From Burkholderiales bacterium PBB6 (GTDB taxonomy: Bacteria > Pseudomonadota > Gammaproteobacteria > Burkholderiales > Burkholderiaceae_C), in the NCBI GenBank assembly GCA_002255925.1, contig NKIH01000003.1:186001-250000 (forward strand): 64,000 nucleotides of DNA. The letters are read 5' to 3'. Both the position numbers and the translations under genes were made by a program. This document shows, piece after piece, positions 1-64,000 of this stretch; the stretch's first letter is position 1, and each line of letters begins with the position of its first letter. The notes beneath the pieces were generated by a model. It was not told the origin of the DNA and searched no databases. It saw nothing but the letters and a program-made list of their open reading frames with translations.

Positions 1-87
1 GCACTGCGGCTGCAACACCTGCCCCATTCACCGCAGGAATCGGGCCCGCCTTCAACAGCAAATCGGCCAGATCCGGTTGAAAGCAGG

Positions 88-103
88 CTGGCACAAACGC
101 TGC
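88..103 (+). promoter_or_regulatory. Candidate sigma-54 (-24/-12) promoter
   Basis: CTGGCAC at 88-94 and CTGC at 100-103 put GG and GC exactly 10 nt apart, the spacing required by RpoN. The match to the consensus (TGGCAC, then TTGC) is good except for C in place of the first T of TTGC. It lies 83 nt upstream of the aldehyde dehydrogenase ATG, giving a leader of about 70 nt. Sigma-54 control of such dehydrogenases by AcoR-type activators is known; its use here is inferred. Confidence 0.6.
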
Positions 104-186
104 GAAAGAGGCTGCGCACCGTCGGCGTTTGAACACAGGCACCGACCGCACTTTTCCAACAGCCCGAACACAAGCAGGAGACAACC

Positions 187-1707
<1,521 letters not shown>

Positions 1708-1719
1708 GGACCGGCTGAC

Positions 1720-2097
1720 ATGACCAGCACCCGCGAGGCCGTCGTGGCCACCCCACACGCCCTGCGGGTGATTGGCGAGTTGCAGCAGCGCCATGGCGCG
1801 CTGATGTTCTACCAGTCACACGGCTGCTGCGATGGCAGCACGCCGATGTGCTTCGTGCAGGGCGAGATGGGGCTCAACGCCTCTGACGTACTGCTCGGGC
1901 AGATCGGCGGCGTGCCGTTTTATGCCAGCGAGGCCCAGGCCGAGTACCTGCAGGCCACGCAGCTGGTGATTGACGTGGGCCAGGGCTCGCTCGGCACGTT
2001 CTCGCTCGAAGACGCCGACGGCCTGCACTTCAAGGCCCTGAGCCGGCTGTGGCCGGAACCCGAAGCCCTGCCGGAGGCTCAGCCGCCCCGGGGATAA
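1720..2097 (+). CDS. DUF779 family protein linked to aldehyde dehydrogenase
   Basis: This 125-residue protein matches the DUF779 family, small proteins found almost always beside ExaC-type aldehyde dehydrogenases. The family signature is a cysteine-rich stretch, SHGCCDGSTPMC, around residue 35. Those cysteines could bind a metal or take part in redox chemistry, but the function is unknown. The gene starts 12 nt after the dehydrogenase stop and is surely in the same operon. The protein has no signal peptide or membrane segment and should be cytoplasmic. An accessory role for the dehydrogenase is inferred from gene context only. Confidence 0.85.
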   Translation: MTSTREAVVATPHALRVIGELQQRHGALMFYQSHGCCDGSTPMCFVQGEMGLNASDVLLGQIGGVPFYASEAQAEYLQATQLVIDVGQGSLGTFSLEDADGLHFKALSRLWPEPEALPEAQPPRG

Positions 2098-2134
2098 TTG
2101 CAGCCTGTCTGCATCTGCCCCCGAAGGCTTCCTC

Positions 2135-2842
2135 ATGTTCACCGGCATTGTTCAAGGCGTGGCAACCATTGCCCGCATCACCGACCGCCCAGGTCTGCGC
2201 AGCTTCCGGCTTCAGTTCCCTGACGGCTTTGCCCATGAGCTGGCGATTGGCGCGAGCGTGGCCTGTGACGGCGTCTGCCTCACCGTGACCGAACTGCACG
2301 GCGCGAACGAAGCCGACTTCGACGTGATGCAGAAAAGCCTCTCGCTGACCACGCTGGGCCACTTCCGCGAAGGCGATACGCTGAACGTGGAACGAGCAGC
2401 CAAGGACGGCGCAGAGATCGGCGGCCACCCGCTCTCGGGCCATGTGGACGTGACGGCCGAGGTCGAGAGCATTCGCCAGCCCGAGAACAACCACGTCATC
2501 CGCATCCGGGTGCCGGGCGGCTGGATGCGCTACATCTTCGCCAAGGGCTACATCGCCATCAACGGCGCGAGCCTGACGGTGGCCGAGGTGAACAAGGCCG
2601 AGGGCTGGTTCGAGGTCTGGCTGATCCCCGAAACCCTGCGCATGACGACGTTTGGCAACAAGGCCGCCGGGGCCCCGCTGAACATTGAAATCGAGCGCGC
2701 CACGCAGGTGTTCGTGGACACCGTGCGTGATGCGCTGGAAGAGCGTCTGGGCCCGCTGCTGCCAGCGCTGGAAAAGCTGCTGGCCAGCCAGGGGCAGACG
2801 CTGGACACGCTGGCCCGCCCGGTGCCGCTGCCCAAGGGCTGA
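2135..2842 (+). CDS. ribE: Riboflavin synthase, alpha-subunit type, standalone
   Basis: This 235-residue protein should convert two 6,7-dimethyl-8-ribityllumazine molecules to riboflavin plus the pyrimidine donor. It begins with the invariant MFTGIVQG and shows two lumazine-binding barrels in tandem. GVCLTV and GHPLSGH lie in the first and NGASLTV and LIPETLRMTT in the second. All these active-site elements are present, so it looks like an active enzyme rather than a lumazine-binding relative. About 30 extra residues at the C terminus form a Leu/Ala-rich tail beyond the usual family end. It stands alone, 37 nt after the DUF779 gene and away from any ribD/ribBA/ribH genes, like the E. coli enzyme. 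It may be a second copy beside a rib operon elsewhere. Confidence 0.88.
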   Translation: MFTGIVQGVATIARITDRPGLRSFRLQFPDGFAHELAIGASVACDGVCLTVTELHGANEADFDVMQKSLSLTTLGHFREGDTLNVERAAKDGAEIGGHPLSGHVDVTAEVESIRQPENNHVIRIRVPGGWMRYIFAKGYIAINGASLTVAEVNKAEGWFEVWLIPETLRMTTFGNKAAGAPLNIEIERATQVFVDTVRDALEERLGPLLPALEKLLASQGQTLDTLARPVPLPKG

Positions 2843-2866
2843 AGCGGCGCAGGCCAGGGCGCCGCT
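2843..2866. terminator. Hairpin between convergent stop codons (bidirectional terminator candidate)
   Basis: A perfect 8-bp stem (AGCGGCGC at 2843-2850 and GCGCCGCT at 2859-2866) with an 8-nt loop fills the gap between the stop codon of the riboflavin synthase gene and that of the chemoreceptor gene. No T tract follows on either strand, so termination efficiency is uncertain. Confidence 0.55.
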
Positions 2867-4392
2867 CAGGCGACCTTGAAGGCGCCGACGGTATCCACCA
2901 GCGCGCGTGCCTGGTGACGCAGGCTTTCCGCGGCAGCGCTGGTTTCTTCCACCAGCGCGGCGTTCTGCTGCGTGCCCTGGTCCATGCGCTGCACGGCCAT
3001 GCCCACCTGCTGAACACCGTCGCTCTGCTCCAGGCTGGCGCGGCTGATCTCGGCAATGATCTGGTTGACGCGGCCGATCGACACCACCACATCGTCCATC
3101 GTGCTGCCGGCCTGATCGACCAGCGCCGTGCCCTGCTCTACCCGCTCGACGCTGGTGTTGATCAGGCTCTTGATTTCACGGGCTGCTTCGGCCGAGCGTT
3201 GCGCCAGTGAGCGCACCTCACCGGCCACCACGGCAAAACCGCGGCCCTGCTCACCGGCCCGCGCTGCTTCCACGGCCGCGTTCAGCGCCAGGATGTTGGT
3301 CTGGAAGGCGATGCCGTCGATCACGCCGATGATGTCGGAGATCTTGCGCGAGGCCTCTTGAATGCCGCGCATGGTGTGCACCACTTCGCCCACCACCTGC
3401 CCGCCCCGCACAGCCACCTCGCTGGCCGTGCCGGCCAAGGTGCTGGCCTCACGGGCGTTGTCGGCATTCAGGCGCACGGTCTCACCCAGTTGCTGCATTG
3501 ACGATGCGGTTTCCTGCAAAGCCGAGGCCTGCTGTTCGGTGCGAGCCGCCAGATCACTGTTGCCGGTGGCGATTTCCGCGCTGGCGGTGGCCACGCTTTC
3601 GGCATTGCCACGCACATTGCTCACCAGGGCGCGCAGTTGCCCCTGCATGTGCGAGAGGGCATTCAGCAAGGCGCCGGTTTCATCGCGTTGGTGGCCCTGG
3701 ATGGACCGGCTGAGGTCACCCGCAGCCACGTCGGTGGCCATGTCGACGGCCAGCGTCAGCGGCTTGATGACCGCATGGCTGAGGCGCACGCCAATGGCCA
3801 CGCCGATGACCGCGGCCAGCAACATGAAGCCCATGCTGGCGCGGGTGGCACGCAAGCCGTCCGAGTAGGCTTGCTCGGCCACCGCGGCGCTCTGCTCGGC
3901 GATGTCTTTGGCGGCGGTGTCCAGCAGCTTGGCCGGTTCGCGGTCGATGCCGCGCACGGCCATGTCGCCCACGGAGGGTTCCAGCCCGGCGCCCTTGAAC
4001 TTCTCCAGGCCGTCGCGGTAGCCCACCGACATTTTCTTGTGCTGTGCGATGAACTGGTCCAGGGTAGCTTGCAGGCCGGGGTCGGTCTGCAGGGCACGCA
4101 GGGCAACCGCGCCATCCAGCACGGCCTTTTCTTCCTTCTGGAAGGCCTGCCAGTGCTTTTCCAGCATGGCGCCGTCCGAGCCGCGCAGCAACACGTTCTT
4201 CCACTCCTGCACCTGGGTCTTGAAGTGAGATTGCAGGATCGCGGCGGCGCGTTCGTCGGCCACCCGTTGCTGCACATCACCGTGGAAGGTGCTCAGCGCG
4301 TTGCCAGCCACCAGCAACCCGGCAAAGCCCGCCCCCAGCGTGACCAGCAAGACCAGCGCAAAGGACAGGGGTAATCGTCGACTCAGTTTCAC
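2866..4392 (-). CDS. Methyl-accepting chemotaxis protein
   Basis: This transmembrane chemoreceptor has 508 residues. An N-terminal membrane segment (about residues 8-28) and a second one (about 185-205) enclose a periplasmic helical domain of about 155 residues. A HAMP domain and the signalling domain follow. The hairpin tip carries the conserved IAFQTNILALNAAVEAARAGEQGRGF region, split here by the text limit only. There is no C-terminal CheR-binding NWETF-like pentapeptide. The open frame runs far upstream, but GTG at 4392 with a GAGGG motif about 7 nt before it gives a correct N terminus (KLSRRLPLSFALVLL). A hairpin lies in its leader at 4416-4436. The ligand is unknown. Confidence 0.92.
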   Translation of the reverse strand: MKLSRRLPLSFALVLLVTLGAGFAGLLVAGNALSTFHGDVQQRVADERAAAILQSHFKTQVQEWKNVLLRGSDGAMLEKHWQAFQKEEKAVLDGAVALRALQTDPGLQATLDQFIAQHKKMSVGYRDGLEKFKGAGLEPSVGDMAVRGIDREPAKLLDTAAKDIAEQSAAVAEQAYSDGLRATRASMGFMLLAAVIGVAIGVRLSHAVIKPLTLAVDMATDVAAGDLSRSIQGHQRDETGALLNALSHMQGQLRALVSNVRGNAESVATASAEIATGNSDLAARTEQQASALQETASSMQQLGETVRLNADNAREASTLAGTASEVAVRGGQVVGEVVHTMRGIQEASRKISDIIGVIDGIAFQTNILALNAAVEAARAGEQGRGFAVVAGEVRSLAQRSAEAAREIKSLINTSVERVEQGTALVDQAGSTMDDVVVSIGRVNQIIAEISRASLEQSDGVQQVGMAVQRMDQGTQQNAALVEETSAAAESLRHQARALVDTVGAFKVA

Positions 4393-4415
4393 GGTACGTC
4401 CCTCATGAGGAAGCC

Positions 4416-4436
4416 GCCGCCAAGGGCGTTGGCGGC
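4416..4436 (-). promoter_or_regulatory. Hairpin in chemoreceptor 5' leader
   Basis: A perfect 8-bp inverted repeat (GCCGCCAA and TTGGCGGC) with a 5-nt loop lies 24 nt upstream of the GTG start of the chemoreceptor gene, just before its ribosome binding site. It could affect translation or be part of an operator. No function is known. Confidence 0.4.
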
Positions 4437-4597
4437 AATGGGCGTCATCCTCAGGGAAAACGACGATCTCAGATCGGGCCAGAAACCGCCACATGACAGC
4501 TCTTTTCATATTTATCACGCTTGGGAGGGATGTACGGTGATCTGAACCGACCGGCAGTCTGGCAAGCCCTGTGTCTGCCCCTTGAAGGAGGCCCGCC

Positions 4598-5506
4598 ATG
4601 CCGAGAAATCGCCTGCTGTTGCCGATGTTCAGCGCCGTTCTACCGACCCTGGGGCTGGCAGCCCTGCCCATGCCGGCCGCCGGGGCCGACGGGGCACCAC
4701 CACCCACGCAGGCGCCACAGGCCGCAAGCCTCCCACCCGCGCTGCAGTTGCCGCGCGAAGCCAGCTTGTCCGTGGACCCATCCGGCCACCTGGTCAGCGA
4801 AAAGCTGGACGGTGTTCGCGCCTGGTGGAACGGCACGGAGCTGCGCAGCCGGGGCGGGCTGCGCATCAACGCGCCCGCCTGGTGGCTGGCGGCATTGCCG
4901 CGTGAGCCGCTGGACGGCGAGCTCTGGCTCGGTCGCGGGCGCTTCGACGACACCTCGGCGCTGGTGCGGCGTGGCGACCCCACCGACGCCGCCTGGCACA
5001 ACCTGCGCTTCATGGTGTTCGACGCGCCAGCACACACCGGCCCGTTCGCCCAGCGGGTGGCCCACCTGCAGGCGCTGTTGCCGGACGCAGGCAGCGGCCC
5101 GGCGCACGCGGTGGCGCACCGCACCTTCACCAACAACCGCGCCTTGCGCACCTGGCTGGACGAGGTGGTGGCCGCGGGCGGCGAAGGCCTGGTGCTGCAT
5201 GCCGCAGCGGCGCCATGGCAGCCCGGGCGCCAAGCCCATCTGCTCAAGCTCAAACCCGTGCAGGACGCCGACGTGATCGTCATCGGCCACCGTCCCGGCA
5301 AAGGCCGGTGGCAAGGCCAGCTGGGCGCCCTGACCGTGCGCAATGCCGACGGCCAGGTGTTCCATGTAGGCAGCGGCCTGAGTGATGCACAGCGCCGCCA
5401 GGCACCGCCCGTGGGCACCACCGTCAGCATCCGGTGGCGCGGCCTGACGGCGACAGGGCTGCCCCGTTTCGCCACCCTGTGGCGGGTACGCGAAGCGGGC
5501 TGGTGA
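4598..5506 (+). CDS. ligE: Exported ATP-dependent DNA ligase (LigE-like)
   Basis: The protein has 302 residues and combines a signal peptide (residues 1 to about 30, with a charged start, hydrophobic core and AAGADG cleavage region) with a minimal ATP-dependent DNA ligase. Nucleotidyltransferase motifs are visible. Motif I is EKLDGVRAW with adenylated Lys69, motif III is DGELW, motif IV is GEGLVL and motif V is LLKLKP. An OB-fold of about 90 residues follows. The domain set matches periplasmic LigE of Neisseria, Haemophilus and Vibrio, proposed to repair incoming or extracellular DNA. An AAGGAGG motif 6 nt before the ATG fixes the start. The gene stands alone between a chemoreceptor and a diguanylate cyclase. 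The role in DNA uptake or biofilm DNA is inferred. Confidence 0.88.
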   Translation: MPRNRLLLPMFSAVLPTLGLAALPMPAAGADGAPPPTQAPQAASLPPALQLPREASLSVDPSGHLVSEKLDGVRAWWNGTELRSRGGLRINAPAWWLAALPREPLDGELWLGRGRFDDTSALVRRGDPTDAAWHNLRFMVFDAPAHTGPFAQRVAHLQALLPDAGSGPAHAVAHRTFTNNRALRTWLDEVVAAGGEGLVLHAAAAPWQPGRQAHLLKLKPVQDADVIVIGHRPGKGRWQGQLGALTVRNADGQVFHVGSGLSDAQRRQAPPVGTTVSIRWRGLTATGLPRFATLWRVREAGW

Positions 5507-5669
5507 AGGCCGTTGATCAAGCACCCACCTGCTTTGCGCATTTCGCGTGGCCGTCGACACGGCTCGTGACAAACGCGTGAGCGCAAAGCCAACGGCCGTC
5601 GCTTCAGTCGGTTGTAATTTGTCTTGCCACTTCAGTACAAGACAAAACAAGACTCAAGGGATGTTCGCC

Positions 5670-6887
5670 ATGTTGACGTCATCGTCGTTCCCCGTGGAGG
5701 CGCACGACAGCCCCCACGGCCAACAGTGGCAACGCGGCTTCGGCCGCCTCCGCTTCGCCCAGCAACTGGAAGACGACTTCAGACGCACCAGCCAACGCGG
5801 CCTGCGCCACCAGTCGCTGCTGACGCTGGGGCTGGCCACAGTCGCCAGCCTGATGGTCATCGCCGTGGAGGCCTCGCTGCTGGGCGCGGGGCCCGAAGGC
5901 GTCTGGGCCTCCGAGCCCGCCCGGCTGCTGATGGCCGTGCGCGCGCTCAACCTGCTGGGGCTGCTGGCAGCGGGCATCGCGCTTTGGGTTAACCGCTGCG
6001 CCGGGAGGCAGCGCCACCTCATCGCCGGTGTGCTGTTCGGCATGGTGGTCAGCCACGGCACTGCAATGGCCTTGCTGGCGCAGCTCGGCCTGGCGGCGGA
6101 AAGCAGCGGCTTGCTGCTCACGCTGCTGGCCGTCTTCCTGCCACTCGGGCTGACGTTTCTGGAGTCACTGGCCGTGGCGCTGGGCAGCACCGCCATGGTG
6201 GTGTTGCTGGGCACCCTGCTGCTTGAAGGTTGGTCGCAGCAAGTCAATCTGCGGCTCATTCCGGCCATGCTGATGGGCATCTCGGTGGGCGCGGTAGGCG
6301 CCTACCTGCGGGAATACGGGCAACGCGAGCAATTCCTGCTGCGGCGCATGCTGCAGTGGCAAGCCTCCAGAGACCCGCTGACCGGCCTGTTCAACCGCCG
6401 CCTGTTCGATCACCACCTGAGCGCCGCCATCCGGCAATCACGCCGCGAATGCCGCCCGCTGGCCTTGCTGATGCTGGACGTCGATCATTTCAAGCTCTAC
6501 AACGACCTGTACGGCCACCCGGCTGGCGACGAGGCGCTGCGCCTGCTCGGCAAGATCGTCCAGCAGACCGCCAGCCGGCCGCTCGACATGGCCGCGCGCC
6601 TGGGTGGCGAAGAGCTGGCACTGCTGCTCTACGACGCCGATGCGGCCCATCTGCCGAAGCTGTGCCGGCGCCTGATGCAGGTGCTGCACGATCTGAACCT
6701 GCCGCACGGCGCCTCACCCACCAGCGATCGCCTGACGCTCAGCATCGGCTGCGCGGTGCTGTCGCCGCAGGACACCGCCACCAGCCTGTGCATGAAGGCC
6801 GACCAGCGCCTCTACCGTGCCAAGCAGCAGGGCCGCAACCAGGCGGTGTGGGCAGACCCCGTCACGGGGCTGAGGCTGGTCAGCTGA
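5670..6887 (+). CDS. Membrane diguanylate cyclase (GGDEF domain)
   Basis: This protein should synthesise cyclic di-GMP from two GTP. It has 405 residues when started at the ATG at 5670, which lies 9 nt after an AAGGG motif; longer starts lack a ribosome binding site. About six hydrophobic segments occupy residues 45-220, so the sensor part is in the membrane and is of no family I can name. The C-terminal GGDEF domain starts with DPLTGLFNRR. Its active-site loop is GGEEL, a permitted variant. RPLD five residues before the loop is a product-inhibition I-site (RxxD). No EAL domain is present. The enzyme should therefore be active and feedback-inhibited, with an unknown signal. Confidence 0.9.
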   Translation: MLTSSSFPVEAHDSPHGQQWQRGFGRLRFAQQLEDDFRRTSQRGLRHQSLLTLGLATVASLMVIAVEASLLGAGPEGVWASEPARLLMAVRALNLLGLLAAGIALWVNRCAGRQRHLIAGVLFGMVVSHGTAMALLAQLGLAAESSGLLLTLLAVFLPLGLTFLESLAVALGSTAMVVLLGTLLLEGWSQQVNLRLIPAMLMGISVGAVGAYLREYGQREQFLLRRMLQWQASRDPLTGLFNRRLFDHHLSAAIRQSRRECRPLALLMLDVDHFKLYNDLYGHPAGDEALRLLGKIVQQTASRPLDMAARLGGEELALLLYDADAAHLPKLCRRLMQVLHDLNLPHGASPTSDRLTLSIGCAVLSPQDTATSLCMKADQRLYRAKQQGRNQAVWADPVTGLRLVS

Positions 6888-6922
6888 GGCGGCAACAGAG
6901 ATCGGCTGCCTGAGCCCGGCGA

Positions 6923-7306
6923 TCAGCTCAGCGAGCGCTTGAACACCCCGGCGCCCACCAGGGCCGCCGGCAACGTGCACAGCACCGCCAGCAGCGTGAA
7001 CCAGAACGGCCCTTCCATGCCCATCAGGGCGGCCAGCAGCAGCGTGGCCAGACCGAAGACGGCGCCGTGCAGATAGGGGCGGTCAGCGGCCCAGCGTGCG
7101 CTCAGGTAGCCCCCGAGGCCCGTGGTGAAGGTGCCCCAGACGAAGCTCAGCATCAGGTAGTCGGCTTGCTGCAGCAATTCATCCAGCTGCGCGGCACTGC
7201 TCACGTCCACGCCAAAGGCGCCCACCATCAAGGTGCCACCGATGATGTCGAGCATGAACATCACGATCAGGGCCGGCACGATGGCCTTGTAGGAAATACC
7301 GGTCAC
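6923..7306 (-). CDS. Small four-helix membrane protein, unknown function
   Basis: This 127-residue protein has about four hydrophobic segments (roughly residues 8-28, 48-68, 78-95 and 100-120) and few charged loops, so it is an inner-membrane protein. It shows no motif that I recognise. It lies between a diguanylate cyclase gene, with which it converges, and the exonuclease I gene, from which it diverges. Coding character is supported by length, hydrophobic pattern and a clean start. Its role cannot be stated. Confidence 0.7.
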   Translation of the reverse strand: MTGISYKAIVPALIVMFMLDIIGGTLMVGAFGVDVSSAAQLDELLQQADYLMLSFVWGTFTTGLGGYLSARWAADRPYLHGAVFGLATLLLAALMGMEGPFWFTLLAVLCTLPAALVGAGVFKRSLS

Positions 7307-7387
7307 GGTGTCTGCCTGTAGTCGGGGAAAGGCGCGAAGGCCTGCGGGCGGTGCGCGTGGCTCGGCGAATCAGCGCCAGCCCTGCGG

Positions 7388-7393
7388 TATGGT
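7388..7393 (+). promoter_or_regulatory. -10-like hexamer 7 nt before the sbcB ATG
   Basis: TATGGT ends at 7393, leaving exactly 7 nt before the ATG at 7401. No Shine-Dalgarno sequence is visible. A transcript from here would begin at the start codon. The same spacing is seen at three other genes in this window. Confidence 0.4.
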
Positions 7394-7400
7394 AGCTGCC

Positions 7401-8843
7401 ATGAGCGCTTCATTCAGCTTCTTCTGGCACGACTACGAAACCTTCGGCCGCGTGCCGCGCCGTGATCGGCCCTCCCAGTTTGCCGGCGTGCGCACCGACG
7501 CTGATCTCAACGAGATCGACAGCCCGGTGATGATGTATTGCCAGCCGCCGCAAGACACCCTGCCCGACCCGGAGGCCTGCCTGCTGACCGGCATCCTGCC
7601 GCAGCACTGCCAGTCCGAAGGCCTGGCCGAGCACGCTTTCGCCGCCGCCATCGAAGCGCAGCTGGGCCGCCCCGGCACGGTGGGCGTGGGCTACAACTCC
7701 ATCCGCTTCGACGATGAAGTGACCCGCCACCTGTTCTGGCGCAACATGGTCGACCCCTACGCCCGCGAATGGCAGAACGACTGCGGCCGCTGGGACCTGC
7801 TCGACACCGTGCGCTGCATGTACGCCCTGCGGCCCGAAGGCATCCAGTGGCCGCAGCATGAAGACGGCCGCCCCTCGTTCAAGCTGGAGCACCTGAGCAA
7901 GGCCAACGGCCTGATGCATGAGGCCGCGCACGATGCGCTGTCAGACGTGCGCGCCACCATCGCGCTGGCCCGGCTGATCCGCGAACGCCAGCCCCGGCTC
8001 TGGGAGTTCTGCCTGAAGCTGCGCAGCAAGAATGCCGTGTGGGCCGAAATCGGCGTCGGCAAGCCCTTCCTGCATGTCTCGGGCATGTACGGGCCGGAGC
8101 GCGGCAACATCGCCGTGGTGTGGCCGCTGGCGCCCCACCCCACCAACAAGAACGAACTCATCGTCTGGGACCTGGCGCAAGACCCGGCCACCCTGTTCGA
8201 CCTGAATGCCGAAGAAATCCGCCTGCGGATGTTCACGCGCAGCGAAGCCCTGCCCGAAGGCGTGACCCGCCTGCCGGTGAAGAGCATTCACGTGAACAAG
8301 AGCCCGGTCGTGATCGGCAACCTGAAAACCCTGTCGCCGGAGATGGCCGCGCGCTGGGGCATCGACATGGCGCAGGCCATGGCCCACGCCGAGGTCGCGG
8401 CCGAGCATTCACACCGCATGGCCGGCATCTGGCCTGACGTCTTCGAGCGCCCCTCTTCCGGCCAGACGGCAGACGTGGACGAAGACCTGTACGGCGGCTT
8501 CGTTGGCAACGAGGACCGTCGCCGCCTCGAGCGCCTGCGTGCGCTCGACCCCGCCGACCCCGGCCTGGCGCTGGCCAGCTTCGATGACAAGCGCCTGGGC
8601 GAGCTGTTTTTCCGCTGGCGCGCCCGCAACTGGCCGGAGCAGCTCTCTGACACCGACGCCGAGCGCTGGAATGCATTGCGGGCACAGCGTCTGCACAACG
8701 GCAGTGGCGGTGGGCTGACGCTGTCGCAGTTCTTCGAGCAGATCGACCAGCTCAGCGAGACGGCGGACGAGCGTGGCCAGGAAATCCTCGGCGCGCTGTA
8801 TGACTGGGCGGAGCAGATCGCCCCGCCACCGCCGGGCGAGTGA
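7401..8843 (+). CDS. sbcB: Exodeoxyribonuclease I
   Basis: This 480-residue protein is full length for exonuclease I, the 3'-5' single-strand DNA exonuclease of mismatch repair and recombination. The DEDDh exonuclease core is visible. HDYETFG carries the first acidic pair near residue 10, and GYNSIRFDDEV and HDALSDVRAT provide the later motifs. The C-terminal SH3-like and helical domains follow. ATG at 7401 gives the family N terminus MSASFSFFWHDYETFG. The frame is open upstream, but that part is not conserved. Its upstream region suggests a leaderless or very short-leader mRNA. It is not in an operon with its neighbours. Confidence 0.95.
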   Translation: MSASFSFFWHDYETFGRVPRRDRPSQFAGVRTDADLNEIDSPVMMYCQPPQDTLPDPEACLLTGILPQHCQSEGLAEHAFAAAIEAQLGRPGTVGVGYNSIRFDDEVTRHLFWRNMVDPYAREWQNDCGRWDLLDTVRCMYALRPEGIQWPQHEDGRPSFKLEHLSKANGLMHEAAHDALSDVRATIALARLIRERQPRLWEFCLKLRSKNAVWAEIGVGKPFLHVSGMYGPERGNIAVVWPLAPHPTNKNELIVWDLAQDPATLFDLNAEEIRLRMFTRSEALPEGVTRLPVKSIHVNKSPVVIGNLKTLSPEMAARWGIDMAQAMAHAEVAAEHSHRMAGIWPDVFERPSSGQTADVDEDLYGGFVGNEDRRRLERLRALDPADPGLALASFDDKRLGELFFRWRARNWPEQLSDTDAERWNALRAQRLHNGSGGGLTLSQFFEQIDQLSETADERGQEILGALYDWAEQIAPPPPGE

Positions 8844-8939
8844 GCCCCCGGGCAATTCCTCTGGGCAAGCGCGCCCCCGAGGCGTAGCGTTGTGGTCAGT
8901 GTGCCGGCGCACCCGCCGGTCGTCGACGAGGAGACACCC

Positions 8940-9614
8940 ATGCTCAACAAGCAAGGCATCGACCAGCAAGCGCTGGTTGATCTGTTCACCACCGCCAGCG
9001 CCAAGCAGACCGCCCAACTGAAGGACGCCGTCAGCAAGGCCACCCTGCAGGCCCTGGAAGGCCGCGAGATGACCCTGAAGAACCTGCGCGGCGTCATCAA
9101 ATCGGTGACGGAAGCCGCCAGCCAGGGCGCCGCGAAGAACGCCACCCCGAAGGTGAATGTCGAGGCCATGCTGGCCACGGCCGTGGCGGGCATCGACGAC
9201 GCCTTGCTCAAGGCCGTCGAAGCCAACCGCATCGCGATGGAGCGCTTCATCGACCAGGGTGTGAGCCTGCAGGACAGCCACCTGAAGAAGGCCCTGGGCG
9301 ACCTCGACAAGTTCGAAGACACCATGCTGTCGGCGATCCGCAAGGCCTCTGAATCTGCCAGCACCCAGCTCGCAGCCCCCTGGAAGGACGTGCTGGGAAA
9401 GTTTGAGTCGGCCGGCTCACTCACCGGCGCCCAGGCCAGCGCCACCATCGAGCAGCTCACCGCACAGATGCAGACCCAGCTGCGCGAGGGCCGCCAGGCC
9501 AGCATCAAGGCCGCCATGGCCCTGGCCAACAGCTACACGGCGATGGTCAGCGGCGTGCTGATCGGGCTGAGCGACGCCATGCGCCAGGGCAGCGCCAAAG
9601 CCGGCAAGAAGTGA
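8940..9614 (+). CDS. DUF6781-family helical protein (phasin-like)
   Basis: This 224-residue, almost wholly helical and Ala-rich protein has no signal peptide and no charged active-site motif. Its layout resembles DUF6781 proteins of Burkholderiales: a GREMTLKNLRGVIKSVTEAA-type segment, heptad-rich middle helices and a hydrophobic C-terminal helix near residues 190-215. The amphipathic helices are reminiscent of phasins that coat polyhydroxyalkanoate granules, but no family assignment is certain. A GAGGAG motif 6 nt upstream fixes the ATG at 8940. A strong intrinsic terminator follows at 9690-9720, so it is transcribed alone. Function is unknown. Confidence 0.72.
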   Translation: MLNKQGIDQQALVDLFTTASAKQTAQLKDAVSKATLQALEGREMTLKNLRGVIKSVTEAASQGAAKNATPKVNVEAMLATAVAGIDDALLKAVEANRIAMERFIDQGVSLQDSHLKKALGDLDKFEDTMLSAIRKASESASTQLAAPWKDVLGKFESAGSLTGAQASATIEQLTAQMQTQLREGRQASIKAAMALANSYTAMVSGVLIGLSDAMRQGSAKAGKK

Positions 9615-9689
9615 GGCGATCGCCAGTTTTTTGGCGACCTTCCGTATTTTTAGACTTCGTCCCCGGTTCAGCGCGGCTGACGGAGACCT

Positions 9690-9720
9690 CAACCCGCCTA
9701 CACTGGCGGGTTGGTTTTTT
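9690..9720 (+). terminator. Intrinsic terminator after the DUF6781 gene
   Basis: A 9-bp perfect stem (CAACCCGCC at 9690-9698 and GGCGGGTTG at 9705-9713) with a 6-nt loop is followed by GTTTTTT. This is a textbook Rho-independent terminator. The next ATG lies only 15 nt after the T tract, so any promoter for the KAS III gene must overlap or precede the terminator. Confidence 0.9.
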
Positions 9721-9735
9721 CGAGAGCGTTACACC

Positions 9736-10857
<1,122 letters not shown>

Positions 10858-10902
10858 TCGGTGGCGCGGGCAACTTGAACCCGCGCCGTAACCGCTTCTG
10901 CG

Positions 10903-10908
10903 TAGCAT
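10903..10908 (+). promoter_or_regulatory. -10-like hexamer 7 nt before the mgsA ATG
   Basis: TAGCAT sits inside the decamer CGTAGCATCC (10901-10910). The hexamer ends 7 nt before the mgsA ATG, and no Shine-Dalgarno is present. The same decamer recurs at 23010-23019 and 38951-38960 upstream of other genes. A convincing -35 box at the right distance is not visible. Confidence 0.45.
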
Positions 10909-10915
10909 CCAGCCC

Positions 10916-11293
10916 ATGAACATTGCGCTGATTGCCCACGACCGCAAGAAGGACGACATGGTGGCCCTGGCCAGCGGCTTCGCCACGGCGCTGTCGTCGT
11001 GCACGCTGATGGCCACCGGCACCACGGGCGGCCGGCTCCAGAACGAAGTCGGTCTGACGGTGGAATGCCTGCTCAGCGGCCCGCTGGGCGGTGACCTGCA
11101 GATCGGCGCGCGGCTGGCCGAAGGCGGCGTGGACGCCGTCATCTTCCTGCGTGACCCGATGACGCCGCAGCCGCACGAGCCCGACATCAACGCGCTGGTG
11201 CGCGCCTGCGACGTGCACAACATCCCGTGCGCCACCAATGTGAGCAGCGCCCGCCTGCTGCTCACCCAGCTGCTGCGCGATCACGAGGATTGA
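10916..11293 (+). CDS. mgsA: Methylglyoxal synthase
   Basis: This 125-residue protein converts dihydroxyacetone phosphate to methylglyoxal and phosphate, a bypass of lower glycolysis. It starts with [15 protein letters not shown] and contains ATGTTG in the phosphate-binding loop. The catalytic aspartate lies in [11 protein letters not shown], and [13 protein letters not shown] matches the family signature. The size is normal for bacterial MgsA. Its stop codon directly abuts the stop codon of the convergent gene. Regulation may involve a leaderless mRNA. Confidence 0.95.
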
Positions 11294-11302
11294 TCACGAG
11301 GA
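11279..11302. repeat. Direct repeat across two abutting stop codons
   Basis: GATCACGAGGA occurs at 11279-11289 and again at 11292-11302, a 13-nt offset. The two copies span the mgsA stop (11291-11293) and the opposite-strand stop (11294-11296), which together form TGATCA. The pattern suggests a small tandem duplication. Confidence 0.75.
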
Positions 11303-11875
11303 CTGAAGCGCGGCCTTGGCGTCCAGGTCGAGCTGGGTCAGGTACATGCGCAGGTCGAACTCGACCTGGTGGTAGTCGCGCATCATGTGGCAGCACAGGC
11401 CGTAGAAGGCCTTGTCGTGCTCCGGCTCTTTCAGGTGCGCGAGCTCATGCACCACGATCATGTCGAGGAAGGCCGCCGGCGCCTCCTTGAACAGCGTGGC
11501 GATGCGGATTTCCCGCCGTGACTTGAGCTGCCCGCCGTGGATCTTCGAGATCCGGGTGTGCGTGCCCAGCGCATGCTGCAACACCTTCAACTTGGCGTCG
11601 TAGTACACCAGCTGCAGCGGCGGCGCATTGCGCATCGCCTGCTGCTTGCGCTCATTCACGTAGTCGAACAGGGCCTTGTCGCTGCGCACCTCATGTGCAT
11701 CCGGGTACTTGCGCCGCAGCACCTCGCCCAACTCACCCCGCTCGATGAGCGTGCGCACCTGCGCCAGCAAGGCGTCGGGATATCCGGCCAGATAACGCAG
11801 GGCGATGGGTGGCTTGGCTGCGGGCTGCGTTGAAGCAGGGGCCGGGGATGGTGACAAAGGTTTGGCGACTGACAT
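11294..11875 (-). CDS. YgjP-like (DUF45/WLM) zinc metallopeptidase-type protein
   Basis: This 193-residue protein carries VVHELAHLKEPEHDKAFY near residue 145. This is the HExxH zinc site with the downstream histidine of the YgjP/DUF45 (M48-like) family. The N-terminal 30 residues are Pro/Ala/Ser rich and poorly conserved. Activity for E. coli YgjP is not well established; a metal-dependent peptidase or nuclease role has been suggested for relatives. ATG at 11875 is chosen as the most downstream start before the conserved part. The frame stays open to 11980, so the start is uncertain. It converges on mgsA with no gap between the stops. Confidence 0.82.
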   Translation of the reverse strand: MSVAKPLSPSPAPASTQPAAKPPIALRYLAGYPDALLAQVRTLIERGELGEVLRRKYPDAHEVRSDKALFDYVNERKQQAMRNAPPLQLVYYDAKLKVLQHALGTHTRISKIHGGQLKSRREIRIATLFKEAPAAFLDMIVVHELAHLKEPEHDKAFYGLCCHMMRDYHQVEFDLRMYLTQLDLDAKAALQSS

Positions 11876-12056
11876 GCGGGGCCCATTGTCTGTCAGGGGC
11901 TCGCGGCCGTTGACGCGCTGGTGCAGCACGGTGGTGAGGTGGCGGCAGTCTTGACCAACATCGGGGTAATGGCAAGCCACCAGCCCGCTGGCGGGCAGCG
12001 ATACTTGCGCCCTGCAGCAATGCCCTGTTCAACCTGTTTTCGAAGACTGCTCAACC

Positions 12057-12467
12057 ATGCATACCAAGCCCTGCCTGAACCACGCTGATGTCGACGCGAT
12101 CCTGGCCGCCGCCCGAGCCGAAGCCCTGGCCAACCAATGGGCCGTGACCATCGCCGTGGTCGATGATGGCGGTCACCTGCTCGGCCTGACCCGCCTCGAC
12201 GGCGCCGCACCGCTGTCCTCGCACATCGCCCCGGCCAAGGCCCGCACGGCTGCCCTCGGCCGCCGCGAAACCAAGGTCTACGAAGACATGGTCAACCAGG
12301 GCCGCGTGTCCTTCCTGAGCGCGCCGGAAGTGGAAGGCCTGCTCGAGGGCGGCGTGCCGGTGCTGGTCAATGGCCAGATCGCAGGTGCGGTCGGCGTGAG
12401 CGGCGTGAAGTCGAGCGAAGACGCCCAGGTGGCCAAGGCCGGCATCGCGGCTGTCACCCAAGGCTGA
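12057..12467 (+). CDS. GlcG/HbpS-family protein
   Basis: This 136-residue protein belongs to the GlcG/HbpS family, small proteins implicated in haem binding or as accessory factors of glycolate and diol pathways. Family features are VDDGGHLLGLTRLDGA in the first half, the KARTAALGRRE segment and a C-terminal GAVGVSGVKSSEDAQVAKAG. There is no signal peptide, so it should be cytoplasmic. No glc or diol genes surround it, and its physiological partner cannot be inferred here. Confidence 0.88.
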   Translation: MHTKPCLNHADVDAILAAARAEALANQWAVTIAVVDDGGHLLGLTRLDGAAPLSSHIAPAKARTAALGRRETKVYEDMVNQGRVSFLSAPEVEGLLEGGVPVLVNGQIAGAVGVSGVKSSEDAQVAKAGIAAVTQG

Positions 12468-12574
12468 ATCGAGATGGGCGAGCGTGTGAAATAGGCCACC
12501 GCCGCCCGCCTCTTCCGGGCGCTCAGGGGCAGCCGCGCAGGTATCCTGACGCGGAATTGACCTGAGTGCCCACG

Positions 12575-13462
12575 ATGAACACGACTGCCACACCCACTCG
12601 CCGCACCCAAGCCGTTGCCGCCGAGCTGGACCAGGCCCGCAAGTCCGGCCCGCTGCAGACCATCATCATTCCACCGTGCCCGGATCTGCTGGCGCGCATG
12701 CGCGCCGCGCTGCAAGAGGCCGACCCCGACCTGAACGTCATCGCCCAGATCGCCAGCAGTGACGTGGCGATGGCCGCCTCGCTGCTGAAGGCCGCCAACA
12801 GCGCCGCCTACAGCAGCGGCACACCGGTGCAGACCGTGGGCCAGGCCATGAACCGCCTGGGTCTGGAAAAGACCGCGATGGTGATGACGAGCTTCCTGAC
12901 GCAGCGCGCCATCCGCGTGAACAGCCCGCACCTGCAACGCTTCTGGCAACGCGCGGGCAAGCGTGCCGTGGCGATGCAGTTCATGGCGAGCAAGCTGCCG
13001 GGCATGTCACCGGACATGGCCCACACCTACGGATTGTTCTGCCATGTCGGCATGCCCGTGATGCTGCAGAGCGTGCGCGGTTATTCCGGCACGTTGATGG
13101 AGGCCGCGGCCCGCATCGACCGGCCGTTCATCACGACCGAAAACGCCAACCACCGCACCGATCACGCGGTGGTGGGTGCCCTGGTGGCGAGGCTGTGGAA
13201 GCTGGCGCCCGAGGTGATGGTCGCCATCCGGCGCCACCACGATCTGGACATGATCGGCCATGAAGACACCGAGCCGGAGGTGCACACCCTGGTGGCCGCT
13301 GGCCTGGTGGCCGAACACCTGATGCGCCGCCACGAGGCCCTGGAGGCCGACGTGGACTGGCTGGCGAACAAGCAGCGCGCGCTCGACTGGCTGCACATCA
13401 ACGAGGACGAGCTCGAGGTGTGGGACGAAGAGCTGCGCCCGCTGCTGGACGCCACGCTGTGA
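12575..13462 (+). CDS. HDOD-domain signalling protein
   Basis: This 295-residue protein consists mainly of one HDOD domain (about residues 30-235). That fold is related to HD phosphohydrolases but lacks the catalytic metal ligands, and it acts in signal transduction. Recognisable segments are SSDVAMAASLLKAANSAAY near residue 70, VGQAMNRLGLEKTAMVM, and ENANHRTDHAVVGALVARLW in the second half. A GTG nine nucleotides upstream is an alternative start; ATG at 12575 is preferred. A second HDOD protein, fused to GAF, is encoded at 16437-18248. What the domain controls is unknown. Confidence 0.85.
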   Translation: MNTTATPTRRTQAVAAELDQARKSGPLQTIIIPPCPDLLARMRAALQEADPDLNVIAQIASSDVAMAASLLKAANSAAYSSGTPVQTVGQAMNRLGLEKTAMVMTSFLTQRAIRVNSPHLQRFWQRAGKRAVAMQFMASKLPGMSPDMAHTYGLFCHVGMPVMLQSVRGYSGTLMEAAARIDRPFITTENANHRTDHAVVGALVARLWKLAPEVMVAIRRHHDLDMIGHEDTEPEVHTLVAAGLVAEHLMRRHEALEADVDWLANKQRALDWLHINEDELEVWDEELRPLLDATL

Positions 13463-13501
13463 CGTGGCGCTTTGAGACACGGCACCTGTCGGTGCCTGTG
13501 C

Positions 13502-13771
13502 TCAGCGCAGGTTGTCCGGCAGCTCGATCTTGACTTCCAGCACTTCGAGGTTGTCCTGGCGTTCCAGGTGCACCTTGATGTCGTCGGGGTTGATCGACAC
13601 GTACTTGGAAATCACCGCCACCAGCTCGCGCTGCAGCGCGGGCAGGTAGTCGGGCGTGGCCGCACTGCGGCCGCTGCGCTCATGCGCCAGGATGATCTGC
13701 AGCCGTTCCTTGGCCACATTGGCCGTGGTCTTCTTCTCACCGAGCAGGAAGGACAGGAAAGACATGGCCAT
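13502..13771 (-). CDS. minE: Cell division topological specificity factor MinE
   Basis: This 89-residue protein stimulates MinD ATPase and drives pole-to-pole oscillation. The N-terminal membrane-targeting helix [11 protein letters not shown], the anti-MinCD helix with [13 protein letters not shown] and the topological domain ending KIELPDN are all present. The start overlaps the minD stop by one base (TAATG), indicating translational coupling. A second in-frame ATG two codons later (MSFLSF) is also possible. It is the last gene of minC-minD-minE on the minus strand. Confidence 0.97.
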
Positions 13772-14586
13772 TACCTCCCCCCGAACATGCGCTTGAAGAA
13801 GCCGGGCTTGACCGCTTCGGTGAAGCGCAGCGGCTTGTCTTCGCCCAGGAAGCGGCTGATGACGTCGAGGTAGGCCTCGGAGACATCGGTGCCCTTCAGG
13901 TGCACGGCCGGCAGACCCTGGTTCGACGCGTCCAGCACGTTCTCGGATTCCGGGATCACGCCAATCAGCTTGATGCGCAGGATTTCCTGGATGTCGTCCA
14001 GCGACAGCATCTGCCCGCCCTCGACCCGGCTCGGGTTGTAGCGGGTGATCAGCAGGTGTTCCTTGATCGGCTCGCGGCCTTCGATGGCGCGCTTGGTCTT
14101 GCTCGACAGGATGCCCAGGATGCGGTCGGAGTCACGCACCGACGAGACTTCCGGGTTGGTCACGACCAGCGCCTCATCGGCGAAGTACATGGCCATCAGC
14201 GCGCCGGTTTCGATGCCTGCCGGCGAGTCGCAGATGATGTACTCGAAGCCCATCTCGGACAGGTCCTTCAGCACGCGCTCGACGCCGTCCTGGGTCAGGG
14301 CGTCCTTGTCGCGCGTCTGCGAGGCAGCCAGCACAAAGAGGTTGTCGCTCTGCTTGTCCTTGATGAGGGCCTGGTTCAGGTTGGCCTCGTTGTGGATCAC
14401 GTTGATCAGGTCGTACACCACCCGACGCTCGCAGCCCATGATCAGGTCGAGGTTGCGCAGGCCGACGTCGAAGTCGATCACGGCCGTCTTGTGGCCGCGC
14501 AAGGCGAGCCCGGAGGCGAAACTGGCGCTGGTCGTGGTCTTGCCCACGCCGCCCTTGCCAGAGGTCACCACGACGATCTTGGTCAT
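13771..14586 (-). CDS. minD: Septum site-determining ATPase MinD
   Basis: This 271-residue ParA/MinD-family ATPase binds the membrane when loaded with ATP and recruits MinC to block septation at the poles. The deviant Walker A motif [13 protein letters not shown] is near residue 10, Walker B lies in [10 protein letters not shown], and the amphipathic membrane-targeting helix [10 protein letters not shown] closes the protein. It lies 48 nt after minC and overlaps minE by one base. Confidence 0.98.
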
Positions 14587-14634
14587 CGGATTGGATCCTT
14601 TCAGTCGGAAATTGGTCGAATGCGTAAAAACAGG

Positions 14635-15408
14635 TCAGAACTTCAAGGGCTCGAACAGCAGCTTGTCGCCGTCGAGCCTGACTTGTGCGGGCTGGCCCGC
14701 CACGTCGCTGGCCAGGCCAGCCTCGGTGGTGCGCCAGGTGCCGGCGATGGACACCAGCTGGGGCTCCATCACGGCGGCAAAGATGCGGGCTTCGGTGTTG
14801 CCACGGGCGCCTGCGATCGCACGGCCGCGCAGCGGTGCATACACATGGATGCTGCCGTCGGCGATCACCTCGGCACCGAAGCTCACCACCGCCAGCACGA
14901 TCAGATCACCACCGCGGGCATAAACCTGCTGGCCGGAGCGCAGCGGCTTGTCGATGATCAACGTGGTGGCGGGCAGTGCGGCGGCGGGCTCGGGCGCCTG
15001 TTCGGCCGGCGCCTCGGCCACCACCACGCTGTCGGTCAGCACCACACCGGGGTCAGCTGGCGCGACGCGCACGGGGGCGGCTTCAGGCGCTTCGGCCAGG
15101 CCGGCTGCCAGTGCTGCAGCGTGCTGGTCAACGCTGCCACCGCGCACGGCCATCGGGTTGAAGCCATGACGCTTCAGCAGCGCCACCAGCGCATGGAAAT
15201 CGATGGGCGTGGCGTCGTCGCGCAGCGCAGCCAAATCCACACACAGGGGTTCGTGGTCGAACACGCCCGGGGTGGCGGCATAACGGGCGTCGAGTGCGTC
15301 GGCCAGCGCCTGGAGATCAGGGGTCTTGAGCAACAGCGCCAGCACCGTCAGTGCAGCACTCTTCAGATCGAAGATTGACGTCGCGTTCGCCTTGGAAGTC
15401 ACGGCCAT
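14635..15408 (-). CDS. minC: Septum site-determining protein MinC
   Basis: This 257-residue FtsZ inhibitor has two domains. The N-terminal domain (about residues 1-110, starting with SIFDLKSAALTVL) blocks FtsZ polymerisation. After a Pro/Ala-rich linker of about 45 residues, the C-terminal beta-helix domain (about 150-257, with RSGQQVYARGGDLIVL and HVYAPLRGRAIAGARGN) binds MinD. The linker is long, as is common in high-G+C betaproteobacteria. The first 92 nt of the gene also encode, in another frame, the C terminus of the upstream dusC gene. No strong ribosome binding site is seen, so coupling to dusC translation is likely. Confidence 0.96.
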   Translation of the reverse strand: MAVTSKANATSIFDLKSAALTVLALLLKTPDLQALADALDARYAATPGVFDHEPLCVDLAALRDDATPIDFHALVALLKRHGFNPMAVRGGSVDQHAAALAAGLAEAPEAAPVRVAPADPGVVLTDSVVVAEAPAEQAPEPAAALPATTLIIDKPLRSGQQVYARGGDLIVLAVVSFGAEVIADGSIHVYAPLRGRAIAGARGNTEARIFAAVMEPQLVSIAGTWRTTEAGLASDVAGQPAQVRLDGDKLLFEPLKF

Positions 15409-16411
15409 GAGGCAAAAGGTGCTCAGAAAGATATGGAGTGTAACGGTCTGCCTCGGGCAGCCCGGCGAACAGCTCGGCGCAGAGCGCGCGCACGTCGTTC
15501 TGGGTGCGCAGACGAGCGTACGCCTCCTGGGCTTCGGGGTAGCGGCGGCGCAGGTAATTCAGCCATTGCTTGATGCGGCCGGCGCGGTGTTTGGGCACCA
15601 CATGGCTCTCGATCTGGATGCTGAAGCGCGCCATCAGCGTGAGCATGCTGGCCCAGGGCAGCGGCGTGGTGGGCGCACTGCCGCCCGTTGCCCAAGCCGC
15701 GCGGATGGCGAGCGCCAGCCCGGGGTCGGCCACCATGCCGCGCCCCAGCATCAGCGCATCGCAGCCGCTTTCCGCCTGGCAGCGCAGCGCGTCGTCCACG
15801 GTCCAGATTTCACCGTTCGCCACCAGCGGCACGCTCACCGCTTCGCGGATGGGCACGAGGCGATCCCACCAGGCCGGTGGTCGGTAGGCATCGGCCTTGG
15901 TGCGCGCATGAACAACGATTTCCGACACGCCGCCTTCGGCCAGCGCCTGCGCGCACGCCACCGACAGCGCACTGTCATTCACGCCCAGCCGCATCTTGGC
16001 CGACACCACCTGGTGCGCCGGCACGGCCGCTCGCACCGCCCGCGCGATGCGGAACAGCAGCTCGGGGTCATCGAGCAGCGAGGCCCCACCGCCGTGGCGG
16101 TTCACGACCTTGGCGGGGCAACCGAAATTCAGATCAACGCCATCCGGGCCCAGCCCGGCCACACGGGCCGCGTTGTCGGCCAGGCAGGCGGGGTCAGAGC
16201 CCAGCAATTGGGGCCGCACGGGCACGCCCGCGTCGGTGCGCCCGCCCTGCGCCAGCTCGGGCACGATGCGGAAGAACACGCGCTCAGGCAGCAGCATGTC
16301 GGTGACGCGGATGAACTCGCTCACGCAGCGGTCGATGCCGCCGACCTGGGTCAGGGCGTCGCGCAGGGAATGGTCCAGCAGGCCCTCCATCGGGGCCAAC
16401 AACAAAGTCAT
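15317..16411 (-). CDS. dusC: tRNA-dihydrouridine(16) synthase DusC, extended C terminus
   Basis: This FMN enzyme reduces uridine in tRNA. It has 364 residues from the ATG at 16411 (TLLLAPMEGLLDHSLRD). The TIM-barrel shows the catalytic cysteine in NFGCPAKVVNRHGGGA, the HARTKADAY motif and ANGEIWTVDDA. The DusC-type C-terminal helical domain carries RIKQWLNYLRRRYPEAQ. Homologues usually end near LFAGLPE/LFR. Here about 40 more residues continue, and the last 92 nt overlap the start of minC in another frame. The frame is intact, so the tail is read if the mRNA is translated. Confidence 0.93.
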   Translation of the reverse strand: MTLLLAPMEGLLDHSLRDALTQVGGIDRCVSEFIRVTDMLLPERVFFRIVPELAQGGRTDAGVPVRPQLLGSDPACLADNAARVAGLGPDGVDLNFGCPAKVVNRHGGGASLLDDPELLFRIARAVRAAVPAHQVVSAKMRLGVNDSALSVACAQALAEGGVSEIVVHARTKADAYRPPAWWDRLVPIREAVSVPLVANGEIWTVDDALRCQAESGCDALMLGRGMVADPGLALAIRAAWATGGSAPTTPLPWASMLTLMARFSIQIESHVVPKHRAGRIKQWLNYLRRRYPEAQEAYARLRTQNDVRALCAELFAGLPEADRYTPYLSEHLLPHGRDFQGERDVNLRSEECCTDGAGAVAQDP

Positions 16412-16436
16412 GGGCCCGATTGTCGCCGGGCCGGCG

Positions 16437-18248
16437 TCAGGCGCCCTGCTTCCAGGCAATCACGGCCTGGCTGCGCAAGGTGCGCAGCAGCTTCATGGCG
16501 GTGTCGTCCACCACCAGCGCACCAGGCTCGGGCCGATCGGCATACAGCATGCCCACGCACTGGCGGCCCATCATCATCGGCAGGATGAGCAGGCTGCGCG
16601 CCCGCGCATGCACCCGCCACCAGCGCGGCAGGCGGGCCGCGATCGCGGTCTCATCAGCATCCGAAATCATGGTGTCTGCACCCCGCGCGCATAGCAGCGA
16701 GAACAGGTCGTGCGGATCGGCGTGCGGCACCACGAAATGCTCGTGGCTGGCCGCCGCTCCCAGGCCCAGGCCATAGCGGCCGATCAGATCACCGCTGCTG
16801 CCATGGCGCAGGCACATCACCGCGCGGCGTGCGCCCACGCTGCGCAGCAGGATCTCCACGATCATGGCCTGGATCTGGCCGCTGTCGGTGCCGTCGGCCA
16901 GGGCGTGCACCACGTCCTGCACGCCGTCAGAGAGCTGTGCGGCCACCACAGCCGGCGCAGGTGGTCGGATCGCCATTGGCGCGGGCAGCGGTGCTGGCAA
17001 TGCGGTGGATGGCGCCAGGGTGGTGATGGCGGCATCGGCCTCGGCCTCGACGGCGGCCTGAGTCGACGCCGGCGTGGTTGGCTTGGCAGCACGCTGCTCG
17101 GGTGCAGGCGCTGCAGGTGCAACAACCGGCGCGGATGACCCGGCCACGGCCGGCGCCACGTCAGGCGAGCCTTGCCAGGCGGGCAATTGAGCGAGCGGCA
17201 ACTCCAGCCACTGCGCCAGTTGCTCCAGTCGCTGGCGGGCGCGGGCCATGGCGGCGCGCATGCTGCGGGCGTCGTGGCCGCTGGCCGCACCGGCCTCGCG
17301 CTGCAGTTGCTCGCAGTGGGTGTCCCAGGCCAAGGGGTCACAGTAGATGAGCATGTCGGCCAGGTCGTTGGCCAGTGCACCGGTTACGGCCAGTTGCTCG
17401 GGGCGGGTGGTGGGCCGGTGCAGCGCCCATTCGCCGTGGCGCAGGGCGCGGCGCATCGGCTCAGGCCAGCCCCAGCGCTGCGCCACCGCCTGGCCCAGCG
17501 GGCCATAGGCCACGCCCAGCACCTGGCGAGACGCCACTTCCTCCGCCTGCGAACGTGGCCACAGCGTGCGGGGCACGCGTTCGCGCACCTTCAAGGCTTC
17601 CGCCGACAGGTGCAGGCAGGCCACCAGACGACCCAGGTTGCGGAACACGGCGACAAGGTAGGCGTCTTCTTCCTGCGCACGGTCGCTGGTCAGCTCATTG
17701 GCCATCACGCCGGCCAGCAGGGCCCGCAGGAATTCCTCGCGCAGGGCGAGCGACTGGCGCTTGTCGCGGATCTGGTCGATCAGGCGGCTCGAGACCGCCA
17801 GCTGCCCGATCTCGGTGAAGCCCATCACGGCAATCGCGCGGGTGAGCGTGGTGATCTGGCCGCCGCCCACTGACTTGTAATGCGCCGCATTCGCCAGGCG
17901 CAGCACCCGGTTGGCCAGGCCCACGTCCTGCAAGAGCGCTTCAGACAAGGTCTGCAGGCGCGAACGCTCGGAGCGCACCACGCGGCGCACGCCGCCCAGC
18001 GCTTCGCCCAGCGACGGGAAATCAGGTTGGCGCGCCAGCCTGTCCATCACCAGCGCCAGCGTCGCGTCGCGCAACTCCTGGCTGCTCACGTCGTCATCGC
18101 TGTCAGCAGCGTCGTCGGCGTCGCCCTGCGCCAGGGCGGCCTCACGCACCAGGCCGCGGCGGGCCCGCTCGGTGGCTTCTGCGGCATGCACCGCCCACTC
18201 GGAGGTCTGGGGAGACGGGGGCGAAAAGACGGTGTGTGAAGTGCTCAT
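16437..18248 (-). CDS. HDOD-GAF signalling protein
   Basis: This 603-residue cytoplasmic protein has an N-terminal HDOD domain (about residues 60-320, with LLQDVGLANRVLRLANAAHY and ITTLTRAIAVMGFTEIGQL). A low-complexity Pro/Ala linker (about 350-430) precedes a C-terminal GAF-like domain (about 440-600, with SLLILPMMMGRQCVGMLYADRP near the end). The HDOD domain lacks phosphohydrolase ligands. Proteins of this build are signalling scaffolds, with GAF as the possible small-molecule or cyclic-nucleotide sensor. It ends 25 nt before dusC, so it may lead the dusC-minCDE operon. The signal is unknown. Confidence 0.85.
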   Translation of the reverse strand: MSTSHTVFSPPSPQTSEWAVHAAEATERARRGLVREAALAQGDADDAADSDDDVSSQELRDATLALVMDRLARQPDFPSLGEALGGVRRVVRSERSRLQTLSEALLQDVGLANRVLRLANAAHYKSVGGGQITTLTRAIAVMGFTEIGQLAVSSRLIDQIRDKRQSLALREEFLRALLAGVMANELTSDRAQEEDAYLVAVFRNLGRLVACLHLSAEALKVRERVPRTLWPRSQAEEVASRQVLGVAYGPLGQAVAQRWGWPEPMRRALRHGEWALHRPTTRPEQLAVTGALANDLADMLIYCDPLAWDTHCEQLQREAGAASGHDARSMRAAMARARQRLEQLAQWLELPLAQLPAWQGSPDVAPAVAGSSAPVVAPAAPAPEQRAAKPTTPASTQAAVEAEADAAITTLAPSTALPAPLPAPMAIRPPAPAVVAAQLSDGVQDVVHALADGTDSGQIQAMIVEILLRSVGARRAVMCLRHGSSGDLIGRYGLGLGAAASHEHFVVPHADPHDLFSLLCARGADTMISDADETAIAARLPRWWRVHARARSLLILPMMMGRQCVGMLYADRPEPGALVVDDTAMKLLRTLRSQAVIAWKQGA

Positions 18249-18373
18249 GCGCTCATCGGTTCATCCGCGATGGGCATGAACTCCGGGAGGTAACCATCTG
18301 TTCATTGAATCAGCAAAAGTGATAAGCCGCCATGGGCGACTGGGCCGCGCCTGAGTGCGCAGCGACTTTTGTC

Positions 18374-18589
18374 TCAATTCAAGCGGGGCATCACCGCCGG
18401 GACGGTGAACTCCCGGCCCACGACGGCGCGGGCGAACAGGTAGTTCTCGCGGGCGTGCTCGCTCAGGCCATCAAGGTCGACATGGCCTTCGGCGTCGCAG
18501 GGGAACGCCAGTGCCCTGCCCTGCTGGAACAGGGAGGTGAAGCGCAGCTCGAAGCCGGCTGGATGGGCGGGGTTTGGCAGGGTGGCCAT
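18374..18589 (-). CDS. Small conserved-looking protein, unknown function
   Basis: This 71-residue protein starts with MATLPNPAHPAGFELRF at the ATG at 18589, which has AAGGAG 9 nt upstream; a TTG two codons earlier sits too close to that site. It has no signal peptide or membrane segment. The C terminus (HARENYLFARAVVGREF and a short tail) is charged and looks like a globular protein or subunit. The gene stands alone between the HDOD-GAF gene and the TRAP operon. I cannot name its family. Confidence 0.65.
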   Translation of the reverse strand: MATLPNPAHPAGFELRFTSLFQQGRALAFPCDAEGHVDLDGLSEHARENYLFARAVVGREFTVPAVMPRLN

Positions 18590-18644
18590 GGGCAAGCACT
18601 CCTTGATGGCCCGGTGACGGGCGGCAGTGCCTGCACTCTAGGCC

Positions 18645-18678
18645 TGCGGGCTGCGCCACACAGTCGGCGCAGCCCGCA
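18645..18678. terminator. Perfect 13-bp hairpin downstream of the TRAP operon
   Basis: TGCGGGCTGCGCC (18645-18657) and GGCGCAGCCCGCA (18666-18678) form a perfect stem with an 8-nt loop. It lies 68 nt past the stop of the TRAP large permease on the minus strand. There is no T tract. It may stop or stabilise the transport operon mRNA. Confidence 0.55.
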
Positions 18679-18745
18679 AGGCAGCGTCAGTCGCGGGCGG
18701 GGCCGGCTGTCGGCGTCTGCCTGACAGACCGGCCGCACGGCTCCG

Positions 18746-20026
18746 TCAGCTGGCGAACCACTTCGCCGGGCCGGTGACCAGCCACGGGAAGAACACCATC
18801 AGGAACATCACGGCGAACTGCGCGGCCATGAACGGCAGCACGCCGCGCGTGACTTCGTCCATCTTCATCTTGCCCACGCCCGCCACCACGTTGAGCACCG
18901 TGCCCACCGGCGGCGTGATCAGCCCGATCGCGTTGTTGATGATGAACAGCACGCCGAAGTACACCGGGTCGATGCCCGCGGCCTTGATCACCGGCATCAG
19001 CACTGGCGTCATGATCAGGATGGTCGGCGTCATGTCCATCGCCGTGCCCACGGCCATCACCAGCACCATGATGGCGATCAGCAGCAGCGTCTGGTTGCCC
19101 ATGAACGGCTCCAGCAGCGTGATCATCTTGCTCGGGATGTCCGCCACCGTGATCAGCCAGGCGCTGACCATGGCCGCGGCCACCAGGAACATGATCACGG
19201 CCGTCGTCTTGGCCGCACTCACGAACACCTCGCGCAGCTGGTGCAGGCTCATCTCGCGGTACACCAGCGTGGCCACCACCAGGGCGTACACCGCAGCCAC
19301 CACAGCCGCCTCGGTCGGCGTGAACACGCCCATCTTCAAGCCCACCACCACGATCACCGGCAGCACCAGCGCCCAGGTCGATTCCTTCAGCGCCGTCATG
19401 CGCTGGGCCACGCTGGCCTTCGGCGGCGGCGTGATGTTTTCCTTCTTCGCCACCCACCACCAGGCCAGCGCAATCGACAGGCCCATCAGCAGGCCTGGCA
19501 CGATGCCGGCCAGGAACAGCTTGCTGATCGACACGTTGGCGGCCACGCCGAACACCACGAAGCCAATCGACGGCGGGATGACCGGCGCGATGATGCCGGC
19601 CGAGGCGATCAGGCCGCCCGCGCGGGCCTTGTCATGGCCAGCCGCCACCATCATCGGCAGCAGCAGCGAGGCCAGCGCTGCGGTGTCAGCCACCGCCGAG
19701 CCCGAGAGTGCGGCCAGCAGGCACGCCGCCACGATGGCCACGAAGCCCAGGCCGCCGCGCTTGTGGCCGACCAGCGTGAGCGCCAGGTTGACGATGCGGC
19801 GGCTCAGGCCACCGACGTTCATGATCTCGCCAGCGAGCATGAAGAAAGGCACGGCCAGCAGCGGGAAGCTGTCGGCGCCGTTGACCACGTTCTGCGCCAG
19901 GATCTGGGCATCAAACAGGTCGAGGTGCCACATCAGCGCCACGCCTGAAAGCAGCAGCGAGTAGGCAATGGGCACACCCAGGGCCATCGCGGCCAGCAGG
20001 GAGCCCAGGAAAATGAATACGGTCAT
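18746..20026 (-). CDS. TRAP transporter large permease (DctM type)
   Basis: This 426-residue integral membrane protein has about twelve hydrophobic segments and is full length for DctM subunits. It drives sodium-coupled uptake of an organic acid bound by the periplasmic partner. Family stretches include AVPFFMLAGEIMNVGGLSRR, ALSGSAVADTAAL, IAPVIPPSIGFVVFG and the late NNAIGLITPPVGTVLNV. It is the last gene of the operon dehydrogenase-DctP-DctQ-DctM, 31 nt after the small permease. Substrate is inferred to be L-threonate or D-erythronate from the linked catabolic genes. Confidence 0.95.
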   Translation of the reverse strand: MTVFIFLGSLLAAMALGVPIAYSLLLSGVALMWHLDLFDAQILAQNVVNGADSFPLLAVPFFMLAGEIMNVGGLSRRIVNLALTLVGHKRGGLGFVAIVAACLLAALSGSAVADTAALASLLLPMMVAAGHDKARAGGLIASAGIIAPVIPPSIGFVVFGVAANVSISKLFLAGIVPGLLMGLSIALAWWWVAKKENITPPPKASVAQRMTALKESTWALVLPVIVVVGLKMGVFTPTEAAVVAAVYALVVATLVYREMSLHQLREVFVSAAKTTAVIMFLVAAAMVSAWLITVADIPSKMITLLEPFMGNQTLLLIAIMVLVMAVGTAMDMTPTILIMTPVLMPVIKAAGIDPVYFGVLFIINNAIGLITPPVGTVLNVVAGVGKMKMDEVTRGVLPFMAAQFAVMFLMVFFPWLVTGPAKWFAS

Positions 20027-20057
20027 GCGGTTGTCTCCGGCAGGGGCGCGGGGAAGG

Positions 20058-20618
20058 TCAGTGCTTCTTGAAGGTCTGGCTCTGGTTCAGGTGCAGCTCG
20101 TCGATCTGCGCCAGGTCTTCCGACTCTTTCACCATCACCAGGTCGGCCTCGCTCAATTGGCCCGAGAGCGTGCGCCAGAAGTCGCCCACCAGCATCAACC
20201 CGGTCGACACCGCGAACACCACCCCGGCCGCGTAAAAAACAGCCACCGAAGCACCCGTCACCGGCGCCTGCACCTCCGCGTTGATCTGCATCTGCTGCCA
20301 TGAGCCGCTGAACAGCAGCCAGGTCACCCAGAGCATCAGGGCCTGGCCCACGCCGAGGCAGATGCGCTTGCCGAGCGGTCCGAGGCGGGAGGTCAGCATG
20401 TCCGAGCCAAGGTGGCTGCGCTCATGCACGGCCACCGCAGCGCCGAGGAAGGTGAGCCACACGAAGAACCAGCGCGCCAGCTCTTCCGACACGGTGATGC
20501 CGGAGTTGAAGGCATAGCGCATCAGCACATTGCCGAACACGAGCACCACCATCGACGCCAACAGCGCGATCAGCAGCCACTCGATCAGACGGCAGTAGCC
20601 GTCCAGCAGTTTTTTCAT
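20058..20618 (-). CDS. TRAP transporter small permease (DctQ type)
   Basis: This 186-residue protein has four hydrophobic segments, the standard DctQ topology, with EELARWFFVWLTFLGAAVAVHERSHLG as the most conserved part (given here as a region, residues about 40-70). It forms the membrane complex with the large permease encoded 31 nt downstream. The C-terminal 45 residues are polar and cytoplasmic. The gene starts 50 nt after the binding-protein gene. Confidence 0.93.
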   Translation of the reverse strand: MKKLLDGYCRLIEWLLIALLASMVVLVFGNVLMRYAFNSGITVSEELARWFFVWLTFLGAAVAVHERSHLGSDMLTSRLGPLGKRICLGVGQALMLWVTWLLFSGSWQQMQINAEVQAPVTGASVAVFYAAGVVFAVSTGLMLVGDFWRTLSGQLSEADLVMVKESEDLAQIDELHLNQSQTFKKH

Positions 20619-20668
20619 GGGTCAGTCTCCTCGGATTCAACCGGCCCCGCAGGGCCGGCTTGGCGCAC

Positions 20669-21685
20669 TCACTTGCCGGCGCGGATGCGGGCCAGCTCAG
20701 CCGTCAGCTCGGCGGCTGCAGCAGCGCCGAACTGGTTGGTGAACTTGTCGGTGACGGGCTTGAGCTTCTCGCCCATGCGTGCACGCTCGGCGTCGCTCAG
20801 CACGGTGACTTGCATGCCCTTGGCCTTGACCGACTCCAGCGCCTTGCGGTCGAACTCACGCATGATGGTGCGCTCGTAGGTCGTGGCTTCAGCGGCAGCG
20901 TCACGCACCAGCTTCTGCTCGACCGGCGAAAGCTTGTCCCAGAACTTCTTGCCCATGATCAGCGCCCAGGCGCTGTAGACGTGGCCGGAAATCACCGCGT
21001 GCTTGTTCACCTCGTAGAACTTCGAGGATTCGATGGTGGCGAACGGGTTTTCCTGGCCGTCGACAGCCTTCGATTCCAGGCCCGGGTAGACCTCGGGGAA
21101 CGGCATCGGCACGGCGTTTGCGCCCAGGGTGCTGAACAGGTCGATCATCAGCGGGTTCTGCAGCACGCGGATCTTCAGGCCGGCGAAGTCTTCGACCTTG
21201 TTGATCGGGTGGCGGCTGTTCGTCACGTGGCGGAAGCCGTTTTCCCAGATGCCCAGGCCGATCAGGCCGGTCTGCGGCAGGCGGTCAAGCAGCTTCTTGC
21301 CGAACGGGCCATCGAGCACCTTGTCGGCTTCAGCGCTGTTCTTGAACAGCAGCGGCAGGTTCAGCAAGCCGAATTCCTTCAGCGCGGGGTTGCCCACCAG
21401 CGTCGAGGCTTCGGGGATGGCCATTTCCTGCACACCGCCCTGCACGGCGGCCGTCATGCTGACGTCGTTGCCCAGCGTGCCGCCCGGGTAGATCTTGACC
21501 TTCAGCTTGCCGCCGCTCTTCTGGCCCAGCAGCTCACCGAACTTGGTCAGGGCAGCCACTTGCGGGTGGTCGCCGGCCAGCGTGGTGCCGATCTTGATGT
21601 TGCGTTCTTCGATGTCAGCAGCCATGCCGGCCGAGACAAAACAGGCCAATGCCACGGCAATGGTGGAGAAGCGGAAAGAGATCAT
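20669..21685 (-). CDS. TRAP transporter periplasmic substrate-binding protein (DctP type)
   Basis: This 338-residue protein starts with a signal peptide cleaved near residue 22 (SAGMAADIEE). The mature part is a DctP/SBP family binding protein. IKIGTTLAGDHPQ opens it, the region LKIRVLQNP carries the arginine that normally binds the substrate carboxylate, and VDGQENPFATIESSKFYEV follows. These features fit a carboxylated ligand. It lies 90 nt after the dehydrogenase gene in the same operon, which points to L-threonate or D-erythronate as ligand. That ligand is inferred. Confidence 0.93.
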   Translation of the reverse strand: MISFRFSTIAVALACFVSAGMAADIEERNIKIGTTLAGDHPQVAALTKFGELLGQKSGGKLKVKIYPGGTLGNDVSMTAAVQGGVQEMAIPEASTLVGNPALKEFGLLNLPLLFKNSAEADKVLDGPFGKKLLDRLPQTGLIGLGIWENGFRHVTNSRHPINKVEDFAGLKIRVLQNPLMIDLFSTLGANAVPMPFPEVYPGLESKAVDGQENPFATIESSKFYEVNKHAVISGHVYSAWALIMGKKFWDKLSPVEQKLVRDAAAEATTYERTIMREFDRKALESVKAKGMQVTVLSDAERARMGEKLKPVTDKFTNQFGAAAAAELTAELARIRAGK

Positions 21686-21775
21686 GAGAGCACTCCAGGA
21701 AACCCACGGACGGGGTGAGGGAAGCCACCTTGCGGCGGCACTTGTTGGGGGGCGAGGGACGAAGGACGCGGCCGA

Positions 21776-22666
21776 TCAGGCGGCCGGTTTGGGCAGCTCG
21801 ATGCCCGGGAAAATCTTGATGACGGCCGAGTCGTCTTCGCGGGCGAAGCCGGCCGTGGACGCCTGCATGAACATCTGGTGCGCGGTGCTGGCCAGCGGCA
21901 GCGGGAATTTGCTGGCGCGGGCGGTGTCGAGCACCAGGCCCAGGTCCTTCACGAAGATGTCGACGGCCGACAGCGGCGTGTAGTCGGCCTTCAGCACGTG
22001 GGCCATGCGGTTCTCGAACATCCAGCTGTTGCCGGCGCTGTGGGTGATGACCTCGTAAAGCGCGGCGGCATCCACGCCCTCACGCAGACCCAGCGCCATG
22101 GCCTCGGCAGCGGCGGCGATGTGCACACCGGCCAGCAGCTGGTTGATGATCTTGACCTTGCTGCCGTTGCCAGCCGTGGCACCCAGGCGATAGACCTTGG
22201 CGGCCATGGCTTCGAGCAGGCCTTCGCAGGCGGCATAGGCGGTGGGCTTGCCGGCGGTCATCATCGTCATCTCGCCCGACGCGGCCTTGGCGGCGCCGCC
22301 CGAGATAGGTGCGTCGATGTAGTGCAAACCGAGTGCCTCCAGGCGCCCTTCGAGCGCGATGGACCAGTTCGGATCGACCGTGGAGCACATGATGAACACG
22401 CTGCCCGCATGCATGGCCGCCGCAGCGCCGTTGTCGCCGAACAGCACGGCCTCGGTCTGCTGGGCATTCACCACCACGCTGACGATGGCGCTGCACTGGC
22501 GGGCCAGCTCTGCCGGGTTGGCGCAGGCCACGCCGCCGTCACGGGCGAAGGCCTCGGCCGCGCCCGGACGGGCGTCGCACACGAACACCTCATGTCCGGC
22601 GCGCCGCAGCGAGCCCGCCATGCCCGAGCCCATGGCCCCGAGGCCGATGACGCCAACCTTGCTCAT
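21776..22666 (-). CDS. ltnD: L-threonate dehydrogenase (LtnD-like)
   Basis: This 296-residue beta-hydroxyacid dehydrogenase has the N-terminal Rossmann motif VGVIGLGAMGSGMA. The substrate motif DAPISGGAAKAASGEM is near residue 120, and the catalytic lysine is in GNGSKVKIINQLLAG. It should oxidise L-threonate, or the related four-carbon acid, at C2 to 2-oxo-tetronate with NAD+. The assignment rests on family form plus linkage to the kinase-decarboxylase-isomerase set at 24660-27433, which completes the known LtnD/OtnI/OtnK/OtnC route. ATG at 22666 has AGGAAGGA 6 nt upstream. Two near-palindromic operators lie 92-137 nt upstream. Confidence 0.88.
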   Translation of the reverse strand: MSKVGVIGLGAMGSGMAGSLRRAGHEVFVCDARPGAAEAFARDGGVACANPAELARQCSAIVSVVVNAQQTEAVLFGDNGAAAAMHAGSVFIMCSTVDPNWSIALEGRLEALGLHYIDAPISGGAAKAASGEMTMMTAGKPTAYAACEGLLEAMAAKVYRLGATAGNGSKVKIINQLLAGVHIAAAAEAMALGLREGVDAAALYEVITHSAGNSWMFENRMAHVLKADYTPLSAVDIFVKDLGLVLDTARASKFPLPLASTAHQMFMQASTAGFAREDDSAVIKIFPGIELPKPAA

Positions 22667-22757
22667 TCGAATTCCTTCCTGTTTTTCACCTGAGGGCTGC
22701 AGTGCAGCCGGGCGCAAACACGATCCGGCAGGGATCTGGCCGCGCCGAAGACGCGGT

Positions 22758-22771
22758 TGTTTGCGCTAACA
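22758..22771. promoter_or_regulatory. LacI-type operator A of the dehydrogenase/TRAP promoter
   Basis: TGTTTGCGCTAACA is a 14-bp palindrome with six of seven base pairs symmetric and a central GC step, typical of LacI/GalR-family sites. It pairs with operator B, centre-to-centre 32 bp away, and matches the sites at 24590-24638 beside the LacI-family gene. Confidence 0.8.
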
Positions 22772-22789
22772 ACGCCATTGTTGGCGAAT

Positions 22790-22803
22790 TGTTAGCGCAA
22801 TCA
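22790..22803. promoter_or_regulatory. LacI-type operator B of the dehydrogenase/TRAP promoter
   Basis: TGTTAGCGCAATCA shares the half site TGTTAGCGCA with the other three operators. Its left half is perfect and its right half degenerate. It lies about three helical turns from operator A, so two repressor dimers could bind the same DNA face. Confidence 0.78.
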
Positions 22804-23011
22804 ATCCGGTGCTTTCCCTGATGTGGGTGCTACGGATGGCGGGGGTACCCAGGGCTGGCGCCGCGGTGTTTGCGGCGCGGTTTTGTCGGTTTTTGGCGCG
22901 GTTTCAGCTGTGTGGGGGCCGGCTTGTGGGGCTGTTCAGGCCGTGTCCTGCCTTGGCCTTGAACGGGGTTGCGGCATCCCGAAGGCCGCCGCCGCCGCCC
23001 GGCAACCGGCG

Positions 23012-23017
23012 TAGCAT
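23012..23017 (+). promoter_or_regulatory. -10-like hexamer upstream of the VOC gene
   Basis: TAGCAT lies within the same decamer CGTAGCATCC found upstream of mgsA and of the flavin monooxygenase gene. Here it is 33 nt before the ATG at 23051, so a short untranslated leader would result. Confidence 0.35.
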
Positions 23018-23050
23018 CCGCAGCCATCATCAACATCCAAGCGCATCGCC

Positions 23051-23440
23051 ATGCTGAACCACGTCATGCTGGGCTCGAACGACATCGAGCGATCCAAGGC
23101 TTTCTACGACGCCGTGCTCGGCGTGCTCGGCGCCGGTGAGCCGATCCGCAACGTGGCCGCCAGCGGCCACGTGCGCCTGTTCTACCGCCACAACGGCAGC
23201 ACCTTCGGCCTGAGCGAGCCGATCAACAACGAGCCCGCCACCTCCGCGAACGGCGCCACCATCGGGTTCAAGTGCGACTCGGCCGAGCAGGTCAAGGCCT
23301 TCCACGATGTGGCCGTGGCGCACGGCGGCGTGTCGATCGAAGACCCTCCGGGCCTGCGCGCCGGGGCGATGGGTGCACTGCACCTGGCCTACGTGCGAGA
23401 CCCGGACGGCAACAAGCTCTGCGCGATCTTCCGCGTCTGA
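23051..23440 (+). CDS. VOC (glyoxalase/bleomycin-resistance) family protein
   Basis: This 129-residue protein has the vicinal-oxygen-chelate fold. MLNHVMLGSNDIERSKAFYDAVL opens the first beta-alpha-beta repeat (given as residues 1-23), and AYVRDPDGNKLCAIF closes the second. The metal-ligand positions include His4 and the glutamate or equivalent in the later strands, so a metal-dependent lyase or dioxygenase reaction is possible. The substrate cannot be told from sequence. It lies between the two halves of the tetronate regulon, but its own promoter carries no operator copy. Confidence 0.85.
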   Translation: MLNHVMLGSNDIERSKAFYDAVLGVLGAGEPIRNVAASGHVRLFYRHNGSTFGLSEPINNEPATSANGATIGFKCDSAEQVKAFHDVAVAHGGVSIEDPPGLRAGAMGALHLAYVRDPDGNKLCAIFRV

Positions 23441-23453
23441 AAAAGCCTCAGCC

Positions 23454-24488
23454 TCAGGCCGTCTGGCCCGTCACGAACTCGTAGCCCATGTCATCGCGCG
23501 ACTGCGGCTGCTTGCCCTGCAGCCGCGCGAGTATGTGATCGGCCGCGCGCTCACCGATCTCGAACCGCGGTGAGCGGATGGTGGTGAGGCGCTTGGGCAC
23601 GGCCTCACCAATCTGCAGGCCGTTGAAGCCCGCCAGCGCCAGCCTTCCCGGCACGTCGATACCGGCGGCGATGCAGTGCATCAGGCCGCCCACGGCCATG
23701 TCGTCGTTCGAGAAGTACACGGCGTCCAGGTCGGGGTGCTGTTCCAGCAGCGCGGCCAGGCCGGTGCGGCCCAGCAACAGCGACGACGGCTCGTCGGCCG
23801 AGTGCTGGCCTTGCAGCGCCAGGCCATGCTCGGCCAGCGCTTCGTTGAAGCCTTGCAGCCGCTTGGCTGCGCGCAGGTCGCGGTCGAGGTGGCCGCCTAC
23901 ATAACCGATGCGCCGGCGCCCGCTGCGGGCCAGGAAGTGGCCCATGTCGCGCCCGGCCTGCAGGTTCGAGAAGCCCACGGCCATGTCGATGGGGTCACCG
24001 TCCATGTCCATCACTTCCACCACCGGGCTGCGCGCTTCGCGCAGCATCTGGCGGGCGCGCGGCGTGTGCTCCAGCCCCGCCACGATCCAGCCCGATGGCC
24101 GCCAAGACTGCATGGCCTCGATCAGCTGCTCTTCCTTCTGCTGGTCGTAGTCACTCACGCCGATCACCGCCTGGTAACCCGCCGCCTCGAAACGCTGGTT
24201 GGCGCCGCGCAGCACCTCGGGGAACACGATGTTGCTGAGCGAGGGCACGATGACGACCATCAGGCGCGTCTTTGCCGTGGCCAGCGCACCGGCCAGCCGA
24301 TTGGGCACGTAGCCCAGCTGCGCGATGGCGGCCTGCACCTTGCTGCGGGTTTGCTCAGACACATTGGCATGGGCGTGCAGCACGCGCGACACGGTCATGC
24401 TGCTGACGCCCGCCAGCTGCGCCACCTCCTGCAGCGTCACGCCGCCGCCAACATCGCTCAATTCCTGGGTCGGGTCGTTCTGGTTCAT
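23454..24488 (-). CDS. LacI-family transcriptional regulator of the tetronate regulon
   Basis: This 344-residue regulator has an N-terminal helix-turn-helix (VTLQEVAQLAGVSSMTVSRVL, about residues 17-37; the key recognition residues are SSMTVSR). A periplasmic-binding-protein-like effector domain of about 275 residues follows. It sits between the two catabolic operons. Matching operator pairs lie in its own divergent promoter region with the kinase gene and upstream of the dehydrogenase/TRAP operon. This makes it the obvious local repressor, with a threonate-derived metabolite as likely inducer. The effector and target assignment are inferred. Confidence 0.92.
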   Translation of the reverse strand: MNQNDPTQELSDVGGGVTLQEVAQLAGVSSMTVSRVLHAHANVSEQTRSKVQAAIAQLGYVPNRLAGALATAKTRLMVVIVPSLSNIVFPEVLRGANQRFEAAGYQAVIGVSDYDQQKEEQLIEAMQSWRPSGWIVAGLEHTPRARQMLREARSPVVEVMDMDGDPIDMAVGFSNLQAGRDMGHFLARSGRRRIGYVGGHLDRDLRAAKRLQGFNEALAEHGLALQGQHSADEPSSLLLGRTGLAALLEQHPDLDAVYFSNDDMAVGGLMHCIAAGIDVPGRLALAGFNGLQIGEAVPKRLTTIRSPRFEIGERAADHILARLQGKQPQSRDDMGYEFVTGQTA

Positions 24489-24589
24489 CGTTGGCTGGGA
24501 AGGCAGACGCCGCAGAGGGCTGCGGCCAAGGAGCGAGCATAGCCGCCCCGGCGGGCTGTCATGGGGCGCAGCCCGGGTTTACACGAGTC

Positions 24590-24603
24590 TGGTTGCGCTA
24601 ACA
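24590..24603. promoter_or_regulatory. LacI-type operator C between regulator and kinase
   Basis: TGGTTGCGCTAACA carries the same TGCGCTAACA half as operator A. The 13-bp block TTGCGCTAACAAT at 24593-24605 is the exact reverse complement of ATTGTTAGCGCAA at 24623-24635, making a large inverted repeat of two operators. Confidence 0.8.
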
Positions 24604-24624
24604 ATGATCGCACAATGGCACAAT

Positions 24625-24638
24625 TGTTAGCGCAAACA
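24625..24638. promoter_or_regulatory. LacI-type operator D upstream of the kinase operon
   Basis: TGTTAGCGCAAACA is symmetric in six of seven pairs. It ends 21 nt before the kinase ATG and overlaps the likely transcription start region, so binding should block the kinase operon. Its centre is 35 bp from operator C. Confidence 0.82.
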
Positions 24639-24659
24639 TTTGACCCGGAGAGCTCGCTC

Positions 24660-25946
24660 ATGTCCCGTCCCCTGCTCGGCTGCATCGCCGACGACTTCAC
24701 CGGCGCCACCGACCTGGCCAACAACCTCGTGCGCAACGGCATGCGCACGGTGCAAACCATCGGCGTGCCCACCGAGCCGCTGAACACCGATGCCGACGCC
24801 GTGGTGGTGGCCCTCAAGTCACGCACCGTGCCGGCGCAAGAGGCCATCGCCCAGTCGCTGGAGGCCTTGCGCTGGCTGCAGGCTCAGGGCGTGCAGCAGA
24901 TCTATTTCAAGTACTGCTCCACCTTCGACAGCACCGCCGAGGGCAACATCGGCCCGGTGACTGACGCGTTGATGGACGCCCTGGGCACCAGCTTCACCAT
25001 CGCCACCCCGGCCTTCCCGGACAACAAGCGCACCGTCTTCAAGGGCTACCTGTTTGCCGGTGACGTGCTGCTGAACGAAAGCGGCATGCAGCACCACCCG
25101 CTCACGCCGATGACCGACCCGAATCTGGTGCGGGTGCTGCAAGCGCAAACCCGTCGCAAGGTGGGCTTGATTGACCACACCGTGGTGGCCCGGGGCGAAG
25201 CCGCCATCCTCGAACGCATCGAGGCGCTGAAAGCCGACGGCGTGGGCATGGCCATCGTCGACGCCGTCAGCAATGACGACCTGATGCGCATGGCCCCAGC
25301 CTTGAAAGGCCTGCCGCTGCTCACCGCCGGCTCCGGCGTGGCCATCGGCCTGCCAGGCAACTTCGGGCTCGCGCCGTCCTCACAAACCTCGGCGCTGCCG
25401 GCCGCCCAAGGCCTGCGCGCCATCGTGTCGGGCAGTTGCTCGGTGGCCACCAACGCCCAGGTGGCGCATTTCATCGCCCAGGGCGGGCAGGCGCTGGCGA
25501 TTGACCCGCTGCGCATCGCCAGCGGTGATGACGTGGTGGCCGAAGCACTGAGCTGGGCCACCGCGCGCCTGGCAGCCGGGCCGGTGCTGGTGTATTCCAC
25601 CGCCGAGCCCTCAGCTGTGCAAGCCATCCAGGGCCGCCTCGGCGTGGCCGCCGCGGGCGCGATGGTGGAGCACACCATCGCCCAGATCGCACGCGGCCTG
25701 GTCGAGCGCGGCGTGCGCCAGCTGGTGGTGGCAGGCGGCGAAACGTCGGGCGCCTGCGTGCAGGCACTGGGCCTGGCGCAGCTGCGCATCGGCGCGCAGA
25801 TCGACCCGGGCGTGCCTTGGTGCCACGGCCAGTCGGCGCTGGCGCCGGAAGGGCTGCACATCACGCTGAAGTCGGGCAACTTCGGCACGACGGACTTTTT
25901 CACCAAGGCATTCACCCAGATGTCCACAACGCAGGTGCCCGCATGA
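24660..25946 (+). CDS. otnK: 3-oxo-tetronate kinase (DUF1537/four-carbon acid sugar kinase)
   Basis: This 428-residue kinase phosphorylates 3-oxo-tetronate at O4 with ATP, the second committed step of threonate/erythronate breakdown. The N-terminal domain opens with LGCIADDFTGATDLANNL, whose aspartates bind the sugar acid. The C-terminal nucleotide-binding domain holds VSGSCSVATNAQV and VAGGETSGACVQALG. ATG at 24660 has GGAG 9 nt upstream. The stop overlaps the next ATG by four bases (ATGA), showing translational coupling with the decarboxylase. Confidence 0.93.
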   Translation: MSRPLLGCIADDFTGATDLANNLVRNGMRTVQTIGVPTEPLNTDADAVVVALKSRTVPAQEAIAQSLEALRWLQAQGVQQIYFKYCSTFDSTAEGNIGPVTDALMDALGTSFTIATPAFPDNKRTVFKGYLFAGDVLLNESGMQHHPLTPMTDPNLVRVLQAQTRRKVGLIDHTVVARGEAAILERIEALKADGVGMAIVDAVSNDDLMRMAPALKGLPLLTAGSGVAIGLPGNFGLAPSSQTSALPAAQGLRAIVSGSCSVATNAQVAHFIAQGGQALAIDPLRIASGDDVVAEALSWATARLAAGPVLVYSTAEPSAVQAIQGRLGVAAAGAMVEHTIAQIARGLVERGVRQLVVAGGETSGACVQALGLAQLRIGAQIDPGVPWCHGQSALAPEGLHITLKSGNFGTTDFFTKAFTQMSTTQVPA

Positions 25947-26596
25947 ACCACGCCGACCTGCGCGAAGAAATCTGCCGCGTCGGTGCCTCGCTCTATCAGC
26001 GCGGCTATGTGCATGCCAGCGCCGGCAACATCAGCGTGCGGCTGCCCGGCGGCGGTTTTCTCATCACCCCGACCGACGCCTGCCTCGGCACGCTGGAGCC
26101 CGCCCGCCTGGCCGAGGTGAACGAGGCGGGTGAGCAACTCAGTGGTGACCGCGCCTCCAAGACGCTGACCCTGCACCGGCGCATCTACGCCGCAGAGCCT
26201 GAAGCCGGCTGCGTCATCCACACCCATGCCACCCACCTGGTGGCGCTGAGCCTGCAGGCCGAGGGCCCGCTCGACGACCTGCTGCCGCCCATCACCCCGT
26301 ACTTCGTGATGAAGGTGGGCCACGTGCCCCTGCTGCCCTACCACCGGCCGGGTGGCCCCGCCGTGGCCGATCTGGTGGCCCAGGCCATCAGCCGGGCGCA
26401 GGCGGCCGGCACACCGCTGCGCGCCGTGATGCTGGCGCGGCTCGGCCCGAACGTATGGCACCGCAGCCCGGCTGAGGCCAGCGCAGTGCTGGAAGAGCTG
26501 GAAGAAACCGCCCGCCTCTGGCTGATGACCCGGGCCGCCCCGCTGCCCGAAGCCGCCATTGCAGAATTGCGTGACACCTTCGGCGCCCGCTGGTGA
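25943..26596 (+). CDS. otnC: 3-oxo-tetronate 4-phosphate decarboxylase (class II aldolase fold)
   Basis: This 217-residue class II aldolase/adducin-fold enzyme should decarboxylate 3-oxo-tetronate 4-phosphate to dihydroxyacetone phosphate and CO2. SAGNISVRLPGGGFLITPT carries the phosphate-binding site near residue 25. The zinc histidines lie in VIHTHATHLVAL, with a later His in the region of KVGHVPLLPYHRPGG. It starts inside the kinase stop codon (ATGA). With the kinase and isomerase it forms a compact operon that delivers DHAP to glycolysis. Confidence 0.92.
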   Translation: MNHADLREEICRVGASLYQRGYVHASAGNISVRLPGGGFLITPTDACLGTLEPARLAEVNEAGEQLSGDRASKTLTLHRRIYAAEPEAGCVIHTHATHLVALSLQAEGPLDDLLPPITPYFVMKVGHVPLLPYHRPGGPAVADLVAQAISRAQAAGTPLRAVMLARLGPNVWHRSPAEASAVLEELEETARLWLMTRAAPLPEAAIAELRDTFGARW

Positions 26597-26626
26597 ACGC
26601 CTCCAACCCCTGACGAGAAAACCGCC

Positions 26627-27433
26627 ATGCCCCGTTTCGCCGCCAACCTGAGCATGCTCTACAACGAGCATGCCTTTCTTGATCGCTTCGCCGCCGCTGC
26701 GGCCGATGGCTTCAAGGCCGTTGAATATTTGTTCCCCTACGCGTTTGAAGCCGCGGACATCGCCGCGCGTCTGCAAGGCAATGGCTTGCAGCAGGTGCTG
26801 TTCAACGCGCCCCCGGGTGACTGGGACGCCGGCGAGCGCGGGCTGGCTTGCCTGCCGGGCCGCGAGGCCGAGTTCCGCGCCGGCTTTGCGCAGGCGCTGG
26901 CCTATGCCGACGCGCTGCAATGCCCGCGCCTCCATGTGATGGCCGGCCTGGCCCCCGCAGGCGTTGAGCGCGCGGCGCTGCAAGCCACCTACGAGGCCAA
27001 CCTGGCCTGGGCCGCCGAAGCCGCCCAGGACGCCGACCGCCAAGTGCTGATCGAGCCGATCAACACCCGCGACATTCCCGGCTTCTTCCTGAACCGCCAA
27101 GATGAGGCGCACCGCATCGTGATGGCCATCGGCGCACCGAACCTGAAGGTGCAGATGGACCTGTACCACTGCCAGATCGTCGAAGGTGATGTGGCCATGA
27201 AGCTGCGCCAGTACCTGCCCACCGGCCGCGTCGCCCACCTGCAGATTGCCGGTGTGCCGCAGCGCCACGAGCCCGACATGGGCGAGTTGCACCACCCTTA
27301 CCTGTTCCAGGTGATCGATGAGCTGACCGCCGCCGGCCAGTGGGACGGCTGGGTGGGCTGCGAATACCGCCCGGCGCGGGGCGCAGTGCCCGGTGGCACG
27401 AGCGACGGACTGGGCTGGATGAAGGGCCTGTGA
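26627..27433 (+). CDS. otnI: 2-oxo-tetronate isomerase (Hyi-like TIM barrel)
   Basis: This 268-residue xylose-isomerase-like TIM-barrel protein belongs to the hydroxypyruvate isomerase/OtnI family. It starts [20 protein letters not shown]. Metal and substrate residues are in [16 protein letters not shown] and [14 protein letters not shown], and the C-terminal [10 protein letters not shown] is typical of OtnI. It converts the 2-oxo-tetronate made by the dehydrogenase into 3-oxo-tetronate for the kinase. It is the last gene of the operon, 30 nt after the decarboxylase. Confidence 0.93.
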
Positions 27434-27486
27434 GGCCTTCAGCCGGCCGCTGACAACTCAGTGCCTGGCGCTACTTGGTCACCCGT

Positions 27487-28413
27487 TCAGTGGCTGCCGC
27501 GCAGGCGCTGAACGCCCAGCACGCCGGCCAGCACCACGGCGCCTGCCACGATGCCCACCACCGCATCAGCCAGCAAGCCGGCCACCCCATGCAACAGGGC
27601 GGGCACGGCCACCAGCAACGCTTCGATGCCGTGGTGCAGCCAGGGCCAACCGTGCACCAGAATGCCGCCGCCCACGAGGAACATGGCGGCCGTGCCGGCC
27701 ACGGCCAGCAACTTCATCAGCTTGGGCGCAGCACTCAGCAGCACCCGGCCGAGTGAGCGGCCCAGGCGCGTGCCAGCGCCCTCACCCGTTTGGCGGCAGA
27801 GGTAGAGGCCGGCGTCGTCCATCTTCACGATGCCCGCCACCAGGCCGTAAACGCCCACTGTCATCACCACGGCCACGAGCGTCAGCACGCCGGCTTGCGT
27901 CGACAAGGGCTGCGAAGCCACGGTGCCCAGCGCGATCGCGATGATCTCGGCCGACAAGATGAAGTCGGTGCGGATGGCGCCCTTGATCTTGTCGCTCTCC
28001 AGCGCCACCAGATCCACCTCCGGGTCGGCCAGGGCGCGGGTCAATTCCGCGTGGTGCGCGTCGTCCTCGTCCGCCGGATGCAACCAGCGGTGGGCCAGCT
28101 TTTCCACGCCTTCAAAACACAGGAAGGCGCCGCCCACCATCAACAGCGGCGTGATGAGCCAGGGCGCAAACGCGCTGATGAGCATGGCCGCGGGCACCAG
28201 GATGGCCTTGTTGACCAAGGAGCCCTTGCACACCGCCCACACCACCGGCAATTCACGGTCGGCCTGCACACCGGCCACCTGCTGGGCGTTCAGCGCCAGG
28301 TCATCACCCAGCACGCCGGCGGTCTTCTTCGCGGCCACTTTGGTGAGCAGGGCGACATCGTCCAGCACGGTGGCAATGTCATCGAGCAGGGCAAGAAGGC
28401 TGGCAGCGGCCAT
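27487..28413 (-). CDS. DUF808 (YedI-like) inner-membrane protein
   Basis: This 308-residue protein starts with AAASLLALLDDIATVLDDVAL at the ATG at 28413. It matches DUF808/YedI proteins, with the conserved AAKKTAGVLGDDLALNAQQ segment near residue 30. About five hydrophobic segments follow. The function of the family is unknown. The frame is open far upstream, but the conserved N terminus fixes the start. It converges on the tetronate operon and diverges from the S9 peptidase gene. Confidence 0.88.
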   Translation of the reverse strand: MAAASLLALLDDIATVLDDVALLTKVAAKKTAGVLGDDLALNAQQVAGVQADRELPVVWAVCKGSLVNKAILVPAAMLISAFAPWLITPLLMVGGAFLCFEGVEKLAHRWLHPADEDDAHHAELTRALADPEVDLVALESDKIKGAIRTDFILSAEIIAIALGTVASQPLSTQAGVLTLVAVVMTVGVYGLVAGIVKMDDAGLYLCRQTGEGAGTRLGRSLGRVLLSAAPKLMKLLAVAGTAAMFLVGGGILVHGWPWLHHGIEALLVAVPALLHGVAGLLADAVVGIVAGAVVLAGVLGVQRLRGSH

Positions 28414-28593
28414 GGGGCGGTCATTCAAGGCTGAGGATGGACCGCATGCTAACTGCCCTGACGCTCGCCAATGGCGAATCCCGACGGCATCAACGAGCGC
28501 TAAAGTGCACGCTCGGCTTGCGCGCGGCCTGAACACCCTCACGCCGCGCCGGCCGTACCTTTCATCCGCATCGCCAACGCCACAAGCCCTTCC

Positions 28594-30624
28594 ATGCGAC
28601 AACTTCTCGTCCTCAGCCTGGCCGTGATGGCCAGCGCGTGCAGCACCATCGCCGCGCCGCCCACTGCCACCACCGCGCCTGGCAACTCGCCAATCGCGCC
28701 GACCAGCGCGCTGATCCAGCCAAACGCCAACCTGCGCGCCGAGGGCATTCCACCCATCCCCGCTACGCTGGCAGCCACGTTGGCGAAGTACAACGATTTC
28801 CGCGGCCACAGCCTGGTCGACTGGCACCCGCAGCGCCGCGAAATGCTGGTGGCGCACCGCAAGCAAGGCGCCAGCACGGCACAGATCTACCGCCTGACCG
28901 GCCCGATGGCCGAGGCCGAGCAGCTCACCGACTTCGCCGACCCCGTCACCCGCGCCAGCTATGAGCCGAACGACGGCAGCTATGTGGTGTTCGAGCGCGC
29001 CAGCGGTGGCAACGAAGTGGCCCAGCTGTATCGGCTCGACTTGGCCACCCGTGCCGTGACACTGCTGTCAGACCCCGACCTGCGCCACAGCCTGCAAACC
29101 TGGACGCACGGCAAGCCGGCGCAGATGGTGTCCACGGCAGTACCGCTCGACCGCACCGCCACCGGCGGCACCCGTGCCGAAGTCAATACCACCATCTGGC
29201 TGACCGACCCGCTGCAGCCCGCCAGCCGCAAGCTGGTGGCCACGCTGCCCGGTGGCGGCTGGGGTGTGGACGCCCTGTCGGCCGACGACAGCACGCTGGC
29301 CCTGCAGCGTTATGTGTCGGCGAATGAATCAGAAGTGTTGCTGATGGACGTGGCCAGCGGCCAGCGCCGCCAGCTGCTGCCCGCCGCCGGCGACAAGACG
29401 CCCGCCGCCTATGACGCCGCCGGCTTCCTGCCGGACGGCAAGAGCCTGCTGGTGGTAACCGACCGCGACGGCGAATTCAAGGCCCTGAACAAGGTCGACT
29501 TGAGCACCGGCCAGCGCCAGCGCGTGGAGCCCCTGCTGGACTGGGACCTGAGCGTCGGCAGCCTCTCGAAAGACGGTCGGCTGGCCGCGCTGCGCAGCAA
29601 CGAAGACGGCCTCGGCCGCCTGCGCCTGCTCGACACCCGCACGCTGAAGGAGCTGCCCGCCCCCACCTTGCCCTCCGGTGCCGCCGGTGGCGCGCTGTTC
29701 CGACGTGGCAGCCAGGAGCTGGGCTTCGCAGTGAACAGCAGCGCCGGCCCCGGCCAGGTGTTCAGCCTCGACGCCGCCACCGGCCAGGCCGTGCAATGGA
29801 CCCGCGCCAGCGCCGCCCCCGGCATCGACCCCAGCCGCTTCGCGCCGCAGCAGGTGGTGCGCTGGACGAGCTTTGACGGCCGCCAGATTTCCGGCCTGCT
29901 GAGCCAGCCACCGGCCCGTTTCACCGGCAAGCGCCCGGTCTTCATCGACATCCACGGTGGCCCTGAAGGCCAGTCCAGCATCGGCTTCATGGGCCGCATG
30001 AACTACCTGCTCGAAGAGCTGGGCGTGGCCATCATCCGGCCGAACGTGCGCGGCTCGACCGGCTACGGCAAGACCTTCCTCGCGCTGGACAACGGCTTCA
30101 AGCGCGAAGACTCGGTGAAGGACATCGGCGCCCTGCTCGACTGGATCAAGACCCAGCCGCAGCTGGACGCTGACCGCGTGCTGGTGAGCGGTGGCAGCTA
30201 CGGCGGCTACATGAGCCTGGCCGTGGCCACCCACTACAGCGACCGCATCGCCGGCGCGATCGACGTGGTGGGCATCTCGCACTTCGTCACCTTCCTGAAC
30301 AACACCGAAAGCTACCGCCGTGACCTGCGCCGCGTGGAATACGGCGATGAGCGTGACCCCGCGATGCGCGCCTTCCAGGAACGCATCTCGCCGCTGACGA
30401 ATGCCGGCAAGATCACCAAGCCGCTGTTCGTGGTGCAGGGCCGGAACGACCCGCGCGTACCGTGGACGGAAGCCGACCAGATCGTGCAGAAGGTGCGCGC
30501 CAACGGCACGCCGGTCTGGTACCTGCTGGCAGAAAACGAAGGCCACGGCTTTGCCCGCAAGGAAAACGCCGACTTCCAGTTCTACGCCACGGTAATGTTC
30601 ATCCAGCAGACGCTGAAGCCGTGA
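28594..30624 (+). CDS. Lipoprotein S9-family peptidase
   Basis: This 676-residue serine peptidase has a lipoprotein signal ending in VMASAC, so it is anchored to a membrane and faces the periplasm or surface. Residues about 60-420 form a beta-propeller of PD40-like repeats, and the C-terminal 250 residues form an alpha/beta-hydrolase domain. The triad is visible: Ser535 in GGSYGGYMS, Asp in VQGRNDPRVP and His in NEGHGF. The order matches S9 dipeptidyl or acylaminoacyl peptidases, which degrade oligopeptides. The stop overlaps the GTG start of the next lipoprotein gene by four bases, so the two are coupled. Confidence 0.92.
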   Translation: MRQLLVLSLAVMASACSTIAAPPTATTAPGNSPIAPTSALIQPNANLRAEGIPPIPATLAATLAKYNDFRGHSLVDWHPQRREMLVAHRKQGASTAQIYRLTGPMAEAEQLTDFADPVTRASYEPNDGSYVVFERASGGNEVAQLYRLDLATRAVTLLSDPDLRHSLQTWTHGKPAQMVSTAVPLDRTATGGTRAEVNTTIWLTDPLQPASRKLVATLPGGGWGVDALSADDSTLALQRYVSANESEVLLMDVASGQRRQLLPAAGDKTPAAYDAAGFLPDGKSLLVVTDRDGEFKALNKVDLSTGQRQRVEPLLDWDLSVGSLSKDGRLAALRSNEDGLGRLRLLDTRTLKELPAPTLPSGAAGGALFRRGSQELGFAVNSSAGPGQVFSLDAATGQAVQWTRASAAPGIDPSRFAPQQVVRWTSFDGRQISGLLSQPPARFTGKRPVFIDIHGGPEGQSSIGFMGRMNYLLEELGVAIIRPNVRGSTGYGKTFLALDNGFKREDSVKDIGALLDWIKTQPQLDADRVLVSGGSYGGYMSLAVATHYSDRIAGAIDVVGISHFVTFLNNTESYRRDLRRVEYGDERDPAMRAFQERISPLTNAGKITKPLFVVQGRNDPRVPWTEADQIVQKVRANGTPVWYLLAENEGHGFARKENADFQFYATVMFIQQTLKP

Positions 30625-32060
30625 ACTTGAGCCTGGGCCGGCGGGGCTTGCTGCGCCGGCTCTCGTCGGTGGCGGTGGTGGCGGGGCTGATGTTGGGGCT
30701 GGCCGCGTGCCAGCCCGCAGCGCCACATGCCACCGTGGATGTGGCCGCGTCTGCCAGCCAGGCCGTGGCGCCACAGGCCAGCAGCGGGGCGGCATCAGCT
30801 CCCCTGCCGCTGGCCACTCGGCATGCCGCAGCGCTGGAATTGCTGCAGCACCACCGCGGCGTGCTCTCAGGCACCCTGAACGGCCAGGCCGCCTGGTTGT
30901 GGATCAGCGACGGCGCCACGCTGCGCCGCGGCGATGAGGCGGTGACGCTGCCCCGCATGGTGCTGTACCGCGCGGCCCTTGCCGGGCAACCCGGCGTCAT
31001 GGTCGAAGTGATGGTCGAGGTGATGCCCCGCGCAGGCAGCGCCGCAGACGGCTGGCCGCTGTGCCCGCTGTTCACCGGCACCGGTGCGGAAGGCGCCACC
31101 ACCGACTGCGAAGCCGCAAGCACCCTGTTGCTGCCAGAAGGCCCGGTGCCCGCGCAGCCCGGCGGCGCACTGGAAGTGCGGCTTTCTGCAGCCGGCACCG
31201 CGATGCCAGCGCGCTTCGTCCACACACCGCCACCAGCGAACCCGCCGAAGGATGAGCGCGACCTGTTTGATGCCGCCCTGGCCAGCGACGCCCGCCCGCA
31301 AGGCGAGGTTCAGCAACGCGGCCAGACCCGTTGGCGACCTATGAAGCACGCCGTCAGTGGCGTCGAGTGGGACCGCGTGATCGCCACCGCTGAACCCGCC
31401 ACCCTGGCCGAGATCCAGCGGCAAGTCGACCGCCGCGCCGCCAGCCTCGTCGGCGAAGCCCTTGAAAACCAGGCCTCGGGCCGCGACGCCCAGGCCCGCT
31501 TTCGGGTGCGCTACGCCAGCACGCGCTGGCTGGTGATGGAAGCCGCGCAAAGCGCCGTGGGCGCCACCAGCCGCGCAGGCTTTGAGAGCCACCCCGTGTG
31601 GGACCTGGCCAGCGGCAAGCCGGTGCGTTTTGCCGACGGCTTCCGGTACGCCACGCTCAAGCGCCTGGACGGCAGCATCGCGCTTGACCTCGGCAACGCA
31701 CCCGCACCTGGTGCTGACGCCGACCGCGGGCTGCTGGGTGCCACGCTGCGAGCGCTGGGGCCTCGACGCGAAGGGCGCTGCCTGCAGCGCTGGTTGCAGG
31801 CCCACGGCTGCGTGCTGCCCGGCCGCTGCGAGGCCCTGCCCGCCGTGCCACATGACCTGGTGGCCTTCCCGACGGACGATGGCCTGGCGCTGCAGTTCAA
31901 CCACGCAGGCATCGAGCGTGAAGCCCAGCAGACCAGCCGCCCCTTGCCGCCCGAGCTCACCGGCCCGAGCTGGAGCAACTGCGTGGAAGACCAGGTGCTG
32001 GTGCCCTGGCCGCAGGCCCTGCAGGCGCGCCGCAGCGACAGCCGGATCGAGCTGCCCTGA
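30621..32060 (+). CDS. Lipoprotein of unknown function coupled to the S9 peptidase
   Basis: This 479-residue protein starts with GTG in the preceding stop (GTGA overlap). It has a lipoprotein signal with lipobox LAAC near residue 30, followed by an Ala/Ser-rich spacer. I recognise no domain with certainty. The C-terminal third resembles the DUF3298 region of RsiV-like proteins: a VWDLASGKPVRFADGFR segment near residue 340, then LVAFPTDDGLALQFNHAGI and a closing VPW. That suggests a periplasmic ligand or inhibitor-binding role, as inference only. Residues about 127-134 are a tandem repeat (MVEVMVEV) from a 12-bp duplication. Confidence 0.75.
   Translation: MNLSLGRRGLLRRLSSVAVVAGLMLGLAACQPAAPHATVDVAASASQAVAPQASSGAASAPLPLATRHAAALELLQHHRGVLSGTLNGQAAWLWISDGATLRRGDEAVTLPRMVLYRAALAGQPGVMVEVMVEVMPRAGSAADGWPLCPLFTGTGAEGATTDCEAASTLLLPEGPVPAQPGGALEVRLSAAGTAMPARFVHTPPPANPPKDERDLFDAALASDARPQGEVQQRGQTRWRPMKHAVSGVEWDRVIATAEPATLAEIQRQVDRRAASLVGEALENQASGRDAQARFRVRYASTRWLVMEAAQSAVGATSRAGFESHPVWDLASGKPVRFADGFRYATLKRLDGSIALDLGNAPAPGADADRGLLGATLRALGPRREGRCLQRWLQAHGCVLPGRCEALPAVPHDLVAFPTDDGLALQFNHAGIEREAQQTSRPLPPELTGPSWSNCVEDQVLVPWPQALQARRSDSRIELP
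30999..31022 (+). repeat. 12-bp in-frame tandem duplication
   Basis: ATGGTCGAAGTG is followed directly by ATGGTCGAGGTG, differing at one base. It adds four residues inside the lipoprotein and keeps the frame. Confidence 0.85.
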
Positions 32061-32133
32061 GCGGCCTTGACCGGCGCCATGGCGGCTGCCCGCCGCCGTA
32101 ACCCCCGTGTAACCACCGACGCGCTTTGAGGGC

Positions 32134-32157
32134 GTTTGTGGGGGTTTGTGGGGGTTT
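32134..32157 (+). repeat. Tandem GTTTGTGGGG repeats upstream of the hydrolase gene
   Basis: GTTTGTGGGG occurs at 32134-32143 and 32144-32153, and GTTT begins a third partial copy. With G runs on one strand it might form an unusual structure or bind a regulator. It lies about 80 nt before the ATG of the secreted hydrolase-like gene. Confidence 0.75.
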
Positions 32158-32237
32158 CTCCTGTGCGATTTGTCACAACTCCAAACTAACGTGCGCGTCG
32201 ACCCACCCCGACAAACACCCACCTGGAGACGACAAAC

Positions 32238-33125
32238 ATGCAATTGCGAGTCAAGCATCTGGTACTGACACTGCTGGCCGCGGCCGGCCTGGCAGCGGCG
32301 GTGGCACAAGCCACGAATTTCTCACTCTGGATCAACGGCCGCACCGGCGGCGGGCAACTCGGCAACCATGCCGACTTCACCTACTGGGGCCCCTCTTCGG
32401 CCAACGGCGGCGTGAACAAGAAGTCGGTGAACTGGGACGGCTACAACCACATCTCCGACCAGAACTACCTGGTGCGCGACGCCCTCGACTGCTACTGCAC
32501 CGGCACCAACTGGTGCTACGTGGCCGCACATTCGGCCGGCGACTTGATGATCGGCTACACGCTGGCCATGTATGGCGGCAGCACGCGCTACAAGAAGACC
32601 CCGACGCCGAACAGCGGCGGCAGCTGCAGCAACAGCGACGGCACCACGCAGACCGGCTGGAACATCAAGTGGGTGGACATTGCGGCAGGTGCCGGTGGTG
32701 GCTCGGAGCTGTCGAACGCCGGCAGCTGGGCGCTGAGTGAGCCGCTGGTGTCTGACCTGAAGACCACCACGGCCCGCGCCATGTACGACCACAACAACAC
32801 CCGTGGCAAGTGGTTCTACATGTACGCCGGCGCCAGCGGCACGGCCTACTCCTTCATCCTGCCGGGGCAGGACGACGAAGCCGTGGCCTACCACTCCAGT
32901 GGCGGCGTGGCCGGCACGGGTGGCTCGGCGCTGTGCAACCCGTCTGACTGGCTGTGCAACGACCTCAAGCTGGGCACGGCCGCCAACGAAGGTGGCAGCA
33001 CGAAGTGGAGCAACCACTCGGTCGCCTTCCGTGACGATAACGAGGCCTACAACCACTACACCAACAACAACTGGGCAGGTGTCGTGTCCCTCGTTCGCAA
33101 GGACATGGAGCTGAACGCCAAGTGA
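32238..33125 (+). CDS. Secreted alpha/beta-hydrolase-like protein (putative esterase/lipase)
   Basis: This 295-residue protein has a signal peptide cleaved near residue 25 (AVAQATN). The mature part contains six cysteines that could form disulfides. YVAAHSAGDLMIGY near residue 100 looks like a lipase nucleophile elbow with Ala in place of the first Gly, Ser being the nucleophile. LPGQDDEAVAYHSS near residue 215 resembles the acid-residue region of lipases, and WSNHSVAF near residue 255 could supply the histidine. I cannot assign a named family. The stop overlaps the start of the next gene by four bases, which ties it to a membrane-anchored partner. Enzymatic activity is inferred. Confidence 0.7.
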   Translation: MQLRVKHLVLTLLAAAGLAAAVAQATNFSLWINGRTGGGQLGNHADFTYWGPSSANGGVNKKSVNWDGYNHISDQNYLVRDALDCYCTGTNWCYVAAHSAGDLMIGYTLAMYGGSTRYKKTPTPNSGGSCSNSDGTTQTGWNIKWVDIAAGAGGGSELSNAGSWALSEPLVSDLKTTTARAMYDHNNTRGKWFYMYAGASGTAYSFILPGQDDEAVAYHSSGGVAGTGGSALCNPSDWLCNDLKLGTAANEGGSTKWSNHSVAFRDDNEAYNHYTNNNWAGVVSLVRKDMELNAK

Positions 33126-34342
33126 AGCCCCTGCGCGCAGGCCTGCTGGTGGTGGCAGCCGTGGCGCTGGTGGGCCGCTGGTGGCTGGGTGCCGATGCGT
33201 CGGCCGACACCGCGGCCGCGCCTGCCGCAGCCGCTTCCGCCCCCGCGCTGTTGCCTGACAGCGCGGTGGGCGGTTTCACGAAGTCATCGGGTGCCGGCCC
33301 GCGTGTGCCGGCTGACCCGGCCGCCCGCGCCGCCGAGCGCGCCCTGTGGCAAGCCCGTCTGCAGCGGGCCACCCAGGTGCGCGACGCCTACCGCGACGCC
33401 ACGCGCTACCCGCACGATTCACGTCCGCTGCGTGAGCACCCGGACCAGATCTATCCGAACCGGCCAATCACGGAAGAAGCGCCGCTGCGGCTGGCGGGCA
33501 AGGAAGGCAACAACAACATCCGCCTGCGCACCTGGCAAGACAAGGTGCACCTGGCCGCCGGCGAAAGCGCCAAGCTGGCCGTGAGCGCCGTCGACGTCAA
33601 CGGGCAGGTGCTGCCCCTGGTGGTGCAACGCGCGGTACTGCACCAAGGCGCCACGGGCCAGAACGGCAGCACGATGCCGGAAGTGAATGTGGCCTTCCAC
33701 GACGACGGCACTGGCGGCGACGAGGCCGCCGGCGACGGCATCTGGACCACCACCGTGCAGCCGGCCAACCAGGGCTTTGCCGAGCTGGCTGGCGTGCTGC
33801 GGCTGTCGGTGGCGCTGCAATCGGGCGAGCAACCGGGCTTCGTCTACTTCGACATGATCAGCAGCCCGGACGCGCCCGCCAAATGGACGGGCCGCCCGCG
33901 TGAGGCCATGGCCAATGGCAGCCTGCAACTGCAACTGCCGCTGGAGGTGCGCACTGCCGGCCGCTACGTGGTGACTGGCCGCGTGGACGACGCCAACGGC
34001 AAGCCGGTGGCACTGGTCAGCTTCAACGACGAACTCGGCAGCGGCAACCAGACGGTCAGCCTGCCGCTGTTCGGCAAACTGGTGCGAGACCTGCAGCCCA
34101 GCTTTCCGCTGACGCTGCGCGACGTCGACGCCTTCCTGCTGCGCGCCGACACCTTCCCCGACCGCTCGATGCTGCCGCGCCGCGTGGGCCGGGTGCTGCA
34201 AACCAGGAGCTACCCGCTCACCGCGTTTTCAGACGCGGAATGGCAGAGCGAAGAGCGCAGCCGGCACCTGACGGAGTACGACAAGGACGTGGCGCAGGCC
34301 CAGTCCCGTCTGGAGCAACTGGCCCCGCCTGCTCAGCCCTGA
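33122..34342 (+). CDS. Membrane-anchored periplasmic partner protein with choice-of-anchor-X-like domain
   Basis: This 406-residue protein starts with GTG inside the stop of the hydrolase gene. A single N-terminal hydrophobic segment (residues 6-22) without a clear cleavage site suggests an inner-membrane anchor. An Ala/Pro-rich spacer and a charged helix follow. Around residue 195, NVAFHDDGTGGDEAAGDGIW is an aspartate-rich loop of the kind seen in choice-of-anchor-X beta domains, possibly calcium binding. The rest is predicted beta-rich. Anchor, Ala-rich spacer and coupling to a secreted hydrolase mirror lipase-specific foldases. Their RxxFDY signature is absent, so the relation is functional analogy at best. 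Confidence 0.7.
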   Translation: MKPLRAGLLVVAAVALVGRWWLGADASADTAAAPAAAASAPALLPDSAVGGFTKSSGAGPRVPADPAARAAERALWQARLQRATQVRDAYRDATRYPHDSRPLREHPDQIYPNRPITEEAPLRLAGKEGNNNIRLRTWQDKVHLAAGESAKLAVSAVDVNGQVLPLVVQRAVLHQGATGQNGSTMPEVNVAFHDDGTGGDEAAGDGIWTTTVQPANQGFAELAGVLRLSVALQSGEQPGFVYFDMISSPDAPAKWTGRPREAMANGSLQLQLPLEVRTAGRYVVTGRVDDANGKPVALVSFNDELGSGNQTVSLPLFGKLVRDLQPSFPLTLRDVDAFLLRADTFPDRSMLPRRVGRVLQTRSYPLTAFSDAEWQSEERSRHLTEYDKDVAQAQSRLEQLAPPAQP

Positions 34343-34354
34343 TCCGGCCCCCGA

Positions 34355-35536
34355 TCAATCCGCCGAGGCTTCCGCCCGCTGCCGCCGCCGAGCGCTCTTG
34401 CTGCGCAGCTTCCACTCGGCCAGCAAGGCACGCCGCCCCAGCCAGTCCATCTCCTGACGCTGCGCTTCGCGGTGCAGCTTGTGCCAGCTGCCCAGGCGGC
34501 TGGGCGCGAGCGATTCGCGCACCGCGCAACCAGGCTCGCTGCCGTGGCGGCAATTGCGGAACTGGCAGGCGCTGGCCAAGGCTTGCACATCATCAAACGC
34601 CTGCTCCAGATCAGACGCGGCTGCATCCAGCTGCAGGCTGCGCAAGCCCGGTGTGTCGATCAGGCATGCCCCGCCGGCGCAGCGGAACAAGGCGCGGCCG
34701 GTGCTGGTGTGGCGCCCTTCGCCGTCACTCGGCCGCACCTCGCCCACCGGCAGTTGGGCGGGGTCGCCGCCGAGGGCGGTCAGGGTATTGGCAAGGGTTG
34801 ATTTGCCAGCGCCGCTGGGCCCGACCAGGGCCAGCGTCAGCCCGGGCTTGAGCCACGGTGACAGTTGCTCCAGCACCTCCGGCCCACGGCCATCGAGCAG
34901 GCGGATGGGCACCGGGCAGTTGCCATCGGTTGAGCCTGGCGTGACGCTACCAGGGGCACTCACCGACCAGTGGCGCTCAAGCGCCGCCACTGGCGAAAGC
35001 GCCATCGGACTGCGCGCCAGCAGGTCGGCCTTGGTGAGCACCACCACCGGGCTGGTATGGGCCAGACGGGCCAGCGCCAGCCAGCGATCAGCCCAGCGCA
35101 GCGACATCGGGCGATCAGCCGCCAGCACCAGCAGCGCCACGTCCACATGGCTGACCAGACGCTGGCGATGGCCCGCAGGCACGCGCCGCGTCATGGCGTT
35201 CAGGGGTGGCAGTCGGCGCGTCACCTGCCAGGCGGGCAGCTCACCACCAGCAACAGCACCGGCCACTGAAACATCACCAACGGCGGGTGGCAGCGCCAGC
35301 ACCCAGTCGCCCACCACCAATTGGTCACGGGCGGCCTGCAGGCTGGCCATCAGGCTGGGCCAGGCCCAGGCGGCGCGCTCTTGCTGGCCGTCATGCAGCA
35401 GCAGCTGGTGGCGCGACACGGCCACCACGCGCAACAGTTGTTCATCGGCCTGCGGTGCCAGGGCCAGGCAAGCCTGCACCACGCGCGGCGTCAGGCCAAT
35501 CGTCCGCAGCGCGGACAAGGTGTCAAAAGTGTTCAT
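34355..35536 (-). CDS. rsgA: Ribosome small subunit-dependent GTPase A
   Basis: This 393-residue circularly permuted GTPase assists 30S subunit maturation. The motif order is G4 (VLTKADLL), G1 (VGPSGAGKSTLANTL) and G3 (DTPGLRSL). The zinc knuckle CQFRNCRHGSEPGC (Cys-x4-Cys-x-His-x5-Cys) and basic C-terminal helix follow. The N-terminal OB-fold is the least conserved part. ATG at 35536 is chosen; a GTG at 35668 would add 44 residues but sits in an RNA hairpin. No strong ribosome binding site precedes it, whereas a short upstream ORF has one. The protein is longer and more divergent than usual betaproteobacterial RsgA. Confidence 0.9.
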   Translation of the reverse strand: MNTFDTLSALRTIGLTPRVVQACLALAPQADEQLLRVVAVSRHQLLLHDGQQERAAWAWPSLMASLQAARDQLVVGDWVLALPPAVGDVSVAGAVAGGELPAWQVTRRLPPLNAMTRRVPAGHRQRLVSHVDVALLVLAADRPMSLRWADRWLALARLAHTSPVVVLTKADLLARSPMALSPVAALERHWSVSAPGSVTPGSTDGNCPVPIRLLDGRGPEVLEQLSPWLKPGLTLALVGPSGAGKSTLANTLTALGGDPAQLPVGEVRPSDGEGRHTSTGRALFRCAGGACLIDTPGLRSLQLDAAASDLEQAFDDVQALASACQFRNCRHGSEPGCAVRESLAPSRLGSWHKLHREAQRQEMDWLGRRALLAEWKLRSKSARRRQRAEASAD

Positions 35537-35858
35537 TCGGAAGTCGTCTGTCAGCCGGTGCAGCCGCGGAGACACGGACGCACCCGAGCGGCCATGTCTG
35601 GCCGGCGCAAGAAGGGCTGGAGACGCGGCGCGCGGAGTGGCGCCGGCAGATAGGGCCGTGCTGCGCACCGGTACCGGTTCACGGTACGGCGCCAGTACGG
35701 CGAGCCGGTGTCAGGCGCGCGAAGCGGCCAGCCAGAGGGTGGGGTTCAGGGCTTGAATCATGGCGAGCTCCTTTCCGAATCAGGGCAAGTGGCTTGCCCG
35801 GGGCGCGGCTTGAGGCCAAACCGCGCCGTGGCAGTGTCTGACTGAATTCCGTGTGGTG
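35537..35858 (-). promoter_or_regulatory. Structured rsgA leader region
   Basis: These 322 bases between rsgA and the response regulator gene hold a 16-codon ORF with a strong ribosome binding site and several inverted repeats. GGGCAAG/CTTGCCC at 35783-35799 and GGCGCGG/CCGCGCC at 35802-35827 lie before the ORF. CACCGG/CCGGTG enclosing two smaller hairpins at 35666-35710 starts directly after its stop codon. The layout resembles an attenuator or leader-peptide switch. No poly-T tract is visible. Confidence 0.55.
35711..35761 (-). CDS. Putative 16-residue leader peptide upstream of rsgA
   Basis: The ORF reads MIQALNPTLWLAASRA. AAAGGAG lies 6 nt before its ATG, the best ribosome binding site in this part of the window. 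The stop codon is immediately followed by the first strand of a 6-bp stem that encloses two further hairpins. A ribosome on the ORF would disrupt that stem, so translation could control the downstream rsgA mRNA. It might instead be a functional small protein. No homologue is known to me. Confidence 0.5.
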   Translation of the reverse strand: MIQALNPTLWLAASRA

Positions 35859-36275
35859 TCAAGCCTGGCTCAGGCGTTGAGCCAGCGCCTGGAACACGGC
35901 CGGGCTGGCGGGCTTGACGACAAAGTCCAGTACCGCCGGGTGGCTCAATGCCCGCTGGTGTTCTTCTTCGTCGGGGGACGACGACAGCATCACCACAGGC
36001 AAGGTGCGCAGCGCTGCATCGGGCAGCGCCGACTTCGCGTCCAGAAACGCAAAGCCGCCCATGCCGGGCATGTTGATGTCCAGCAGCAGCAAGGTGGGCA
36101 GATCGCCGCCGCTCTCGGCGCACTGGCACAGCGCCGTGAGCGCCAGATCGGCCCGCGGACAGGTGACCACCTCTGCGGCCACGCCTGAGCGCTGCAGCCA
36201 GATTTCGGCCAGCAGCAAGTCGGTCTCGCTGTCGTCAATCACCATCACCCGGGGCCAGGGCATCGGCAGGCTCAT
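35859..36275 (-). CDS. Single-domain response regulator (REC only)
   Basis: This 138-residue protein is one receiver domain with all key residues: the acidic pair in VMVIDDSETD, the phosphoacceptor in LLLLDINMPGMGG, serine in VVMLSSS and lysine in FVVKPAS. There is no output domain, so it should act by protein contact or as a phosphorelay shuttle. Its ATG overlaps the stop of the kinase gene by four bases (ATGA). It is the third gene of the binding-protein/kinase/regulator operon. Confidence 0.93.
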   Translation of the reverse strand: MSLPMPWPRVMVIDDSETDLLLAEIWLQRSGVAAEVVTCPRADLALTALCQCAESGGDLPTLLLLDINMPGMGGFAFLDAKSALPDAALRTLPVVMLSSSPDEEEHQRALSHPAVLDFVVKPASPAVFQALAQRLSQA

Positions 36276-37909
36276 GTGTGGCTCTCCATCGTTGCCTCAG
36301 CGGCAAATTCATTGTTCTGGGGCAAGGCGATGCATACCCGCGACCCCTCGGCCACATCGGCATCCAGCCACATCGATCCGCCGTGCACCTCGACCGCATG
36401 GCGGCATAGCGCCAGGCTGGCATCCAGCTCGCTTTCGGCCAGCACATCGGGCGGCAAGGCCAGGCCGTGGTCACGCACGCTGATGATCAGGCGGCCGGGC
36501 GTCAGCAGCACCTGCACCGCCACCCTGGGTGGCTCGCCGGCCAGGCCCGCCTTCATGGCCCGGCTCAGCAGGTTCTGGAACAGCAGCACCAGCAAGGAGC
36601 GCCGGCCCAGCACCTGCGGCAGGGCTTGTCGCTGCACCTGCAGGCCGGTCTCTCGCACCCTGGCCGCCAGTGAATCCAGCGCCTGGTTCAACACATCGTC
36701 CAGCGGCACGAGTGTGACAGGCTCGGTGGCGTCGCGGTCGAGCCGCGCATGGTCCAGCAGGGAATCGAGCAAGCGCCGCATGCGCACCGCGGCATCCTGC
36801 ACATGCGACAGGAACTGTGCGGAGCGCGGCGCCAGGCGGCCGGCCTCGTCCTGCTGCAACAGTTGGCTGAAGCTGGCGATGGTGTTCACGGGCTCGCGCA
36901 GGTCATGAGAGGCCATCCGCGCAAAAGCCTGCAGGCCCTCATGGGCGCGACTGAGCTGCTGCAGCGAGCTCTGCAGCTCGGCCCGCTGGCGCCGCTGGTC
37001 TTCGATGCTGATGCCGAGCATCAGCACCGGCAGCAGCGTCAGCACCAGCGGCAGGTTGATGAACAGGGATTCCCAGGACGCCGAGATGGGCGGTGGCACG
37101 AACCAGCCCAGCGCCGTGGCCAGCCCCACCGTGAGCGCCGTGACAAACGTGGCCAGCGCCAGCACCGGGAATGGCGACAGGCTGGCGGCGGCCAGCAAGG
37201 GCACGGCCATGTAAGCGAACGGCATCGGCAACCAGGCGCCGGCCACCAGCGTGGCGGCCGTGCACAGCAGCAGCAGCGCCAGCGTGCCAGGACGCACCCA
37301 CACCCGCAGCAGCTCAGCCCGGGGGATGGTCAGCACGCAGATGGCCAGCGGCAGTGTCACGACATTGCCGATCAAGTCGCCCTCCAACCAGGTCAGCGCC
37401 ACGTCTTGCCACGGCAGGGCGCGGGTGCTGGTGCTAGAGAACGCCAGCGTTCCCAACACCGTGCCCACAACAGCCGGCAACAAGGCACCGCGCCACAGGC
37501 CAGACATGAAGGCGCGCGGCCCCTGCTGCAACATGCGCCAGGCCCGCCCGCCTGACAGCAACCAGGCGGCCACGGCCACTTCCAGCACATTGGCGGGCAA
37601 GAACACCAGCGTGTCAAGAAACGCATCGCCCGCCGCCAGGTTGGCCAGCAGGTTCGCCAGCGCCACCGCGGTCAGCGCCAAGGCGACCTGCACACCGCGG
37701 CCCTGGATGCCCTGCACGCGGGTCGACAGCCACGCGATGGCCCAACCGTTGGCCAACCACAGGCTGGCCACACTGCCAGGCTGCCTGGACAGCAGAATCG
37801 ACACCCAGGCCAGCACCAGGAATCCGAGGCCCAACGCCCACCAGGAACCCGCCGGGTCGGACGGCCCCTGGGTGTGCCACCCGGTGCGCCAGCCGAAGGA
37901 CGCGCTCAC
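36272..37909 (-). CDS. MASE1-type histidine kinase with degenerate ATP-binding domain
   Basis: This 545-residue protein has about eight membrane segments in residues 15-290, resembling a MASE1 sensor domain. A coiled coil, a HisKA domain with His335 in ASHDLREPV and a C-terminal HATPase-like domain follow. The catalytic domain is degraded. The second N-box asparagine is Arg (QNLLSRAMK), the G1 box reads DHGLALPP instead of DxGxGIPP, and the G2 glycine loop is replaced by LDASLALC. ATP binding is therefore doubtful. GTG at 37909 overlaps the upstream stop by four bases. It probably signals through its histidine or as a phosphatase, with the partner receiver intact. Confidence 0.85.
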   Translation of the reverse strand: MSASFGWRTGWHTQGPSDPAGSWWALGLGFLVLAWVSILLSRQPGSVASLWLANGWAIAWLSTRVQGIQGRGVQVALALTAVALANLLANLAAGDAFLDTLVFLPANVLEVAVAAWLLSGGRAWRMLQQGPRAFMSGLWRGALLPAVVGTVLGTLAFSSTSTRALPWQDVALTWLEGDLIGNVVTLPLAICVLTIPRAELLRVWVRPGTLALLLLCTAATLVAGAWLPMPFAYMAVPLLAAASLSPFPVLALATFVTALTVGLATALGWFVPPPISASWESLFINLPLVLTLLPVLMLGISIEDQRRQRAELQSSLQQLSRAHEGLQAFARMASHDLREPVNTIASFSQLLQQDEAGRLAPRSAQFLSHVQDAAVRMRRLLDSLLDHARLDRDATEPVTLVPLDDVLNQALDSLAARVRETGLQVQRQALPQVLGRRSLLVLLFQNLLSRAMKAGLAGEPPRVAVQVLLTPGRLIISVRDHGLALPPDVLAESELDASLALCRHAVEVHGGSMWLDADVAEGSRVCIALPQNNEFAAEATMESHT

Positions 37910-38823
37910 GACCGCGCCCCTGTTCGTTGGCCGCGCCACCACCAGACCGCCACCACCAACGCCAGCACGGTCAGCAAGCCCAGCGCCCACCACAGGCCGC
38001 GAGGCATGGCCAAAGGCTGCTCGGGCGCAGAGAGCCAGCGCGCGCGCAAGCTGGCGCGGTCCGCAGTGCTCAGCTGGCGAATGCCGGCGTCCAGCTCGTC
38101 GCGCAGCGCAGGCAGGTCCTTGCGCACCCCGAAGCTCAAGGCATAGTCAAAACCGACCGACTCGCCCACCGTCAGACCGGTCAGATGGTGCTGCCGCATC
38201 ACGAAGCCGGCGCTGGCCAGATCCACCACCGCTGCTGCGGCTCGCCCTTCGCTCACGGCCTTGAGGGCCAGCACGTCGTCCGTCACGGCTTGCCAGTTGA
38301 TGCCCGGGTAGGCCTTCCGCACAAAACCCTCGACGCCGTAGCCTTGCCCCACGGTCACTGTCTGGCCTTCCAGCGCCTGCAACTGGACCTGGCCACCGTC
38401 ACGGCTCACCACCACGGCGGGCACGTTCACATAGGCGCTGGTGAAGATGAGATAGGCCGCGCGCTCAGGGGTGGGGCGCACCGAGGTGACGAAATCAGCC
38501 GCGCCGGCTTTGAGCGCCGCGAGTTGTTGGGCCAGCGGAGCCGCCGGAAGGGCCTGCCAAGGCACGCCACCACGCTGGGCCACCAGCGCCAGCACATCGA
38601 CCGACAGCCCGGCCAGCTGGCCCTGGTCGTCGATGTAGACGAAGGGGCCGTAATCGCGCTCAGGGGCCATGCGCCAAGAGCGGCCGGCCGGCGCGCTGGC
38701 CGCAGGCACAGACGCAACCGATTGCAGCGGCGCCGACACCTGTGCCTTCGTCGGCACAGCCGCCAGCAGCAGCACCACGCCAACAAAGACCAGCAACCTG
38801 AATGGCGACCGCAAGTACTTCAT
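37906..38823 (-). CDS. Membrane-anchored periplasmic solute-binding sensor (SBP_bac_3 type)
   Basis: This 305-residue protein starts at ATG 38823 with a signal peptide (core LLVFVGVVLLLAAVP). The middle (about residues 50-270) is a family-3 solute-binding domain. It has GPFVYIDDQGQLAGLSVDVL at the start and the VTSVRPTPERAAYLIFTSAY segment typical of amino-acid or similar binding proteins. The end is a transmembrane helix rich in Trp and Leu. In BvgS-like sensors this domain is fused to the kinase; here it is a separate protein anchored in the membrane. It is translationally coupled to the MASE1 kinase gene, so it likely presents a ligand signal to it. Confidence 0.85.
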   Translation of the reverse strand: MKYLRSPFRLLVFVGVVLLLAAVPTKAQVSAPLQSVASVPAASAPAGRSWRMAPERDYGPFVYIDDQGQLAGLSVDVLALVAQRGGVPWQALPAAPLAQQLAALKAGAADFVTSVRPTPERAAYLIFTSAYVNVPAVVVSRDGGQVQLQALEGQTVTVGQGYGVEGFVRKAYPGINWQAVTDDVLALKAVSEGRAAAAVVDLASAGFVMRQHHLTGLTVGESVGFDYALSFGVRKDLPALRDELDAGIRQLSTADRASLRARWLSAPEQPLAMPRGLWWALGLLTVLALVVAVWWWRGQRTGARS

Positions 38824-38952
38824 TCCGAGACAAAGTATGCGCGCGCCGGCCCGAAGGGAACATCCCCCATGCGCCCTAAACCTGGCGCCCTGCCCGGCCA
38901 GCGTAGTTGGACGCCGCACGGCCCGGGCACAGACCGATCCGGCGACTCGGCG

Positions 38953-38958
38953 TAGCAT
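38953..38958 (+). promoter_or_regulatory. -10-like hexamer 7 nt before the flavin monooxygenase ATG
   Basis: TAGCAT within CGTAGCATCC (38951-38960) ends 7 nt before the ATG at 38966, the same arrangement as mgsA. No Shine-Dalgarno is present. Confidence 0.45.
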
Positions 38959-38965
38959 CCTCCGG

Positions 38966-39979
38966 ATGAAACTCTCTGTCCTCGATCAATCCATTGCCCT
39001 GAGCGGCAGTGGCGAAGATGCGGCCATCCGTGACACGCTCGATCTGGCCCAGATGGCCGAGCGCCTGGGCTATCACCGGTTCTGGGTCAGCGAGCACCAC
39101 GGCATGCCGACCATCGTCGGCAGCGCCCCCGAGATCCTGATGGCTGCGGTGGCCGCGCGCACCCAGCGCATCCGCATCGGCAGTGCCGGCGTGATGCTGC
39201 CGCACTACTCGGCACTGAAGGTGGCCGAGCAGTTCCGGGTGCTGGACGCGCTGGCGCCGGGCCGCATCGACCTGGGCGTGGGCCGCGCGCCCGGCAGCGA
39301 CATGCGCACCGCCATGGCGCTGAACCCGGACGCCCACCAGGCCGCCGAGCAATTCCCGGCGCAGATCCAGGATCTGCAGCGCTGGTCAGCCGGGCTGCTG
39401 CACAAGGGCATCACGGCCCAACCGCGCCCACCGCTCGACATGGTCGGGCGGCCCGAGCGCAGCCCCGACATCTGGGTGCTGGGCAGCAGTGACTACGGCG
39501 CTCGCCTGGCCGCGGCGCTCGGCCTGCCTTACGCCTTCGCCTACTTCTTCATGGACGGGCAAGGCGCCGAGCAGGCGCTGCGCCTGTACCGCGAGCTCTA
39601 CCAGTCCAGCGAACGCCACCCCCGCCCGCAAGCCACCATCTGCGTCTGGGCACTGGCGGCCGACAAGGCGGAAGACGCCCTGCACCACGCCCTGAGCCGC
39701 GAGCGCTGGCGCGTTGACCGTCAGCGCGGCCGGCTGGGCCCGCTGCAAAACCCCGATCACATCGCCGCGCAGGGCTTCGACCCCGAGGCCATGGCCACCA
39801 TCGTGGCGCCGATGCGTGAGCGGGCCCTGGTGGGCGACCGCGCCTTTGTCGGCCAAGCTCTGCGTGGGCTGGCCGAAACGTTCAATCTGGACGAACTCGT
39901 GATCAATACATGGACCTACAACCCCGAGGTTCGGCGCCGCTCTTACGCCTTGATAGCGGAGGAATTCCGGCTCCAGTGA
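38966..39979 (+). CDS. LLM-class flavin-dependent monooxygenase-like protein (YhbW type)
   Basis: This 337-residue protein belongs to the bacterial luciferase-like family of flavin-dependent oxidoreductases. The N terminus KLSVLDQS and the FWVSEHHGMPTIVGSAPE region match YhbW-like members, and the WVLGSSDYGARLAAALGLPYAFAYFF segment is typical of the barrel (given as residues about 170-195). The physiological substrate of this group is not known. It stands alone, divergent from the sensory operon. The window shows no partner flavin reductase. Confidence 0.92.
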   Translation: MKLSVLDQSIALSGSGEDAAIRDTLDLAQMAERLGYHRFWVSEHHGMPTIVGSAPEILMAAVAARTQRIRIGSAGVMLPHYSALKVAEQFRVLDALAPGRIDLGVGRAPGSDMRTAMALNPDAHQAAEQFPAQIQDLQRWSAGLLHKGITAQPRPPLDMVGRPERSPDIWVLGSSDYGARLAAALGLPYAFAYFFMDGQGAEQALRLYRELYQSSERHPRPQATICVWALAADKAEDALHHALSRERWRVDRQRGRLGPLQNPDHIAAQGFDPEAMATIVAPMRERALVGDRAFVGQALRGLAETFNLDELVINTWTYNPEVRRRSYALIAEEFRLQ

Positions 39980-40015
39980 ACCCCTGTTCGCAGTTTCACC
40001 ACAAAACGTCACAAT

Positions 40016-40246
40016 ATGGGGATGGAAACCATTGAATTCGCGCTGCGGGGCGAGCACATCACGCTCGATGCGCTACTGAAGGCCACCGGGCTGGCCCACA
40101 GCGGCGGCGCCGCCAAGATGTTGATCGCTGACGGTGAAGTGCAGGTCGACGGCGCCGTGGAGCAGCGCAAGACCTGCAAGATCAGAACCGGACAAGTCGT
40201 TCAGCTGGGCGACGTGCGCGTCCGGCTGCTCGCCGAAGCCGCCTGA
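40016..40246 (+). CDS. S4-domain RNA-binding protein (YbcJ-like)
   Basis: This 76-residue protein is a single S4 RNA-binding domain: ITLDALLKATGLAHSGGAAKML and DGEVQVDGAVEQRKTCKI are the conserved blocks. YbcJ-like proteins associate with ribosome-related RNA, but the exact target is not known. A second in-frame ATG two codons later is an alternative start. It lies between the flavin monooxygenase gene and a LuxR-type regulator gene. Confidence 0.93.
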   Translation: MGMETIEFALRGEHITLDALLKATGLAHSGGAAKMLIADGEVQVDGAVEQRKTCKIRTGQVVQLGDVRVRLLAEAA

Positions 40247-40279
40247 CGCTTTTTCCCCAACGCCGTTTTGCTGTCATCC

Positions 40280-40924
40280 ATGAAGTGCCTGCTCATTGAC
40301 GATCACGCCCTGTTCCGTGAAGCCTTGTCGCTGTTGATGACGCACCGCCACCCGGAGGTGCCGCTGGTGAACTGCGGCACGCTGGCCGATGGGCTGGTGG
40401 CGCTGGCCGCTGCGCCCGACATCAGCCTGGTGCTGCTGGACCTGAACCTGCCCGACAGCCGGGGCGTGGCCACGCTGCAACGCCTGCGGGAAGCCGCCCC
40501 GATGCCGCGGGTGATCGTGGTGTCGGCCGATGACCGCGCCGAGACGATCATGAACGCCATCGACGCGGGCGCCGTGGGCTTCATCCCGAAAACGGCAGAC
40601 ATCGAGGCGCTGGACGCCGGCTTGCGCACCGTGCTGGCCGGCGGCATCGCCATGCCGCGCCTGATGCACAGCACCGTGCCAGTGCATGACCTGCTGCCCG
40701 GTGCGCTCTCAGACATGGGGCTGACACCGCGCCAGATGGACGTTTTCCGCCTCGTCATCGAAGGCAAATCAAACAAGCTGATCGCCCGCGAACTGGGCGT
40801 GTCCGATTCCACCGTGAAAACCCACGTGCAGGCGATCTTCGAGCGGCTGGACATCAGCTCTCGCGCCCAGGCCGTGGTGGTGGCGGCCCGCATGGGCTGG
40901 GAATTGCCGGCGCCCTCGCGCTGA
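40280..40924 (+). CDS. LuxR/NarL-family response regulator
   Basis: This 214-residue regulator has an N-terminal receiver domain with LLIDDHALFREAL, phosphoacceptor aspartate in LVLLDLNLPDSRG, VIVVSADD and lysine in IPKTADI. The C-terminal helix-turn-helix is LTPRQMDVFRLVIEGKSNKLIARELGVSDSTVKTHV (residues about 150-185). All residues for phosphorylation and DNA binding are present. It ends 15 nt from the end of a convergent hybrid kinase gene, its likely partner. The target genes are unknown. Confidence 0.94.
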   Translation: MKCLLIDDHALFREALSLLMTHRHPEVPLVNCGTLADGLVALAAAPDISLVLLDLNLPDSRGVATLQRLREAAPMPRVIVVSADDRAETIMNAIDAGAVGFIPKTADIEALDAGLRTVLAGGIAMPRLMHSTVPVHDLLPGALSDMGLTPRQMDVFRLVIEGKSNKLIARELGVSDSTVKTHVQAIFERLDISSRAQAVVVAARMGWELPAPSR

Positions 40925-40939
40925 GCTCAGCGTCGCAAT

Positions 40940-43324
40940 TCAGCCCCGCTCGCCCGGCACCACCTCGCGCATCGCGTCGAACAGCGCCTCTGACGAAAAC
41001 GGCTTGTGCAGCACCCGCAGGCCAGTGGCTTGCAGACGGGCCAGATCGGCGGGCGCGGTGTCGCCGGTGATGATCAGCGCTGGCAGATCGGGCCACCTCG
41101 GCTGCAGCACCCCCAGCACATCCATCGCGTTGCCGTCCGGCAGGCGCTGATCACTCATCACCAGATCCAGCGTTTGCGGCAGGCCTTGCCGCTGCAGCGC
41201 ATCACGCAGGGCGGCCACGCTGCCGTAACACTGCACCCGGGCGCCCCAGGTTTCGATGCGCAGCCGCAATGACTCGCGGATGCCTTCGTCATCGTCCACC
41301 ACCACAATCTGCATGCCCCGCAGACTGCGCGGCTTGGCTGGCGCCACCGTGGCAATGCGCTGCGCCGCACCAACGCGCGGCAGCATCAGCGAGAAGCAAC
41401 TGCCCTTGCCCGGCACGGAGCGCAAGCTCAGCGGCACCGCCATCAGCTGCGAAGCCCGCCGCACCAGCGACAGGCCCAGACCCAGGCCGCGGTGGCGCTC
41501 TCGGGCCGGGTTGTCGAGCTGAACAAATTCTTCAAAGATGCTGGCCTGCTTGTCGTCCGGCACGCCGCAGCCGGTGTCCCACACCTGCAGCAGCACGCCG
41601 TCACCGCGACGCCGGGCCGCCACCAGCACGCCGCCGCGCTCGGTGTAGCGCACGGCATTGCTGACGAGGTTGCGCACCATCTGCTCCAGCAGCACCGGAT
41701 CGGCCTGCACCGACAGGCCGCTGGCATGCAGTCGGAGTTGCAGGCCTTTCAGGGCAGCGGCGTCGCGCTCATGGGCGGCCACAGCGTCAAACAGGCTTTG
41801 CAGTTGCAGGCGCTGCGGCCGCACCTGGACCGAGCCGGCGTCGAACCGCGACATGTCGAGCAGGCCCTTGAGCAGTGATTCGAGCGCCGCCACCGATTCC
41901 GTCAGGCGATCGAGCACCGCACGGCTGGCGCTGCCATTGACCTGTTCCCGCAGCAAACCGGCCAGCAGGCCGATGCTGGCCACCGGCTGTCGCAGGTCAT
42001 GGCTGGCGGCGGCCACGAAGCGAGTTTTCGCGGCGTTGGCGGCCTGCAGCTCGCGGGTGCGGTCAGCCACACGTTGTTCCAGCAACTGGCCATGGTGCTC
42101 AGACAGATCAAGCGCCTGCACGAAGCGCTGCAACAGCACGCGTGCGCCCACCAGCAGCAGCAGCGGGCTGACCCACGGCACCCAGAAGGTGCCCATCAGG
42201 TGGTTGAGCACGGGCTGCATCCCCAGGTAGGGCAAGCCGCCGGTGGCATAGAGGTAGTCATGCACGGCAGCCACCACCAGCGCGCCCAGTGCCACTGCCA
42301 TGCCACGGCGCGCGAGCGGTGCCAGCTGGCGCACGCCCTGCCAGAGCAGCCAGGCCACCCAGCACAGCACCACGAGGAAGCAGGGGTAGACCCACTGCCT
42401 GACCAGCACCATGCGGTCCAGCCAGAGCCCCAGCGCACCAATCAGCAGCATCAGGGCCAGCACCGCGACCACCGCCGCGCGCGGCAAGGGCCACGGCCGG
42501 CGCGCAATCGCCAGTGCAAAGCCAGCCACCAGCGGCGCACTGAACACCTGGGCCGCGTAGAACAGGTAATCGGACACCGCCGGCGGCAGGTGGCCGTTGG
42601 TGACGAAGTAGGCCATGTTGCGCACCGACACCAGCAGCCAGAGCGCCCCGAAGTAGCCCAGTACGCGCTCAGCCGGCCGCAGCCACCAGATCAGCAGGAT
42701 GAACAAGGCCAGGCCTGCAGCCGCCATGTTCAGCGCCTGCGGCAAGGACACGGTGAACCACACCAGCCGGTCAAAGTCAGGCCGCAGCGCGTCAGCCGGC
42801 CCGAGGGTGACGGGCGCCAAGGCGCCGACGCGGTGACTCAACTCCAGCGTCATCAGCAATTCATTGGAACCGGCCCGCAGCAGGTTGGGCGGCACATCCA
42901 CCCACTGCGCCGGCAGGGCAAACCGGCGCACCAGGGCGCGGTCTTGCAAGGCACCGCTCAGCAGCTGGCCGTTCAGCGTGAGTTGCCGGTCGGGTGGCAT
43001 GCGGTCGGCGCGCATGGCCCACATGGTGGTGGGCACGGCCGGCAAGTCAAAGCGCAGGCGGAAGGTCAGCCGCCGTGAGGTGTCAGTGGCTGTCGAGCGC
43101 CACCGGTAGGGCAAGGTCGTGGGCACCCAGCGCCCCGACTCGTCCTGCACCTCGACCTCGGGCATCACCACGCCCGGCTCGATGGCAACGGGCGCGGCCA
43201 AGGCCGAAGACGCCGCAGCCACCAGCAGGCACAGCCCAGCCAGACACAACAGGACGAACCCGGCCAGCGAGCGAGCGCTGACCCGGGCGGGCGTGAGAGG
43301 AAACCAGAAAAATGGGGCGCGCAT
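40940..43324 (-). CDS. Hybrid histidine kinase with 7TMR-DISM-type sensor
   Basis: This 794-residue sensor starts at ATG 43324, followed by a signal-like segment. A periplasmic beta-rich domain resembling 7TMR-DISMED2 (about residues 45-185), seven membrane helices (about 190-395), HisKA (AASHDLRQPV), HATPase and a C-terminal receiver follow. The catalytic domain is intact: N-box VRNLVSNAVRY, G1 DTGCGVP, F-box FEEF and G2 RGLGLGLSL. The receiver shows VVVDDDEG, SDQRLPD and HKPF. The ligand may be a carbohydrate, as for related DISM domains. It converges on the LuxR regulator, a probable partner. Confidence 0.92.
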   Translation of the reverse strand: MRAPFFWFPLTPARVSARSLAGFVLLCLAGLCLLVAAASSALAAPVAIEPGVVMPEVEVQDESGRWVPTTLPYRWRSTATDTSRRLTFRLRFDLPAVPTTMWAMRADRMPPDRQLTLNGQLLSGALQDRALVRRFALPAQWVDVPPNLLRAGSNELLMTLELSHRVGALAPVTLGPADALRPDFDRLVWFTVSLPQALNMAAAGLALFILLIWWLRPAERVLGYFGALWLLVSVRNMAYFVTNGHLPPAVSDYLFYAAQVFSAPLVAGFALAIARRPWPLPRAAVVAVLALMLLIGALGLWLDRMVLVRQWVYPCFLVVLCWVAWLLWQGVRQLAPLARRGMAVALGALVVAAVHDYLYATGGLPYLGMQPVLNHLMGTFWVPWVSPLLLLVGARVLLQRFVQALDLSEHHGQLLEQRVADRTRELQAANAAKTRFVAAASHDLRQPVASIGLLAGLLREQVNGSASRAVLDRLTESVAALESLLKGLLDMSRFDAGSVQVRPQRLQLQSLFDAVAAHERDAAALKGLQLRLHASGLSVQADPVLLEQMVRNLVSNAVRYTERGGVLVAARRRGDGVLLQVWDTGCGVPDDKQASIFEEFVQLDNPARERHRGLGLGLSLVRRASQLMAVPLSLRSVPGKGSCFSLMLPRVGAAQRIATVAPAKPRSLRGMQIVVVDDDEGIRESLRLRIETWGARVQCYGSVAALRDALQRQGLPQTLDLVMSDQRLPDGNAMDVLGVLQPRWPDLPALIITGDTAPADLARLQATGLRVLHKPFSSEALFDAMREVVPGERG

Positions 43325-43412
43325 GAGGATGGTCTGGCAAGCGACGATTGTCATCGCGACCATCGCACGCGCGCCATACGCCGAAAGAGCTAAGCGGCGA
43401 CCACCCGGCCCA

Positions 43413-45689
43413 TCACAGCTTCATTTCCAGTTGCAGGCGCCAGTTCACATGGCTGCTGGCCAGCGTGGTGGCGGTTTCGCCGTCCACTTCGCTGATGCTC
43501 TCGGTGCCGCGGGGCATCAGGTTGCTGGCCGAGAGGCGCACGCGCGTGGTGGTGTTGAGCTGCCACATCGCGTAGGCGTCAAACACGCGCTTGGTGTTCT
43601 GGGTCAGGTACTGGGTCTCGCTGAGGCGGGTGGTGTAGCCCGGCGTCCAGTTCACATTGCCGCCCACCGTGAGCGGCACGCCCGGCAGCTTGTAATCAGC
43701 CCCCAGATTCAAGGTGCCGCCGGGTTGCTGGTCGAGGCGGTTATCCGGGCCAGGCACTTGCTTGACGCGCGAGCGGAAGATGCTGGCATTGCTGCGCAGC
43801 TCCACGCCCGGCAGGTCAGCATCCATGTCGCTGAGCTTGAATTTGGCTTCCAGCTCAACGCCCTGGGTGATGGCATCCCCCACGTTGTCCATCTTCGACA
43901 CCCAGCGCTGGCTGCCGTCGGTTTGCGGGGTCAGGCTCACCACCGTGCGCATCAGGTCAGTGATCTGGCGATGGAACAGGTTGACGCTGAGCATGCCGCT
44001 GCCCACCAGATAGCGCTCCAGTGCCAGGTCGATGCCCGTGGCCATTTCGGGCTTCAGGTCGGGGTTGCCGGCGCGGTCGGGGTTGGTCTGGCTGTTGTCG
44101 CCCTTCGAGCGCCAGGTGGCGCCCACCAGGCTGGACAAGCCCGGCGAGCGATAGCTGCGCGTCAGGCTGATACGAACCTGGTCACGGCCCTTGGGGTCCG
44201 GCTTCCAGACGGCGTGCAGCAGCGGCGTCCAGACGCTGGAGCGGTTGCTGCGCTCATCGCTGGCCGAGCCACCCGTGGTGCTGATGCCTTCCCAGCGCAG
44301 GCCGGCGTAAGCGCCCCAGTTCGGGTTCACCTGCCATTCGTCCTGGGCATACAGCGCGCTGCGCAAGGAACGAGCGCGCAGGTCGTTGCCAAACTCATTG
44401 GCCACGGCCACGCCGTCCACCAGCTGCTCGCGGGTTTCGGTGCGGCGCGCCGAATCGAGCTCGGCGCCCATCACCAGCTGGTGGTCGCCCTCCAGCAGGC
44501 TCGAGTACTTGGCGTTCAGGTTGAGCGATCGCTCGGTGGCGTCCAGCGCATCGTCGTAGTTGATCTTGCTGCCGCTGGTCAGCAGCTCGGTGCGCAGCGT
44601 GTGGCTGGCATTGCCCGCCTGGCCCGCACCACCGCGCACTTCCAGGCGGCCGTCACCCACCGGCAAGCGCCACTGGCCATTCAGGCGCACCAGCGAAAAG
44701 CGCCAGTCGGTGCTGCCCATGCTGCTCTCGTAGGGCAGCGTGCCCAGCACCGGCGCGTCAAAGGTCGACTGGCGGCGAGTGTCACCCTCCGAGTAGATGA
44801 CCAACGGCATCAGCATCAGCGACTGACCTTCCACCGGCTTGAGCTGCAGGCGGCCGGTCAGGTGCAGGCCCTGGCGATGGTCGACGGAGCTCAAACGCTC
44901 GGTGCGGTCGGTATCGGCCGATTCGGTCTGGATGGTGGAAGCGTTCGAGCGGTTGTCCTTGAACGCGGACAGGGCCACGTTGTAGTCCAGCTCGCCGAGC
45001 TTGTCGTCACGCGACCATGAAAAGCTTGGCTGCGCGCGGCCCTGCTCCAGACCGGTCGAGATACGCAGATCATTCAGGCGCTTGACGAAGCCCTCGCGCG
45101 TGATGATGTTGATCGTGCCGCCAATCGCGCGGGCGCCGGTTTCGGCGGTGGGGGCGCGGATGATTTCAATGCGCTCCACCTGGTCGGGGTCGATGGTGTC
45201 GAGCGACAGACCGCCCTGCACACGTTCGCCGTCCAGCAGGATCTGGGTGTAGCCGCTGCCCAGGCCGCGCATGCGGATGGCGCCCCCGCGGCCTGGCTGG
45301 CCCTGGATCGTCACGCCAGGAAGGCGCTTGAGCAACTCGCCCACGGACGCATCACCGTACTTCGAGATTTCATCGCGGCCCACCACGATCTTGGCCGCGG
45401 TCGAGCGGCGGCGCAGTTCGGTGTCGGTTTCGCGCCCGCCAGTGATCTCAACCCGCTGCGTGCCGGCCGGTGCGGCCGTGGAGGTGGTGGGTGCGCCCTT
45501 GGCGTCTGGCTTGACGTCTGGCTTTGGGGAGGCCTCTGCAGCCGGCGTGTCGGCCGTCTGAACCACCGGTGCAGCTGGTGCGGCGGGGGTGGCTGGTGCA
45601 GGCGTCTGGGCCTGGCTGCTTGCGGCACCCAGGCTGGTGAGCAGGGTCAGGCAAGCGGTGCGCAGTGGCGTCAATGCAAGGGTGGGCAT
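43413..45689 (-). CDS. TonB-dependent outer-membrane receptor
   Basis: This 758-residue outer-membrane protein has a signal peptide (residues 1 to about 28), a Pro/Ala-rich spacer and a TonB-box-like TQRVEITG near residue 80. The plug domain follows (LLKRLPGVTIQGQPGRGG, then RMRGLGSGYTQILLDGERVQGG, residues about 115-160, and INIITREG). The rest forms the 22-stranded barrel. The last residue is Leu rather than the usual Phe. It should import a siderophore, metal complex or other scarce ligand; the ligand cannot be told. No iron-uptake genes are adjacent. It diverges from the APH-type kinase gene. Confidence 0.93.
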   Translation of the reverse strand: MPTLALTPLRTACLTLLTSLGAASSQAQTPAPATPAAPAAPVVQTADTPAAEASPKPDVKPDAKGAPTTSTAAPAGTQRVEITGGRETDTELRRRSTAAKIVVGRDEISKYGDASVGELLKRLPGVTIQGQPGRGGAIRMRGLGSGYTQILLDGERVQGGLSLDTIDPDQVERIEIIRAPTAETGARAIGGTINIITREGFVKRLNDLRISTGLEQGRAQPSFSWSRDDKLGELDYNVALSAFKDNRSNASTIQTESADTDRTERLSSVDHRQGLHLTGRLQLKPVEGQSLMLMPLVIYSEGDTRRQSTFDAPVLGTLPYESSMGSTDWRFSLVRLNGQWRLPVGDGRLEVRGGAGQAGNASHTLRTELLTSGSKINYDDALDATERSLNLNAKYSSLLEGDHQLVMGAELDSARRTETREQLVDGVAVANEFGNDLRARSLRSALYAQDEWQVNPNWGAYAGLRWEGISTTGGSASDERSNRSSVWTPLLHAVWKPDPKGRDQVRISLTRSYRSPGLSSLVGATWRSKGDNSQTNPDRAGNPDLKPEMATGIDLALERYLVGSGMLSVNLFHRQITDLMRTVVSLTPQTDGSQRWVSKMDNVGDAITQGVELEAKFKLSDMDADLPGVELRSNASIFRSRVKQVPGPDNRLDQQPGGTLNLGADYKLPGVPLTVGGNVNWTPGYTTRLSETQYLTQNTKRVFDAYAMWQLNTTTRVRLSASNLMPRGTESISEVDGETATTLASSHVNWRLQLEMKL

Positions 45690-45838
45690 GAACTGGTTTC
45701 TTTGTAAGAGTGGGCATTTTGTGTGATGTGCGCGCAGAAGGTTCCGCCAAATTGCGCGCTGCCAGCCCAATGCAAAGGCTTGTGAACCACCCGCCACAAT
45801 CGGCACCCGTGCACCCCACCCCATTCACCCCCGGATTG

Positions 45839-46750
45839 ATGACAGCCTGCCAGCGCCTGGCGCAGCCGTGGGCGGAGGCTGGAGCCGAGGTGACGCCGCA
45901 CCTGCTGGGACATTCTTCAAACTTGGCGGTGGCGCTGGAGCCACTGCCGCTGGTTGCGCGCATCGCCACCGGCACGGCCGTGTTGCGCACCGACGGCCAG
46001 CACGCGCACCGCGAGGTGGCGTTGACGGCCTGGTTGGCCGAGCGCGGCGCAGCCGTGGGCCAACCAGCCTCGGCCCCGCAAGCCGGCCCGCATCAACTTC
46101 AAGCCGATGGCCGTACCTGGACCACCACCGTCTGGCAGCGCTTGGCCGTGACCCCAGGTGAGCCAGCAGCACACCAGGCGGGCCAAGCCCTGGCTCACAT
46201 CCACCGCTTGCTGCACCACCACAGCGATGACGCCGCGCTGGCCACCTTGCCCGGCGCCGACTGGGCGGTGTTTGATGAACTGCAGGCACTGCTGTTGCTG
46301 CCCACGGTGCAGGCCAGCGCCCCGGCTGCGCAGCGTGCTTTTGTGGCGGAGCAGGCACTCGCCTGTGCTGAGCAATTGAAGAGGCTGGCCCTGCCCTGCC
46401 AATGGGTGCATGGCGACGCCCACCTCAACAATGTGCCGAACACCGCCGCAGGCCCGTTGTGGGTGGACTGGGAAGATGCCACCAGAGCGCCGGTGCATTG
46501 GGATCTCGCCTGCCTGCTGGCCGGCGCCCGGGTGCTGGGCACCCATGCAGCTTGGTCAGAATCTGCACTGGCCGGCTGGGAATCGGTGGCCGGGCCGCTG
46601 CGCAGCGCTGACCAATTGGCCGCATTGGCGCTGTGCATACGCGCGCGCACCCTGTTTGTCTGTGCGTGGATGTGGGCCCTGGGCCTGAACGACGAGACTC
46701 GCCGCACGCGACATGCAGCGCGCCTGGCCTGGCTCGGTTGGCGCGGCTGA
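45839..46750 (+). CDS. APH/choline-kinase family phosphotransferase
   Basis: This protein has about 303 residues and the protein-kinase-like fold of aminoglycoside/choline phosphotransferases. WVHGDAHLNN carries the catalytic Asp and the downstream Asn, and WVDWEDA is the DFG-like metal-binding site. The start is unclear because no ribosome binding site is convincing; ATG 45839, GTG 45809 and ATG 45770 are all possible. There is no sign that it confers drug resistance: relatives phosphorylate small molecules such as choline or thiamine. Its substrate is unknown. Confidence 0.82.
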   Translation: MTACQRLAQPWAEAGAEVTPHLLGHSSNLAVALEPLPLVARIATGTAVLRTDGQHAHREVALTAWLAERGAAVGQPASAPQAGPHQLQADGRTWTTTVWQRLAVTPGEPAAHQAGQALAHIHRLLHHHSDDAALATLPGADWAVFDELQALLLLPTVQASAPAAQRAFVAEQALACAEQLKRLALPCQWVHGDAHLNNVPNTAAGPLWVDWEDATRAPVHWDLACLLAGARVLGTHAAWSESALAGWESVAGPLRSADQLAALALCIRARTLFVCAWMWALGLNDETRRTRHAARLAWLGWRG

Positions 46751-47149
46751 AGCGCTGACGCCCGGTAAAATCCGCCTTCGGCAACACGCCCGCGGTGAGC
46801 TCTCAGGTCAGTTTGTCACGGGCCTGAAATAAACACTGGCGGGAAATCAGGGTTTCACCTATAATCGTGGGCTTGCGATGACATCTGCGCCCGAAGCAAG
46901 TTCGGGCATCGGTTTCGCCGCAGATTCGTTCATCCCCTCTGACCTCCCCGGTTGTTCTACCGGTTGATGGCTGCCACAAGGCTGAAGCTCATTGAAGCTG
47001 CAGTGCACCAAGGCAAGCCCTTGAAGACCTGACCAGGCGCCGTCTGTGCGCACTGACAGGTGCGGTCGGTGGCGATGTTTGCCACACCGCGCGTGCCCTG
47101 CGATTTACCTGCCTGAACGTCTTGGCAGGGCGGCGCCATTGGAAAAATC
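46751..47149 (+). promoter_or_regulatory. Promoter and long structured 5'UTR of the DEAD-box helicase gene
   Basis: A perfect -10 box TATAAT at 46860-46865 predicts transcription from about 46872, leaving a 5'UTR of about 278 nt. The -35 region (TGGCGG, 17 nt upstream) is weak. The UTR folds locally. GCCCGAA/TTCGGGC at 46889-46907 lies within an outer ATCTGC/GCAGAT stem at 46883-46925, and CCGGT/ACCGG lies at 46948-46963. Long leaders that respond to cold or to helicase level are known for DEAD-box genes of other bacteria. No coding region is seen here. Confidence 0.65.
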
Positions 47150-48871
47150 ATGACTTTTGAATCTCTCGGCCTCGACGAGGCTTTGGTGCGTGCTTTGCAA
47201 TCCGCGGGCTATGAAAACCCGACCGACGTGCAAGCCCGCGCCATCCCCGCCGCACTGGCCGGCCGCGATCTGCGCGTGTGCTCGAACACCGGCAGCGGCA
47301 AGACCGCCGCCTTCGTTCTGCCCGCCCTGATGAAGGTGCTGGCCGCTCGCCAAGACCCGAACAACAAGCCCAAGAAGGGCGAAGTGCGCGGCCCCCGCAT
47401 TCTGGTGCTGGTGCCTACCCGTGAACTGTCGATGCAGGTCGCCAAGGCCGCCTCGAACTACGGCCGCAACGTGCCCTTCATGTCGGTGACCAGCGTGGTC
47501 GGCGGCGTGCCTTACCCGGCACAGCTGAAGGCCCTGCGCAGCCCGCTCGACATCCTGATCGCCACTCCTGGCCGTCTGATCGACCACATCGGCAGCGGCA
47601 AGGCCGTGCTGGAAAACGTCGAAATGCTGGTGCTGGACGAAGCTGACCGCATGCTCGACATGGGCTTCATCGAAGACATCGAGCACATCGCCCAGCAACT
47701 GCCGGCCAACCGCCAGACCCTGATGGCCAGCGCCACCTTCGCCGGTGAAGTCGGCCGCCTGGCCCAGCGCCTGCAGAAGGACGACGTCGAGCGCATCGAG
47801 ATCGCCGGCCACACCGAAAAGCACGAGAACATCACGCAGCAACTGATGTGGGCCGATGACCTCGACCACAAGCACGCCCTGCTGGATCACCTGCTGACCG
47901 ACCGCGACGTGGACCAAGCCGTCGTGTTCACCAGCACCCAGATCGATGCTGACCGCCTGGCCGACCGCCTCGCGCAGATGGGCCATTCCGTGGCCGCCCT
48001 GCACGGTGGCATGCCGCAAGGCCGTCGCAACCGCGTGCTGCAGAACCTGCGTTCACGCCAGCTGCGCATCCTGGTGGCCACCGACGTGGCTGCCCGTGGC
48101 ATCGACGTGCCGACCATCACCCACGTGGTGAACTACGGTCTGCCGCTGAAGGCCGAGGACTACGTGCACCGCATCGGCCGTACCGGTCGTGCAGGCCGTT
48201 CGGGCCGTGCCGTGACGCTGGCTGAGCGCCGCGACGTGGCGATGATCCGCCGCATCCAGCACTACACCACGCAAGCCATTCCGGTGGCGACCGTGGCCGG
48301 CCTTGAGCCGAGCCGTCCGGCCCCCGAAATGTTCGGTGGCGCCCGTCCGGCACGCGGCGGCGCTCCGCGCGGCAAGGGTGGTTTTGGTGGCGGTGGCTAC
48401 CAAGGCAACCGCGATTTCCGCAGCGGCCCGCCGCGTGGTGGCAGCCCGTTCGAGCGTGAGCGCTCGTTCGGAGGTGACCGTCCGCAAGGCGATCGCCCTT
48501 GGGGTGACCGCCCGTCGTTCAACCGCAATGAGCGTCCGCAGTTCCAGGACCGCGGCAACTTCGGTGGTGACCGTGGTGGCTTCGGCGGCGATCGTCCGCG
48601 CTTCGAAGACCGTGGCGGTGACCGCCCCGGTTTTGGTGGCGGCGACCGCCCGGCCTTCAGCGGTGAGCGTCCGGCCTTCGGTGGCGAGCGTCCGCGTTTT
48701 GGCGGCGACCGCAACGAGCGTGGCCCGTTCGAGAAGCGCGCTGACGGCCCGCACGGTCATGCACCGCGCGGCCCGGGTGGCTTTCACTCTGCCGGCAAGC
48801 CTTCCTCGGCCAAGCCGCGCTTCGCCAGCAGCGGCCCGAGCTTCGGCAAGCGCCCACGGAAGGACGTGTAA
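47150..48871 (+). CDS. rhlE: DEAD-box ATP-dependent RNA helicase (RhlE-like)
   Basis: This 573-residue helicase unwinds structured RNA in ribosome assembly and RNA decay. Motifs of the two RecA domains are complete: Q motif PTDVQARAIP, I SNTGSGKT, Ia PTREL, II DEAD in VLDEADRMLD, III SAT, V ATDVAARGID and VI HRIGRTGRAGR. After residue 390 an unstructured tail rich in Gly, Arg, Asp and Pro (GGDRP/GGERP repeats) should bind RNA. Its last 88 nt overlap the end of an oppositely oriented peptidase gene. A long structured leader precedes it. Confidence 0.96.
   Translation: MTFESLGLDEALVRALQSAGYENPTDVQARAIPAALAGRDLRVCSNTGSGKTAAFVLPALMKVLAARQDPNNKPKKGEVRGPRILVLVPTRELSMQVAKAASNYGRNVPFMSVTSVVGGVPYPAQLKALRSPLDILIATPGRLIDHIGSGKAVLENVEMLVLDEADRMLDMGFIEDIEHIAQQLPANRQTLMASATFAGEVGRLAQRLQKDDVERIEIAGHTEKHENITQQLMWADDLDHKHALLDHLLTDRDVDQAVVFTSTQIDADRLADRLAQMGHSVAALHGGMPQGRRNRVLQNLRSRQLRILVATDVAARGIDVPTITHVVNYGLPLKAEDYVHRIGRTGRAGRSGRAVTLAERRDVAMIRRIQHYTTQAIPVATVAGLEPSRPAPEMFGGARPARGGAPRGKGGFGGGGYQGNRDFRSGPPRGGSPFERERSFGGDRPQGDRPWGDRPSFNRNERPQFQDRGNFGGDRGGFGGDRPRFEDRGGDRPGFGGGDRPAFSGERPAFGGERPRFGGDRNERGPFEKRADGPHGHAPRGPGGFHSAGKPSSAKPRFASSGPSFGKRPRKDV
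48463..48720 (+). repeat. Gly-Asp/Glu-Arg-Pro repeat region of the helicase tail
   Basis: Short units such as GGDRP, GGERP and FGGDR recur about ten times in the encoded protein. The DNA repeats are imperfect, so they could recombine or slip and change tail length between strains. Confidence 0.7.
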
Positions 48872-50859
48872 GCGTCCTGGGGGGCGACTGAGTCCCCCGC
48901 CGCGTAGATGTGGCGCAGCAGACGCTGCGCCACCTGCGCATCAAACGGATTGCCTGCTTCAACAAACGCGTTGAACGCATCGGCATCCAGCACCGCTGCC
49001 CACAGGTAGACGTAGTAGCCCGACGCATAGCTCGGGCCTGCGAACAGGTGCTGGAAATGCGGTAGACGGTGGCGCATGCCCACCGCTGCCGGCATCCCCA
49101 GGCGCGCCAGCGCCGCCGCCTCGAAGGCGGTCAGATCAGCCGGGCCCTCCGGATCGGTCAGTGCATGGATCTCCAGATCCACCAGCGCGCTGCCGCAATA
49201 ACTCACCGTGTCATAGCCCTGCCCCCACTTGTCGGCAGCCTGCAGGCGTGCGACCAGCGACGCCGGGATCGGCTCATTCGTCTTCCAGTGCCGTGCATGC
49301 TTGGACAGCACCTCGGGCTGGCTCAGCCAGTGCTCATACAGCTGGGACGGCAACTCCACAAAATCGCGCAGCACCTGGGTGCCCGACAGGCGGTGGTACG
49401 TCACGTTCGACAGCAGGCCGTGCAGGCCGTGGCCAAACTCATGGAACAGCGTGCGTGCGTCGTCGAACGACAGCAGCGTGGGCTCACCCGGTGCGCCCTT
49501 GGCGAAGTTGTTGTTGTTGACGATGACCGGCTTGAGCACGCCGCGGTTGCGCGACTGGTAGGTGAAGTCGCTCATCCACGCGCCTGAGCGCTTGGTCTGC
49601 CGGGCGTAGTTGTCATGCAGGAACAGGCCCGCGCTCACACCCTCGGCGTTGAACATCTCGTAGACCTGCACATCGGCGTGATACGCCGCAATCTCGGGCC
49701 GGGGCTCGAAACGCACACCGAACAGCCGGTGGGCGCAGTCGAACATCGCGTCCACCATGCGGTCGAGGCTGAAGTACGGCTTCACCTCGGCTTCGTCGAT
49801 GTCGTACCGAGCCGCACGCACCTTCTCTGACCAGTAGCGCCAATCCCAGGCCTCGGGCTCGCCGTCCACACCGTGGGTGCGCATCATCGCGATCAGCGCC
49901 TGGCGTTCACGCTCAGCCGCCGGCAGCGCACGCGCCCACACCTCGGTCAGCAGCTTCGAAACCGCCGCCGGCGTGCCGGCCATGCTGTCAGACACCGCGT
50001 AATCGGCGTAGCTGGCGAAGCCGTGGGCCTTGGCCTGCAGGTGACGCAGTTGCAAGATGCGGCGGGCAACGTCGCGGTTGTCGGTCTCGCCGCCCATCTC
50101 GCCGCGCAGCGACCATGCCGTCCAGGCCTGCTGGCGCAGATCGCGGCGGTCGCTGAAGGTCAGGAAGGGCTCGATCAATGAGCGGCTGAGGGTGATGACA
50201 TGGGCGCCGTCTTCCAGGCCGCGCTCGGCAGCCGCCTGGCGGGCCGCGGCACGCAGGAAGTCTGGCAGGCCGACCAGCTCGGATTCGTCACGCAGCACCA
50301 GCTGGTAGGCCGATTCATCGGCCAGCACGTTCTGCGCAAAGCGCGTCTGCAGCTGGGCCAGCTCCTGCATCCACTGGGCGTACACCGGCTGCTGGTCAGC
50401 GGGCAGACGCGCACCGGCGCGCACGGCGTCGGTGTGCAGGCGCTCCAGCAGGCGCTGCTGCTCGGGCAGCAGGCCCAGCGCATCACGGCGCGCATGCAGC
50501 TCGTCGAGCTTGGCAAACACGCCCGGGTGCATGCGCACGGCGCTTTCGTGGGCGGCCATCGGCGCGGCCAGTTCACGTTGCACGGCCTGTAGCGCGGCGG
50601 AGGTGGCCGAGGCCGTCAGGTTGCCGAACAAGGCCTCGATGCGGTAGAGGCGCTGGCCGCTGCGGTCGAGTGCCGCCACGGTGTTGTCGAAGGTGGGCGC
50701 CTCGGCGTTCGAGGCGATCACGGAAAGCTCCTGCAGCTGTTCGGCCATCGCGACCTCGAAGGCCGGCACGAAATGGGCCGCTTCCACGGCGTCGAAAGGC
50801 GGCAGGCCGAAAGGCGCAGTCCAGGGGGTCAACAGGGGGTTGGCAATCAATGAGCTCAT
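48784..50859 (-). CDS. dcp: Peptidyl-dipeptidase Dcp (M3 family)
   Basis: This 691-residue zinc metallopeptidase removes C-terminal dipeptides from peptides in the cytoplasm. The zinc site FHEFGHGLHGL (HExxH) is near residue 470, with the later Glu ligand in RDFVELPSQ. The N terminus (NPLLTPWTAPFGLPPFDAV) and the WDWRYWSEKVRAARYD and SYASGYYVYLW segments follow E. coli Dcp more closely than OpdA. There is no signal peptide. The C-terminal RGRLPKLGPLLAKRGL is the family end, so the 88-nt overlap with the helicase gene is real coding sequence on both strands. Confidence 0.93.
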   Translation of the reverse strand: MSSLIANPLLTPWTAPFGLPPFDAVEAAHFVPAFEVAMAEQLQELSVIASNAEAPTFDNTVAALDRSGQRLYRIEALFGNLTASATSAALQAVQRELAAPMAAHESAVRMHPGVFAKLDELHARRDALGLLPEQQRLLERLHTDAVRAGARLPADQQPVYAQWMQELAQLQTRFAQNVLADESAYQLVLRDESELVGLPDFLRAAARQAAAERGLEDGAHVITLSRSLIEPFLTFSDRRDLRQQAWTAWSLRGEMGGETDNRDVARRILQLRHLQAKAHGFASYADYAVSDSMAGTPAAVSKLLTEVWARALPAAERERQALIAMMRTHGVDGEPEAWDWRYWSEKVRAARYDIDEAEVKPYFSLDRMVDAMFDCAHRLFGVRFEPRPEIAAYHADVQVYEMFNAEGVSAGLFLHDNYARQTKRSGAWMSDFTYQSRNRGVLKPVIVNNNNFAKGAPGEPTLLSFDDARTLFHEFGHGLHGLLSNVTYHRLSGTQVLRDFVELPSQLYEHWLSQPEVLSKHARHWKTNEPIPASLVARLQAADKWGQGYDTVSYCGSALVDLEIHALTDPEGPADLTAFEAAALARLGMPAAVGMRHRLPHFQHLFAGPSYASGYYVYLWAAVLDADAFNAFVEAGNPFDAQVAQRLLRHIYAAGDSVAPQDAYTSFRGRLPKLGPLLAKRGLAEEGLPAE

Positions 50860-50999
50860 GGCAATTCTTGGCTAAGAGGTCGGCGTGGTGTCGCGGAGGT
50901 GTCCAGGTGAGTGAGGCGGCCTGATCAGCCGCCGGAATTCACCTGTCGCGCTGGCATGATGCCACCTCCCTCCCAGCCGACGCGCCCTGCTTTCCCCTG

Positions 51000-52088
51000 A
51001 TGACCATGCGAGTTTCACCCCCTGTCCGCGCGGCCCTGCTGGGCTACGGCTTTGCCGGCCGCACCTTCCACGCACCGCTGCTGCGCACCACGCCAGGCCT
51101 GGTCATTCAGGCCGTGGCCAGCCGCCAGGCCGAGCAGGTGCGGGCCGATCTGGGCGCCGACGTGGCCGTTGATGCCGACCCGCTGGCCGTGCTGGCTCGC
51201 CCGGATGTCGACCTGGTGGTGATCGCTACGCCAAACGACACCCACGCTCCACTGGCCACCGCCGCGCTGCAGGCCGGCAAGGCCGTGGTGGTGGACAAGC
51301 CCTTCGCGCTGACCACGGCCGAAGCCGCCGATGTGGTGGCGCTGGCTGCCGCACGCCAGCAATTGCTGAGCGTGTTTCACAACCGCCGCTGGGACGGTGA
51401 CTTCCTCACCGTGGCCGGCCTGCTGGCCAGCGGCCAACTCGGCCGCATCACCCACGCCGTGATGCACTTCGACCGCTTCCGCGCCCAGGTGCGGGCCCGC
51501 TGGCGCGAGGCAGCCGGGCCGGGCGGCGGTCTCTACATCGACCTGATGCCGCATCTGCTGGACCAGGCCGTGCAGCTGTTTGGCTGGCCGACCGGCATCC
51601 AGGGCGACATCGCCGCGCAGCGCGACGGCGCGCAAGCCGATGACTTCGCCCACCTGCAACTGCGCTACGCCGGCGGCTTGCGGGTCGATCTGCATGCCAG
51701 CGCGCTGGCGGCCTTCGCCGGCCCGCGCTTCGTGCTGCACGGCACCCGAGGCGGCTATCGCAAATGGGGCCTGGACGCCCAGGAAGACCACTTGAAGGCC
51801 GGCCTGCTGCCCGACCCCGCCCACCCGCAGGCCTGGGGCCAAGACCCGGACCCGGGTGAATTGCTGCTGGCCGACGACCCGCAGCAACCCGACGCCCTGC
51901 GCGCCCAGAGCTGGCCCACCTTGCCGGGGCGCTACCCCGCGTATTACGCAGCCGTCGTGGCCGCCCTCACGGGCGATGCACCGAACCCGGTGCCGGCCTC
52001 CGAGGCCCTCGGCGTGATGCAGCTGATGGACCTGGGGCGCCAGAGCGCGGCACTGCAGCAGGTGCTGCCAGTCGGGCCGCAACCGTAA
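51000..52088 (+). CDS. Gfo/Idh/MocA-family oxidoreductase
   Basis: This 362-residue NAD(P)-dependent dehydrogenase has the N-terminal Rossmann motif ALLGYGFAGRTFHAPLL. The VIATPNDTHAPLATAAL segment and the family lysine in VVDKPFAL (EKP variant) follow, with the usual C-terminal beta domain including FHNRRWDGDF. Members act on sugars, inositols or related alcohols; the substrate is not clear. A second ATG two codons later is possible. It stands alone, divergent from dcp. Confidence 0.9.
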   Translation: MTMRVSPPVRAALLGYGFAGRTFHAPLLRTTPGLVIQAVASRQAEQVRADLGADVAVDADPLAVLARPDVDLVVIATPNDTHAPLATAALQAGKAVVVDKPFALTTAEAADVVALAAARQQLLSVFHNRRWDGDFLTVAGLLASGQLGRITHAVMHFDRFRAQVRARWREAAGPGGGLYIDLMPHLLDQAVQLFGWPTGIQGDIAAQRDGAQADDFAHLQLRYAGGLRVDLHASALAAFAGPRFVLHGTRGGYRKWGLDAQEDHLKAGLLPDPAHPQAWGQDPDPGELLLADDPQQPDALRAQSWPTLPGRYPAYYAAVVAALTGDAPNPVPASEALGVMQLMDLGRQSAALQQVLPVGPQP

Positions 52089-52250
52089 CGACGGGCACCT
52101 CGGCCCTTTCGTTCATCGCCGTTTTCCACCGTTCATACGGCCTGGCGTGCGCTTCATCGCAAGGGTGTCGCGGCGCGGACCGGACCTGCGCAGAATTCAT
52201 TTCATCGCAGGTTCAAACCGCTTCCCGCTCACCCCCACAAGGAGTTCACC

Positions 52251-52454
52251 ATGACCACCACCAGCCGCTTCGACACCGCTTCCAACACCATCCGCTCCAC
52301 CGCTGCCGCCCTGGCACTGGGCGTCACGCTGGCCCTGATGGGCGGCCTCAACGGTGTCGCTGACCAGCAGTTCAACAGCGTGATCGCCGACCAGGCCGAT
52401 CAAGGCCCGACGCAGGTGGTGGTGATCACCGGCCAGCGCCCGGCACGCGCCTGA
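52251..52454 (+). CDS. Small protein with a hydrophobic segment, unknown function
   Basis: This 67-residue protein has one hydrophobic stretch (about residues 17-38, ALALGVTLALMGGLNGVA) and a polar tail (VADQQFNSVIADQADQGPTQ region, then VVVITGQRPARA). It may be exported or membrane-bound. AAGGAG lies 8 nt before its ATG, a strong ribosome binding site, so it is probably expressed. I know no family for it. It converges on the metallophosphoesterase gene with a 21-nt gap. Confidence 0.68.
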   Translation: MTTTSRFDTASNTIRSTAAALALGVTLALMGGLNGVADQQFNSVIADQADQGPTQVVVITGQRPARA

Positions 52455-52475
52455 GCCTGAACCAAAAAAACGGCC

Positions 52476-53495
52476 TCAGGGCACCATCACGGGCTGCACG
52501 CTGAAGACACGCGGATTCGCCGGATCAACCACCACCCGCACCCAATGGATGCTGGGGCTGCCAAAGGTTTGCAGCCGGGTGAAGTTGACCAGGGTCTTGC
52601 CCGGCGCATGCAGCGGCATGTCGAGCTTGAAGTAATGGGTGTCGCCGTGCACCATCAGCACCTGGCCCTTGTACTTGACCGTCTCGGCCGCCAGCACGGA
52701 CATGAAATTGCGATAGCCGCTGACCGACGCGGCCTGGCTCTCGTCCACAGACTCGGTCTCGGGCAAATCAAACCCCGGGTCGGCCTGGAACACCACCACC
52801 ACACCGATCAGGCCCGCCGCACGGGCCTTGGCAAAGCTCTCCTGCAGCCAGCGCACATTGGCTTCGTCGCGCGCCAGGAATTCGGCATTGCCGGCATCGC
52901 ACTGGGCCTGCTTGCGCGCACTCTTGTTGGTGCACTCCGCGGCGGACAGCACGAGGTTGTTGTTGCTGCCTGGAATGTTCAGCGTCACGAACATCACGCC
53001 GCCGCGCTCGAAGCGCTGGTTCTCCACATAGGCCTCGCCCGGCTTGCCCTGGGCTTCTGCGGGCAGGCGTTGCTGGCCAAGCGAGCCGGTCTGCGCGTAC
53101 ATCTTCTTGCGCAGGAAGCCCAGGCGCTCCAGCGCATCGAAGCCGCCGTTGTTCAGGCGGTGGCAATCGGTCCATTCGTTGTCGCCGGGCACGTAGAACA
53201 CCGGCTGCTTCAGGCTGTTGAACATGCCCAGGGCGTCGTCGAACACCTGGTCGTCGCAACGTGAGCTGCCGTCCTTGATATCGCCGTCGTAGATCGAGAA
53301 GGCGATGTCGGAGGCATTGATGCTGGCCAGCAGGGCCGGCATCTTGGGCGCGTCACCGGCCTTGGCATAGGGCATGTCGCCCCACAGGCCAAAGCTGAAG
53401 CTGCCCGGTGCGGCAGCCTGCGGTGCGGTGGCGCAGCCGGCCAGGGCCAAGGAGGCAGCAGCGGCTGCGAGAAGGCGAATCGACGTGGTCCACAT
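52476..53495 (-). CDS. Lipoprotein metallophosphoesterase-like protein
   Basis: This 339-residue protein starts at ATG 53495 with a lipoprotein signal (lipobox LAGC near residue 19). The mature part resembles calcineurin-like phosphoesterases. GDMPYA lies near the start, YDGDIKDGSS gives metal ligands, VPGDNEWTDCH is the GD/GNH-like motif and MVHGDTHYFKLD is the C-terminal GHxH-type site. It should hydrolyse a phosphate ester outside the cytoplasm. The substrate is unknown. The frame is open upstream, but the signal peptide fixes the start. Confidence 0.85.
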   Translation of the reverse strand: MWTTSIRLLAAAAASLALAGCATAPQAAAPGSFSFGLWGDMPYAKAGDAPKMPALLASINASDIAFSIYDGDIKDGSSRCDDQVFDDALGMFNSLKQPVFYVPGDNEWTDCHRLNNGGFDALERLGFLRKKMYAQTGSLGQQRLPAEAQGKPGEAYVENQRFERGGVMFVTLNIPGSNNNLVLSAAECTNKSARKQAQCDAGNAEFLARDEANVRWLQESFAKARAAGLIGVVVVFQADPGFDLPETESVDESQAASVSGYRNFMSVLAAETVKYKGQVLMVHGDTHYFKLDMPLHAPGKTLVNFTRLQTFGSPSIHWVRVVVDPANPRVFSVQPVMVP

Positions 53496-53631
53496 GGGTG
53501 TACATCCTGCAAGGTTCGGGGTTGCGGCGCACTGTGCGACAGCGGCGTGACATGGCCGTGACAGGCCACCCACGTACACTGCCGGGCCCGGTGCGCCTTT
53601 GCGCCGGCTGACCCGGACTGCTTCTTTCGCC

Positions 53632-54198
53632 ATGGCGCTCAAATCCACTGTTTTCAAGGCCAATCTGCAAATCGCGGACATGGACCGCGGCTTGTACGCC
53701 GATCACGCCCTGACCATCGCCCGCCATCCGTCCGAAAACGACGAGCGCATGATGATCCGCCTGCTGGCCTTTGCCCTCAGTGTGCCGGCCGACAACCTGC
53801 GCGGCGACCTGGAGTTCACTGCCGGCCTGTCTGACCCTGACGCGCCCGATCTGTGGCAGAAAGACCTGACCGGCGATCTGGTGCAGTGGATCGAAGTCGG
53901 CCAGCCCGACGACCGCCGCCTGATCAAGGCCAGCAGCCGCGCCGAAGTGGTGAAGCTGTGGGCCTTCAGCAGCGCCGTGCCGGTGTGGTGGCAAGGCATC
54001 GAGAACAAGCTGACGCGGCTGAGCAACCTCGAAGTCTGGCAAGTGCCGACCGACCAGAGCAAGGAGCTGGCACTGCTGGCCGAGCGCAGCATGCAGCTGC
54101 AGGTGACGGTGCAGGAGGGCCAGATCTGGGTGGGCAACAAAGACCGCTCGGTGGCGGTCGAGCCCAAGCCTCTGATGACCCAGCGCCCCAAGCGCTGA
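53632..54198 (+). CDS. yaeQ: YaeQ family protein
   Basis: This 188-residue protein matches YaeQ, starting MALKSTVFKANLQIADMDRG with the FKANLQ segment conserved. WQKDLTGDLVQWIEVGQPDDRRLIKAS and the C-terminal LTRLSNLEVWQ region are also typical (given as regions near residues 75-100 and 130-140). YaeQ has a PD-(D/E)XK nuclease-like fold but no proven activity; some copies suppress rfaH defects. It is cytoplasmic and stands alone, divergent from the phosphoesterase gene. Confidence 0.93.
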   Translation: MALKSTVFKANLQIADMDRGLYADHALTIARHPSENDERMMIRLLAFALSVPADNLRGDLEFTAGLSDPDAPDLWQKDLTGDLVQWIEVGQPDDRRLIKASSRAEVVKLWAFSSAVPVWWQGIENKLTRLSNLEVWQVPTDQSKELALLAERSMQLQVTVQEGQIWVGNKDRSVAVEPKPLMTQRPKR

Positions 54199-54334
54199 GG
54201 CTGCCCACGGCACAGAGCCTCTCCGGAGACGAGCGAGGCGGCGGCTGGCCTATCATCAGGTCACCAAAGTCGCCAGGTGAGCGCCACCCGCGCCGCCTGG
54301 CTTGTTCAACGCCACAAGCGACCGCCCTCTGCCC

Positions 54335-56497
54335 ATGATCCGCAATCCCCAGCGCCGCCGCGTTCTGCGCGCCGGCTTCGCCGCGCTGTCCGGCGCGAGC
54401 CTCCTGCCCGCTGCCATGTCGCAAACCACCCCTGCCGCTGCCCCCGCCACTGACGACCCCTATCTGTGGCTCGAAGACGTGGCCGGTGACAAGCCGCTGG
54501 CCTGGGTGCGTGAGCGCAATGCCGCCAGCCGCCCGGTGCTGGAAGCCCGCCCCGAATTCCAGCGCAACCGCACGCGCTTCAAGGAAATCCTCGACTCACG
54601 CGAACGCATTCCGTATGTGAGCCGCCAGGGCGACTTCCTCTACAACTTCTGGCGCGACCAGCAACATCCGCGCGGCCTGTGGCGCCGCACGACGCTGGCT
54701 GAATACCGCAAGGCCCAACCCAGCTGGGACGTGCTGCTCGATCTGGACGCCCTGGCCAAGGCCGAGGGCGAAAACTGGGTCTGGCAACGCGCCAACCTGC
54801 GCGGTGGTACGTCCACCCTCTGCCTGGTGTCGCTGTCACGCGGCGGCGCCGATGCCTCGGTGATCCGCGAATTCGACCTGGGCACCCGCCAGTTCGTGGC
54901 CGGTGGCTTCGCGCTGCCGGAAGCCAAGTCGGACCTCGACTGGCTGGACGACGACACGCTGCTGGTGGCCACCGACACCGGCCCGGGCTCGATGACCGAT
55001 TCAGGTTATGCCCGCACCATCCGACTGTGGAAGCGCGGCACGCCGCTGAGCGCGTCGACGCTGATCCATGAAGTGCGCCAGACCGACATGGTGGCCACCG
55101 CCGTGGTTGACCACACGCCCGGCCACAAGCGCGTGGTGCTGGGCCGCATGATCGACTTCTACACCAGCGAGGAAGGCCTCTGGGAAAACGGCAAGCTGAC
55201 GCCGCTGGACAAGCCGATCGATGCCCGCGTGAACTTCTGGGCCGAGCGCATGCTGATCAGCCTGCGCAGCGACTGGACCGTGGCCGGCAAGACCTGGCCG
55301 CGTGGCTCGCTGCTGGTGACCAATGCCGCGGCCTACCTGCGCGGCGAGCGCAATTTCGAGGCCGTGTTCACGCCCACGGCCACGCGCTCGCTCACCGGCT
55401 ACACCACCACCCGCACCCATGTGCTGCTGAACGTGCTGGACAACGTGGCTGGCCGCGCCGAGGCGCTGAGCCCGAACGCGGCAGGCCAGTGGGTCAAGCG
55501 CGACATTCCGGCGCCCTTCCCCGGCACGCTGTCGATCGCCAGCTGGCATGACCCGCTGGTGGCCAATGACGCGCTGGCGGAAACCTTCACGGTCAGCTAC
55601 ACCGACTTCGTCACGCCGGATTCGCTCTACCTGGGCAACACCGGCGGCGCCACGCTGGAGAAGCTGAAGTCACGTCCGGCGTTCTTCGATGCCAGCGGCC
55701 TGGTGGTAGAACAGCAGTTCGCCAAGTCGAAGGACGGCACCCGCGTGCCTTACTTCGTGGTGCGTCCGAAGGGTGCGCCGCTCGACGGCACCAACCCGAC
55801 GATCCTGTACGGCTACGGGGGCTTCGAGGTGTCGATGAACCCGTGGTACTCGGCCGGCTACGGCGCCGGCTGGTTCGCCAACAAGGGCGTGCTGGTGGTG
55901 GCCAACATCCGCGGCGGTGGTGAATACGGCCCCGGCTGGCACCAGGCGGCCGTCAAGGCCAACAAGCAGCGCAGCTACGACGACTTCATCGCCGTGGCGG
56001 AAGACCTGATCGCCCGCAAGATCAGCAGCCCGAAGCACCTGGGCATCATGGGTGGCTCGAATGGCGGCCTGCTGATGGGCGCCATCACCACCCAGCGCCC
56101 GGACCTGTTCAACGCCGTGGTCTGCCAGGTGCCGCTGCTCGACATGAAGCGCTACCACCTGCTGCTGGCTGGTGCGAGCTGGATGGCCGAGTACGGCAAC
56201 CCCGATGTGCCGGCCGAGTGGGCCTACATCTCGAAGTACAGCCCGTACCAGAACGTCAAGCCCGGCGTGAAGTACCCGAAGATCTTCTTCGTGACCTCCA
56301 CGCGCGACGACCGGGTGCACCCGGGCCACGCGCGCAAGATGGCCGCCAAGATGATCGCCCAGGGCCACGAGGTGCTGTACTACGAGAACATCGAAGGTGG
56401 CCACGGCGCCGCTGCCGACAACTCGCAGGCCGCTGACCGCCAGGCGCTGGAATTCGCCTTCTTCGCCCAGCAGCTGGGTCTGAAGGTGAAGGGCTGA
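54335..56497 (+). CDS. Prolyl oligopeptidase (S9A) with Tat-like signal
   Basis: This 720-residue serine peptidase cleaves oligopeptides after proline. ATG at 54335 gives a twin-arginine-like signal (NPQRRRVLRAGFAALSG, hydrophobic core, cleavage near AAMSQ), so it should be exported folded. A seven-bladed propeller fills residues about 90-440 and the hydrolase domain the rest. The triad is Ser575 in MGGSNGGLLMG, Asp in STRDDRVHPGH and His in EGGHGAAAD. A GNAT gene starts 3 nt after its stop, so the two are cotranscribed. Confidence 0.92.
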   Translation: MIRNPQRRRVLRAGFAALSGASLLPAAMSQTTPAAAPATDDPYLWLEDVAGDKPLAWVRERNAASRPVLEARPEFQRNRTRFKEILDSRERIPYVSRQGDFLYNFWRDQQHPRGLWRRTTLAEYRKAQPSWDVLLDLDALAKAEGENWVWQRANLRGGTSTLCLVSLSRGGADASVIREFDLGTRQFVAGGFALPEAKSDLDWLDDDTLLVATDTGPGSMTDSGYARTIRLWKRGTPLSASTLIHEVRQTDMVATAVVDHTPGHKRVVLGRMIDFYTSEEGLWENGKLTPLDKPIDARVNFWAERMLISLRSDWTVAGKTWPRGSLLVTNAAAYLRGERNFEAVFTPTATRSLTGYTTTRTHVLLNVLDNVAGRAEALSPNAAGQWVKRDIPAPFPGTLSIASWHDPLVANDALAETFTVSYTDFVTPDSLYLGNTGGATLEKLKSRPAFFDASGLVVEQQFAKSKDGTRVPYFVVRPKGAPLDGTNPTILYGYGGFEVSMNPWYSAGYGAGWFANKGVLVVANIRGGGEYGPGWHQAAVKANKQRSYDDFIAVAEDLIARKISSPKHLGIMGGSNGGLLMGAITTQRPDLFNAVVCQVPLLDMKRYHLLLAGASWMAEYGNPDVPAEWAYISKYSPYQNVKPGVKYPKIFFVTSTRDDRVHPGHARKMAAKMIAQGHEVLYYENIEGGHGAAADNSQAADRQALEFAFFAQQLGLKVKG

Positions 56498-56500
56498 TCG

Positions 56501-56815
56501 ATGCCTGAGGCCAACCCGCTCACCACGGCGCTTGCTGCAGCGCTCAGCATCACCCACGACACCACCGCAGGGCGGTTTGGTGCGGTGGTGGACGGGCTGG
56601 CCTGCGAATGCGACTACCGCCTGCAGGGCGGCGTGATGTGGCTCACCCACACCGGCGTCCCTGCGGCGCTGGGTGGGCGTGGCATCGCCGCTGCGCTGGT
56701 GAAGGCCGCGCTCGACTGGGCCCGTGCCCAGGGCCTGAAGGTGCAGCCCCAATGCAGCTACGTGGCGGTCTACATGCGCCGCCACCCCGAGACCCAGGAC
56801 CTGCTGGCCCCCTGA
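56501..56815 (+). CDS. Small GNAT-type acetyltransferase (Acetyltransf_CG/YjdJ-like)
   Basis: This 104-residue protein has the shortened GNAT fold of the YjdJ group. MWLTHTGVPAALGGRGIAAALV contains the acetyl-CoA-binding loop (near residues 45-65), and CSYVAVYMRRHPE is the typical C-terminal block. The acceptor substrate is unknown; some relatives act on proteins or metabolites. It lies 3 nt after the prolyl oligopeptidase gene, an operon-like arrangement, though a functional link is not evident. Confidence 0.9.
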   Translation: MPEANPLTTALAAALSITHDTTAGRFGAVVDGLACECDYRLQGGVMWLTHTGVPAALGGRGIAAALVKAALDWARAQGLKVQPQCSYVAVYMRRHPETQDLLAP

Positions 56816-56845
56816 ACGCCTAAGCGGCCGCTCAGGCGCATGCGC

Positions 56846-56851
56846 TAAGCT
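56846..56851 (+). promoter_or_regulatory. -10-like hexamer 7 nt before the CDF ATG
   Basis: TAAGCT ends 7 nt before the ATG at 56859, and no Shine-Dalgarno is visible. It is a poorer -10 match than those before mgsA and the flavin monooxygenase gene. Confidence 0.3.
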
Positions 56852-56858
56852 GCCCGCC

Positions 56859-57824
56859 ATGCCTTTCGAGAACCTCTCCGACGATCCGGAGCACAGCCTC
56901 CACTCCGCCGCCGAACGCACCGCCGCCGGCCGCCGCAGCACCTGGGTGAGTGTGGCGGTGAACGTGCTGCTGACGGCCCTGCAGATCAGCGTCGGCCTGC
57001 TCACCAAGTCGCAGGCCCTGGTGGCCGACGGCATCCATTCGCTGTCTGACCTGATCGCTGACTTCGTGGTGCTGCTGGCCAGCCACCACAGCCAGAAAGA
57101 CGCCGACGAAGACCACCCCTACGGGCACCAGCGTTATGAAACCGCCGCCTCGCTGGTGCTGGGCGCGCTGCTGCTGGCCGTGGGTGGCGGCATGCTGTGG
57201 TCGGCCTTCCTGAAGCTCGAGAACCCCGACAGCGTGCCCATCGTGCACGTCACCGCACTGTGGGTGGCGGCCGGGGCACTGGTCGCCAAGGAACTGCTGT
57301 TCCGCTACATGCTGGCGGTGGCCAAACGCGTCAAATCGAGCATGCTGGTGGCGAACGCCTGGCATGCCCGCTCTGATGCGGCGTCATCGCTGGTGGTGGG
57401 CCTGGGCATCATCGGCAACCTGGCCGGCTACCCGATCCTCGACCCCATCGCCGCGCTCATCGTCGGCTTCATGGTGGCCCGCATGGGCTGGGAGTTTGGC
57501 TGGGACGCGCTGCATGACTTGATGGACCGCGCGGTGGACGACGAAGAGGTGCAGGCCATTCGCAGCACGCTGGCCGGCAGCCCCGGCATTCTGGGCGTGC
57601 ATGACCTGCGCACCCGCAAGATGGGCGACATGATCGTGGTCGACGTGCACCTGGAGGTGGACGCGCAACTCACCGTGGAGGCCGGCCACGACATCGCCGT
57701 GGAAGCCCGCCAGCGCGTGCTGCAACGCCACCGCGTCATCAACCTGATGACCCACGTCGACCCCTTCCGCCGGCCTGACCGCGACCACGCCACCCCGGCG
57801 CCGGCCACAGGCACCCAGGCCTGA
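56859..57824 (+). CDS. Cation diffusion facilitator family transporter
   Basis: This 321-residue protein has about five to six membrane helices in residues 25-215 and a cytoplasmic C-terminal domain. Metal-binding motifs are visible: ALVADGIHSLSDLIADFVV in helix 2, with two aspartates, and NAWHARSDAASSLVV in helix 5. It should export Zn, Fe, Mn or related divalent ions in exchange for protons. HDLRTRKMGDMIVVDVHLEVD is the C-terminal metal-binding domain. The metal cannot be told. It may be read from a leaderless mRNA. Confidence 0.94.
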   Translation: MPFENLSDDPEHSLHSAAERTAAGRRSTWVSVAVNVLLTALQISVGLLTKSQALVADGIHSLSDLIADFVVLLASHHSQKDADEDHPYGHQRYETAASLVLGALLLAVGGGMLWSAFLKLENPDSVPIVHVTALWVAAGALVAKELLFRYMLAVAKRVKSSMLVANAWHARSDAASSLVVGLGIIGNLAGYPILDPIAALIVGFMVARMGWEFGWDALHDLMDRAVDDEEVQAIRSTLAGSPGILGVHDLRTRKMGDMIVVDVHLEVDAQLTVEAGHDIAVEARQRVLQRHRVINLMTHVDPFRRPDRDHATPAPATGTQA

Positions 57825-57846
57825 TCAAACCCCGCGCATCACCCCC

Positions 57847-58434
57847 ATGCACCCACTCCTGCAGAACAACCAGTTCCTCGTTCGTGAACATGTCGGCCTG
57901 TTCAAGGCGGCCAGCAATTTCGACATCCTCGATCCGCGCACCGGCGCCACGGTGCTGCACTGCCGCGAGCCCGAGCTGGGTTTCTTCACCAAGCTGCTGC
58001 GCTTCACCGATTACAAGCGCATGACGCCGTTCGATGTGCGCCTGACCACGCCCGAAGGCCAGCCGGTGCTGCGGGTGAAGCGCGGCGTCTCGCTGCTGCG
58101 CTCGACGGTGGATGTGCTGGACGAGCGCGACCAGGTCGTCGGCCACTTCAGGCAACGGCTGCTCTCCATCGGCGGCAAGTTCGATGTGATCTCGCCGAGC
58201 GGCCAGGAGTTGTGCACCTTGCAGGGCAAGTGGACGAGCTGGGAGTTCCGCTTCCTGCGCGGAGAGCGCGAGCTGGCGCTGGTGTCCAAGCAATGGGCCG
58301 GGCTGGGCAAGGAGCTGTTCACCAGCGCCGACAACTACATGCTGAGCATCCAGCCGGCCGTGCCGGCGAATGACCCGACACGGCTGCTCATCGTGGCCGC
58401 CGTGCTCTGCATCGACATGGTGCTCAAGGAGTGA
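57847..58434 (+). CDS. Phospholipid scramblase/LURP-one-like protein
   Basis: This 195-residue protein resembles the bacterial branch of the scramblase/LURP-one superfamily, a twelve-strand beta barrel around a central helix. It starts HPLLQNNQFLVREHVGLFKAA. The VLRVKRGVSLLRSTVDVLDERDQVVGHF segment (residues about 77-104) and the closing hydrophobic helix LLIVAAVLCIDMVL are typical. Function is unknown in bacteria; membrane or ligand binding is suggested for relatives. It follows the cation-efflux gene by 22 nt, so the two may form an operon. Confidence 0.75.
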   Translation: MHPLLQNNQFLVREHVGLFKAASNFDILDPRTGATVLHCREPELGFFTKLLRFTDYKRMTPFDVRLTTPEGQPVLRVKRGVSLLRSTVDVLDERDQVVGHFRQRLLSIGGKFDVISPSGQELCTLQGKWTSWEFRFLRGERELALVSKQWAGLGKELFTSADNYMLSIQPAVPANDPTRLLIVAAVLCIDMVLKE

Positions 58435-58452
58435 GCACCCTGCAGTGCCGGC

Positions 58453-59445
58453 TCACAGCGTGAGGATGCTGCAGCCGGTGGTGTTGCGCGCTTCCAGGTC
58501 GCGGTGAGCCTGGGCCACGTCGGCCAGCGGGTAACGCTGGTCGATGCGGATCTTCACCATGCCCGAGGTGACCATGCCGAACAGGTCATCGGCCATCTCC
58601 TGCGTGCGCTCGCGGGAGGCGATGTGGGTGAACAGCGTGGGGCGGCTCACATACAGGCTGCCCTTGGCGGCCAGCACGCCGATGTCCAGCGGCGGCACCT
58701 TGCCCGAGGCATTGCCATAGGTGGCGATCAGGCCGAAGGGCTGCAGGCAGTCGAGCGACTTCATGAAGGTGTCGGCGCCCACCGAGTCATAGACCGCCTT
58801 CACACCCACGCCGCCGGTGATCTCCTTCACCCGCGCCACGAAGTCTTCGGTGCGGTAGTTGATGGTGTGGCTGGCGCCCATCTCGCTGGCCAGCGCACAC
58901 TTTTCATCGCTGCCGGCCGTGCCGATGAGTTGCAGGCCCATGGCGCGCGCCCACTGGCAGGCGATCAGGCCCACGCCACCGGCCGCGGCATGGAACAGCA
59001 CGAAATCACCGGCCTTCAAGCCGCCCTGCGGCTGGGTGCGGCGCAGCAGGTACTGCACGGTCAGGCCCTTGAGCATCATCGCGGCGCCTTCGTCGAAGCT
59101 GATGGCGTCGGGCAGCTTCACCACGCATTTGGCCGGCATCACGCGGCGCTCACAGTAGCTGCCGGGCGGGTTGCTGGCATAAGCGGCGCGGTCGCCCACG
59201 GCCAGGTGCATCACGCCCTCACCCACGGCTTCGATCACGCCAGCGCCTTCCATGCCCAGCGACAAGGGCAGCGCGTTCGGGTACAGGCCCGTGCGCTGGT
59301 ACACGTCGATGAAGTTCAGACCCACCGCGTGATGGCGGATGCGCACCTCGCCCGGGCCGGGCTCACCCACCGGCAGCTCCACCAGGTGAAGTTGCTCCGG
59401 GCCACCAAAGGCGGCGATCTGGACAGTGCGGCTGGTGAGGGTCAT
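58453..59445 (-). CDS. qorA: NADPH:quinone oxidoreductase (zeta-crystallin type)
   Basis: This 330-residue medium-chain dehydrogenase/reductase lacks zinc ligands, as expected for quinone oxidoreductases. The NADPH-binding region is FHAAAGGVGLIACQWARAMG near residue 150, and the N-terminal EGAGVIEAVGEGV follows family form. It should reduce quinones by one electron. A convergent gene ends 19 nt away. No regulator is adjacent. Confidence 0.93.
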   Translation of the reverse strand: MTLTSRTVQIAAFGGPEQLHLVELPVGEPGPGEVRIRHHAVGLNFIDVYQRTGLYPNALPLSLGMEGAGVIEAVGEGVMHLAVGDRAAYASNPPGSYCERRVMPAKCVVKLPDAISFDEGAAMMLKGLTVQYLLRRTQPQGGLKAGDFVLFHAAAGGVGLIACQWARAMGLQLIGTAGSDEKCALASEMGASHTINYRTEDFVARVKEITGGVGVKAVYDSVGADTFMKSLDCLQPFGLIATYGNASGKVPPLDIGVLAAKGSLYVSRPTLFTHIASRERTQEMADDLFGMVTSGMVKIRIDQRYPLADVAQAHRDLEARNTTGCSILTL

Positions 59446-59551
59446 GCAGGTACTCCGGATGGGGTTGGATCAGGTCATGTATCGTGCCAGCGATGGGGTG
59501 GCCTTGTGCATCGCGGGATACCCGCTGCCGCCGCCCATTCAAGCCAGCACC

Positions 59552-60463
59552 ATGAACCAGTCCCTGACGCCGCGCATTGCCTTTTTGCTCACCCTGCCCC
59601 CGCTGTTGTGGGCCGGCAATGCCATCGTCGGCCGGCTGGCCGTGGGCGCCGTGCCGCCGGTGGCTCTGAACATGGCGCGCTGGGCACTGGCCTTCGTGCT
59701 GCTGTATCCGCTGGGCAAGGCCGCGCTGTCGGACTGGGGCGCGCTGAAGGCCCGCTGGCGCTACCTCAGCCTGCTGGGCCTGCTCGGCATGGGCAGCTAC
59801 AACGCCCTGCAGTACCTGGCGCTGCACACCTCCACGCCGCTGAACGTGACGCTGATTGCCGCCAGCTCGCCGGTGTGGATGCTGGGCATCGGGGCGCTGG
59901 TGTACGGCGTACGGCCGCGTGCGCAGGACGTGGCCGGCGCGGTGCTGTCGCTGCTGGGTGTGGCGCTGGTCATTGCGCGCGGCCAGCCAGCCCGCCTGCT
60001 GGACCTGCACTTCGTGCCGGGCGATCTGCTGATGCTGCTCGCCATCCTCAGCTGGGCCGCCTACAGCTGGCTGCTGGCCAAGCCGCCCGCCAACATGCAG
60101 GGTGCACAACGCCCGGCCTGGGACTGGGCCGGCTTCCTGCTCGTGCAGACCAGCTTCGGCCTGGTCTGGTGCGGCGCCAGCGCGGGCCTGGAGGCCGTCA
60201 TCACGCAGCCTGAATGGCACTGGACACCCTGGGTGCCCGCCATCCTGCTCTACGTGGCCGTCGGCCCTTCACTGATCGCGTACCGCTGCTGGGGCCTCGG
60301 CGTGGCCACCGTCGGGCCGGCCGTGGCGGGCTTCTTTGGCAACCTCACGCCGGTGTTTGCGGCCATGCTGTCGGCGGCCATGCTGGGCGACGCACCGCAG
60401 TGGTTCCACATGGCTGCTTTTGGGCTCATCGTGGCAGGCATCCTCGTGTCATCCCGACGTTGA
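59552..60463 (+). CDS. EamA-family (DMT) transporter
   Basis: This 303-residue protein has ten hydrophobic helices in two five-helix repeats, the standard drug/metabolite transporter layout. It starts MNQSLTPRIAFLLTLPPLLW, with a GRLAVGAVPPVALNMARW segment in the first repeat. The substrate is unknown; many relatives export amino acids or metabolites. It is followed after 52 nt by a diguanylate cyclase gene. A second EamA gene lies at 62131-63051. Confidence 0.92.
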   Translation: MNQSLTPRIAFLLTLPPLLWAGNAIVGRLAVGAVPPVALNMARWALAFVLLYPLGKAALSDWGALKARWRYLSLLGLLGMGSYNALQYLALHTSTPLNVTLIAASSPVWMLGIGALVYGVRPRAQDVAGAVLSLLGVALVIARGQPARLLDLHFVPGDLLMLLAILSWAAYSWLLAKPPANMQGAQRPAWDWAGFLLVQTSFGLVWCGASAGLEAVITQPEWHWTPWVPAILLYVAVGPSLIAYRCWGLGVATVGPAVAGFFGNLTPVFAAMLSAAMLGDAPQWFHMAAFGLIVAGILVSSRR

Positions 60464-60515
60464 CCGCAGGCCCTTACGGATTACAGTCAGCGGGCTGTAT
60501 GCCGATAAGGTTCCC

Positions 60516-61292
60516 ATGACGTCCCCTGCCAATCCTGCTGTGTCGAACACCCCGTTGCTGACCTCGGGGGCAGACGCACGACCGGTGGCGTGGCGAACCT
60601 GGTCACTGGCCTGGCTGGGCCTGGCGATTCCCACCGCCATCATCGCCAGCCTGGCCAACCCGTGGCTGTGGATGCTGGTGATGGTGTGGCTGGCCCTGAG
60701 CGTGGCCCTGGCCCTGGGCCTGGTGCGCCACATTGACCTGCTGCACGGCCAGGTTGCCGATTACGCGGCGCGGCTCGAATCAGCCCGCGAGCGCATCGAC
60801 AGCCTCGCCACCCGGGATGAACTCACCGACGTGTGGAACAAGCGCCAGCTGATGGAATTGCTGGAGCAGCATGCCGCACAAACCCGCCGCAGCGGCTCAC
60901 CGCTGTGCCTGGCGCTGCTCGACATCGACCACATGCGCAACATCAACGCGCAGCACGGCGAGCGCGTGGGCGATGAAGTGCTCAAGCGTTTTGCCAAGGC
61001 CGCACAGGCCGCCCTGCGCAACAGCGATTTCCTCGGCCGCATCGGCGGCGATGAATTCCTGCTCGTCTTCCCGGCTTCATTGCCGGCCGAAGCCGAGGTG
61101 GCCTTGAACCGCCTGCGCGGCGCCCTGGCCACGCTGCCCCTGGCCGATCTGGCGCCGGGGCTGACGCTCACCTGCTCAGGCGGGCTGGTACGGCTGACGC
61201 CGACCGAAACGCTGGATGCGGCCATCGGCCGTGCCGATGAAGCGCTGGGCAAGGCGGCCACCGCAGGCCGCAACCAGATTCACCAGGGCTGA
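60516..61292 (+). CDS. Membrane diguanylate cyclase (GGDEF), short form
   Basis: This 258-residue protein has two adjacent membrane helices (about residues 25-70), a short coiled coil and a complete GGDEF domain. The active-site loop is RIGGDEFLLVF, and RNSD five residues before it is an I-site for product inhibition. ATG at 60516 has AAGG 6 nt upstream. With almost no periplasmic part, the input signal is likely from the membrane or from partner proteins. It should raise cyclic di-GMP. It is the second such enzyme in the window, unlike the one at 5670-6887. Confidence 0.92.
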   Translation: MTSPANPAVSNTPLLTSGADARPVAWRTWSLAWLGLAIPTAIIASLANPWLWMLVMVWLALSVALALGLVRHIDLLHGQVADYAARLESARERIDSLATRDELTDVWNKRQLMELLEQHAAQTRRSGSPLCLALLDIDHMRNINAQHGERVGDEVLKRFAKAAQAALRNSDFLGRIGGDEFLLVFPASLPAEAEVALNRLRGALATLPLADLAPGLTLTCSGGLVRLTPTETLDAAIGRADEALGKAATAGRNQIHQG

Positions 61293-61318
61293 AGCCAACC
61301 CGGTCAGAACCCGCCGGG

Positions 61319-62107
61319 TCAAAACGCGCCCGGGAAAGCGCCCCCGTCAATCAGGATGTTCTGCCCGGTGATGTAGCCGGCATGGCGGCTGCACAGGAAG
61401 GCGCAGGTCGCACCAAACTCGTCCGCCTGCCCGAAGCGACGCGCCGGCACACCTTGCCGCCGCGCATCGGTCACCGCATCCAGCGGCTTGCCGGTCTTGG
61501 CCGCCGCGCCTGCCAGCGTCTTCTGCAGGCGCTCGGTATCAAACGCACCGGGCAGCAGGTTGTTGATGGTGACGTTGGCGCCAGCCAGTTGCGGCTGCCG
61601 CGACAGGCCTGCCACGAAGCCCGTCAGGCCCGAGCGCGCCCCGTTGCTCAAACCCAGGATGTCGATCGGGGCCTTCACCGCCCCGGAGGTGATGTTGACG
61701 ATGCGGCCGAAGCCGCGCGCCGCCATGCCATCCACCGTCGCCTTGATCAGCTCGATGGGCGTGAGCATGTTGGCATCGATGGCAGCCAGCCAGATGTCGC
61801 GGTCCCAGTCCCGGAAATCACCGGGCGGCGGGCCACCGGCGTTGTTGATCAGGATGTCGACCTGCGGGCAGGCCGCGAGCGCAGCGGCACGGCCTTCCGG
61901 CGTGGTGATGTCGCCGGCCACGGTGCGCACCTCCACCGCGGGGTTCAGTGCGCGCAGCTCGGCCGCAGTGGCGGCCAATGCAGCCTCGCCACGGGCCGTG
62001 ATGACCACGTTCACGCCTTCGGCCACCAAGGCCTCAGCGCAGCCCTTGCCCAGGCCCTTGCTGGCCGCGCACACCAAGGCCCAGCGGCCACCAATTCCCA
62101 TGTCCAT
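61319..62107 (-). CDS. Atypical short-chain dehydrogenase/reductase family protein
   Basis: This 262-residue protein has the SDR Rossmann fold with the cofactor loop CAASKGLGKG and NNAGGPPPG. The active-site region is atypical. After the serine in VNITSG, the positions of the catalytic tyrosine and lysine are Ser and Arg (SNGAR). This matches a known BKR-like branch without the standard YxxxK. It may use another mechanism or may not be an oxidoreductase. ATG at 62107 has CAGGAG 6 nt upstream. It starts 23 nt after the end of an EamA transporter gene on the same strand, so the two may be cotranscribed. Confidence 0.85.
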   Translation of the reverse strand: MDMGIGGRWALVCAASKGLGKGCAEALVAEGVNVVITARGEAALAATAAELRALNPAVEVRTVAGDITTPEGRAAALAACPQVDILINNAGGPPPGDFRDWDRDIWLAAIDANMLTPIELIKATVDGMAARGFGRIVNITSGAVKAPIDILGLSNGARSGLTGFVAGLSRQPQLAGANVTINNLLPGAFDTERLQKTLAGAAAKTGKPLDAVTDARRQGVPARRFGQADEFGATCAFLCSRHAGYITGQNILIDGGAFPGAF

Positions 62108-62130
62108 GTTCTGCTCCTGAGGAGTTGAAT

Positions 62131-63051
62131 TCAGCGCCAGCGCGTCAGCAGCCAGACACCCGTGAGCACCAGGCCCGTGCCCACCAGCAACAGCGGGGTG
62201 AAGGGCTCGTTGAGCAAGAGCACGCCCATGCTGATGGTGGAAAGCGGGCCGATCATGCCGATCTGCGCCGACAAGGCCGAGCCGATGCGCTCGATGGCCA
62301 TCATCACCATCAGCACCGGGGCCACGGTGCAGGCCGTGGCATTGAGCAGGCTGAGCCACATCACGGGCTCGGGCACGTGGATGGCGCCCAGTGGTTTGAC
62401 GACGGCGAAGTGCAGCAGGCACAGCACGCAGGCCGCCGTGCTGGCCAGCCCGGTGAGGCGCAGCGAGCCCATGCGCTGCACCACCTCGCCGCTGGCCAGC
62501 AGGTACACCGAATAGCTCACCGCGCTGCCGAACACCAGGCCCGCGCCCAGCCAGACATGGTCGCCCTGCACCGACAACTCGTGGCCGAAGACGATCATCA
62601 CGCCGCTGTAGCTCACGGCCGCAGCCAGCCACTGGCGTGCGCTCACATGCCGCTTGAGCACAAACACCGACAGGGCCATGACGATGGTCGGGCCGAGGTA
62701 CAGAATCAGCCGCTCCAGGCTGGCCGAGATGTACATCAGGCCGTAGAAGTCGAGCATGCTGGCCAGGTAGTAGCCGCTGAAGCCCAGGCCCAGCACCACC
62801 GCCCAATCCTTGCGCGTGAGCGCCGGCTTGCCCCGGCTGGCCCACCAGGCCAGGGCCGCGAACAAGGGCAGCGCCAGCAGCATGCGCCAGGCCACCACCG
62901 TGACGGCGTCCACGCCATGCCGGTACATCAGCTTGGCCAGAATGGCCTTGCCAGAAAACGCGATCGAGCCGGCCGCCGCCAGCAGCAAGCCGGGCCAGAC
63001 CTGGGCCAGCGGCATCGCGCCCAACGCCGACTTGTGGGTGTGGCCACTCAT
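62131..63051 (-). CDS. EamA-family (DMT) transporter
   Basis: This 306-residue protein has ten hydrophobic helices in two repeats, with PGLLLAAAGSIAFSGKAILAKLMY near the start and the second repeat starting near residue 155. It probably exports a small metabolite. It differs clearly from the EamA protein at 59552-60463. The SDR gene follows after 23 nt on the same strand, an arrangement that suggests a shared transcript. Confidence 0.92.
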   Translation of the reverse strand: MSGHTHKSALGAMPLAQVWPGLLLAAAGSIAFSGKAILAKLMYRHGVDAVTVVAWRMLLALPLFAALAWWASRGKPALTRKDWAVVLGLGFSGYYLASMLDFYGLMYISASLERLILYLGPTIVMALSVFVLKRHVSARQWLAAAVSYSGVMIVFGHELSVQGDHVWLGAGLVFGSAVSYSVYLLASGEVVQRMGSLRLTGLASTAACVLCLLHFAVVKPLGAIHVPEPVMWLSLLNATACTVAPVLMVMMAIERIGSALSAQIGMIGPLSTISMGVLLLNEPFTPLLLVGTGLVLTGVWLLTRWR

Positions 63052-63111
63052 CGCGGGCAGCAGAAATTCAAATCCATCGCTGGAGTTTACGAGGCGGCGT
63101 TGGAGGCCGCC

Positions 63112-64000
63112 TCACCAGCCCGCAGCGGCCCCGTCACGGCGTGGGTCACTCGCAGCGATGTAGCCCTCCACCGCCGGATCGCCCAGGCGCCAGATGAACT
63201 GGCCGGCGCCGAAATCCTGGTAGCTGTCCTGGATCACCTCGATCTGGTGGCCCAGGCCCGCGAGCGTCTGCACGGTGGCTGCGGGCATCGTGGCTTCCAC
63301 GTTCAGCGACAAGCCCTGGTTGTAGCGCCAGCGCGGCGCATCACAAGCGGTCTGCGGGTTCTGTCCATGGTCCAGTATGCGGGTGAGGGTTTGCACATGG
63401 CCCTGCGGCTGCATGTTGGCGCCCATCACGCCGAAGCTCATCACCGGTGCACCGCCCTTGCTCAGGAAAGCCGGGATGATGGTGTGGAACGGCCGCTTGC
63501 CGGGCGCCACCACATTGGCGCTGGCAGCGTCCAGGCTGAAGCCATGCCCGCGGTTCTGCAGGCTCAGGCCCCATTCCGGCAGCACCACCCCCGAGCCAAA
63601 GCCCATGTAGTTACTCTGGATGAAGCTGACCATCATCCCCTGCTCGTCAGCCGCGGTGAGGTAGATGGTGCCGCCCTTGACCGGGTTGCCGGCGCCGAAG
63701 TCCTGCGCGCGGCGCGGGTCGATCAGCTTCGCGCGCTGCGCCAGGTAATCCGGCGACAGCAACTGCTCGGCCGTGACCGCCATGCTGGCGGGCTCAGCCA
63801 CGAAGCGGTACACATCAGCAAAAGCCAGCTTCATGGCCTCGATCTGCAGGTGGTGGCGCTCGGCGCTGTCCACGCCCAGGCGGGCGGTGTCGTGGTGGCG
63901 CAAGATGCCCAGCGCCATCAACGCAGCAATGCCCTGCCCGTTCGGCGGAATTTCGTGCAGCGTGTGGCCGGCGTAATCCATGCCGATGGGCGTGACCCAC
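63112..64000 (-). CDS. Gamma-glutamyltransferase family protein, 5' part outside the window
   Basis: Only the C-terminal 295 or so residues are present; the frame continues across the window end (coding WVTPIG before the first in-frame Met). The family features are clear. GGTIYLTAADEQGMM holds the threonine that becomes the catalytic N terminus after self-cleavage, GVVLPEWGLSLQNRG and FHTIIPAFLSKGG follow, and GVMGANMQPQGHVQ lies in the small subunit. It resembles YwrD-like bacterial enzymes, which transfer or hydrolyse gamma-glutamyl groups. Location cannot be judged because the N terminus is missing. Confidence 0.9.
   Translation of the reverse strand, partial: WVTPIGMDYAGHTLHEIPPNGQGIAALMALGILRHHDTARLGVDSAERHHLQIEAMKLAFADVYRFVAEPASMAVTAEQLLSPDYLAQRAKLIDPRRAQDFGAGNPVKGGTIYLTAADEQGMMVSFIQSNYMGFGSGVVLPEWGLSLQNRGHGFSLDAASANVVAPGKRPFHTIIPAFLSKGGAPVMSFGVMGANMQPQGHVQTLTRILDHGQNPQTACDAPRWRYNQGLSLNVEATMPAATVQTLAGLGHQIEVIQDSYQDFGAGQFIWRLGDPAVEGYIAASDPRRDGAAAGW

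Follow-up and report, generated by a model that had tools for sequence, protein, structure and literature searches.

A tethered solute-binding protein, a MASE1 histidine kinase whose ATP site is very probably dead, and a lone receiver encoded together in Burkholderiales bacterium PBB6

In the excerpted report on ChpT, the ATP lid is replaced and neither ATP nor ADP was seen to bind (PMC3433190). PhyP and PhyT, in a similar excerpt, are membrane-anchored and have a degenerate ATPase domain (PMC5898713), and part of the work on PhyK and LovK describes phosphate being passed with G1 and G2 mutated and without autokinase activity (PMC5964349). BvgS carries tandem solute-binding protein (SBP) domains within its kinase chain (PMC5829827, in excerpt). 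Passages of a study in Salmonella describe the sensing of arginine by ArtI, a free SBP that acts on the diguanylate cyclase YedQ, as well as a response of the MASE1 protein YfeA to 5-oxoproline, for which the authors suggest a binding protein as a possible direct sensor (PMC9509341). The MASE1 domain of YfgF is reported to be tied to aspartate responses and redox (PMC3718329), and the excerpted text of a 2022 review places MASE1 among sensory domains without discernible purpose (PMC8846402). The E. coli kinase UhpB gives a MASE1 match at 2.3e-16 and is encoded beside the membrane sensor UhpC, annotated as a glucose-6-phosphate sensor; this adjacency makes it an earlier example of a MASE1 kinase that has a partner in the membrane.

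The sensor described here lies in a window, the whole stretch of DNA analysed, of 64,000 nucleotides. Three genes follow one another in the order SBP, kinase and receiver, with a 4-nt overlap at each junction (Table 1), and a first-pass annotation of the window had already given their coordinates, order and coupling correctly. A 16-residue ORF, MIQALNPTLWLAASRA (window 35711-35761, - strand), with a good-looking ribosome site lies between the receiver and an RsgA-like gene. Genes for an LLM-like protein, a LuxR-type regulator, a hybrid kinase and a TonB receptor (window 38969-45824) occur in the same order in another genome, G007 (L212 10395-17005), and this set appears to be a mobile or conserved cassette.

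Table 1. Features of the three-gene sensor, in window positions
Feature	Position	Strand	Basis or remark
SBP_bac_3 protein gene	37906..38823	-	305 aa; 38823-37906 in reading direction
Arg121 of SBP (TPER)	38461..38463	-	R in 29/29 MASE1-partnered SBPs
Asp201 of SBP (VVD)	38221..38223	-	D in 29/29 MASE1-partnered SBPs
MASE1-HisKA-HATPase pseudokinase gene (putative)	36272..37909	-	545 aa; GTG start inside SBP stop (GTGA)
Divergent MASE1 membrane domain, residues 20-308	36986..37852	-	DgcE model and alignment to 7 Pfam-recognised MASE1 domains
DHp (HisKA) domain, residues 316-396, SHDLREP	36722..36964	-	Pfam HisKA 6e-12; 41-51% identical to intact relatives
Phospho-acceptor His335	36905..36907	-	alignment to relatives
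Arg450 in place of N-box Asn	36560..36562	-	alignment
G1 box DHGLA, residues 480-484, last Gly lost	36458..36472	-	alignment
Point of 14-residue ATP-lid/F-box deletion, between Glu492 and Ser493	36433..36434	-	alignment; three-frame check
G2 box GTGLG reads ELDAS, residues 494-498	36416..36430	-	alignment
Lone receiver gene	35859..36275	-	138 aa; phytochrome-RR (Rcp1/DrRR)-like; start inside kinase stop (ATGA)
Phosphorylatable Asp66 of receiver	36078..36080	-	residue check

The first gene product matches Pfam SBP_bac_3 at 9.7e-20 and has a hydrophobic N-terminal signal, a periplasmic binding domain (about residues 50-268) and one C-terminal transmembrane helix, followed by a short basic tail computed at 11 residues. 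Besides the Pfam match it has the amino-acid-binding residues of this class: R121 stands where, as we take it, amino-acid SBPs have the Arg that binds the alpha-carboxylate, and D201 presumably where they have the Asp that binds the amino group. The best match among solved structures is 7ejg, named an EAL domain-containing protein and probably, we assume, RmcA; BvgS is second-best at 9.3e-21.

The first-pass annotation regarded this kind of SBP as normally fused to its kinase and the locus as a BvgS-like receptor split apart. Fusion is indeed the rule for BvgS-type kinases, but not for the MASE1 family sampled here. Searches with an alignment of MASE1 domains (A2) found members in 28 of 399 genomes of the family, 16 of 399 of the order and 5 of 369 of the class, with the window's own genome in each count. 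They yielded 51 distinct matches, and 48 were examined with their flanks (the three left out are in G537, G1065 and G1096). An SBP gene stands directly upstream of MASE1 on the same strand in 29 of the 48 loci, its stop 20-108 nt ahead of the MASE1 domain, and every one of these 29 SBPs ends with a hydrophobic segment and a tail of 5-21 residues. In at least one of the loci that have no SBP (L105), the contig stops just ahead of MASE1. Seven of the eight alignment seeds are SBP-linked; with the seeds excluded, 22 of 40 loci are. The pairs span 15 genera and five families, and the window locus has the same form, an SBP gene with a C-terminal transmembrane segment directly before a MASE1 gene. 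With 11 SBP_bac_3 matches over the 4.4 Mb of the window's genome, and about 4000 genes assumed, chance SBP neighbours should amount to well under 1%. SBP and MASE1 distances are correlated (r 0.56, with 0 of 2000 permutations as high), a correlation to which common descent contributes.

The outputs of the 29 pairs, as assigned by HMM, are 6 kinases, 3 hybrid kinases, 15 GGDEF, 4 GGDEF-EAL and 1 split frame followed by GGDEF. The separate SBP thus recurs ahead of MASE1 with several outputs, and for this reason the split-BvgS reading was rejected; as judged from gene order, SBP_bac_3 and MASE1 form a recurrent two-gene receptor and not a broken BvgS. We found no paper on the gene pair in the open-access literature, among the matches listed. 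The GGDEF motif is present in all 32 GGDEF domains of the examined MASE1 proteins. One SBP-linked MASE1-GGDEF gene, L108, is split across two frames. Motif departures among the SBP-linked kinases are confined to the window protein and to L117 and L119, in which G1 alone is changed (NGG.P/L) and the N-box and G2 are intact.

Pfam MASE1 (PF05231) gives no match at E<=1 in the window kinase, so the MASE1 label of the first-pass annotation fails by that measure. It stands by two others: seven of the eight A2 members carry a Pfam MASE1 call, and the window domain aligns over its length to these recognised domains at 33-38% identity, and positions 21-309 of the NCBIfam DgcE model match residues 25-324 at 6.6e-26. 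For these reasons we take the domain to be a divergent MASE1.

The kinase core matches HATPase_c (9.4e-10) in addition to HisKA, and its motifs were scored against nine other kinase cores and three full-length relatives (L026, L027 and L028). Among the hallmarks of an active HisKA kinase only the H-box His is present (His335, recognised from the start as the acceptor); the N-box, G1, F-box and lid, and G2 are not. G1 has gone from DNGIG to DHGLA, with Asp480 and Gly482 retained and the final Gly gone, and in comparison with the three relatives the ATP lid and F-box are removed by an in-frame deletion of 14 residues. The altered N-box, G1 and G2 had been seen in the first reading, and the doubt it raised about ATP binding is supported by the sequence; the F-box and lid deletion had escaped mention, so the loss was understated. 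An ATP site changed at so many points is very probably dead. A frameshift concealing the G2 box was considered and rejected, since the other reading frames have no such motif. It is very doubtful indeed that the protein still works as a kinase through residual or unusual ATP use: HATPase_c scores above the Pfam cut-off (39.4 against 26.4 bits) and the Asp of G1 is kept, but nothing is left of the N-box Asn, the F-box, the lid or the G2 glycines. An assembly or sequencing artefact would suit a protein seen in one genome only, but is hardly credible for an in-frame loss accompanied by separate substitutions at the N-box, G1 and G2, with no motif in the other frames. The predicted model of the core is of low confidence (mean pLDDT 38.1).

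In canonical HisKA kinases the residue needed for phosphatase activity is a Thr or Asn four positions after the His. That residue is Glu in the window kinase and in two of L026-L028, and Gly in L028. Phosphatase, phosphotransfer hub and conformational signalling, the three roles originally offered for the kinase, would look alike at the level of sequence. The receiver (Pfam Response_reg 2.1e-11) was described as fully intact, and so it is, with D14, D15, D66, S98 and K121 all present.

To place these changes we aligned the ATPase domains of the window's genome, where 79 of 81 HATPase_c matches were alignable (L191 and L211 could not be aligned) and the aligned rows include ATPases other than kinases. 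An acceptor His is found in 60 of the 79 rows, and 59 of these 60 have the N-box Asn; the window kinase, with Arg, is the sole exception. Single motif departures are not rare, since some other rows depart at G1 or in the lid, but the combined loss with a retained His is rare in this genome. Two further rows have neither the His nor the N-box Asn, and both are degenerate kinase-like proteins: L208 (G000:C24:473900-475500) has Glu in the acceptor column (EDLREP), and L209 (G000:C24:241500-243100) has Gln there (AQQLRRP) together with changes in the N-box and G1. Trans-phosphorylation occurs in other kinases, and the protein could be the dead half of a mixed dimer with an active kinase, whose CA domain would phosphorylate it in trans. 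The retained His335 and dimerisation helices would allow this, as would the 60 His-bearing rows, but we regard it as highly unlikely, given that a census of His motifs in the genome found no second SHDLREP protein.

A search at E<=1e-30 returned the protein from one genome among the 16 of the genus and from 14 genomes among the 399 of the family, its own genome included; most of the 14 match one half of the kinase only. A plasmid search gave 17 records matching the kinase core only, and a search of genome contigs gave two distant loci. L026, L027 and L028 have the same gene set in the order receiver, SBP, MASE1-kinase, as against SBP, kinase, receiver in the window, and L029 combines an SBP with a hybrid kinase. 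The kinase motifs of L026-L028 are intact, which the first-pass annotation would have counted against its own interpretation. By sequence, however, these relatives do not revive the window kinase; because their motifs are intact, the kinase-dead state appears to be special to the window lineage. The MASE1 tree groups the window protein with L109 and L112, apart from L026-L028, which are accordingly relatives with the same gene set and not proven orthologues.

Identity between the window proteins and L026-L028 was set against identity among those three. The values are 44-51% against 50-63% for the SBP, 35-37% against 48-55% for MASE1, 41-51% against 53-59% for the DHp domain and 43-49% against 57-63% for the receiver, but 23-32% against 48-57% from G1 to the end of the CA domain. 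A divergence scan with 60-column windows, 682 in all, had a median ratio of 0.78 and its lowest ratio, 0.49, at residues 462-521 (N-box end to G2), a minimum reached by a fraction of 0.0002 of 5000 random 60-column sets, a figure uncorrected for scanning. A second low (0.50) lies at residues 262-321, which cover the last part of MASE1 and the linker. Third-position GC over four sections of the kinase is 0.79-0.90, still coding-type. On the identity comparison, scan, third-position GC and invariant Arg121 and Asp201, the input, acceptor helix and receiver look maintained, and the nucleotide site and the linker into DHp do not.

The main rival explanation is that of a decaying kinase, whose catalytic arm drifts after the need for it was lost while the operon is still expressed, with sensor function absent or residual. 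The protein occurs in one genome of the genus, its CA part and its MASE1-DHp linker have both diverged, and the fact that divergence at residues 262-321 matches that of the dead site could mean general relaxation. Furthermore, no degenerate sibling was found in the 16 genomes of the genus or the 399 of the family, where initial scoring took some candidates per genome, and a second family draw returned already known genomes and added none. Selection for the kinase-dead state therefore cannot be shown, and decay stays a rival to be taken seriously. We nevertheless consider it unlikely, as the reading frames are open, the overlaps are preserved, the codons are of coding type, the ligand residues of the SBP are invariant, the receiver is intact, and the nucleotide site is affected while other active residues are spared. 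The joint change of linker and CA, and a dead CA domain, would also suit a conformational module in which the ligand decides whether the kinase binds the receiver or lets it go, with no phosphate on His335. This is distinctly unlikely in our judgement, since a pure scaffold would not need His335 and SHDLREP, which are kept.

The explanation we prefer, at somewhat less than even chances, is a ligand-gated pseudokinase whose His335 handles phosphate on the lone receiver, in the manner of ChpT, PhyT and PhyK. Judging from the gene pairing and the precedents, the tethered SBP would close on an amino-acid-like ligand and contact the MASE1 bundle, and this contact would shift the signalling helix and the DHp dimer. 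The DHp domain would very probably not phosphorylate itself, because the CA domain could not hold ATP. Phosphate may instead pass between His335 and Asp66 of the co-translated receiver. The pseudokinase would then be a ligand-gated phosphotransferase or phosphate drain, and the receiver may get its phosphate from another kinase or from acetyl phosphate. Such a protein would derive from an SHDLREP kinase, independently of ChpT, PhyT and PhyK. Loss of the nucleotide site at every level, with His335, the DHp domain, the receiver and the Arg and Asp of the SBP kept, argues for a phosphotransferase, though not to the point of making it the probable answer; the recurrence of SBP, MASE1-kinase and lone receiver in L026-L028 leans the same way, with the same reserve. 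Against it stand the missing sibling, the divergence of the MASE1 end and linker, and the MASE1 tree, which parts the window from those loci. No donor kinase for the receiver was identified, and the His-motif census has no second SHDLREP protein. The neighbouring hybrid kinase (40940-43363) is not supported as a dedicated donor, because G007 keeps the cassette in a 19-kb region with no SBP or receiver match, where the sole kinase match lies inside the hybrid kinase.

More broadly, and as a tentative proposal, an anchored SBP_bac_3 protein and MASE1 may form a split receptor of a general kind, one that senses amino-acid-like solutes and has exchangeable outputs, of which the kinase output here became a ligand-gated histidine phosphotransferase on a lone receiver. 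MASE1 is widespread, and the pairing is the more useful result, because the excerpted review lists MASE1 without a discernible purpose (PMC8846402): a tethered amino-acid-type SBP ahead of MASE1 in so many loci makes the MASE1 input testable and may reveal what the domain listens to. The candidate pseudokinase, for its part, would add a membrane receptor, with intact relatives available for comparison, to the short list of kinases turned phosphotransferases.

Among described systems, BvgS and EvgS share the SBP_bac_3 sensing domain with the window system, but the tandem fusion of the BvgS family is replaced here by one SBP on its own transmembrane helix and a separate MASE1 kinase. ArtI is a transport SBP, whereas the window SBP is tethered and co-encoded with MASE1. 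The partner of UhpB is a transporter-like membrane protein and not an SBP; UhpB itself is a HisKA_3 kinase with the DNA-binding activator UhpA as its output. In the window system, kinase core and receiver match bacteriophytochrome kinases and phytochrome response regulators, but the window kinase has no photosensory domain, has MASE1 and the SBP as its putative input, and has an apparently dead CA domain. ChpT and Spo0B are dimeric histidine phosphotransferases derived from kinases, and like the window kinase they combine a DHp domain bearing an acceptor His with a CA domain that has no hold on ATP. ChpT has no membrane receptor or SBP partner, whereas the window kinase has a DHp domain of the SHDLREP, phytochrome-kinase type and a lone receiver as partner. 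The partners of PhyP/PhyT, PhyK and LovK include, in the excerpted papers, single-domain receivers (the SDRRs SdrG and MrrA), which may be compared with the lone receiver here (PMC5898713, PMC5964349). These proteins are HisKA_2/HWE or HRxxN kinases of Alphaproteobacteria and the window protein is a HisKA kinase with MASE1, which points to an independent origin. In sequence, the window kinase has the combination that marks ChpT and PhyT, a DHp domain kept beside a CA domain predicted to be unable to bind ATP, and we put forward the resemblance as one of possible working and not of membership.
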